Below the pieces are notes generated by a model, which ran no database searches, was not told the origin of the DNA, and was given only the letters and a program-made list of their open reading frames with translations. From the NCBI RefSeq assembly GCF_023856365.1, contig NC_064543.1, forward strand, positions 6,155,952 to 6,219,951: DNA of 64,000 bases. The letters run 5' to 3'. The DNA comes from Brienomyrus brachyistius. Its lineage: Eukaryota > Chordata > Actinopteri > Osteoglossiformes > Mormyridae. Shown here piece by piece: positions 1-64,000 of the stretch (its first letter is position 1; every line of letters begins with the position of its first letter). The position numbers and the translations under genes were made by a program.

Positions 1-171
1 CTCCAGCTGTCAGCAAGGACAGGAAACCATGATACACGTGTAATCTGAAGGTCATTGGTTCCAATCCCAGAAGGCCGTCTTTCTGGAGCCCAGCACTAAG
101 CTCATGATTAGCGACAGTAATAAAATCACCGAATGGTGTTCCTGAACCACGCTGACGCTTTCCCTTGACAG

Positions 172-353
172 CGTGGCCCCGTAGTGCTTACGCCAGGGCG
201 TGGCAAACCTCTGCGCGTCAGCCTGCTGGAGCGAAACAAGGAGAATGCGCCACACCTCAACGTGACGACTCTGGGCGGTGCATCGAGGCCGCGGGCAGGC
301 CCCCAGTGCCACCTCAGCGCCAACTCCGTCACCAGCAGCTGTTCTGAAATAGC
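172..353 (+). CDS. possible exon of an unidentified upstream gene (partial)
   Basis: A candidate acceptor (pyrimidine stretch ending in CAG at 169-171) is followed by an open frame starting RGPVVLTPGRGKPLRVSLLE and then a KEN motif. It stays open to 486. A possible donor (GCG|GTAATT) lies at 353/354. AATAAA motifs occur at about 439 and 468, before the stop of this frame, so a clean terminal exon is not obvious. The residue composition looks more like protein than the other frames, but I recognise no family. It could be the tail of a gene that lies mostly to the left, or chance. Confidence 0.2.
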
Positions 354-484
354 GGTAATTCCCGTTTTAGCGGAAGCATCTGTCAATGTGCAGGGGCAGA
401 TCTTAGAGGGGGTGGGGGGAGAGGCATGGTCCCCCTTAATAAATACATGGCCACCACACATCAAAATAATAAATGCTAAATATT

Positions 485-567
485 AGGGGTGTAACGGTAC
501 ACATAATTCACGATTTGGTGCGGACCGTGGTTTTGGGTTTACGGTTCGCTGCAATTTCGGTACAACA
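485..567. mobile_element. hAT-like transposon end or MITE fragment
   Basis: The stretch opens with AGGGGTGTAACGGTACAC and then repeats the words 'cggtac', 'ggttt' and 'acggttcg'. This wording is typical of the ends of a hAT-type DNA transposon that is common in fish genomes. No transposase frame is present. The family assignment is from memory. Confidence 0.4.
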
Positions 568-2251
568 AGGAAAACAGATGAGCCGCACCTCACTGCTCCA
601 GTGAGCCGTTCACACTGTATTTCATTTTAGAAGGAGTTTGTCAACGTCGAGTCAGCACTCCAGTCCATGTCTGTGTGAACACGCAGGTAGGGTCCCACAC
701 TCGTCGTGTCCTGCATCTTCTCCACGCCTGACCCTCTTTATGAAACGGCTGGATCCACTGAGCTTCATATCTCCCAGGAATAAGCAATGCTGTGTCTTAA
801 GCTGGGCTCTCTGCTGCTTCTCTGTTTACATAACATATCTTTTTGGCATTTGGTGCCATAAGATTCACTCTTTAATAAGTGGACGTGTGACATTTTCCTC
901 CTAACCTGCTACACGTTTAACTCTGATCTAAATCTTGACTCGGAGACGTGTTGCACATTAGGGGCATGTAGCTGACCGTATTCATGCTCAAACACCATTT
1001 CTGCTAAGTACTGCACTGCACTGTGTCACTGCACTGCAGAAGGTTGTCACTACCTGTGCGTTGGCTGTCAGTATCGACCAGGATGTAGGATGCAGGGTTT
1101 TAATGAAACTTTAGATGTAGGATGTCATCTGCTGCTTGGTGTTTTGTAACGGTGCTTTGCCACTGATATCTGCAACATATAATAGACGGTGATACTGATA
1201 TGATGCTAATACATAAGCGATAGTTAATGACTGTTTTCGTTGTCCTTGGTAGTCATGGAAGTTACAAATTAGCTGGTTGGCTTCTTGGTTTATCATTTGT
1301 CTGCATTTTTTAGGGAGAACCCACGAAAGCATCACTTAAATCTCACAGCAAGACGGGCATCACCAACTTGACTGTCGCTGATTGAGGGGGGTGATGAGTG
1401 GAGGTGTCATGTGACACTGTCACCTCCAATGAGAGCTATCATGTATCACTGCCACTTGTTGACTGTATTAGCAGGTAAATCAATGCACATCAGCACATAC
1501 GGAAATGCCCTGTTTGTACAAACACTGCTACTTCCTAATAATGCACTCATTAAGCATGCTTTAAGTTATATTCTGTTTTTTGTGTTCTTTAAAAAATATT
1601 AGAACAACCTTTATTAAATTGAGGCTTTAACCGATTTTGTGTATGTATATATTTATAATAGTAAACATCTGTATATATAGTCTAGGTGTACTAACCAATA
1701 ACAGGTCAAGTTTTCTCCTTTCATCTATACCTTTGTCTAATTCTTTGCACAATGGAAAAGTACGATCTCTGTCCTTTTCTGTAAAATAAATTGCTATTGT
1801 TCTATCAGATTTGCATTGTGTATTTTTTTCCCTGAAATGAACTGTGAGTGACAGGGTGTCAACTGCTTCATGAACAGCAGTTACTGTAAGCTGAAGGATA
1901 TCTTGAAGCAGCAATAGAATAGAATGACTTATTGCACATTTCTCGCACACCAAAATTAGCATAGCGATCCATAGGATGTGCGCATCCTTGTCATTGTATC
2001 GTGCAAAGGAACAATATACTATATAAATAAAAAATTCTGTGCATTTTTTTGGGAATTTATTTTCATTACTCACAATAACCGCTGTGTCCTGGTAGAGGAG
2101 CTGCATCTTGGATCCGGCCGCATCGGGTGACGCCGGGTCTCCCCGCGTACGGCGGCAAATTGTACGGAAGGTGGCGCTGTCAGCATTCTCTCCGCGCATC
2201 CTACGCGGTAGCTCACGGAGCGGCTCAGAGCTGCATCCCCGGGTCTCCAGG
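568..2251. other. intergenic stretch upstream of the Rieske-DUF455 gene
   Basis: No gene is recognised. The open frames here lack codon logic or splice signals. The last 150 bases (about 2100-2250) are richer in CpG and probably hold the promoter and 5' UTR of the next gene. Confidence 0.5.
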
Positions 2252-5200
2252 ATGGACGGTTTCGATGAGGATTTAGTAAACGCCCTTAAAGACGTTGTCC
2301 GCCATGGGAATTGGTGCTGCGTAGGGGAGAAACGCAACTTCAAGCCTGGGTGTACAAAGTAAGGGCATCGGGAGCCTTAAGCACGTTAATGAAACGGGTG
2401 TAACAGAGATAACTTGGCAGTGTATTTCATAGACTTAAACTCTGGCATTTTAAAACGGCAGCTGTAATTTTCGGGCGGAAGCCGGGATATCAGCTGCACG
2501 GCAGCGCTGCACCCACTGCGGAATTATGCTTGGCATTATTTCTAATGCTTAACTAATGATCTGAATAACTGTGTTTTACTGCGAGGCTGTATGCGGAGGA
2601 TGGGGAGCACGTTGTCCTTGTGCGGACGGAAGATGATGGCTTCTGGGCGATGGACTCCTCCTGCCCCCATGAAGGTACCGACATTTCCCGTGCCCGGTTC
2701 TCCCAGTCTTCCTAATGCTCTTATCATAACCTCCATGCCGTGCAATATCGGAGGATTTAGAACTGAGGGCACTGTCGCTGTAAAGTGTAAATTATAATGT
2801 CTTATTTAAAAATATATATATATATATATATCTTAATTAACGCCTATTGCACGCCGCGTCTATGGGAGTTGTAGTCCTTAACTCTGAAATCCTGACCCTT
2901 GTAACCTGGTAATTAATGTCTTCAAATGCGAATAGCAGATTTCAAGTTGGAAAAAAATAGATGGTACTGAATTAAAATGTAAACTCCATTTGAATGCATA
3001 GAATTAATTGTAGTTCGTTAAATTTGCCATAAATACTTTTTTGTGTATCTCTTGCATGTTCCGTGTATATATGTCAGACCTGCGCAAAAGCGTTATCCGG
3101 TTAAAGTTTTACGTTAAAGCCTGCGAAGACGAACAGTTTTTTTTCCAGCTTATCTTTCTTTGAATTAACAATAATTAAATTGTAAAATCGAACACATCTA
3201 TCATTGGACCTTTCATCAAGCATGAAAATAAACAGTCATTAAAAATGCCCCTTGTTTATATGGTGCAGCTTACGATGGGAAATAAAAATTTCAGTGGTTT
3301 CCCTGAATTTTATGACTGAGCTGCATGTTGGGTTTAAGTCTGGGGATCACATCAGACCCCAAACGCCCCAGATCGGGTTGCTGTATATGTCATCCTGACA
3401 GACAGAATAATATGTCTGTTTCGGCATTTCGTAGGTGGCCCCCTTGAGCTGGGAGACATTGAGGATTTGGGGAATGGGAAGCGGGGATTAATTTGTCCTT
3501 GGCATCACTTTGACTTCTGTTTGGAAACGGGGATTTCCTCTACAGGCCTGCAGGTAGGTGCAGAGAAGGCGGGCTCTCAGCGTAAACGTCTTCTGATTGG
3601 CTCGGTTGCCACTGGAGACCGCGGAAGGCCGGTCTGTGCTTAATCTCTGATTTTAAACTGGTTGCCTGTGGTCTCTTTTGAACTCCCCTGACATTACTTC
3701 CTTATACTGGATTGCTTTTGAAATTTGGAGTTTATCAGTTAAATTGCATGATAAATATAACACCTCTTTAGATTGTTTCAGTTGAAACTGAAGTATTGGT
3801 TTTATGCTGTTTGCAGAGCCAAGTGTATGAAGTCAGAGTTGTCCAAGAAAAGGTTTATATAAACACTCAAAATATGCTGTCGCTTTGCCCAGCTTCTGAA
3901 GACAGCTCTCTTCCCTCGGGTAAGAACCTGGCAAACAGTCAGACCAGCCGCACGACTTAAGCAATACATGCACCTCTATCTAAGACGCTTGTCATGACCT
4001 TGAAATTCTGAAAAGCTTGGTGTGTTGTTCAGGAACACTGCCAGTAGAGGCACCCATGTCCACAACGTCGGAAAATTCACTCTGCTTCTGGGCAAGAACA
4101 ATTCTCTGCACGGCAGACCCAAAAGAGAAGGTAGAAAAACACAGATTAATTGATAAAGTGATTTGCTGCAGTTTAAGGATTTTTAATGCTTGAAATGTGG
4201 CCGTCGATCTTCATAAAGAACGTTTAACAAGCGGTCGTCGCTCTCAATGTTCCTGAATATATTTTCTTGAAGGTCACATTGACACAGGAGGTGCAGGAGA
4301 GGTGGAACTCCGGGAAGATCACGGAGGTGGGTGAAGCAACCCCCCCAGCGCAACCGTGGAGGAAGGACAACCTCACCGTAGTGGATCCCAAGAAGATGAA
4401 GCGTGGAAGAGGAGGCACACTGGTAAAGACCACCCACCCATCTTCCACCTGCTTATTCAGTACAGGGTTTATAGTCCAGCACCCAGCTGAATACACTTAA
4501 TGGCAGAAGATGGGCTTTCTTAATATAACACATAATGACTTTCAAAAGATTTATGAAATACATGTAATTTACTCATCTCCACTGTATCTATGACCCCCCC
4601 CCCCCCCCCATCTCGACAGGCCAGCAGGATCGCCCTTTTGCACTCCTTGGCCAACATGGAGCAGTGGGCCATTGATCTGTCCTGGGACATGATTGCCAGG
4701 TTCTCAAACTTCAGACTAAGCACCGGGGAACCTTTGCCCCTTCAGTTCTTCAATGACTTTGTCAAGGTGGCTGGAGACGAGGCTAAGGTCAGTGCTTATG
4801 TCAGTCTCACTGTGAGCGCAGGGGTTGATGGGAACTGTAGTGTTTAGGCGACTTCCTTCTGTCCGACAGCACTATAACCTGCTGGAGCAGCGCCTTACAG
4901 AGCTGGGCAGCTACTTTGGTGCTTTGCCAGTTCACAATGGTAGGACGGCTTATTACTCAATGCAGTGCTTCTCAGACTGGGTTAGGAACACCAGTATGTG
5001 CTGAATTTCGTCCCAGTCCGCGGCTCAAATAATTCTCAATCAAAGCTTCATTGGTTTATCACGAAGTCGACATCTAGGTGCTAAACAAACAGCAAGCGAC
5101 AGCGTCTGTAGGGTGTGTTCTAGAACGATCTTATGAGTCAAATGATTAATCTCAAACAATAGTTAAAGTGTGTGATAAAGCAGTCATTTAAATAAAAGGG

Positions 5201-6058
5201 CATTGAGAGATCAGGGAATCTACTTATTAAAGCAATCGTAGTTTGAATCAGTTTTGCAGTTAAAATGTGATGTATATTAATCATGCAGTTCTGGAACCAA
5301 AGCCAGCACATCTAGTGAGTCCCTGAGGGCTCCGACTGAGAAGCACGTCGTTACTCCCAGTAGGCTGAGGGCTGGGCTCTGACCGTCACCTTATTTTGCC
5401 TTCCAGGGCTGTGGCAGTCAGCCAAAGATACCTCTCACAGCCCACTGGCCAGATTGGCTGTCATAAACATGATTCACGAGGCGAGGTACGAGTCGCCCGG
5501 CCGCCTCTGTCCCGGGCCGCGGTGATTGCGCTTGCTTATGCCCCCTCTCTCCCCGCACCCAGGGGTCTGGACGTGCACCCGCAGACGATGTCCCGCTTCG
5601 CCGTGCAGGGCGATGACGGCTCTGTGCGGGCGCTGGAGGTGATCTACAGCGAGGAGATCACGCATGTGGCGGCAGGGCTGAGATGGTTCACATACATCTG
5701 CACGAAACAGGACCTGGTACGCAATGCTATGTCCAGCTCACCTCTCAAACAGCTTACTCAGCATGCTCAGCGCCAGGTCGGTACCAAACGTATGACACCG
5801 GACAGGCTGGCTGCCCATTCTCTCTTTAGGACTGCTTGGCTACCTTCCATGAAATGGTGAAGACACACTTCAGAGGTTACCTGAAACCTCCATTTAACAC
5901 CGATGGCAGAAAACTTGCGGGAATGACAGAAGAGGTAACGATCCAGTTTCTCTATTATTACCAAGGCTTGGTGAAATGTGAAATGCTTGGTGAATTTCCT
6001 CTGAAAACCTCTTCTTTCCTCCAAGTGGTATGTGCCCCTGGTCAGACCATCCAGCTGA
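2252..6058 (+). CDS. Rieske [2Fe-2S] / DUF455 ferritin-like diiron fusion protein
   Basis: Twelve exons: 2252-2358, 2586-2674, 3435-3553, 3817-3919, 4033-4130, 4273-4422, 4620-4787, 4870-4939, 5407-5485, 5563-5716, 5830-5934, 6026-6058. All have GT-AG borders and matching phases, giving 424 residues. Residues about 20-128 form a Rieske domain of RFESD type, with cluster ligands C62-x-H64 and C86-x2-H89 (CPHEG, CPWHH). Residues about 155-420 match the DUF455 family (bacterial HI_0077-like), seen in the RGLDVHP, HFRGYLKPPFN and AGMTEEWY motifs. Likely diiron ligands are E236, E276-x2-H279, E326 and E359-x2-H362, the ferritin-like pattern. No signal peptide or membrane segment is visible, so it is probably soluble. 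A natural reading is a Rieske centre feeding electrons to a diiron site that oxidises an unknown substrate; the function is inference. An uninterrupted C16 tract forms part of the tract before exon 7. I recall no mammalian orthologue with both domains. Confidence 0.9.
2812..2832. repeat. (AT)n microsatellite
   Basis: A run of alternating A and T in intron 2 of the Rieske-DUF455 gene. Confidence 0.8.
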
Positions 6059-6218
6059 CAGAGGACCTCAGCACATAGGTACAGTCAATGTACCCCCCCC
6101 CCCACGATTCTGTTAAAGATTAAAGTTGCCCTGGGACTGCTGTAGGTGGAGTCAGGTGCCTCAGATCTGCTTCAGAATGTCTGCTTTTGATGTACAGGAA
6201 CATCCAGAACATTATTTA

Positions 6219-6265
6219 AATAAAACAAATTTTTTATGCGTGTGAGAGTTGATTATCTGAATAAA
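6219..6265 (+). terminator. polyadenylation signals of the Rieske-DUF455 gene
   Basis: AATAAA occurs at 6219-6224 and 6260-6265, about 160 and 200 bases past the stop codon on the plus strand. The convergent MTFMT stop codon lies at 6431, so the two genes meet tail to tail within about 370 bases. Confidence 0.55.
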
Positions 6266-6430
6266 ATATAAATCATGTTTCCAGTACCTCACAGGTGGAC
6301 TTTACTGGACGGTTAAATGATCACACACACGGTGGTATAATCTGCCGTTTATCTACACTTGTCTTAAAACAGACAAACAGAACACTGCCGCTTCGGTGTA
6401 CCAGACGACACTCTAAGGTTCTCCGTACTG

Positions 6431-9400
6431 TCACACATTCTGGACTTTGTGTGCAGCCTCCCTGCCCAGAGGGGTGTCGCTCTCCTTCGTCTTGTAGCTC
6501 CCAAAGACGCACTTCTTCTGCTGCCGAGGAAGCTTCTTCAGGAAGAACGGGTGCAGGTAGCCGTTGTAGAAGTCCAAGGCCGAAAGTCTTTTCTTCAGCA
6601 TGACGGCCCTGAATGCTACCCGGCCGTCCTGTCACACAGAATGGAACCTCTCTCACTTCTGTGAGTTGAAGCAACAACGCCGGTCGCACAGATGCAAAAT
6701 TTCCGAAGTAACACAGAGCGTGATTGTTATTCCTGACAGGCTGTTTGCTTGCTATGAGTCCTACTTTAAAAATGGCCGTTTTTCATGCAGTCACCCTTTG
6801 CGATGCTTTGTCAAAGTATTCCTGGTTTTATTAACGTTTAGGAGGTTGCTCAGCCTCTAAACCTGTAACTGTAAATTATCAAAATATATTCAATTTCAGC
6901 CAAACTTTGCTAAAAACAGAAGAGCTACAGCAAAAAGAATGTCTGCTTACCTGCGAAAAATGCACAAGTACAAAAACTGGAATTTGCAATCAGCAACCAA
7001 TCAATTGCCACTAAGGTCAAATATCATTCATTCATTATTAAGTTCAGCTTCTCAGGTCATTCGATTGGTAGCTTGGACACGAATCAAAAACCAAATACAG
7101 AAACAAAACAGATGAATCTCAAGAGACAGCTTGTGGCTCAGTGGACTAAGTCTCTCTGCCTGTGAGCTGAAGGTTGCCGGTTCGAGCCCAGCCTTGAGCC
7201 CAGCTCTCTGGGCACCACAAGGGGGTAATGTAATTAACTTAAAGTTGACATAAGAACAATAGAAGGCTTTTTAAAAAAAAAAAAAAAAAGTTCGTATTGC
7301 TCCCCGATTTTCTTTGTAAATAACGTTATTTTTCTTGGTCTATTTTTAATTTAAAGCTCCGAAGCTGGGAAGCCCGGTGCTGCAGTGGTTAGCCCCCTTG
7401 CCTCAAGTCTCCACCAAGGTTCTGTGTGGGGAGTTTGCATGTTCTGCCCTGTGTTGTCAGGGGGCTCCAGCCCCCCCCCCCCACATCCCTGAACAGGACA
7501 AGTGGCTCCCAAAAAATGCATGGATGGACCAGTTTATAGTAAATAAAATGAGTACACAAAAATAAATTACTTGAACGCAGGTCCCAGAGATGTGAGGTAA
7601 CAGTGCAAACCTCTGTGTTCCCCACATTAGGCTGCTTCAGCATAACACTCCTGAAATGTTTCCCTATATCAGAGCTATATAAAATAAGGGGGAGAGGAAC
7701 TAGCATTTTTAAGGAGCACCTTGATGATTACTTGAAGAATTTTCTGGGTCAGACTCACCTTGCAGCTGACCAGCAGCGAGTCCGACTCCCTGTCGTAACG
7801 GACGGTTCCTGGAGTTTCTGCCTCTGCACCTGTCACATGGGATTAGCCAGTTAGCGCCTCAGGAAACCAGACTTGACCCAAATCATGTATAGCTTAATAC
7901 CACCAGGTATCTAGCAGAATTTTTTCATTGAATCAGCCATTGCGACCAAACGCAGGCCATCCCACTATGGCCAGTGACATATCATAAAATAAACTGCATT
8001 ACATAGATGTACTTTAATAATTCTGATAATTGTGTCAATAATACCATGCACCAGCAACTTCTATATTCACCTGAAAGTGATGTATGGAACTTTCCAACGA
8101 AATCCAAAAGCTTGATGGGCTCTCCCATCCAGAGGGTTCGTAGGGGGATCTAGAGGGAAACATTATCCGATTACTGCCCGTTCGTAACTTGTGTATGCGG
8201 CCGCTTCTGCCACAGACGAGTTCTCACCCGTGAGCCGATCGCTCGAAAAAGACGGTCGATCTGGTCACACGTGTGCTCCTCCCACACGATCCAGCTCATG
8301 GACGTGCTAATTTTGGGAGCTGCGGGGGATTAAAAGGTCACATGATTAAGATAAGGTTGGGTGAACCGGATGGGGGTGGGGGGGGGGTGGGGGTCGTACT
8401 TCACCTGATGTCACTCCATTACTCGGCTGCTCTCTTCTGTTTGCAACACATTCCGGCAAATTCTGTAGAGTGTCAATTAACTGTGGGAGAAAACGTTCCG
8501 GAAAGCATTAAACACTCCTCCACGTAAAGAAGCGACAAGGTGTTTTTTCATTTATGTCATTTTTACGAACCAGCTTGGCTCCCATGGTAGCCAAAGTCTC
8601 TCCAAGCTCTTCAGCTGTAGCGTTTTCCGGAACTGGGTAAATACACTGGTTCAGAATGGGCCCCACATCAAACCTAATATGGAAAACAATGCAAGTACGG
8701 AGCAAACATTACCAGTTAGAAGTTTTTGCATGCCACAGATTTTTACCACTTTTCAATTTATTTCATTAACTGGACATTTTTTATTCTTTTTAAGCACTGG
8801 AAAGTTGAGAGAACAATTATAAATGAAAATATAAGTCAAAACAAGATTCCTTTATAACATGGAGAGAGTCTGTAACAGTACATGTCTGACATCCTAGTCA
8901 AATACTAGGCTCTCCTTAATTGTCTGTTTCATCCCATGAAACAGAGCAGCACTTCATGTCCCTTGCAGAATGAACACCTCAAATTTTCTCTGGTGTTATA
9001 ACAGCTAGAGGTGGTTACTGTGATGAATTAAAGATATGACATTTTCTTGCTAATAAAGGTATTCAAATGGTGACCATACTGCAAATGTATTTGCTAGTAG
9101 AGAATACTGAGTGTATTTTTAGTAAATAACAAGTGAGCAACAAGGCAATGTACAAAATCTCAGTGTGTACAAAAACTTTTGGCTGGTAGTATCAATATAC
9201 ATAAGAAAACACGACCAGTTCAGAATGTGCCAATAGAATGTGCCTGAGTTTTAGAAGCAGCAGGACTCTGGTTCTTCTCAGTACTACAAGTGGACACCAG
9301 CGTCCCACAGAAGGCATTTACCTCTTTGGTCTGATCTGCATGACGGTCACCCCAGAAACAGAGTCTCCGTGGAGGACTGTGTGGAACACAGGAGCAGGAC

Positions 9401-10586
9401 CACGCCACCTGGGAAGCAGGCTGGGATGGATGTTCAGGATTCCACTGTAGACAGGCAATAAAAACAGGAAAAAAAACAAGATCACAAGTTCACTATAAGA
9501 GACAAAATCATGAACTTGCAGCAGCTGGAACAGTAGAACCAATAGCAAAATACACTGAGCTCCTGTATTCATCCAGTTAATGTGGATACAATTTTCATCA
9601 CAGAGCCAATAGAAAGCTAATTAATGACTGAGCAGTTATTAATACTTACTATGGAAACTGACAGATCAGGTCCTCTCTAAGCAAGCAGCCAAAGGACACC
9701 ACGACACCCACATCAAATCGGTCTTGGACATTTACATTTGGCCAGTCGTGAACACGGAGCTGGTTCTGGAGCGCAAATCTCCTCACCGGAAGGTCCTTCG
9801 GCAAGGTAACCACTTCGAGCAGTTTCACAACAGCACTTCCTGCCTTCTGTCTACAACAACTGGAAGACAAGACATACAGAGAGATATTATAGTATTTTTC
9901 TGTGCATCTTGTTGTCATTAGTTAGTATTTTGCATGTTACACGTAGCAGGATTCTAAATCACCTATTAGGTATGAGGTTGTGTGCAGAACTGCTAACTTT
10001 GGTCAGCTGGCTGGAGATTTGAATGCACACACTTTTACAGTCTTATTGCCTTGGAAATAGTCTGTATGGTGTGAATGTATTACAAACTCCCCCGAAGCTT
10101 TTGATGTAGCTAATTTTAGGTTTATAATGGAATAATATAGATTTGCCGTTAAGATTCCTTGCGTGAACGTGACAGTCTGAGAGCGTGAGTGTCACGCCAG
10201 ATGCGTGGGAGTTGGTGTCCTGCAATGTACTGGCATCCCATCAAGGGTGTTTTCCCCCGTCTTGTGCTGTATGAGATCAACACCACCCCCCTACCCCTAT
10301 GGATGATGGAACGAACATGCATGAACTTTCCTTACCTTGAGGCAAACAGGTGTTTGAGGGATTCCTCAGCAAAGCTGTCTGTTCCGAAGAATAACACCCT
10401 CCAAGGAGGACTCGTCACTACGTGTGTCTGACTGAAGGGGACCGAGTTGTGCACAGCGTGGATCTGATGCGTGAAAGGTCCTCCGACCCACAGCCGGACT
10501 GACCGCCGCTTATCCGCATAACGGTGACCGCAGAGTCCCCTGTACACAATCCCTTCTGCACAAACATACTTCATAATATTCCACAT
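6431..10586 (-). CDS. mtfmt: mitochondrial methionyl-tRNA formyltransferase
   Basis: Formylates Met-tRNA(Met) in the mitochondrial matrix for translation initiation. Nine exons, in transcript order: 10586-10336, 9859-9650, 9444-9322, 8673-8571, 8480-8405, 8319-8228, 8149-8071, 7829-7759, 6628-6431. Phases agree throughout; 400 residues (human 389). The N-terminus is basic and lacks acidic runs, as expected for a matrix presequence. The fold begins at [18 protein letters not shown]. The formyl-transfer motif [15 protein letters not shown] gives catalytic N158 and H160, and FDVGP supplies D197. The C-terminal tRNA-binding part ends with [12 protein letters not shown]. The donor after exon 4 (CTG|GTTCGT) is weak, but the phase and the family alignment require it. 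The gene sits between the convergent Rieske-DUF455 gene and the divergent SLC51B, its human neighbour. Confidence 0.97.
7120..7225 (+). mobile_element. tRNA-derived SINE
   Basis: Contains a pol III A box (TGGCTCAGTGG) and, about 40 bases on, a good B box (GGTTCGAGCCC), followed by an unrelated tail. No cloverleaf acceptor stem closes it, so it is a SINE head rather than a tRNA gene. It lies in the last MTFMT intron. Confidence 0.65.
7374..7520 (+). repeat. dispersed fish repeat ('tgcagtggttagc' family), truncated
   Basis: Begins GGTGCTGCAGTGGTTAGC and continues with GGGGAGTTTGCATGTTCTG, both hallmarks of a repeat very common in fish genomes. Related copies are at 23243-23405 and, inverted and nearly complete, at 54693-54962. 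Confidence 0.6.
8711..9188. mobile_element. non-autonomous DNA transposon (MITE), copy 1
   Basis: The left end ACCAGTTAGAAGTTTTTGCA is inversely matched by the right end TGTACAAAAACTTTTGGCTG. The interior aligns, in reverse complement, along its length with the element at 21681-22184; shared words include 'gcacttcatgtcccttgcag' and 'atgacattttcttgctaata'. There is no coding capacity. The ends resemble Tc1-type termini. It sits in MTFMT intron 3. Confidence 0.7.
10189..10320 (+). repeat. dispersed repeat fragment in MTFMT intron 1
   Basis: Contains ACTGGCATCCCATCAAGGGT and the following 'cttgtgctgtatg' stretch, the internal part of a dispersed repeat common in fish, probably the family seen at 54693-54962. 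No coding function is seen. Confidence 0.4.
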
Positions 10587-11906
10587 CCCAGCCCGACCTT
10601 CGGAGAATTATTTCGGACCGACCGGCTAATATCTAATCATTTATAAGACGTAGTGTTCTTATAAACCTAAATATAATACATATTTTAAAAACAAAATTAA
10701 TTAATGTCACCATGAAACGATTTCAAATGAGTATCAGAAACATACATAATGTGTGTTAAACTATGTTGTGATAAAAGCCATACTGAAGCAAACGGACTTC
10801 CACCACGGACGCCACCATATTTCTTTGGGGAAAAAAGCACTTCCGGTCTCTTCAATCTCATTTCCCCGGATCACTCGACTTTGATTAATTCGTTCCTACC
10901 TATCAAACCATTCTAACAAACGGAGCTCAAATCACATCCGTCGTTACTATCTATAATCTGTAATGCGTATATGATATGAATATATTTAGGTGTATGTGTT
11001 GCTCTTGTTGTTACAAAAAATTAATATTTCTGATAATTTTCCCTGATTCATTTAATCCATCCATCCCTTCTCCATTATAGGGTTGGGGGGTTATTTTAGC
11101 AATATAATTATATAATAAAAAACAATGTCTTGCTTAATCATTCTTCCAGGAAGTATCCTTGTTCTCAAAGGAAACAAGCTTTAATTGAAAGTGAATGTTT
11201 CATGCACTTTACTGCAGCCATTTGGCCCCTTTGAATGTGACCTGGGGGTCATTCACCTTTTCATGTCCATATCCTTCTTCTGAAGGCATAAAAGGTGCAA
11301 TGTTCGTACTCATAAATATTTCAACACTGTTTGAGCGATGAGTCACAAATTCCTGGGTATATGGTCTAAATGAAGCTATAAGGATTTAAGAATGCATAGA
11401 TAAATGTTGCGCTGAATGATTAGCAATGACTTCGCCAGCAGAAAGTGAACAGAGAGGCGCCGCTGCACTTTGGAAAAGCCGTGTGCCGAGTCTGTCTTCG
11501 TCCTCTTTGCCACACTGGCTGTTCTCTGAATTCCCCCCCTCCCACCTCCCCATTCAACGCTTCCCCCCAAAGGTAAGAAAACAGATGTTCAAATGTGTTT
11601 CTGCATTTATCACTTTTGGTTGCTTTACTTATAAATACACAAAGCCAAGTTTTAATTCATAATCAAAAAGTGCAACTGTAATTGGACTTCTAAAGTGTAA
11701 AATAAGTGCTGTCCCACAGTTTAGGGCTGTTGCGCCGAATCCGGATCTGGTTGGGAAATGATGTATATCTGAGAGTCTTTCATAGATGGGAAAGGAAAGA
11801 ACTGAAAATACCAAAGAACAGCATTTAAAGATGCCCATCAATGTTATAATTTCAACACTGTTTTCACAAACAGGCTGTTTCATGAGTTGTAGAAGAACAC
11901 AAAAGA
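10587..11906. promoter_or_regulatory. divergent intergenic region between MTFMT and SLC51B
   Basis: About 1.3 kb separates the two start codons, which point away from each other, so both promoters must lie here. A possible non-coding first exon of SLC51B ends near 11572 at CCCAAAG|GTAAGA, with acceptors before the coding ATG at about 11891 or 11872 (TTGTAG, AAACAG). The rest is AT-rich and unremarkable. Confidence 0.4.
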
Positions 11907-14455
11907 ATGTCCTCCACTTGGATTCTGATATGTTTCCTCATACAAGGTAGACGTATTTATGTATTTTAAGAATACTTCATAGTGGAGTCATTGTATATTT
12001 ATGTATTTGGCAAATAAAAATGTTTACAATCACAGTGACCCTGTGTTGGATAAGTAATTGTGGAAGATGGATGGATGACTGAAATTTCTGATAAGAATGT
12101 AAGATATTTACAAATGAGAGGGGGCCATTCGGCCCATCGAGCTCATTTGGGGAAATGATGGAAATGTAGTTTCATGCCGATGTAGTGCCATTGTAGATTT
12201 GGTGTGAAGCTGCTGTAATTGTGGTGCAGTGGCGATAGAGGTCTGCAGTGCTATAACCGCATCACGTGTTTGTACTTTCAGAGGCAGGAAGCTTTATGAT
12301 CTACAACAGCATTCACAGCTTGTGTTTGCAAGACTCTCCGTGGAACCACACTCTGCAGTTAGAGCACTGTGACCTCAATGCCGACCTTCAGCAATGGCTC
12401 TGGAAAGACCAGCAGATGTTGGAGAATAAGGTCACGAGGACGTGCCTATCTTCGCAGCAGGACAGCCCTGTCCTCACTGCTCCGTGTGATGGCAGTGATG
12501 TCCTCCTCTGGCAGTGCCAAGACAGTCGGCTCATGAACCGCGACAGATCCTTGGAGCTCACCACCGACGGAAGCCGCCTCTTCCTGGCCAGAGGCAACAA
12601 ACTGTCCAAATGGAAATCCATTGAAATTGGCGACATTTGCAAGGAGCGTCAACGTGAGCAATCGCTTTCGTTTTCATCTTTCTATGGTTTTTGCTTGACC
12701 TCAAGATGGTCACCCATTTGTTGCACACCATCATGATACTGATGTCACAACAAGTGCTGTCCAATCCTGGCTTTTAGACATTACAGAAAATAATTTAACT
12801 AGTGTCATTGACCTAGTGGATTGACCCCCCCCCCTGCAGACACCCTACGTATCTGTTTTGTTCCATCACCAGTGTAGCTTAAATGATCATACTGAAGACT
12901 TGATAAATAAACCAGCTTGTTCAATTAGTTATTTAGGGTGTGCAGATGTATGTGCAATGGCTTGGAGTTCACACAGAAATGTTCAAGAACCAAATAAGCT
13001 CTTCAGTGAAGATATGAGAAGTTGTGGGTGATCAAAAACCAGCCTGTAAAGACCATGGTTGGGCAAACTTAAATTATACCATCTATCACTTCCCTCACTA
13101 ACAGTGTTCTTCAGTAACATATTATTAGCAGAGAGAGTAACACGGTCTATCACAGGTCACACTTTGTCACATAATTTCTTCCTGCTGCTCCCGGGTACAC
13201 AGGACCAAAAAGGGCTTCTGATGACTCCGACCACTTGAGGGCGCCGGATGATGAACCCCTCATGACCCTTGAGCAGAGAGAGTTCCTTCGATGGTATTAT
13301 CGCACAGAGGACAGTGAGTGGCTTTACTGCATGTCATAAACTGTCATAACAATGATCTGAAGTGGCTCGACTCCAAAGTACTGACGAGCCTGAGTCACTG
13401 TGTTAGATTATTGTCCTACTTCTATGGCTCCATCTGTGTGAAGCTTGAATTCTAAGGTTTAATAGGTCAAAACTCCCACCAGACAATTTGTTGACTGTAA
13501 TATCTAATCTAATTTAATAACGATGGAAAACTACGTTTGAACTTACTGCAGAAATGCCATAATTCTGTGCATCTGAGAGTCTGACCTTGAGAACGCTGTC
13601 ATAGGTCGGAATGGGGGGGTGGGGGGCTAAAGATATTTCATCATTTTCACATCCCAATAAAACTAAGCAGCAGAGAAAATGGCTTTTCATTCTGATGCCC
13701 TGATCCTGTTCCCCATTCTAGCTTTCATTGGACAGGAAGGCAGTATAGTAGGTCATGGTTACCATAAAACCTTCCTATAAAGTATGTACGAGTCTATGGT
13801 TTTATTTGCTCACCCGGCTGTTGAAAGCACATTTGAATCAAATTTAGCGGTTTTTAACAGCACCTTAAATCCCCCCGTATTTGGTCTGGAGGGCTGTAAA
13901 ACGGGCTGACATGAGCATCCTGCCTGCTGTTTTACAGCGTCTTCCTGGAGGTACGCCATGCTGGCTCTGTCCTATGGGGCCCTCCTCATTGGCTGCGGGC
14001 TTCTAGTCACAGGACTAACAAACAACAGGTCAGCATATTGTACATACGCAGTAGAAATAATTTGATTATATTTAATCAAAATGGATACATTATGCCACAC
14101 AATGAGGGGAACATTGACCAATGAGATGTGAGTAAAACCAATCAGTGATTGACAGAACATCAACCCTCCACGGTGGGCCTCAAAATCTCATCAGTTACTA
14201 TGTAATACATTCAAACAATTGACACCAAGAGCATTATATTTAGTACGGTGCTGACTGCTTGTGCTTACACCTTCCAGGAACAGAAAGCAGGCAAGAGTCC
14301 AGGCCACAGAAGGGCAGGAGCTTCAGAAAATGACGGTGGTCAGGCAGGTTGACGGGCCCCCAGCCGAAAGGCACCAATCAGAGGATCCGACATTCATGTG
14401 TGGGGAGAAGAATGGGCTGACCGTGAACCCTGGGCTTCGAGAAGAGGACGTCTGA
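11907..14455 (+). CDS. slc51b: OST-beta (SLC51B) with an N-terminal mannose-receptor-type cysteine-rich domain
   Basis: Five exons: 11907-11946, 12282-12653, 13203-13313, 13938-14028, 14278-14455; phases agree; 263 residues. Residues 1-13 are a hydrophobic signal peptide. Residues about 17-133 are a cysteine-rich beta-trefoil domain like the first domain of mannose receptor family proteins (FMIYNS, LQQWLW, LLWQCQ, LSKWKSIE; cysteines 28, 43, 68, 82, 92, 133; sequon NHT at 36). R138-P-K-R141 is a furin-like site. Residues about 155-205 carry the OST-beta core (FLRWYYRTED, then a transmembrane segment at about 179-201), followed by a basic-flanked cytoplasmic tail. OST-beta pairs with SLC51A to export bile acids and steroids. 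After cleavage the OST-beta part would be 122 residues, close to human OST-beta (128), which has no such ectodomain. Its place between MTFMT and RASL12 matches human SLC51B. Fusion and processing are inferred from one genomic sequence. Confidence 0.88.
12109..12155 (+). repeat. dispersed repeat fragment
   Basis: GGCCATTCGGCCCATCGAGC is a word I know from an old dispersed repeat in several ray-finned fishes. It lies in SLC51B intron 1, and only this short piece remains. Confidence 0.4.
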
Positions 14456-15651
14456 TTGGTCAGTTGGCACAGAGTGGACTTGATGCAAAGACTCTTCATT
14501 CGTCAGATACTTGAAAGAGGAAGATGGGTAGGGGGCGGAGCTTAGAGATGTTGCCTTGTGTTTATAACTATACTCATTTCCTCACATATTTTTTTCTTTA
14601 TCTGAATTGCCTGAGGTAAAGATAGAGAGACAATAGACCTCCCAGCACAATGAGCCAATAATGTTAACCAGCGCACAAGGAAAATATAAAAAGAACTCAT
14701 TATAGGTAAGTCTGTTCTGAAAGGTCCTTGTATTTCCAATGAAGAAGTTAATGTTTTAATAAAAATATTAACGCAAATTTTCAAAACTTTATTCGGTTAA
14801 AAGAAATTCCGTGCATATTTGCTGTAAAGATTGGAAATATGCGCATAGCTGCTTAATGCACAGTGACTTAGAATTATCAAAATATTCAGCCATTCAGCCA
14901 GTGCTGGATATTTTACTTCAGCAGTTTTACTGAGCAGGATAAGTACCTCAATCAGGGGTACAACCATAGGTTCCCATGTGACTAGAACTGGCAAACTTTC
15001 AGCTACTCTTAACCTCTACACTACCTGTACACAGCTGACGTCTTTTATTGTAAAGCTGAAAGATTGAAATACTTCCTCAGGTCCCCACTCCAACCAACAA
15101 GCGGTCCTTTCTACCTGTAGTTACACACTTTGGCCACAAGGCTGAAGTAATGAGCTGCGTAACATAGTTAATGATAAAAAAAAAAAGAAGCAACAAAAAT
15201 TTTCGCTAACACAGTAAACTAATACATTTCTACTTGGGTGACTTAAATGACATTTTAATAATATTTTAATATTTTAAGGCTAATTCGTTAACTTTGTCCC
15301 TAATTATCGATTATCTGCAAACACTGTGGAGCATCATAGGCAGAATGTGGGCCTCATCTTGCTGCCTTTACCCCACACCGTGACACGCAGCTCTGCACAG
15401 CACACCCAAAGTTCACGGGAAGAGAGCCGCTCTACTTCAGGTGCTTGTAACCAGCAGTGTCTAGACGGGCAGATCTCCACTCTGTGTCGCCAGTGGTCAG
15501 GTGATATCCTCCAGCCGACTCATAGCCTCGCATTTTGGAAGGAAGTTCCATGGGTGGTTAGATGTTTCCAGAAGAAACCAGACCAGGCTGCAGGTTCCTA
15601 AGTCGCTCATCGTCGGTGATCGAAAAGGGGCACTCACAAAGCACTAGGAAG
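14456..15651. other. intergenic: SLC51B 3' end to RASL12 3' end
   Basis: Tail-to-tail spacer of 1.2 kb. AATAAA at 14758-14763, about 300 bases after the SLC51B stop, is the likely polyadenylation signal. No other gene is seen. Confidence 0.5.
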
Positions 15652-17680
15652 TCAGAAGATCTTGAAGCCTTTGAGTAGGGTGAGCGTGGGGGCGCGGCGC
15701 TTGCTCTGAGCCCGCGAAGACTTGACGGTGACCAGCTTGGCCGTGGCTGGGGCAGGCAGCTCCCGGAGGCAGGCGGTGAGGGGCAGGCCGGGAGTCACGG
15801 CAGCCACTTGCTTGTCCTCGCTGATGAAGAGTGGCCGCGAGGCCAGACCCGCCTCCGACTCCCTCCGTGCCTCTCGCACCGCCTCGTGAAAGACGTGCTG
15901 CACCGGGGGGTAATCGGCGCAGGCAGACACCTCGAAGAACAGGCAGCCGTATTTCGAGGCCAGGCTCACCGCGTCAGATTTGCTCACCTGTCTGCATGAC
16001 CCAATAGAGAGGAATCGTCAACACTGGTACCACCCGATTGGCTGAGTCTGATCATGTGCACAAAGGGACACAAGTCACATGGTAACAAGGTCCATAAAGA
16101 AGTTAAATCTTCAGTTTCAAAAATAAGCTTAAGGGCATCTGCGTTGACTTTATTATTGGAACTAGTTCCTCAACACTCATTCAAAAGTCAACGCTCATTA
16201 AGCAACACTCAACACTCGGCACTCAACAATCAACACTCAACACTCGACAATCATTCAGCAATTCCTTAAACTTCATGCTGACATGCTGACCACAGCATCA
16301 AGGTGCACCTGTGTCTCTCCATGTCCAGCTTATTCCCCAGCAGGATGATGGGGGTCTCAGGGTGGAGGCCCTTAGATTGGAGACTCAGAACATCCAGGTA
16401 CTGCTGGCAGGTTTCAAAGCTGCGCAGATTGTCGATGCTGTAGACCACCAGGAAGGCGCTCGCCCAGGTCAGGTATCGCTCACAGTTTGCTGGCCCGTCC
16501 TAAGATTAAGGTGCACAACGTTTAACTGGGCCAGTCACTGAACCTGCGTTTCACCAGTCACATGGACAGCTAGTCAGAGGACTACAGAGAAAATGGCCTG
16601 TTCCCACCACATGTGGAGGATGTCAGGCGGCAGAGAACCTCATGTGTGGGTCTATAGGAGCTTACAAACAAACGGAAGTTCTAGAGAAGCAGATCTTCAC
16701 TCATACCATAGAAGTAGCTTCAACAAGTCACCGATCTGTCTTCTGTGAGGACTTAACCAACGCAGGGTAACGGCGAGACTCAGTATATTTTTTTCAGAAA
16801 GTAAATCTAACTAGGTTCTGTACCCAACTGGGTTCTGTACCTAACTGGGTTCTGTACCTGGTCAGCAGTGTCCATAATTTTCAGGAGGACGGGTTGTTGA
16901 TCCACCACCTCTTCAGAGGCATATGTGTCTTCTGAAACAGGGCGGGCACATTTCAAATCCTATTTAAAAAAATAGCTTCCCTTCATCCCAAAGTTAAAGA
17001 ACCGTTTATTCAGCTGTGAACCGCAAGCAGAGTCTCAAGGTTGTGATCCTTACCAAGGTTGGGGTCATACTCGCTGATGAATCGCCTGGTGAGGAACTTT
17101 ACGGTCAAGGCTGCGGAAAAAGAGAGAGACTGTCGTCAAAACCCTTAAGTGCATAAACTTAACATGGACAACCATCTTGATTTCAGCCCTCTACATTAGC
17201 ATTTACTCAAGTGTTAAATCCAGTTTATTTTCAAAATATTCACTACAGTAGAGCAACTGGTGACTGTCAGTGAAAGCAGTAGATGCCGGTGGTTGTGTCT
17301 AAGTTTAGTCGTCCACAAGCACTCTTTAAACTACTTCCTAACTTGACACGGTCCTATTGGACCATAATAATGATATTTTTAATTGACATTCCGACTACCC
17401 ACCCCATTGGCTATCAAAATACCGTTGAGTGACCGTAGATTGATCAAAAAGCTGCAGAAATTAATTTTTGAGAACATCTTAAACAGGAGAACAGGAAATG
17501 CGTAAAATATATTCAGTAACTAAATTTGTTCATATACCAAAAATCGTTCGTGCAGCCCCGATCCTTACCTGATTTCCCAGATCCCGTCATTCCCAGCACG
17601 GCGATGTTACACTCGGTTCGCCCTCGGTCGGGAGCGGAGGCAGCGCTAAATCCCCGAGATCTCCCAAACATTAAGGACAT
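15652..17680 (-). CDS. rasl12: RASL12, Ras-like small GTPase
   Basis: Five exons, in transcript order: 17680-17569, 17110-17054, 16931-16858, 16499-16309, 15991-15652; 257 residues (human 266). It is a small GTPase of the RERG/RASL group. The P-loop is G30-MTGSGKS; the switch II motif is DTADQ, without the usual DxxG glycine, as in human RASL12 (DTAD); G4 is N137-KLD; G5 is EVSAC. The C-terminus KAPTLTLLKGFKIF-type (here RRAPTLTLLKGFKIF) has no CAAX box, so it is not expected to be prenylated. The donor of exon 3 lies at one end of a 17-base tandem repeat that copies the 5' splice site. The start ATG is the first in frame and directly precedes the family N-terminus. The gene lies divergently from KBTBD13, as in human. 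Confidence 0.96.
16190..16258. repeat. degenerate short tandem repeat in RASL12 intron 4
   Basis: The words CAACACTCA and CAACAATCA recur about seven times in roughly 70 bases with small variations. Confidence 0.6.
16806..16860 (-). repeat. 17-base tandem repeat overlapping the RASL12 exon 3 donor
   Basis: On the minus strand GTACAGAACCCAGTTAG occurs three times in a row (the last copy diverged), beginning exactly at the GT of the exon 3 donor. Each copy therefore carries a potential donor (CAG|GTACAG, TAG|GTACAG, TGG|GTACAG). Confidence 0.85.
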
Positions 17681-19560
17681 CCTGGGTGGCAAATATACAA
17701 AGAAAGCCTACGATAGATGTATCGCGTTGGGCGTGTACATGCCTGTAAATACAGCAGAACACACAGTGGAAAAATATCATTAGATCAGCGCTGGTAGTAC
17801 CGATACATTAAATACCGTATAGTGTCGCGAAGTCCAGCAGGTTTACCTTCAAATGTGCTCCGGGTCCCAGAAACATTGATTGTGAAAGTTTAAACTCGCC
17901 TCGTTCAAAGTAAAAAATTATTGCACATATTTCTTCTGTAAGATAGACTTAAGGTATAATCATTCATTGAGTAAAGACCGGCAAATTAGAGAAAGTTTTT
18001 TACATTTAATTCCAGAAGAATTATTCAAATACCCTGTGTTATTATTTTCTAACGAAGCGGTTCAGAGGTTTGAGGTTTTGCATGTCGAGATATTATCAAA
18101 GCCCGATTTGCCGAGGAATGCCCCTGTGCTGACGTCAGCTCTCTGATTATCTGGCTCCTTGTAGGGAGCGACTCACGCAGCCCTCCTTGAAGGGATGGAG
18201 AGATGCGTGCAGTTTAATCCGGGAAACATTATCAGCATTTATTCTGACATTAATCTCAGAAAACGCACACACTTTAACACAGGCGACGGGGAGTACAGTG
18301 TATATGCATGTCTATGCCGGGGGGAATACATCCTGTTAATACTGCGCATTATATTCCCTACAATGAGTCAAGAGCAACAGTTTAAGGGATTTCTCATATA
18401 ATGTAAATATTAGTAAACAACTGTTGTTAAGTTTGTAGCAGGAAAAAAAGTACAATAATCATTTGAAATTTATCACATTTCTATCATTTCTCCAATTAAA
18501 ATCGGGAAAATACAGTCAGTTTCACACGTAGAACTAAGTGGATTCCTGCAGAAATGACGGACGAATGACAGATCGCGACACTGGTTTAGCTACACAATGA
18601 CTGCAGCCATTGGGGGTGAGTTATATGTACGGAACTGCAAATCTCTTGATGTAGACCTAGTGTCCTGAGATAAGCAGGTGCCCTTATGTGATCCTGTGTG
18701 TGCTGGATCTGGCCCACGTTTTTATATCTGCCCTGGGGGAGCATTTTCATTGGGCTTGGTGTATCAGCTGCCAAAGGTCATTGGGAGACAATGGAAATTT
18801 GATTGGCTGGTGGGGTTCACCGTGGGGGGGTATGTGAGGCTGGGAAGGGGTTTTCCAGGTCAGTGCAGTATCTTTTGGGTCGTTTGAGTAAATTGGTATT
18901 AGAGCTGTTGCCCTTGGTTACTGTTTTTTTTTTTTTAACAATTATTTTATGCCATGGCGTCAAGGGATACGGACAATATTCCGATCACTTTGAGAACATA
19001 GAGGATTTATGAGTCTCCATTATCTGCTCATACATATTCGTTCTTGTCAATAGAGAATCTGATCCGACAACAGATCCAAGCACATTATGATAGAAAACGA
19101 TTTTAAAAGGTTATGACTTTTGATACAGATAGCAGTGACCTCAGATACCATTCAGCTGCAAAGATTAAAGCGCTCAAACTGGCATGTTCCCAAAAATCAC
19201 GATCACATCCAAGAATTAACGTCTCTGAATCGTTAGCACAGCGACGTCTGTTTTGCTACATGCGTCCATGTGTCAGTCCACCTTGCATTTCGCATGTCAA
19301 ATGTTTGCATGTCATGAAGTATTAACTGTCCCCCTGTCATCTTGCTATCTATAGCCAGTGCTATTCTTATAGCCAGGAAAAATACCGGGATCAGGACAGT
19401 AGATACTTGTGTAAGAGCAGCTACCTTGTGTAGAGTACACAGTGTCATCTTCTGGAACAATGACTAGGAAAATGAAATGCTTTTCACTATCCGGGTAAAT
19501 TTTCTCGGCAGGCTGTTGTGTTATTTCGCAGTTTAAGTGTTGGGAGAAGGTGGTTTAAAC
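17681..19560. promoter_or_regulatory. divergent intergenic region between RASL12 and KBTBD13
   Basis: The two genes point away from each other, so this 1.9 kb must contain both promoters. No further coding sequence is recognised. A possible acceptor (TCTCGGCAG) at 19502-19510 could mean that a non-coding KBTBD13 exon lies upstream. Confidence 0.4.
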
Positions 19561-21057
19561 ATGGTGGAACCTAGCGGCTGCTATGAACTGGGAAGTGAAA
19601 CCAGGCAGCCAGAATGTGGACCAGGGAAGCGTCTACGAGCGGCGGCTCTGAAGGTGAGAGTGGAGGAGAGCGTTTTCCTCGTCGACAGGGCCCTGCTGCT
19701 CCAGCACTGTGAGTACTTCCGAGCTCTCTTCCGGTCTGGAATGAGAGAGTGCGGCCAGGAGGAAATTCACCTGAAGGGTCTGAGCGCTCGCGGGTTCCTG
19801 GTCATGCTCAGCGTGCTGAGGGGCGAGCGGCCCATGCTGGACGCCGACGAGATCATTGATGCCGCGGAATGTGCCGGATTCCTCCAGGCGGAGTTTCTCT
19901 CCAGGCACCTCGTAAACATCATCAACTCTGACAACTGCCTGCTCATATGTCAAGTAGGAGCCAACTATGGGATAGCAGACCTCCTCCACAGTGGGGCGCT
20001 GTTTCTCCGAGACTCTTGCCGTGACCTGGAAGGGGCGGCCAGTTGTCTCCCCAAAGAGCTGTTGGAGTACGTTGAGTCTTTGACTCCCAGCTCCTACGTG
20101 ACCGTTGGCGCCCACTCGCCGAGCGTCGAGCTGCTGCAGGACTTTGTGCGGACGGTGTGCTACCTGGATGAGGATGAGAAGGACTGGAAGGTTCTGACCG
20201 ACTTGCCGAACGAAGCCAGCACCACCATGGCCGGCCTGACTGTCCTGGACAACAGGCTGTACATCGTCGGAGGGGTGCGTGATATTACCAACCAGGTGGT
20301 CGACTCGTGCTTCTGCTACGACGCCTCTGCCGACACGTGGAGTACGTTTGCCTGCCCCCACCAGCCTCGCTACAACCTCACGCTGGTGGGGCACGATGGT
20401 TACCTCTACGCCATCGGGGGGGAGTACAACAGGACGGTCATGTCCTCGGTGGAGATGTATGACGTCTCCACCAGCACTTGGTCCCAGGCCTCCCCATTTC
20501 CCCACCCCGTATCCAGCGCCCCGAGTGCCAAAGCGATGAGTCGGATCTTCATTTGCTCATGGAAGCCGATGGGTGCCACTGACATCCACGAGTACCTTCC
20601 CGGGGAAGACAGATGGACGCTCCTCACAACACTAGTGAGGCACCAGAGTTATGGCCACTGCATGGTGGCCCACAGGGACAACCTCTATGTAATGCGCAAT
20701 GGGCCCTCAGATGACTTCTTGAGGTGTGTAATCGACCGCTTCAACCTCACCACGGGGCAGTGGACGGCCATGCCGGGTCACTACAGCAACAGCAAAGGCT
20801 CCCTGTTCACCGCGGTAGTGAAGGGTGACTCCGTTTTCACATTCAACCGGAAGATGACCCTGGAGTATGCCATCGAGGACGACGCATGGAAACCGAGAAG
20901 ACAAATGCGGGGTTTTCCACGAATCGGCTCTTTCTGGACCTTTTCACTCAGGCTGCCGAAGCCTGGGAATCAGCCGGTGAGAAAGAACAACAACTATCAG
21001 AGGTTCAAGAACCAAAGTCATGCCCATCCCTCATCCTCCTTACACTGCACTCTTTGA
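19561..21057 (+). CDS. kbtbd13: KBTBD13, BTB-BACK-Kelch muscle protein
   Basis: One uninterrupted coding exon of 498 residues, as in human where the gene is intronless in its coding part. The BTB domain covers about residues 28-125 (VEESVFLVDRALLLQHCEYF), a BACK-type region follows, and Kelch repeats run from about 210 to 460 (LDNRLYIVGG, DGYLYAIGGEYN, GFPRIGSFWTF). Kelch-BTB proteins of this group are substrate adaptors of CUL3 ubiquitin ligases; human KBTBD13 acts in striated muscle and is mutated in nemaline myopathy 6. The ATG at 19561 is chosen as the first in frame. From memory the human protein is 458 residues; the extra length here is at both ends, including a basic, asparagine-rich tail (VRKNNNYQRFKNQ). 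AATAAA motifs downstream (about 21425 and 21484) are possible polyadenylation signals. Confidence 0.96.
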   Translation: MVEPSGCYELGSETRQPECGPGKRLRAAALKVRVEESVFLVDRALLLQHCEYFRALFRSGMRECGQEEIHLKGLSARGFLVMLSVLRGERPMLDADEIIDAAECAGFLQAEFLSRHLVNIINSDNCLLICQVGANYGIADLLHSGALFLRDSCRDLEGAASCLPKELLEYVESLTPSSYVTVGAHSPSVELLQDFVRTVCYLDEDEKDWKVLTDLPNEASTTMAGLTVLDNRLYIVGGVRDITNQVVDSCFCYDASADTWSTFACPHQPRYNLTLVGHDGYLYAIGGEYNRTVMSSVEMYDVSTSTWSQASPFPHPVSSAPSAKAMSRIFICSWKPMGATDIHEYLPGEDRWTLLTTLVRHQSYGHCMVAHRDNLYVMRNGPSDDFLRCVIDRFNLTTGQWTAMPGHYSNSKGSLFTAVVKGDSVFTFNRKMTLEYAIEDDAWKPRRQMRGFPRIGSFWTFSLRLPKPGNQPVRKNNNYQRFKNQSHAHPSSSLHCTL

Positions 21058-21260
21058 TGAGGATGTTTTATGCGGTTTATTAAACAATTTACGAGCATAC
21101 CAGTACTCTCCCTTTCATTTATGTACGGAAACAGAGACAAGAATCTTATTACATGTGAAAGGGAGCGCATCAAAACATTCTGTGAGATTAGGAGGCACCG
21201 TTTGGGGTAACAGTTCCGCAAAACTGGCACCTTTACAGCAAAAGCCAGGCAAGTAGCACT

Positions 21261-21290
21261 AATTACTAACTTCCCTCATTTGCTCGTACC
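21261..21290. repeat. source copy of a 30-base duplicated segment
   Basis: The 30 bases are identical to 21884-21913. They lie in unique sequence just past KBTBD13, whereas the other copy interrupts a transposon. Confidence 0.85.
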
Positions 21291-21680
21291 CTAAACATAC
21301 CTAGTCTTTAGGATTGCATTTGCCCCTGGGAATGAGCAGCTTATTTATGTATCATTGCCTGAGAACTTCCAAGTTTTATTATGTTTTCATAAATTGTTGA
21401 AGAGTCATGTCCTTTCTCCGCTGTAATAAATGCACAGAATCGCTTTGAGGAGTCCTGAACGAATAGCCGTATCCTGTTTTCATAATAAACAGCCCATTTA
21501 TATCACGTCCCCTGGGCCGGTTTGCCAGACAAACGTCAATTTGACGAAGCAGACGGAGTGTATATTTCCGGGGACCCCTGTCTATGTGGGGTAGCTTCCA
21601 TGATATGCTCACAGTGTACAGTATGTGTGAAGGGGGAAAACAATGTACAGATCATCTTGTTCTACATTTTCTGTTTAGTC

Positions 21681-22184
21681 ACTACCAGTGAAAAGGTTTT
21701 GCACACACTGAGAGACTAACAAATAAAAGTACAGTGTGTTCACCATTTGAGCACTTTTATTAGCAAGAAAATGTCATATCTTTGATTCATCAAAATTACG
21801 TCCTCTAGCAGTTATAACAACAGAAAAAATTTGAGGCGTTCATTCTGCAAGGGACATGAAGTGCTGCTCTGTTTCATGGCATGAATTACTAACTTCCCTC
21901 ATTTGCTCGTACCATGGCATGAAACAGACAACTAGTGCACGTAAAGCTAAAGGACAGTCTAGAATTTGACTCTGCCATCACCACATAACCAGTTAACAGG
22001 ATGAAAGTCATGCACCGTTAGAAACTCTTTCCATGTTATGAAGGAAACTTGTTTTATTTTACTTATCTTTTCATGTATAGTTGTTCACTCAACTTCCCAG
22101 TGCTTAAGAAGAATAAAAAATCTGCAGTTTATGAAATAAATGGAAAAGTGGTAAAAACCTGTGTGGAAACACAATTGACTGGTG
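21681..22184. mobile_element. non-autonomous DNA transposon (MITE), copy 2, inverted relative to 8711-9188
   Basis: Begins ACTACCAGTGAAAAGGTTTT and ends near ACACAATTGACTGGTGA. The interior is the reverse complement of the element at 8711-9188. It carries an extra block of about 33 bases at 21881-21913 that copy 1 lacks, including a 30-base match to 21261-21290. Confidence 0.7.
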
Positions 22185-23124
22185 ATGCATATTCTGGCTA
22201 TTTTTGTGGAGGGATATTAGCTGAACAGAAAACCCTCGCGTTTGTTATCTCCTGTCTGTTCAGTCTATAACCAGCAGATGCATGTTCTGGCTCCTCCGGC
22301 TGTAACCTGGACTCTCCACAGTGTTCTCTGTACGGTACTTTCAGTGTAAGAATAACATTCGTATCTGTTTGCATATCCTAAGCAGGACCTCGCGCACGTG
22401 CAGGAATCATAAAGAAAAATTTGTAAAAAAAAAAAGCAGAAAAGGGTGGTCGGTAGGTTAGAAGAGTATAAATAAAACTAAGAAAGCTGTTCTGGAAGTT
22501 TCCTTGGGACCACCTTTGCTTGATGACAGCCCTTAATGTCTGAACACTAGTGCCAAATTAGCCATGTATGTTCACTTACTCATCTGATACTTTTTCCCAA
22601 AGCGGCTGACGGATTCACCCATTTATTCAGCAGCCTCTTTCGCGGGGGTGGTGGGGTCTGTTGCTCCAAGGTGTGAAGCAGCAACCTCCCTTCCCAGGAA
22701 CTTGGTCAAACTTGGACGGGATCTTGGTCAAACATTTTGTAAGCGATACGTTCCATTCATTTAGCAACAGAAAGTTTGGCGCAGCCTGTCACCGACTGAA
22801 TGATAACTGCCTGTTTTATGGGTCTTACGCTTACAGTTTAGCGCTTCCATCAACAGTAATGATTGTGTCAGTTATAATTCTGTCAAACTATGTCATTCCT
22901 TTGACACCAAAACAGGCTTACTTAAAGCAGCCGTGAAAAGTCAACGAAGAGAGGGTGAGACCGCAAAACAAAGTGTCACACTAATGAGCTATAAATATGA
23001 TTTGATATTTGAGATTTGGGATGGAAGCACTTCAGAATAAAAGAGTGTGAATGTTAATAAATTCTGGATCCTAAATACCAATCAACCATCTCAGCATCTA
23101 TGTGTGTGGGCTAATCTCCAGGTA
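22185..23124. other. intergenic stretch, no gene seen
   Basis: Short open frames here show no family resemblance, splice signals or conserved motifs. Confidence 0.4.
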
Positions 23125-23262
23125 CTCTGGCTCCCCCCTCTGGCTCCTCCCCTCTGGCTCACCCCCCTCTGGCTCCTCCCCTCTGGCTCCTCCCCTCTGG
23201 CTCACCCCCCTCTGGCTCACCCCCCTCTGGCTCACCCCCCTCTGGCTCACCCCCCTCTGGCT
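23125..23262. repeat. minisatellite
   Basis: A unit of about 16 bases (CTCTGGCTCACCCCC / CTCTGGCTCCTCCC) is repeated about eight times. Open frames run through it on both strands only because the repeat contains no stop codons. Confidence 0.9.
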
Positions 23263-23405
23263 TCCCCCGACAGTCCAAAAACAGACTAAGGTGGATTAGA
23301 GTTGCTAAAATTGACCGTAGGTGTGAATGAGTGTGTGAATAGTGTGACTCCAGACCCCCCAGGACCCTATATAGGACAAGTGGGTATGGAAGATGGATGG
23401 ATGGA
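23243..23405 (+). repeat. 3' part of a dispersed fish repeat
   Basis: ACAGTCCAAAAACAGACTAA, then GGAGTTGCTAAA-like and 'aggaccctatataggacaag' words, ending in GATGGATGGATGGATGGA. Same family as 7374-7520 and 54693-54962; the minisatellite at 23125-23262 probably grew from its internal part. Confidence 0.6.
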
Positions 23406-23445
23406 TGGATGGACGAACATCTGACCAAAGTCTGACACATTCTGG

Positions 23446-23560
23446 GTGTTTCTCAATATGCGTACTTGACTGTACTTGTGTTCTTGCGTACTCATTTTAC
23501 GTCATCTTCCATTACCGAAGACCAGTTCCAATACTCAAGAACAGAACTGAGAAACACCCT
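23446..23560. mobile_element. short MITE copy with GGTGTTTCTCAATA ends
   Basis: Left end GGGTGTTTCTCAATATGCGT, right end ACTGAGAAACACCC, an inverted repeat. The interior matches part of the longer inverted copy at 53705-54008 ('tacttgactgtacttgtgtt'), so it is an internally deleted copy. Confidence 0.65.
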
Positions 23561-23658
23561 TTGAGGAATTTATCATGGGCAACCTAGACGATGCATTGTG
23601 TCACACGGGTCTATAGTGACAGTGCTCTAAGTGCATCATGGGATAGCAGCTGGGCCTA

Positions 23659-28676
<5,018 letters not shown>

Positions 28677-28867
28677 TTCGATCCCGGGTTTAAAAAACGT
28701 CTGGTTTAAGACAGTCAGTCACACACACGATCAGTGTCCTCTTCCGTTCTAAGTTTTGTAGTAAATATACTTAAGGCAAGACATCTAATCTCTTCTATCA
28801 TGGGCCTGATTTTGTGCCTGCATCTTAATATCCCAGTGAACTGTACTGTTTCTCTGAGCTATATTTA

Positions 28868-29100
28868 CAGAACCAGTCAAAAATTTAGATACACCAAGCT
28901 GCCTACCAAGGAGAGTGACAGTGTCACATCATGTGATCTGGCCACCTGACCTAAACACAGCAGAAATGGTTTTGGAGCAGTTTGACCCGAGAGTGAAGGA
29001 GAAGCGGCCAGTGAGTGTCCAGTCTGTATGTGGGAGCTCCTTCAGGACAGCTGGGAAAGCGTCCCAGGAGGCCACCTCAGTAGACTGGTGTGGAGGGACA
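28868..29100 (+). pseudogene. decayed Tc1-like transposase remnant
   Basis: Begins with a Tc1-type end (CCAGTCAAAAATTTAGATACACC). A broken frame then resembles the C-terminal catalytic part of Tc1-like transposases (DLNTAEMV.., QFDPRVKEKRPVSVQ), where an intact copy has DLNxIExxW and a Trp-rich continuation. Only about 230 bases remain and the reading frame is not functional. Confidence 0.6.
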
Positions 29101-31183
29101 GTAGGGTCAGTCAGGCCCTGGAGCGATTGGGGTTAAGGGTCTTGCTCAGAGGCCCGATGGTGGCATCACTCTGCTGACCGTGGGATTTGATCCAGCAACA
29201 TTCTGAGTCCCAACCCAAATTATTTCTTGTTTAATACTTTTTGTATAAGTGCATAATTCCATGTTATTTTATAGCATTGGCGTCTTCTTGATTCACTGTA
29301 TTTACTGTCTTACACAATGGAGGATTAGCCACCGTGGGGTTTGGTTAAATTACTGGCCAGTGACCCTCAGTAAATAAGACTTCCTAACTGGGGACCGTGG
29401 GCCTCTTCCCACAACACTGGCTCCGGCAAGAGGCCCACTGACGGCCAGTACGAATCACCCCTCAGTTCTGCCACAGTGGGTTAATAGGCATGAAGGGCAA
29501 TTAGGAACAGCTGGGCGAAGGTCCTGGGAAACCTTCAGAACCAGCAGATGGTTCTGGGTGTCATCCACATAATCGCGGCACCGGCTTAATCACCAGCTGC
29601 TTTCTAAGCTCTTAATTGGCTTAATTTGCTAACCCAGCGAAACGAAAAGTTAAAAAACTGTAGTTTTATGTGGGTGTTTTTACAGCATCATTATTGGAAG
29701 TAAAATGATTTCATCCTTTAAAATTCTAGATTACGCATCTAGACAACATCAGGATGACTTTAAAGATCAGGAAAATGCTACCAAGGCAGCGGAAACATAT
29801 GGCTGGTTTTGAGAAATACTGACACCTACAGGAAGATTTGAGGGTGAGCTACAGTACAGGACAAGAGCCCATTCCACGTGCTCCCAGGTAGCTGCTAATC
29901 CATTACATTCCCACTCCAGATAAAAACATTAACTGCAACTGCAACCAGAAACAACTGCATTTTCCTGACTAATTAACATCCAGATGTCCCTCTACATCCA
30001 TCCCAGCAAAACCATTCAAAGGCATCACCCATCTACAGCTCGCATTCAGTCTTCAATGTCATTTCGCCATCAACAAAGATTAAAAGCACCATGACGCCCA
30101 ACATAACATAAGCTCAGTAAAACAACTTTATAACCGTGTTTGTAGCTGGAAGCCGAACACCGGAAATGTGAATACCTGGAGGTAACCAACGGCAACAAGG
30201 TCCACCCAGTGGATACTGGATTCGGCTGTGTTTGGAGGGCGGGCGGACTCTCACGCACCCAGGACGAGGTGAGAAGCTGAAAGATCTGGTGGTGTCCAGA
30301 GGGGGCTGATGCGTCTTAAGTCACCGATTGACCTCCTTAATCCTCACTGGGCTACTAATCCATCGTCATGACTTACTGACATCATCTGTTTACCAGTAAC
30401 ACCATATGGTGAGACAGACAACCCTTCTGGGCGAATTTTGGACGCACTGGGAAAGCCTCAAAAGCAAGATACCCAAATCCAAATTAGGCAGTCGGGCCAG
30501 ACCTGAGTTTCATACAAAACCGCATATTTTTTTTAAATTTAGGATAATGTCAGATTGTTAAATTTGACCTTGTAAAGGAACAACTAAATATGTCCACGGC
30601 TTTGCCAAGTCAATGACTGTGGCTGGTAAAAATGTCAGACAGTTATCGCCAAGTAAAATGATCTGTCTGATGTCCAGATCTCGCCTGTGCACTTCTGCAC
30701 ATCGCGCACGGTCCAAAAAAGATAAACGCATACAGGCACAATTAGCAGGTTGTATTTTTAAAACTCTCATGTTCTAAGACCAATGCACACAGGATTTTTT
30801 TTCTCACTTTGCTTGCTACAATTATAACAAAAATAGGTGCCATTTTAATCCATGTAAAAATGTAAACTATCGTGAAATTCAGTTTTGGAAGAATATTATA
30901 GTAATACTTGTTACCAAACATTGTGCAATAAAATAAAACACACAGATTTTTAAAGCTATTTTCAGCAAATTAAAAAAAATAGTTTATTTATGAAAATAAA
31001 TACTTCAGCATCTATTCAACAAAAACTGTTTTTTTAAACAACAGGCATGTCTGGGGAAAACATGCATGTCATAAGTAACATGAAGCCCAGAGGTAAACTG
31101 ATCAAAAGATCAAATGATCAACAATCTCTCCTTGTTCCAGAGGGACCAGTAAGCCCCACCAGTAGAGGCTGTGTCCCGGGGTG
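29101..31183. other. intergenic: upstream of UBAP1L and 3' of PDCD7
   Basis: Contains another dispersed-repeat fragment around 29130-29210 (GGGTTAAGGGTCTTGCTCAG). Minus-strand AATAAA (plus TTTATT near 30983) is a plausible PDCD7 polyadenylation signal, about 200 bases past its stop. No gene is recognised. Confidence 0.45.
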
Positions 31184-34100
31184 TCAGTCACCCAGGGTGT
31201 CCTGCTTGTCCAAGGCGGTGGCCCACACCTCATCTGAGGGCAGCTCAGGGAGAACCCAGCTCTGAGGGATGAAGCTTCCATCAGGGAGATCTGATGGGAC
31301 CAGGTACTGATCCCACGCCCTCCTGGTTGGGAAGAAGACAGGGAAACCATGACATCAAAACTGGAGATCAAGACACACTGTAGGACTGCAAACCCTGCCA
31401 GTGTGTGAAGGCCAGGCCATGTTGTGTCGTAGTAGCAGTGGTAAACTCACTGGAAACTGCAATGCCAAAATGTGGAGCTCACCTCGTCTGTATGAGGGCG
31501 TGCAGGGAGGTCTCTGCCTGTAAGTAATACTGCCTGTAGAGCTGCAGCGGGTGGTCAGAAGGCATTTCATCTAGGAGGAATAGAACAGCGGTACTTTATT
31601 GCCCCCCTGTGGGGAAACTGGGTAGGATTTCACATACCCTGTCTTGCTTTTCATGACGGACGCAAACACACAAACAAATATCTGTATCACAAAGTATGAT
31701 ATCTCGCTTAGACCAAATAACGTCAGGTTTAAATGGACTCATTCACTCTTATCCCAGACTACCTTAAACCAAAGTTATCCGGTTAAGCAAGAAATCCTGC
31801 TTTGTTATACAAACCTAGGCCACAGATCTCTCACCTACTGAGCTAGACTCCGCCCCAGGAAGACACTTGACAGCACTTAACATACTAGCCGTTTAAAGAA
31901 CATTGTTATTCCAATAGCAACATGGCCACCTGACAGGTCTGATTTAACAGCAGTCCGGGGCGCACCTCCAAAGAGCACGCACTCCACCTCCCGCCTCCTC
32001 TGCAGCTGCTTCTCTCGCTCCTTGCGGTGCTTCCTCTCCTGCTCGCGTTTCCGCTCCTCCTCTCGCTCTCCCTCCAGCATGACGCGGAGTGCCTTTTCCT
32101 CTGCCGCGTACACCGCCGTGCGCTTGCGGATCAGCCTCCTCAGACGCTCCAGGTGGCCTTCGAACACCTCGTCCGCCTCCTTTTCCGGGTGGACGCCTGC
32201 CCCCGAGGGAAGGGGAAAAAAAAGAAAAACTTCAGTTACACATGTACAGAGTTCGTGATTCAGGTCCGGAGAGTGAATGTCCAGACCGGGATTTTGTTCA
32301 AACCAACCAGCTGAGAATTAAGAGCCATAGTCATAGAGTATTCAACTGGTTGGTTGAAACAAAATCCCGGTCTGGACTTCTACTCTCCGGACCTGAATTA
32401 CCCAACTCTGTATATGAATCATAAGATTCAACTGAAGAAATGGGTGGTAATTAGCAGTGAAGTCGAATCAGGTGTGTTAAATGAGAGGAAACCCGAAAGT
32501 GTGCAGGGTTGGGGTTCTCCAGGACTGGAATAGGAGACCCCTGCTATCTTATACCAAATATATAAAAGGTGTTGTTGCAGTTCCCTCCAGCAGGAGGCAG
32601 AATCATTTGTAGCAACAAGTCCTGTAAGAATGGGGGTGATATTTAAGCATAATGAAAAATACTAAAGCAGAGAGCCCAAGCAGACTGGGCTGTTAAAATA
32701 CCACAGCTTATTTCCCCTTCTTAAGATCCTAGGCATTAAACTCCAAAAAAGACTAACATTCCCAAATTATACTTCAGCTGACCTCAGAGAGGCAGTGGGT
32801 TCACCGTAATGCAGCGATTCTCAACCCATGGGTCGCGACCCAAATAAAATTCTTAAAGTGTCAAAAGGCAGATCTGGAAATGTAAGCATTTTAAAACCAG
32901 AAAGCTCCTATGCTGATCCACGATCAGATTTCCCAGCCCCAATCCTAGAATTAACCTATACAAACAGGTCTTGGGTTTGCAAATGTGCAAAACTAGTGAA
33001 CACTCAACCAATCCAAGAAGCCAAACTATAGATGCTTTATTTAAAATTCACTGGTACATCCAATCAGATTTGTGTGATAGGCATTGATTGATGTAAATTG
33101 CAGAGTGCAGTCATTTGCTTGATCACAGCATTTTAAATATATACTTGATATAGGGTTGCGACTGAGCTGGCATGGGCAAAACTGGGTCACAGTGCAAAAA
33201 AGGTTTAGAACCACTGCTGTAATGGACACACACTGGGGAGCTCCAAAGGGATATGGTTATGAGTTTGTGCCCAACTAACTGGCATCTCATATAGGCTGGC
33301 TGCTGCTCTGTGTGCAGTGCATGCCGGCATAGCCGGTAGGATTTCTTTGACCCTGCACCGGATAAGTGATTATAATAATAATAATACAGTAAGCCGCCAC
33401 CACCCAGCAGCCGCTCCCGTCAGGCGCGCTCCCGGTACCTTTCTTAGCGGCCGCCTCCTTCCTGAGCCTGCGCAGTTTCTCCAGCGAGCGCAGCACGTCC
33501 GTCATCCTCTTGGCATCCGCCTGCTTCTTCCGCACCTCCGACAGCACGCTGTCCGCCGCCTGCCGTAGCTCAAGCTCCTGTACGGCAGTGGGAATTAATG
33601 TAATACACGGCGTCAATTTCACTGTGGCACCAAACATATTGAGAATATATAACTTTAATGGAGACCGAGCTGTGAACGTCACTCATACCCTTTTCTTCTC
33701 TTCCACTTGTTGGATACGTTTCATCCGCCACTTTTCTATAGCGGCGTCCTTCTCCGAAGTTCTTTCCTCTTTTTCTTTTATTTCCTCGCAAGACTCACGT
33801 TTCTTCCGCCGATTCCTGGCTCTCCTCTTGCGAATCAAATCCACCTTTTTCTTGCAGGCGTCCATACAAGCGCTGTCGCCGAACACCTTCAGCTTGTCCT
33901 GCAGGTCGCTGCGCATCGCCGCGGCTTTGGCGTACGACTCAGTCCACACGCCCTCGTTCTCCATGTTTTGCTTTAACTCCTGGCATAAAAGCGACAAGTC
34001 GGACACAAGCCGGGCGGCATCATAAAGTCTTTCCTTCAGCTGACATATCGAGGGGGCACCATCTGGTTCCTTTGAAGCGGCGGGCTTTTTTATTTTCCTG

Positions 34101-34852
34101 TTCAGCAAAAAAGACAAGAGCCACTGTTCATCCAGGCGCCTCTGTGTGCTTTCTGCATCGGCAGGTGAAGGCTGCAGTCCCACCAACAGTCCGCCGTCCT
34201 GCCAGCGCCCAGGAGGCGGTTCATGGTCCGCGGAATCACGGCCGTATCTTACAGTCCCCAGGGAATAATCAAAAATTTGTTGTTGACCCCCAAACCCTGG
34301 GTGATTAAAACGCGATTCACTAACGCTGTGCGAATGATCGCCCACCGCTCTGTCTAAAGGAGAGACCCCCATCTGATTATGTTGCCCGTACTCCGGGTCC
34401 GCAATGCAAGGTGGATCGGCCGGTCCGGCCGCCTCACTGTACCTATGGTTAGACTCAGGTTTGAAAGGAAGCGCCGGCGGCGGACGAGTCGGATCAAAAC
34501 CCTGAACAGAAAAATCCTGAGGCTCACGGTTAAAGCCTTGATGATACGGCGGTCTGAACCTGTAGTCCGATCTGTTATGCTCCATGTGAGGTGTAAAAGG
34601 TGACCACTGTGGCTGAATATACCTCTGGCTGTTAGCGGTCATCTGATGCGGCGGCGGTGGGTGTTGATAAATACCTGGACCTGGCCAGAATCCGCCAGGG
34701 ACTGGTACAGAACCGAGCATCTCATTACTGCCCGAAACGTATTGTCGGCCCCCCGGAAAGCTGCCGCTCGCCATGCCCAGCATATTAGGATCCGGATACA
34801 TAGGATGCGATACCCGCTGCGCCTGTCCTTCCGAGTACGTGTGCTTTTCCAT
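31184..34852 (-). CDS. pdcd7: PDCD7, U11/U12 di-snRNP 59 kDa protein
   Basis: Five exons, in transcript order: 34852-33689, 33577-33439, 32196-31966, 31570-31483, 31322-31184; 586 residues (human 485). Human PDCD7 is a component of the U11/U12 snRNP of the minor spliceosome. The first exon encodes a long Pro/Gly/Gln-rich region, then a basic Arg/Lys-rich segment and a coiled coil (VEEKKR at its end). The coiled coil continues with VLSEVRKKQADAKRM and LRVMLEGEREEERKREQERK. The conserved C-terminus has RQYYLQAE and AWDQYLVPSDLPDGSFIPQS. The start is the first ATG of the frame and has a good context (A at -3, G at +4). The longer N-terminal region accounts for the extra size. Confidence 0.95.
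32241..32416. mobile_element. fold-back MITE in PDCD7 intron 2, copy 1
   Basis: Two arms of about 75 bases are reverse complements of each other (left AGGTCCGGAGAGTGAATGTC, right ACTCTCCGGACCTG), with a loop of about 25 bases. The related element at 40645-40798 has the same arms, diverged. Confidence 0.8.
33374..33388. repeat. short (TAA)n run
   Basis: Five units in PDCD7 intron 2. Confidence 0.7.
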
Positions 34853-36532
34853 AATCGTTTCGACGTCAGTCCACACACGTATGAAATGCAAAAGAAAAGA
34901 TTTAAAATAAAATGTCAATTAATCCGTAGTCAAAGAAAGCAAAACACAAGAATCCAGGTCCCAATAGCGTTGCCGGTACAACGCTTCTTCACTACCGAGT
35001 GCTGTTCAGGTTTTTTTTTTGTTCAAGGAAGTTGTCCTCCTTTATTCCATTATTAAATACGCAGCGACACAATGTGGAACGGAGGCCTCATTACACCCAG
35101 TCCGCATATTAACACTGCACATAGAAAAACACTCAACTACAAGACCCCCAAAGTGACCTGCCATGGACCGTCGAGCCTTTTATTGGCGCAGAAAACTAAA
35201 CGACGAATTTATAAATATACATATAACATTATAAACATAACTTCAACTGAATGCTTATATCAATGCTATCAATCCAGTATATATGAAACATTTTTCATTC
35301 TTGTTGCACATTTATTTGTTATGGGCATAACATGATTAAAAAATACCATTTAGATCATTTATAAAGAAACGTCACTCAGGTGTAGCATTATCTAATGACA
35401 CATTCCCCAAAATATTTACATGTTTTATTTATATAATTTTACATAAAATGCTAAGTTTATTTTACATCGTGTACACAAGCATTTTTTTTTACAGATATAC
35501 ATTATTTATTTATATATTTAAACAATTACACTGACGCATCATTTAAGATTCATACCTGGTTCAGAGTAGCACTCTGGCTTTCCTGTAAGTGTATGATTAA
35601 AAAGGATTAAACTTAAATGATGACAAGCAAACATCCGAGACAAGATGTTCAATGTACAGAGCTCAGCCAACGAGTTGTTGCACTGTAAAGGCCTTCAGTG
35701 GTTCGACATGAACGATAGAAATGAAAGTAGCATCTTCCATCCTGAGGCAGATTGTTTCTTAATGGAACTGAGAGAGACAAAGCCCTACATTGTAGCATCA
35801 ACACTCCTGTGTTATGACTCTTACAAAGATGGTTTGTGCCATTTAATGCTACGTTACTGCAAGTCAAATCAATAAATAAACAAAACCCAACATACATAAA
35901 AATGAAACAATAAGTTGTCAGTTAGGGTGAAACTAAACACCACCTCCGGTATACGTTTCCTAAAGTACATCAGTCATTGCAAACGAATGTGAGAGTCCTG
36001 ATGCCGGCTAAGTATTAAACCCGGAAAATGACAGTAAAGCCGCTTATTACCGGTATACTTATCGAAGTGAGTGCTGGGCTGTTGGCAAGGAAAACACTGA
36101 ATATTTATCTACAGATTTTCATCCAAGTGAAAAGGAAGAGGAACTGATGCCAATCAAGGTACAACGTGATAAAACGTCAACACAAACTTAAAAAAAAAAT
36201 TTAAAAAAAACTTAACAGTCTTGTGTTAAAATTTTATCTATTTCTCTTTTGGATCCTAAAACATTTCTACCAGGTTAAAGTAAATAAATAAAAAGTCTAC
36301 TCTATTGGTTAGGGCTATGAAGAATCTATCTGTACAAAGACACAGATAAACAGTTGCTAGCTGTTTAGTAGAAAGTTAAACCTGGTCTATGAACCTTTAT
36401 TGCCAAGACACACAAATTGCTAATGTTACTGAAAATTAAGGAGGCTGGAGGGCCGATTCCCTTTAACCATTCATCCTAAAACGTCAGTGGTCAGTGTGTT
36501 GGATGGTTCTGGAGAGACACTGAGCAGCAGCA
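34853..36532. other. intergenic: PDCD7 promoter side and CLPX 3' region
   Basis: No coding sequence is recognised. TTTATT at 36396-36401 reads AATAAA on the minus strand, about 130 bases past the CLPX stop, and is its likely polyadenylation signal. The PDCD7 promoter must lie just above 34852. Confidence 0.45.
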
Positions 36533-42614
<6,082 letters not shown>

Positions 42615-45600
42615 GTTTCTGTTCCTATAAATAAAAGCGGATCATTGTCACCACTTAATATAAACAAGACTGACTGGCAATCTAGTTAGTTGGGTTATCA
42701 TCCACAACTAGATAACTGTGTTAAACAGCAGCAGACACCGGCGATGGGAAGCTGCTTGTAGGCCGAAGCCCGAGTAAACATTTAAATTCGGATTACGCTG
42801 TAAAACCATATATCCACGCTGACATTTCAGGGCATAAAAACGTGACAGTGTGTGTTCCTGTAATGCAACACACGGTATGCTGGCTGATTCTGTCCTCCAG
42901 GTACCGAGTCGTCGAGGTCAGAACCAGTTTCGCAGATAATGTCCATGGTGCACTTACGCGTTTTTCTGTCCGCCGTAAACTGGCCAAAAACCCGTTCAAG
43001 CTGCGGCTGTCAAGCTTATGCCCCGAGATCGCATGTGTAAACACAATCTCAAAGAAACAATAAAGCATATATATATATATATTACTCCCTACTCTGGTGT
43101 GACCCTGTAAATCTAGGAGCGACTGTAGCGCAAATGCTTAAATGCGTCGGGAATACAACGTAGGGCGCTCCGCTTTCAGGGCTCATTACGTCACTGTCCG
43201 CCTGACAGTCTCCGACCAAAGATCTTCCGTCGCCGAGAAGATGGACAGCTAAATAACGTTACGTTACTGGTGATTTAGATTATGCAATTGTTTTCCTCTA
43301 GCAAACTCTGCTAAACGCTGTTTAATTCCTTCAGTGTCTTGCAGAAAGTCGTAGTGAATATCACCGGCATTTAACTATATACCTCCCATGTTCCAACCTC
43401 CGTACCACCTGCACCGTACTATACGTTTTCTTGTTATTTAGTTGTTTGCTTCTTACTTTCCCTTGGGGGTTTTCTGTGGAGTTATTTTGTAATCATGTTG
43501 GGTAAAAAAAAATATTTGTCTTGCTTCTGAGAGATCATGTTTCACCACACAACACGAAGATCCAATTATTTCTATATCGTACGTCCATATTAAATCAGCG
43601 AGAACATCTTTCTGAGTCTTCCTTTCTAAACCACGCCCACACGGCGCGGAGCACCAATCGCTAAGATAAACACGCCTACTTATGTAATGGATCGTCCCAC
43701 TACTCCTTACCATTGTATTTTATGGATGTATATGTACTGACAGTTTACCGTGGTTAGGATCTCACATTCATGTGCACAGTGGAACACTGAAGGCAGTCGC
43801 CACATTACACCGCATGTGTGTGGACTGTGGTGGGATTAAAGCCCCCATGACACAATGACAAACTCACAGTGAAGCAGTGGTGGAATTTGAACCCATAACC
43901 ATGGAGGTGTAAGCCACTGTGTGTCTTTGAGTTTGGCTTTTGTACATTTTCCTTGTGCATTTTACGACAATTATTTCTGTGTCATACATACTTAAAGAAA
44001 CACAGTACGTATAAATGGATATACTATACTAAGCATGCTGTTGCCGGACACGTTTCTGCAGTGTAATAAGAATGTGATCGTTTTGAGGCTTTGTGTGATG
44101 TTAAAAATGGACCATTGGAATGATGTATAATGCTAATAATAGATCTGAATTAAATGGCATTTTATACTATTACAGGGAAACAAGCTTAATGAATTATACA
44201 GACACGTTTGATACTTGAACAAATGGTATATGCCTGGCTAGGGGACTTCCAGGGCTGCTGAACTTGGGTAATTTTAAGTAATAAAAATTCCCTAGGATAC
44301 CCTCGGATCTTCCTAAAAGATCTTTCCAGAAACAGACTCAGACCCCAGGTGATGGCTCCGATATACGATATGTGCTGAATCATTGTTGCCTTGAACAGAT
44401 TGAATAGAATCAGGAAACTCCACCGATATTTTATACAACACTCTTCTGGACACAGTTGTCTTAAAGCAATTCAAATTTAAGAAGAATATCACCACAAAAT
44501 GCCAGACCAACAAATAGGAGGCAGTAATACAAATGTCTGTGGAATAATGTTGAAGGACAATGCAGAGAAAGAACAAATAACTTTGCGACAGCACTTACCT
44601 GCCCCGCCCGCTGTGACAGGTCGTGCATATCACACTGATACTCAACCCAGGTCCAGATAGCACCCAGCTATCAAGTGTGGATCAGCGCTGACCCTGAGAT
44701 ATGACAGACATACGTTAAAGCTTTCAGAAGCTGGTGTATCATTGTTAGGGCCATTAGTTTAGATAAGCCACACTACAAACAGTCCAGAGTTATCAGTATT
44801 AATGAAACTCAGTCTGGGTTTAAATACTGAATGAGGGAAGACGTTTCATATACTGGCTGGCAGTGAACTCCATAAGGCAGGAATTTGATAGCTTATGTGT
44901 GCAAGACAAAAAAAGCCCAACCAGTCATTCATCCAGATACATTAATTTGTTATAAAAAGTAAATACCTTTACACAAATAGTAAATATATTCACAATAAAT
45001 TGTTATAATATTTTGTTATGACTAACATAAGCCACATTTTCAAATATAACTTTACAATATTTACTTTTATTTTATTGAACTTATAGCATTTTCATCTGGG
45101 GAGTTGAAATTGCATACCCCTTGCGCCCATATTAAAATCGCCTATGCAGAATTGGTTGGATAGGATTATTTTCATAGCAGATCAAGATCTGTACGTGCAT
45201 GTTTTCTGCATTCCTTTAACAATAATGACGTCATCCGCACATCGCGGAAGTCGGTTAAGAATACTGCTTTGTAATTGGGGTTCACTATGGGTGGCGTTTA
45301 TGAGAAGGCGGGACTTATACGAATCGCGGAAGTTAATTTAAGATCAATCATGTGACTTAGGCTTACCAAGTGGAAGAGGGCGAGAAAAATGACCTAGTTT
45401 GATGCCAGGCGTGGGTGCTTCTCAGGCTGATATCCTAAGTACACACGATATTACTACGTTTTTTATTTCGAATCCGCGAATGCATTGCAGATGCTGTCTT
45501 ATGTAATTCACTAGTCATCCGATTCAGTGGGTGCAGTCAAAGAGGTTAGATTTAGCAGCACAATTAAAGAGCTAAGAAGCGTGCCATTATAACGGATTGA

Positions 45601-46219
45601 TCCAAGTTTGTGAAAAATGCAGAAACGCAACAATAGACAGCTATCCTTTAAATGTGTAAGCTGGTAGCTAGTAAGGACGCATGCCAAGTCGATGTCTTTA
45701 CTTAACAAGATAACTGCAGCTGAGCTTCACCAGGCGTGATTATTTTTTACGATTTAAAAGACCAAAATTCGTTCAGTAGTTTGTTTTATCACGCTTGATG
45801 GGTTCTTTCTTTACCTGTGACATGCTTTAACAGTCCATGTTCTACGTTTCAGCAAAAAATTAGTTTATTTGAATTATCCCTTTACTTCATAACTAAGCGT
45901 GTCGATTTTCTGTAAAACTAAGAAAAACGACTTTAACCCAGAAACAAACTCCTCATTCGGCAGAAACAATGAAATCAGTTTCTCTGAAATGAAAGCATTT
46001 GATTTGGTTTTTACTTCTTAATTTTTTTTTTGTACTCAAAAGTTCGTATTTAAACCGCAATAAAGGCGTAATAAAGACGAAAGTGGTAATTTAATCTGCA
46101 AGGTGAATGAAGGGGGTCAAAGACCAGCAAAATAAAACTAGGGGCAGGTGTGGCATGTTTGATACAGATGAACTGAAGTTCGTGTAAATGGTAACTTTAA
46201 TGGTTTGTTTGCCCTAGCC
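42615..46219. promoter_or_regulatory. divergent intergenic region between CLPX and SPG21
   Basis: The two genes point away from each other across 3.6 kb, so both promoters lie here. On the minus strand a strong donor (GGGCAG|GTAAGT) ends at 44600-44605; with the acceptor-like TTTATTTATAG before the CLPX ATG it could bound a non-coding CLPX exon. GC-richer sequence at 45220-45400 could be the SPG21 promoter or first non-coding exon; an acceptor (TTTGCCCTAG) lies two bases before the SPG21 ATG. No protein-coding gene is seen. Confidence 0.4.
43065..43082. repeat. (AT)n microsatellite
   Basis: Alternating A and T in the CLPX-SPG21 spacer. Confidence 0.8.
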
Positions 46220-49200
46220 ATGGAGGAGATTAGAGTGTCCCCTGACTACAATTGGTTCAGAAGCACCGTCCCTCTGAAAAGAGTAAGATGCCTTCATGCG
46301 TTTTTTTCAGCAGACTTCGCACGCTTGTATAAAGTGTAACTAGAATATCGTGCACTAGGTATTTTGTATCTGTCTAATTTTAAGCGTAATCGCAGTGGAT
46401 TTTAAGCGTTATTTTATGATCTGTATACAATTAGATCCAGTAATGGGTCTGGGCGTTTCACATTGTGACTTTCGTTTTTCTGACGGACGTCCGTCCGTGA
46501 TGCTCACGCTAGATCATAGTGGATGACGATGACAGCAAGGTGTGGTCGCTGTACGACGCGGGTCCGAAAAGCGTCAGATGCCCGATTATCTTCCTGCCGC
46601 CAGTCAGCGGGACGGCAGAGGTCTTCTTCCAGCAGATCCTGGCCCTTACTGGCTGGGGCTACAGAGTCATTTCGGTGAGTACTACTTGGGATGGGGGGTG
46701 ACTCCACGTTCCTCACTGTGTTGGATATGGAATAGCAGATGAATGTGTGGAGAAAAGACTTCAAACAGTGTAATACCCTATTTTTTATACTGTTTGAAGT
46801 CTTTTTCCCACACATTCATCTGCTATTCCATATAAATGGTATATGTGCAGTACTTGCGCTTTTCTTGGTAAGATTGGTGTGGTTTAATACAAGGTTGAAA
46901 TTGTTCTACAAACATTTTCTCTAATGTAATATAATATCAGTGGGTTGATTTACAATTGTTGAATTAAGCGATGGTCAATTTTCTTCCCCTGTATCCATGG
47001 TCATAGTTTTTGAAAAGTCTGGATAATGTAACTCATACTGCTGTTGTCTTTCAGCTCCAGTATCCAGTTTACTGGGATATACTGGAATTTTGTGACGGGT
47101 TCAGGAAACTGCTGGATCACCTGCAGCTAGATAAGGTTTGCTATTTTGAACGCATACATTTTATCTTGCTATAAACTTTTGATTCATGTGTGTCATTAAT
47201 GCTTCTTAACAGGTGTTTTTGCAGTGGATTAATACATTTCTCTGTCACAGGTTCATATATTTGGGGCTTCTTTGGGGGGATTTTTGGCGCAGAAGTTTGC
47301 CGAGTGCACGTACAAATCTCCCAGGGTGCACTCCCTCATACTGTGCAACTCCTTCAGTGATACCTCAATCTTTAACCAAACATGGACAGCAAACAGGTAC
47401 GGTGTTAGTCTGCCTGGCAGAGCCGTGCTGAGCTGCGGTGCATGTGATCCCCTGCATACCGAACCCCGCAGACCTTATAACAACTTCCTTTTTTTCCCCC
47501 TCCTGTTTCAGCTTTTGGCTGATGCCTGCCTTCATATTAAAGAAGATCGTTCTGGGGAACTTTGCAAAAGGACCGCTCGATCCGAAAATGGCGGGTGCCA
47601 TTGACTTCATGGTTGACCGGGTTAGAAATACCCTGTCTTAGTCGTCCTATTTTGTTATTTTTTTTTCCTATGTTCAGAAAAAATGTGATACATTTTATGC
47701 TACTGCAAAATGCCTCCATAATAGTAGTATTTCCTGCATTTAATACTTTCCTTTTAAATGTCCAAAGTTAATGTTGGAGGTTGACCAGATGGCCGAAGCA
47801 CTGATCGCTAATTAGAATTGGTTAGGGTTGGAAAATTAGTCGTTTATAAAGTGTTTGTTCTAAACCAGATAGAGTACGTGTCTCACACATTCCCGACTGA
47901 CTGGAAGACGATCTCTCTCTCTCTGTCTCTCTCGTTTCTTGCCTTTTTGGCTCTGATGCCAGTTGGAGAGTCTGAACCAAAGTGAGCTTGCCTCCCGATT
48001 GACACTTAACTGCCAGAATTCATACGTGGAGCCTCACAAAATAAAGGACGTAGCTGTGACCATTATGGATGTAAGTAGAATTCCGGCATCATTGCGACTC
48101 CCCAGCCTTTGCTGGGACCTCAGAGGTTTCTGTCACACTGGGTCTCGCCCGTAACCGTTTGCGGCCGGACCCTGCCGTCTCTTCAGGTGTTCGATCAGAG
48201 TGCACTTTCACATGAAGCTAAAGAGGAGATGTATAAACTGTATCCCAACGCCAGGAGAGCTCACCTCAAAACCGGCGGCAATTTCCCGTATCTTTGCCGA
48301 AGTGCCGAGGTCAACCTCTACATACAGGTCAGTATAACGTCCGGAGAAAGTCTCACAGATGTGAATGTTTGTTGTACGTTTTAAAATTAAAATGCTTCTT
48401 AGCAGGATTAATCAGATTTAACAGCCTGAAGCGTGCCACTTGGCCCTGCTGACAAGCTTCCATATTTTGTTGAATGATGACGAATTTCAGCATTTTAGTC
48501 AATTTAAAAATTTGGGTCATTGTTTTACATTGAGTCTTCTGTAGACAAAGGCGTGCGTGTGTGTTTGTGATTCCATGGAGTTTCTCCCCAATAAACAAAT
48601 GACTGCCATGATTTACGGAATGTCCTGCGTTTACTGAGCTGGAAACTCCGTGAAGTTGATGTATTATAAAGGAAATGATTTTATTCGGGGGGAACTGAAA
48701 ATTCAGCCTTTTTAGATTTTCTGGGTGCATATTCTGTAGAGTAACCTGTTCAAGCAGGCCTGCTTATCTAATGCCTTTTCAGGGTTCATTTAATGTCAGC
48801 TTTGCCTGCTGCTCAGTGAGCGAGTTTACACTGAACGTCACATTTTCCTTCAGTGATTCTCTAGAATATTTGCAACACAGGGTTACCGGTCAGTTTAAAC
48901 TGGAGGAACTAAATGGGATTAACTTAATTTTCCATCTTAACTACATTTGCTCGGAATAATTAAAGCTGTGATGTTCTGAATCTGTTTCTTATACAAACAA
49001 ATGAGTTTATCGCTCTTCATTGGGCAGTCTGCACTGAAATGAACATTCTGTACATTTGGAAGATGACATGTATGGATAAACAACAAGGCTGTATTCCCTG
49101 CACTGTCCCACACACACCTGCAGGAACACGCACATGCGCGCAGCCCCCAGGCAAAGGCCAGATGACAGACGCGCTTCATCCTCTGGTGGGCTTGCGGCAT

Positions 49201-49365
49201 GTGGCCCCGCCCTCCTCACCAGTTCGACGTATGTTTCAGATCCATCTGCGGCAGTTCCATGGCACCCGATACGCGGCCATCAACCCAGCCATGGTGAGCG
49301 CGGCTGAGCTGGAGGTGCGGAGGGCAAGCCTGTGCCCAGGTCAGGACGGCGAAGAGGATCCGTAG
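46220..49365 (+). CDS. spg21: SPG21, maspardin
   Basis: Eight coding exons: 46220-46282, 46513-46674, 47055-47135, 47251-47396, 47512-47620, 47963-48070, 48187-48327, 49240-49365; 311 residues (human 308). It is an alpha/beta-hydrolase-fold protein of the endosomal/trans-Golgi system; loss in human causes Mast syndrome (spastic paraplegia 21). The N-terminus [14 protein letters not shown] and the following IIVDDDDSK are nearly identical to the human protein. The nucleophile-elbow motif is G107-A-S109-L-G-G. The C-terminal [18 protein letters not shown] is also conserved. An acceptor two bases upstream of the ATG indicates at least one non-coding 5' exon. Intron 2 carries a long near-perfect hairpin. 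Confidence 0.97.
46724..46834 (+). other. long near-perfect hairpin in SPG21 intron 2
   Basis: Arm 1 (about 46725-46771, ATATGGAATAGCAGATGAAT...) and arm 2 (about 46787-46834, ...ATTCATCTGCTATTCCATAT) pair over about 47 bases with about three mismatches; the loop is about 15 bases, rich in T. The hairpin is transcribed with SPG21. It could be a young palindromic MITE or a small-RNA precursor. Confidence 0.85.
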
Positions 49366-51163
49366 GGGGCGGGAAGTCGGGCCGCTGTGGCCGTGTCTGA
49401 CATCACCAGGATCCCACTGACGAGCTGGTCCTTATCCAGCGCTTGGAGGCACATCAACGTGCGACCTCTGCAGGGTGGATCTCGGACGTTTTTTTTCCTG
49501 GAGTATCGGATACAATCTGCCCTGAAACAGTCCCAGAGCCTATTTTTACTTTGCAGAAAAATGCTATTTTAGTAACTAGACAGGGTACATGAATTTGTTT
49601 ACGGAAAATGCCGACTTTTTGTACCTTTTCTGCCTTATGTTTGCAATCAATTTGCACTTTTTTTTTTTCCTTCATTGTGGTGTTTTTGATATGTCAGATA
49701 TTTATCGATGAGTTAAGAGAACCGAGTTTTGCTCTTTGAGGAATACAACCAAACAAAATATTAAAGATTTTGTTAAACACCTATGATTTCTACAGGCTTG
49801 CGTGATTATTCATTTAGTTGTTATACTGAATCCAAACGACTGCACTGATTTTTACAAATGAGTTTTTGTAACTTCATCTGTCCCCAGCAAAAATACTTAC
49901 AGTTCAAAATGTATAAAATGTTTTATTTTGACATAATACCATTTAGGTACACTTAAGTCAAAAAATTTTGTGATGCGTAAGAGATTTTGCACACAGAATA
50001 CAGCATTTAAAATCTGTATTTTAAAGTAAAACAATTGTTTTTAGTGTTTAATCCCCTGCCATTGATGTCTTTTTACAAAAGACTGCTTTCACAGATGTAC
50101 TTCATTCCAACATTGCAAGTAAAAAAATAAAACAAATGGAATGCCAGAGTAATGAATAATTTGTCTGTCTGTAGCGTTCGCCCCACAGGCAGTGAAGCCA
50201 AACGTCGGCTTTTGCATTTCTGCCTCTGTGCCTGAGGTGTTTGTGGGCTGTTGCGTGTTTGGCTGCAATGCCGTAACTGCGCCCCCCCCCCCCCCAGCCC
50301 GAGGGCTTGGGGATGACATACCACGCGGGACTGGATTTTGGGTTTGCGATGCAGGATGCATGTTGAGCTTTGAAAATACAAAAGACAATTTAAGACGGCG
50401 AGTAAAACGCCGTGTGGCTCATTGGGTTTGGCTCCCGTGACTAAGATCAGAAGGTCACTGGTTTCAGTTCAGCAGAGTGATTTCTGCACTGGGGCCTTGA
50501 ACACAGCCTTAATTCACCCCCCCCCCCGTACTCCAAGGAGTGGCTGGTGCTGCTTTCTCCAAAAAAAAAAAAAAACATCTCACTTTGGCTAATTAGAGAC
50601 TAATATGTTCCCAGTTTTGTGTAACGAGTCCCGTGTCAGGACTACACCAATTGACTGGGGCTAAATGTTCGCCATTTGGGAAGATACACAAACGTCTCTG
50701 TATGTAAAAGGAAAATAAAATGGTATTTAGCTGCTCTCATTGTGCTCTCAAAGTTTGTTTCAGGGATTGGGAATAGTGTGCGTCCAAAGGCATTTCCTCC
50801 GTGCCTGAATCACGTCTGTCAGATTCACTCCGTCTCCCTCCATAGTTGTGCAAACAAGTTGGCAAAGGAATTGTGCCGCTTTTAAGGACGTGCTCTGTGC
50901 GAACTTCAGTGCATCCGCTCCGATTGCGGTTGATGAAAACACATGCGGAGCTTCACCACACTGGTGGAGAAGCCTGCGGGTTTTCGGGGAGTCTCTTTTA
51001 CATGGTGGTGCATTTCTTCGGAGAAACTGAATCTGCATTCGCTTTTTGTCGGATACTTTCTGTTGAAAAATAAACAGCAACATATTAAAACATTTCTATC
51101 AAAACACATTTCTAGTTGTCGTGACTTTTACACAGTGACTGTTGAGATCATCACGTGGGAGGG
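49366..51163. other. tail-to-tail spacer between SPG21 and ANKDD1A
   Basis: Holds the 3' UTRs of both genes; ATTAAA at about 49759 and AATAAA at about 50126 may end SPG21. Several overlapping short open frames at 50750-51100 have no family resemblance. A SINE-like element lies at 50410-50530. Confidence 0.45.
50410..50530 (+). mobile_element. tRNA-derived SINE, diverged
   Basis: GTGGCTCATTGGGTTTGGCT (A box like that at 7140), then AAGGTCACTGGTTTCAGTTC in B-box position, then a 'gcactggggccttgaaca' tail. Related to 7120-7225 and 56355-56530. Confidence 0.5.
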
Positions 51164-59902
<8,739 letters not shown>

Positions 59903-62900
59903 TCTACTGCTGGGAGGCGGGGGGAGACGGGATTCAGATTAAGGGCATTTCTCTTTCGGAGCCCAGTTGAGGAATGTGACACAGAGGAATTTTCTAACTA
60001 AAATGTTGAAGAGAGCCGCTAAATTGGTTGCACATCCGGGTGTCGGGTGCAGACCTGCCTCTCTGCCAGCGGTAATCTGATGTCCGCTGCATGTCCATGT
60101 CTGCGTCTCATTACTGATCTTAATCCAGCCCCGTGATGCTGGATCCCCTGACAAGTCAATCTCTAAAACCGACTTTGCACAAAACCCATTATAAATGCCG
60201 GAGTATTTCTAAAACGTTTTATCGAGGCTGACCAAGAAGCTTGTGCAGATTTCTCTGGGATCTGGATCGGGGACTATTAACATCGATTTAGTACACCGAT
60301 TAAATTTATTATTTAATCCTGCACAGTGCCGTTTTAAAATAGGGCATTGATTATCGTTAGGCAAGGGGATTTTTTCATTTCAGTGAAAAAGAACTGATGT
60401 TAAAGAACATCCTTTAAGGTATATCCAAATTCTGTGAAACTCACACATTGATTGTCCTAGACCTTAGTAACGTTAACGGAATCCTGTGCTAAGCTTGAAC
60501 TGATAGTATTATTCTTAAAACAGTTTATTAAGACAGGAATTTTCTGCCGCGGCATCTGATTCAGGTGGATTAAAACCATATAGTGTCACGTAACATCCAC
60601 AAGGGGGCAATATTTCCCGTGCCATCATTCTCTACGCCGTTTCCCAAACTGTTAGGATTTAACGATCTATATTAATCGTTTCATATGTGCCGGTTTTTTT
60701 TTTTATTCATTTGCTTCTTCGTTTGCCTGCATATCGTCATTCATTGGTATTTTTTTATTGAGTTTTCTTACTGGGATGAACAAAAACCTCAAAGATGATG
60801 TTGTCCAGCATCGTTATTTGCTGAATCATTGAGGATGGATCAGCAGATATATATTTCTAAAGCCCCCTGTAGCTGTACAGTTAGGGTAAGAGTAACAAAA
60901 GTTGACACTTTGTCTTGAGTTTCCATACGTTCACTCTGACATCACACAGAGACAATGAGGGTTCTGCACAAAATGCAATAACACTCTTCAGACTGGTTTT
61001 CTGATTTACTACTTGTTACCGAGACCTAGCTGTTAGACCTATAGATGACACAGCTGGCTGCCAACTTAGCCCTCCACCCCAATGTCTGAAATAAAGTGAA
61101 ACGGAGTAGTGAACTTTGCTGGGAAGGGAATTAAGGGGGATACCTGTGGCGAAGATTGACCACGGTACCACATTCGAGTTTCGACCGGTCCTGCCTGTTA
61201 CCGACCGCTATAAATCTTGATCTATACCCTGATTGCTCGCCTTTCTCTGCGACTGCACTCTGTAGATGGAGCCACGAGTACAGGGTGACTACCACAGTGG
61301 AAAAGCTGCCACGTCTGTTTGTGAGTTACCGCAATCTGCTTATGCTCCGGCAATGTGCTCGGGAGGGTTACCCGCTGAACTCACATGCCGACCAATAATT
61401 GGGGTTTGTGCACACAGACAGACATACACACGCATGCACACAAACACTGCACATTTCAAGCCCCAATCAAAGGTTCACTTGACTACAGAAATAGCATGTA
61501 AACAGCATCAGAGAGGCAGACTTTGTTTCACGGTCAGCACGAAGAGGAGCCCAGACCTCCATTCTGGATGGACGTAAAGCTAGACGTGTATATCTGAACT
61601 CTCGTAAGGTGTTTCTTTTGATGTGGCAACCAGAATCTAGTGTAAGTATATCTATATCTGTGTCAGAATTTGTATATATACAGTGTGTATAATCGTAATT
61701 CACATATTCAACAACATACATTTAAAAACAATGTGAGGATTGATGGCTCCAAAAAGCAAACACCAACTTAGAAGTTGAAAAAGTCTAAATTGCATTAATA
61801 GCCCATATTATGAGCAAAGGAGTATAGTAAGGCCACTACAGTAACAATAAGCAGATACTAATGTATTACGATGGTTACGTTACAACATTCTGTTTATAGA
61901 CTGAATGTTCGAAAACCACATCCAATTAAAATAATGATTTGAAGTGTAACATCTATTTTTCTGCTACATTTAGCACATGCGTTATTTATTTATAGAGGAA
62001 TCTAACTTGATTTTTAGGTTGTAAATTATCTGAAGTAACTGTCTTCATAAGAGCAGCCAGCTAAACAGAAACATTAAAATCAAAATGAAAAAAAAAGATC
62101 TGCCATTGTTTCTGCTACATTTTCCTTCGATTCCTGTACCTTCTCTTTCGATCACTGGCATCCCTCTATCTATCCCGCCATGCACGCACAGCCGGTTTCT
62201 TATCTCTCTGAGTGTGGCGAGCCCACGGCCATTCCGTAGACAGCAGAAGTTATTGTGAAGCAGCTTTGTTTTATGATGCTAAGTTTTCTGTCCATGGAAC
62301 CTGAAATTGAAAAACAGCGAAGAAGATCTGCGTAGAAAGAAGTGAAAACTGGCGCAAGAATCTCCATGCATGATACACACATGCACTATTTGGGGAAAAA
62401 AACCTGCAAAACTACTATATACATTTTCAGGTGGATCTCAGTCATCTATACAACCACTTTGATATGTGTATGTGACCCTGCGTTAAAGAAATTCGGCAAT
62501 GTATAAGCAGGTACATTACTGCTCACTTTAAGCAACACCATAGTAACAGACTGAGCAGGCTAACACTCACAAGCCGTGAAGCATTTCACAACACTTTCCC
62601 AGAGCGTTGCCGGGGCGACCAAACACAAATACACCTAACCGTGTTCTCGTGTGGACCAGCACAATGCAGGCCTACATGCGCAAACATGGAAAAAGTAATG
62701 CAACTATCATTATGTCTTAAAAGTTCCTATTTGTTTTATTTATTATGTGCCGCTGCAGAAAAAAATAACGATTTCCCAAACTTCCAGAGATGACGCAGTA
62801 ATACAATAACTAAAACAATTTTGTTTTTAAAATAAATTGGTTGAAATAGTTATGACTGCTAGGTCCAGGAAATTGATAAAACTGCCATCACTGGAAGCTC

Positions 62901-64000
62901 TGTAAGATGATGATGATGATGATGATGAAGTAGATGATGATGATGATGATGATGAAGACAGTAATGGTGTTGCTTTGTGCGAGAGTGACGCACCAGCTGG
63001 TCTCTTACGTGTCTTCATTTAGTTCCTCAGAAACAGCTTAATGGCCACATGATGAGTGGGCTGGATACTGTCAGCCAGTTCCTCACAGTGGTACTGTCTT
63101 CTGTTTTATGCAGTTTCTGAAACGTAAGAAGGAACCCGGCCGACAAAAAGAGCCAAACCCAAACGACAAGCCGAAAAACATATTGAAATGCCATCAACTT
63201 CCGCCTTACCGAAAAGTGTAACTGAGTGCCCCTGTTAGTCACCGAAATCTCTCGGCAAAAAAAAAAATCACTCAGTCGTGTGAATTTATCTTTTCAATGC
63301 TGGAATCAACTGGAATCTCCCATTTCTGGACTCTCATCTCTTGCACTCTTAATACGAAAAGGCATCAGAGTATATAATCAACATGAAAAGTCATATAAAT
63401 CAAGTCAGCACAATGTAGCTGTGTTAAGTGTGTTTATTACATATTTACACTACCATCCCATTTTATAATTTTTCTGTCAGTTATTATTATTTTTTGATTG
63501 CCAGTAAGACATTAGAAACTAATATTCGTGTTACTCCAGTCACAGACATAAAATGCATAGATATATTAAATAAAATGATATAGGGAAACGTGTTTTATTA
63601 TATAATTTATACATTTTGAACGATGATCTTGTTTTAAAAAAGTTTAATAAAACAACATTTGTGGTAAAGCACTCAATAAAGAAAAATAAGCATAAAATCA
63701 GATTAATTAATACTGGCACTGCGACATACTGCACTTATATTTCAGCTGTACGGTAATGAAACTCATTACTGGTACTTTATTTCTAGATTTTTGTCACTGA
63801 ACGCACATAACAATTTGTCAAGAACTGCAGCTAAACAGGTGCTATTATAGGTATATTCACATATAAATCTGACAGGATATGAATGAACCCCATATATTAT
63901 TTGCTCTGGTGTAGATAGGATACAATAATATTCCAGGTATCACACAAATGAAGAAACGAAAAGTCTGAGCAGAACCATGGAACAGACCATGGTTTTACAC
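59903..64000. other. intergenic region upstream of ANKDD1A
   Basis: No gene is recognised in 4.1 kb. The ANKDD1A promoter must lie just above 59902. The rest is AT-rich with short open frames lacking family resemblance; human ANKDD1A has PLEKHO2 on this side, but no PLEKHO2 sequence is visible here. Confidence 0.5.
62906..62957. repeat. (GAT)n microsatellite
   Basis: About 16 GAT units with one interruption (AAGTA). Confidence 0.9.

Follow-up and report, generated by a model that had tools for sequence, protein, structure and literature searches.

A fish gene that fuses a Rieske domain to DUF455: a probable diiron oxygenase with a built-in electron donor

The locus

The window analysed here is a stretch of 64,000 nucleotides from Brienomyrus brachyistius. 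On its forward strand lies one intact gene model of 424 residues which carries a Rieske domain and a DUF455 domain in the same chain. Its features are listed below.

2252..6058, + strand: Rieske-DUF455 coding region, 12 exons, 424 codons and a stop; open spliced frame with GT-AG ends in 11 of 11 introns
2252..2358, + strand: exon 1, aa 1-36, start codon, Rieske domain from about aa 20 (splicing, Pfam)
2586..2674, + strand: exon 2, aa 36-66, Rieske ligands C62 (2662-2664) and H64 (2668-2670)
3435..3553, + strand: exon 3, aa 66-105, Rieske ligands C86 (3494-3496) and H89 (3503-3505)
3817..3919, + strand: exon 4, aa 106-140, where the Rieske domain ends and the linker begins (splicing, Pfam)
3920..4032, + strand: intron of 113 nt at the junction of the Rieske and DUF455 exons, free of polyadenylation signals
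4033..4130, + strand: exon 5, aa 140-172, linker, then DUF455 begins (splicing, Pfam)
4273..4422, + strand: exon 6, aa 173-222, N-terminal DUF455 segment, conserved
4620..4787, + strand: exon 7, aa 223-278, H230 (4641-4643), E236 (4659-4661) and E276 (4779-4781)
4870..4939, + strand: exon 8, aa 279-302, H279 (4870-4872)
5407..5485, + strand: exon 9, aa 302-328, E326 (5478-5480)
5563..5716, + strand: exon 10, aa 328-379, D331 (5570-5572), E359 (5654-5656) and H362 (5663-5665)
5830..5934, + strand: exon 11, aa 380-414, R406 (5908-5910)
6026..6058, + strand: exon 12, final codons and stop
6119..6265, + strand: three possible polyadenylation signals past the stop, at 6119 (ATTAAA), 6219 and 6260 (both AATAAA)

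The introns measure 77-760 nt and the start codon stands in a strong Kozak context. A first-pass annotation of the window had described a 12-exon gene for 424 residues with ten ligands, and splicing reproduced that model with each ligand at the residue number proposed. The PF04305 profile picked out 189 candidates in the source genome (985,274,225 bases, 1384 contigs); among the 150 that were scored, matches fell in two places, both of them exons of the Rieske-DUF455 gene. Scans for tRNA genes and Rfam families gave no match in the window, and patterns derived from the protein found none in viral contigs.

The two domains

The fusion of a Rieske domain to a complete DUF455, claimed by the same annotation, was borne out by Pfam, with matches much stronger than chance would give. 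In the N-terminal half PF00355 (Rieske) matches residues 20-98 with E 8.3e-11 and 42.1 bits (cut-off 20.3 bits). Two related families also score above their cut-offs, PF22543 (Rieske_4; residues 23-98, E 1.2e-11) and PF13806 (Rieske_2; residues 20-120, E 7.4e-8). The CxH...CxxH ligands C62, H64, C86 and H89 are all present, and the predicted [2Fe-2S] domain spans residues ~20-120. Its closest solved structure is 3d89 (E 1.2e-11).

PF04305 (DUF455) covers residues 166-416 with E 2.5e-97 and 325.7 bits (cut-off 34.3), aligned to positions 2-246 of the 247 in the profile. The ferritin-like ligand set that had been read from the sequence (E236, E276xxH279, E326, E359xxH362) is invariant in every row of two alignments, one of 60 rows and one of 48. 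The larger one was drawn from the best 80 bacterial loci; L046 was excluded for a stop in the match and the other 19 were left out for a smaller set. Since three residues outside the ligand set, H230, D331 and R406, are invariant along with the six ligands in the aligned rows, they suggest a putative catalytic pocket.

NCBIfam returned six weak families for the 48 DUF455 rows (best E 0.007), none of them for DUF455. Nothing significant came from searching PDB sequences with the DUF455 profiles, R2lox appearing at E 0.15-0.3 and a MiaE-type chain at E 0.21. The unrelated MCM7 was listed by the same PDB search at E 0.24-0.31.

Bacterial relatives and their gene neighbourhoods

Among the best 80 loci, the closest bacterial matches to the DUF455 half are alphaproteobacterial and share 40-49% identity with it. 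The neighbourhoods of these genes were surveyed by tblastn, as greedy ORF calling lost genes under long antisense ORFs (the DUF455 cluster kept members in only 57 of 87 loci). In 65 of 86 alphaproteobacterial-type loci, the DUF455 gene is preceded within 700 nt by a peroxiredoxin gene on the same strand. Of 40 further loci, 12 also have a peroxiredoxin gene a short way upstream; it is missing in the other 28, where no nameable redox partner was seen among neighbour clusters judged by eye from sequence starts.

A Rieske partner was likewise sought in 127 bacterial DUF455 loci. With the fish Rieske half as query, tblastn gave nothing at E <= 1. A six-frame scan of the same loci (1,381,492 bases) for CxH...CxxH returned 26 strings, and in no string did CxHxG and CPxH occur together.

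Fold and kinship of DUF455

An AlphaFold2 model of a DUF455 relative from Azospirillum reached a pLDDT of 94.1 and a pTM of 0.91. Judged from this model, DUF455 is probably a ferritin-like bundle, and the predicted placement of the helices agrees with the proposed diiron ligands. In structure alignment, the model came closest to the aldehyde-deformylating oxygenase ADO (Z 15.1, rmsd 3.0, 181 aligned residues), followed by the azoxy synthase VlmB (Z 14.1, rmsd 3.8, 198 residues), MiaE (Z 13.6, rmsd 2.9, 160 residues), R2lox (Z 13.4, rmsd 4.3, 195 residues) and toluene/o-xylene monooxygenase (Z 13.3, rmsd 4.0, 192 residues). Ferritins rank close behind ADO, VlmB and MiaE. Foldseek gave a best E of 0.016.

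By profile, the nearest family appears to be MiaE, narrowly ahead of ferritin, and the kinship is marginal. With the wider alignments, hhalign joined DUF455 and MiaE over 123 columns with the six ligands in register (E 1.5e-4, probability 52%). Narrower alignments paired one helix only, at E 0.018 and 0.038 with a probability below 3%, so the MiaE result varies with the choice of rows. Equivalent control comparisons with DUF455 gave E 3.7e-4 for Ferritin, 0.011 for COQ7 and 0.018 for rubrerythrin, built from 19, 19 and 20 rows, respectively (L205 and L246 were excluded from the COQ7 and Ferritin sets); MiaE against COQ7 gave 0.002. At E <= 1, the MiaE family PF06175 matches 20 of the 48 DUF455 rows (best 6e-4), compared with three rows for Ferritin and one each for rubrerythrin and ribonucleotide reductase. 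A DUF455 gene in one genome (G075) scores 19.4 bits with PF06175, below the cut-off of 27 bits, and the fish protein gave no PF06175 row at E <= 0.1. Rubrerythrin (PF02915) gave no row with the fish protein, and its one match among the 48 has E 0.16. The invariant MiaE motif IEARSCERF is shared in part: DUF455 has EAR as well, but there it is followed by GLDV, the SCERF part being absent.

The distribution of both families was compared in a draw of 120 genomes (taken to be G001 and G004-G122): DUF455 occurs in 48, MiaE in 21 and both in 2. Only DUF455 matches above the cut-off were counted, so G073, G078 and G117 are left out. A ‘canonical MiaE’ subset of 16 genomes (E <1e-59) was chosen once the data had been seen. 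Within one order, MiaE is found in 0 of 22 genomes and DUF455 in 11 of 22.

The alphaproteobacterial relatives, the marginal kinship with MiaE and the RFESD-like Rieske half are additions to the first-pass annotation.

Proposed function and alternatives

In the papers searched we found no assigned function for DUF455, nor any that names both Rieske and DUF455. Its natural occurrence in one chain with a Rieske electron carrier gives a direct hint that DUF455 is a redox enzyme. Our main reading, to which we give a probability of about 0.6, is that the protein is a DUF455 diiron oxygenase with the Rieske domain as its built-in electron donor. A cell reductase would reduce the [2Fe-2S] cluster at C62, H64, C86 and H89, and the cluster would pass electrons along a presumed path to a putative diiron site at E236, E276/H279, E326 and E359/H362. 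Once reduced, this site would activate O2, if the predicted chemistry holds, and oxygen would be inserted into a substrate positioned beside the invariant residues H230, D331 and R406. The diiron oxygenase BioE (PMC12915131) shows an identical arrangement of ligands (E41, E68/H71, E140, E170/H173), which speaks for this reading. The one-chain electron donor and diiron oxidase of the first-pass annotation thus stands as regards the domains, the ligands and the fold of a relative that aligns to diiron oxygenases; as regards the iron, the electron path and the O2 chemistry it stays a prediction.

The substrate may only be guessed. The leading single candidate, itself doubtful, is isopentenyladenosine in tRNA, with acyl or aldehyde chains next. 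The enzyme would then be a MiaE-like tRNA hydroxylase acting on the isopentenyl group at A37 with electrons supplied through the Rieske domain, a version we regard as a long shot. Speaking for it are the PF06175 matches (20 rows against three for Ferritin), the profile alignment with all six ligands in register, and the genome counts, with an overlap of 2 and one order at 0/22 against 11/22. Also in its favour, reviews state that neither eukaryotes nor plants have a known MiaE homologue, even though cis-zeatin occurs in the tRNA of plants. However, Ferritin lies almost as near in the profile comparison, the hhalign probability is only 52%, SCERF is absent and ADO stands above MiaE in structure alignment; shared ancestry is not accounted for in the overlap, and the ‘canonical’ subset was cut post hoc. 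A 2024 review of cytokinin biosynthesis (PMC12066119) lists the cis-hydroxylase as unknown in plants. If the kinship reflects function, DUF455 would be a testable candidate for this plant enzyme. A broader proposal is unlikely in our estimate: DUF455 would fill the place of the missing MiaE in eukaryotes, in many alphaproteobacteria and in other proteobacteria, and would make a zeatin-type base from the isopentenyladenosine at position 37 of tRNA. Were it correct, the fish enzyme would bring its own Rieske reductant and fish tRNA should hold hydroxylated isopentenyladenosine; one literature search turned up no zeatin reported from fish tRNA, which counts against the MiaE-like version. As an alternative substrate class, a Rieske-fed oxygenase might act on fatty acyl, aldehyde or amine groups in the manner of ADO, BioE or VlmB, which we also think improbable. 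None of the 48 DUF455 rows matches a Pfam family of ADO at E <= 1, Foldseek gave nothing better than the value above, and a common fold does not show function.

Two further explanations dispense with an oxygenase or with the fusion itself. The protein might be a peroxide reductase or ferroxidase of the rubrerythrin kind: its Rieske domain would take the place of rubredoxin, and the diiron site would reduce H2O2 with no hydroxylation of a substrate. The upstream peroxiredoxin genes (65/86 and 12/40 loci) and a fused donor as in rubrerythrin argue for this, but the gene has no such neighbour in 28 of the 40 further loci, rubrerythrin is the weakest of the four families by profile, and the conservation of the N-terminal region and of residues outside the ligand set hints at a bound substrate; we hold this reading to be distinctly unlikely. 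Iron storage was set aside because of extra helices and few ferritin matches (3 of 48), though Ferritin is second by profile. Highly improbable, finally, is a wrong join of a Rieske gene (exons 1-4) to a DUF455 gene (exons 5-12). The linker (residues ~122-165) has no Pfam family match, which makes the exon 4-5 join the least supported splice, and DUF455 is separate from Rieske in all bacterial relatives seen. However, the halves are only 113 nt apart, the intron has GT-AG ends and the phase agrees; AATAAA and ATTAAA were sought in the introns at 3554-3816 and 3920-4032 and neither was found.

Comparison with known systems

The bacterial DUF455 proteins of the best 80 loci share the full-length domain and all six ligands with the fish protein, yet stand alone without a Rieske domain. 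ADO, at 12-15% identity in alignments with DUF455, also works without a fused donor, and the fish protein differs from MiaE by a longer N-terminal region and its fused Rieske donor. Rubrerythrin, in which an iron redox domain is joined to a diiron domain of the ferritin-like type, resembles the fish protein in plan, but its donor is rubredoxin-type iron and that of the fish protein is Rieske. On the Rieske side, 3d89, which we take to be an RFESD-type Rieske protein of mouse origin, has the GGPL-x-LG-x-IED and CPWH stretches in common with the fish half, but at 157 residues it lacks DUF455. Even if the substrate differs from those considered here, a one-chain Rieske and diiron oxygenase would be an unusual self-contained electron relay. 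In the toluene-4-monooxygenase system, the diiron hydroxylase receives its electrons from a Rieske protein. The ferredoxin of that system matches the fish Rieske half weakly (E 0.007-0.04), the hydroxylase is a different one, and the parts are separate subunits where the fish protein is a single chain.

The fusion gene and its genome

Splicing of 12 exons at 2252-6058 (+) yields a 424-residue protein without internal stop, identical to the model of the first-pass annotation, which had claimed a Rieske domain joined to a diiron-type DUF455 domain in one chain; every ligand number agrees, and all 11 introns have GT-AG ends. Both domains are present in Pfam searches, with the Rieske domain at residues 20-98 (PF00355) or 20-120 (PF13806) and DUF455 (PF04305) at residues 166-416 (E 2.5e-97). 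Because their junction is a 113-nt intron in which no polyadenylation signal was found, the two halves are unlikely to be separate genes.

In the source genome (G000; 1384 contigs, 985,274,225 bases), PF04305 matches two exons, both of the fusion gene, and nowhere else among the 150 of 189 candidates scored. The whole fusion protein finds 13 places, 11 within the fusion gene and two Rieske-only matches which are perhaps stand-alone RFESD-type genes:

G000:C77:119494-119622, residues 65-108, 53% identity
G000:C15:6583245-6583364, residues 66-106, 58% identity

The closest solved structure to the Rieske half is 3d89, a ‘Rieske domain-containing protein’ (E 1.2e-11) which we take to be mouse RFESD. 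Plasmid matches to this half comprise 13 records (27-50% identity, 52-95% of the query covered).

The other features of the window were assigned by Pfam, save the first, which was read by eye:

~6431-8708, -, methionyl-tRNA formyltransferase-like exons
12257-12733, +, ricin-B lectin exon
19537-21054, +, kelch/BTB protein, single-exon gene
33290-33682, -, PDCD7 exon
38059-38466, -, AAA exon
52523-53056, -, ankyrin exon

Two short pieces of a putative gene for methionyl-tRNA formyltransferase, apparently oriented tail to tail with the fusion gene, gave no Pfam match. The kelch/BTB, PDCD7, AAA and ankyrin exons suggest synteny with human 15q22, of which the block is presumably the counterpart. 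The genome is taken to be that of a fish.

Ligands and fold of the DUF455 domain

The six diiron ligands proposed in the first-pass annotation (E236, E276, H279, E326, E359, H362) are invariant in 60/60 rows of one alignment (A2) and in 48/48 of another (A4), as are H230, D331 and R406; the fish sequence is included in A4 and absent from A2. In the AlphaFold2 model of an Azospirillum relative (L008; pLDDT 94.1, pTM 0.91), the ligand equivalents sit within long helices, with E168 at a one-residue break. Foldseek returned nothing at E 0.001 (best E 0.016).

Structure alignments of the L008 model (protein; Z; rmsd; aligned residues). Rows less than 1 Z apart are ties, and helical bundles below ~13 may have only their arrangement in common.
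Aldehyde-deformylating oxygenase; 15.1; 3.0; 181
VlmB; 14.1; 3.8; 198
MiaE; 13.6; 2.9; 160
Bacterioferritin; 13.5; 2.1; 143
R2lox; 13.4; 4.3; 195
Rubrerythrin; 13.1; 3.0; 143

In this model, alignments to oxygenases are longer than those to ferritins, which would favour an enzyme.

Relatives and origin

Among the best 80 of 583 confirmed loci, identity to the DUF455 half is 40-49%, all matches begin at fusion-protein residue 104 at the earliest, and all names are alphaproteobacterial save one (L015, Pseudomonadota only). Of 398 Pseudomonadota genomes, 158 score above the PF04305 cut-off; of 14 control genomes, none does. In a 61-row tree whose bootstrap is still unsettled, the 28 sequences that lack a peroxiredoxin neighbour are split from the rest by a single branch (99/99), and the fish sequence falls outside them, among alphaproteobacteria, in a fork without resolution. 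An alphaproteobacterial source of the fish DUF455 half would fit.

A Parvibaculum genome (G002) carries a weak second DUF455-like match (G002:C189:7742-8287, E 9.7e-4). On a Geobacillus stearothermophilus plasmid, a gene between transposase genes (L007:5467-6600) encodes a distantly related DUF455 protein, 377 residues long, which has ~130 additional N-terminal residues and lacks a Rieske motif.

Twenty of 48 DUF455 rows match MiaE (PF06175), the tRNA isopentenyladenosine hydroxylase, at E ≤1 (best 6e-4); at this threshold Ferritin and an unrelated winged helix are each found in three rows, rubrerythrin and ribonucleotide reductase in one each. The DUF455-MiaE profile alignment spans 123 columns (E 1.5e-4, probability 52%) with the six ligands in register, and the controls gave E 3.7e-4 (Ferritin), 0.011 (COQ7) and 0.018 (rubrerythrin). 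Judged by these comparisons, MiaE is the family nearest DUF455, by a small margin, and DUF455 is not a member of it. One DUF455 gene (G075:C66:21231-21953) weakly matches the MiaE model (E 5.7e-4).

Proposed function

We consider the fusion protein to be a Rieske-fed diiron oxygenase, with a probability of about 60%. The DUF455 site would hold metals, the Rieske domain would pass electrons to this diiron site, and O2 chemistry would be carried out there. A tblastn search of 127 bacterial DUF455 loci turned up no Rieske gene. Either fusion of the Rieske donor took place in the eukaryote lineage, or bacteria rely on a different donor. Of 86 loci whose sequence extends 700 nt or more upstream of DUF455, 65 have a peroxiredoxin gene on the same strand within that distance; among another 40 loci, 12 have this gene close upstream. 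At alphaproteobacterial loci including L002:5333-6609, L003:5276-6588 and L005:5303-6573 the peroxiredoxin gene is immediately upstream, and the gene ends often touch or overlap, operon-like. Peroxide reduction by the fusion protein, which lies outside the oxygenase reading, is improbable.

Within the Rieske-fed oxygenase reading, tRNA isopentenyladenosine is a doubtful substrate, and acyl or aldehyde chains are slightly more doubtful. In a 120-genome draw, DUF455 (above cut-off) occurs in 48 genomes, MiaE in 21 and both in 2 (Fisher p 1.3e-3, shared ancestry ignored); among 16 genomes with canonical MiaE, a subset defined post hoc, none has DUF455 above cut-off (p 1.7e-4, shared ancestry ignored). 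In the order of genome G401, DUF455 is found in 11 of 22 genomes and MiaE in 0 of 22, where no match does not prove absence; the same MiaE model did give matches in the draw.

Comparison with known systems

The MiaE product is mostly said to be the cis form. We take Arabidopsis AT1G06240 and AT5G04520 to be DUF455 genes. Passages of the literature name these two only as phylogenetic markers. Passages of reviews state that miaE is absent from eukaryotes, that the cis-hydroxylase of plants is not known, that the origin of zeatin in some bacterial tRNAs is unclear, and that the trans-zeatin of Methylobacterium and Bradyrhizobium is reported as tRNA-derived (PMC7680852, PMC8234997, PMC12066119, PMC7913349). 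A table for coconut enters io6A and ms2io6A with MiaE as ‘N.D.’ (PMC10298058). Elsewhere, passages list DUF455 as in anemone and not in coral (PMC6214176) and report that its fold assignment required designed sequences (PMC4520260). A literature search for ‘Rieske’ and ‘DUF455’ in one paper found none, and no functional report on their combination was found in the literature searched; each of the two domains is itself known.
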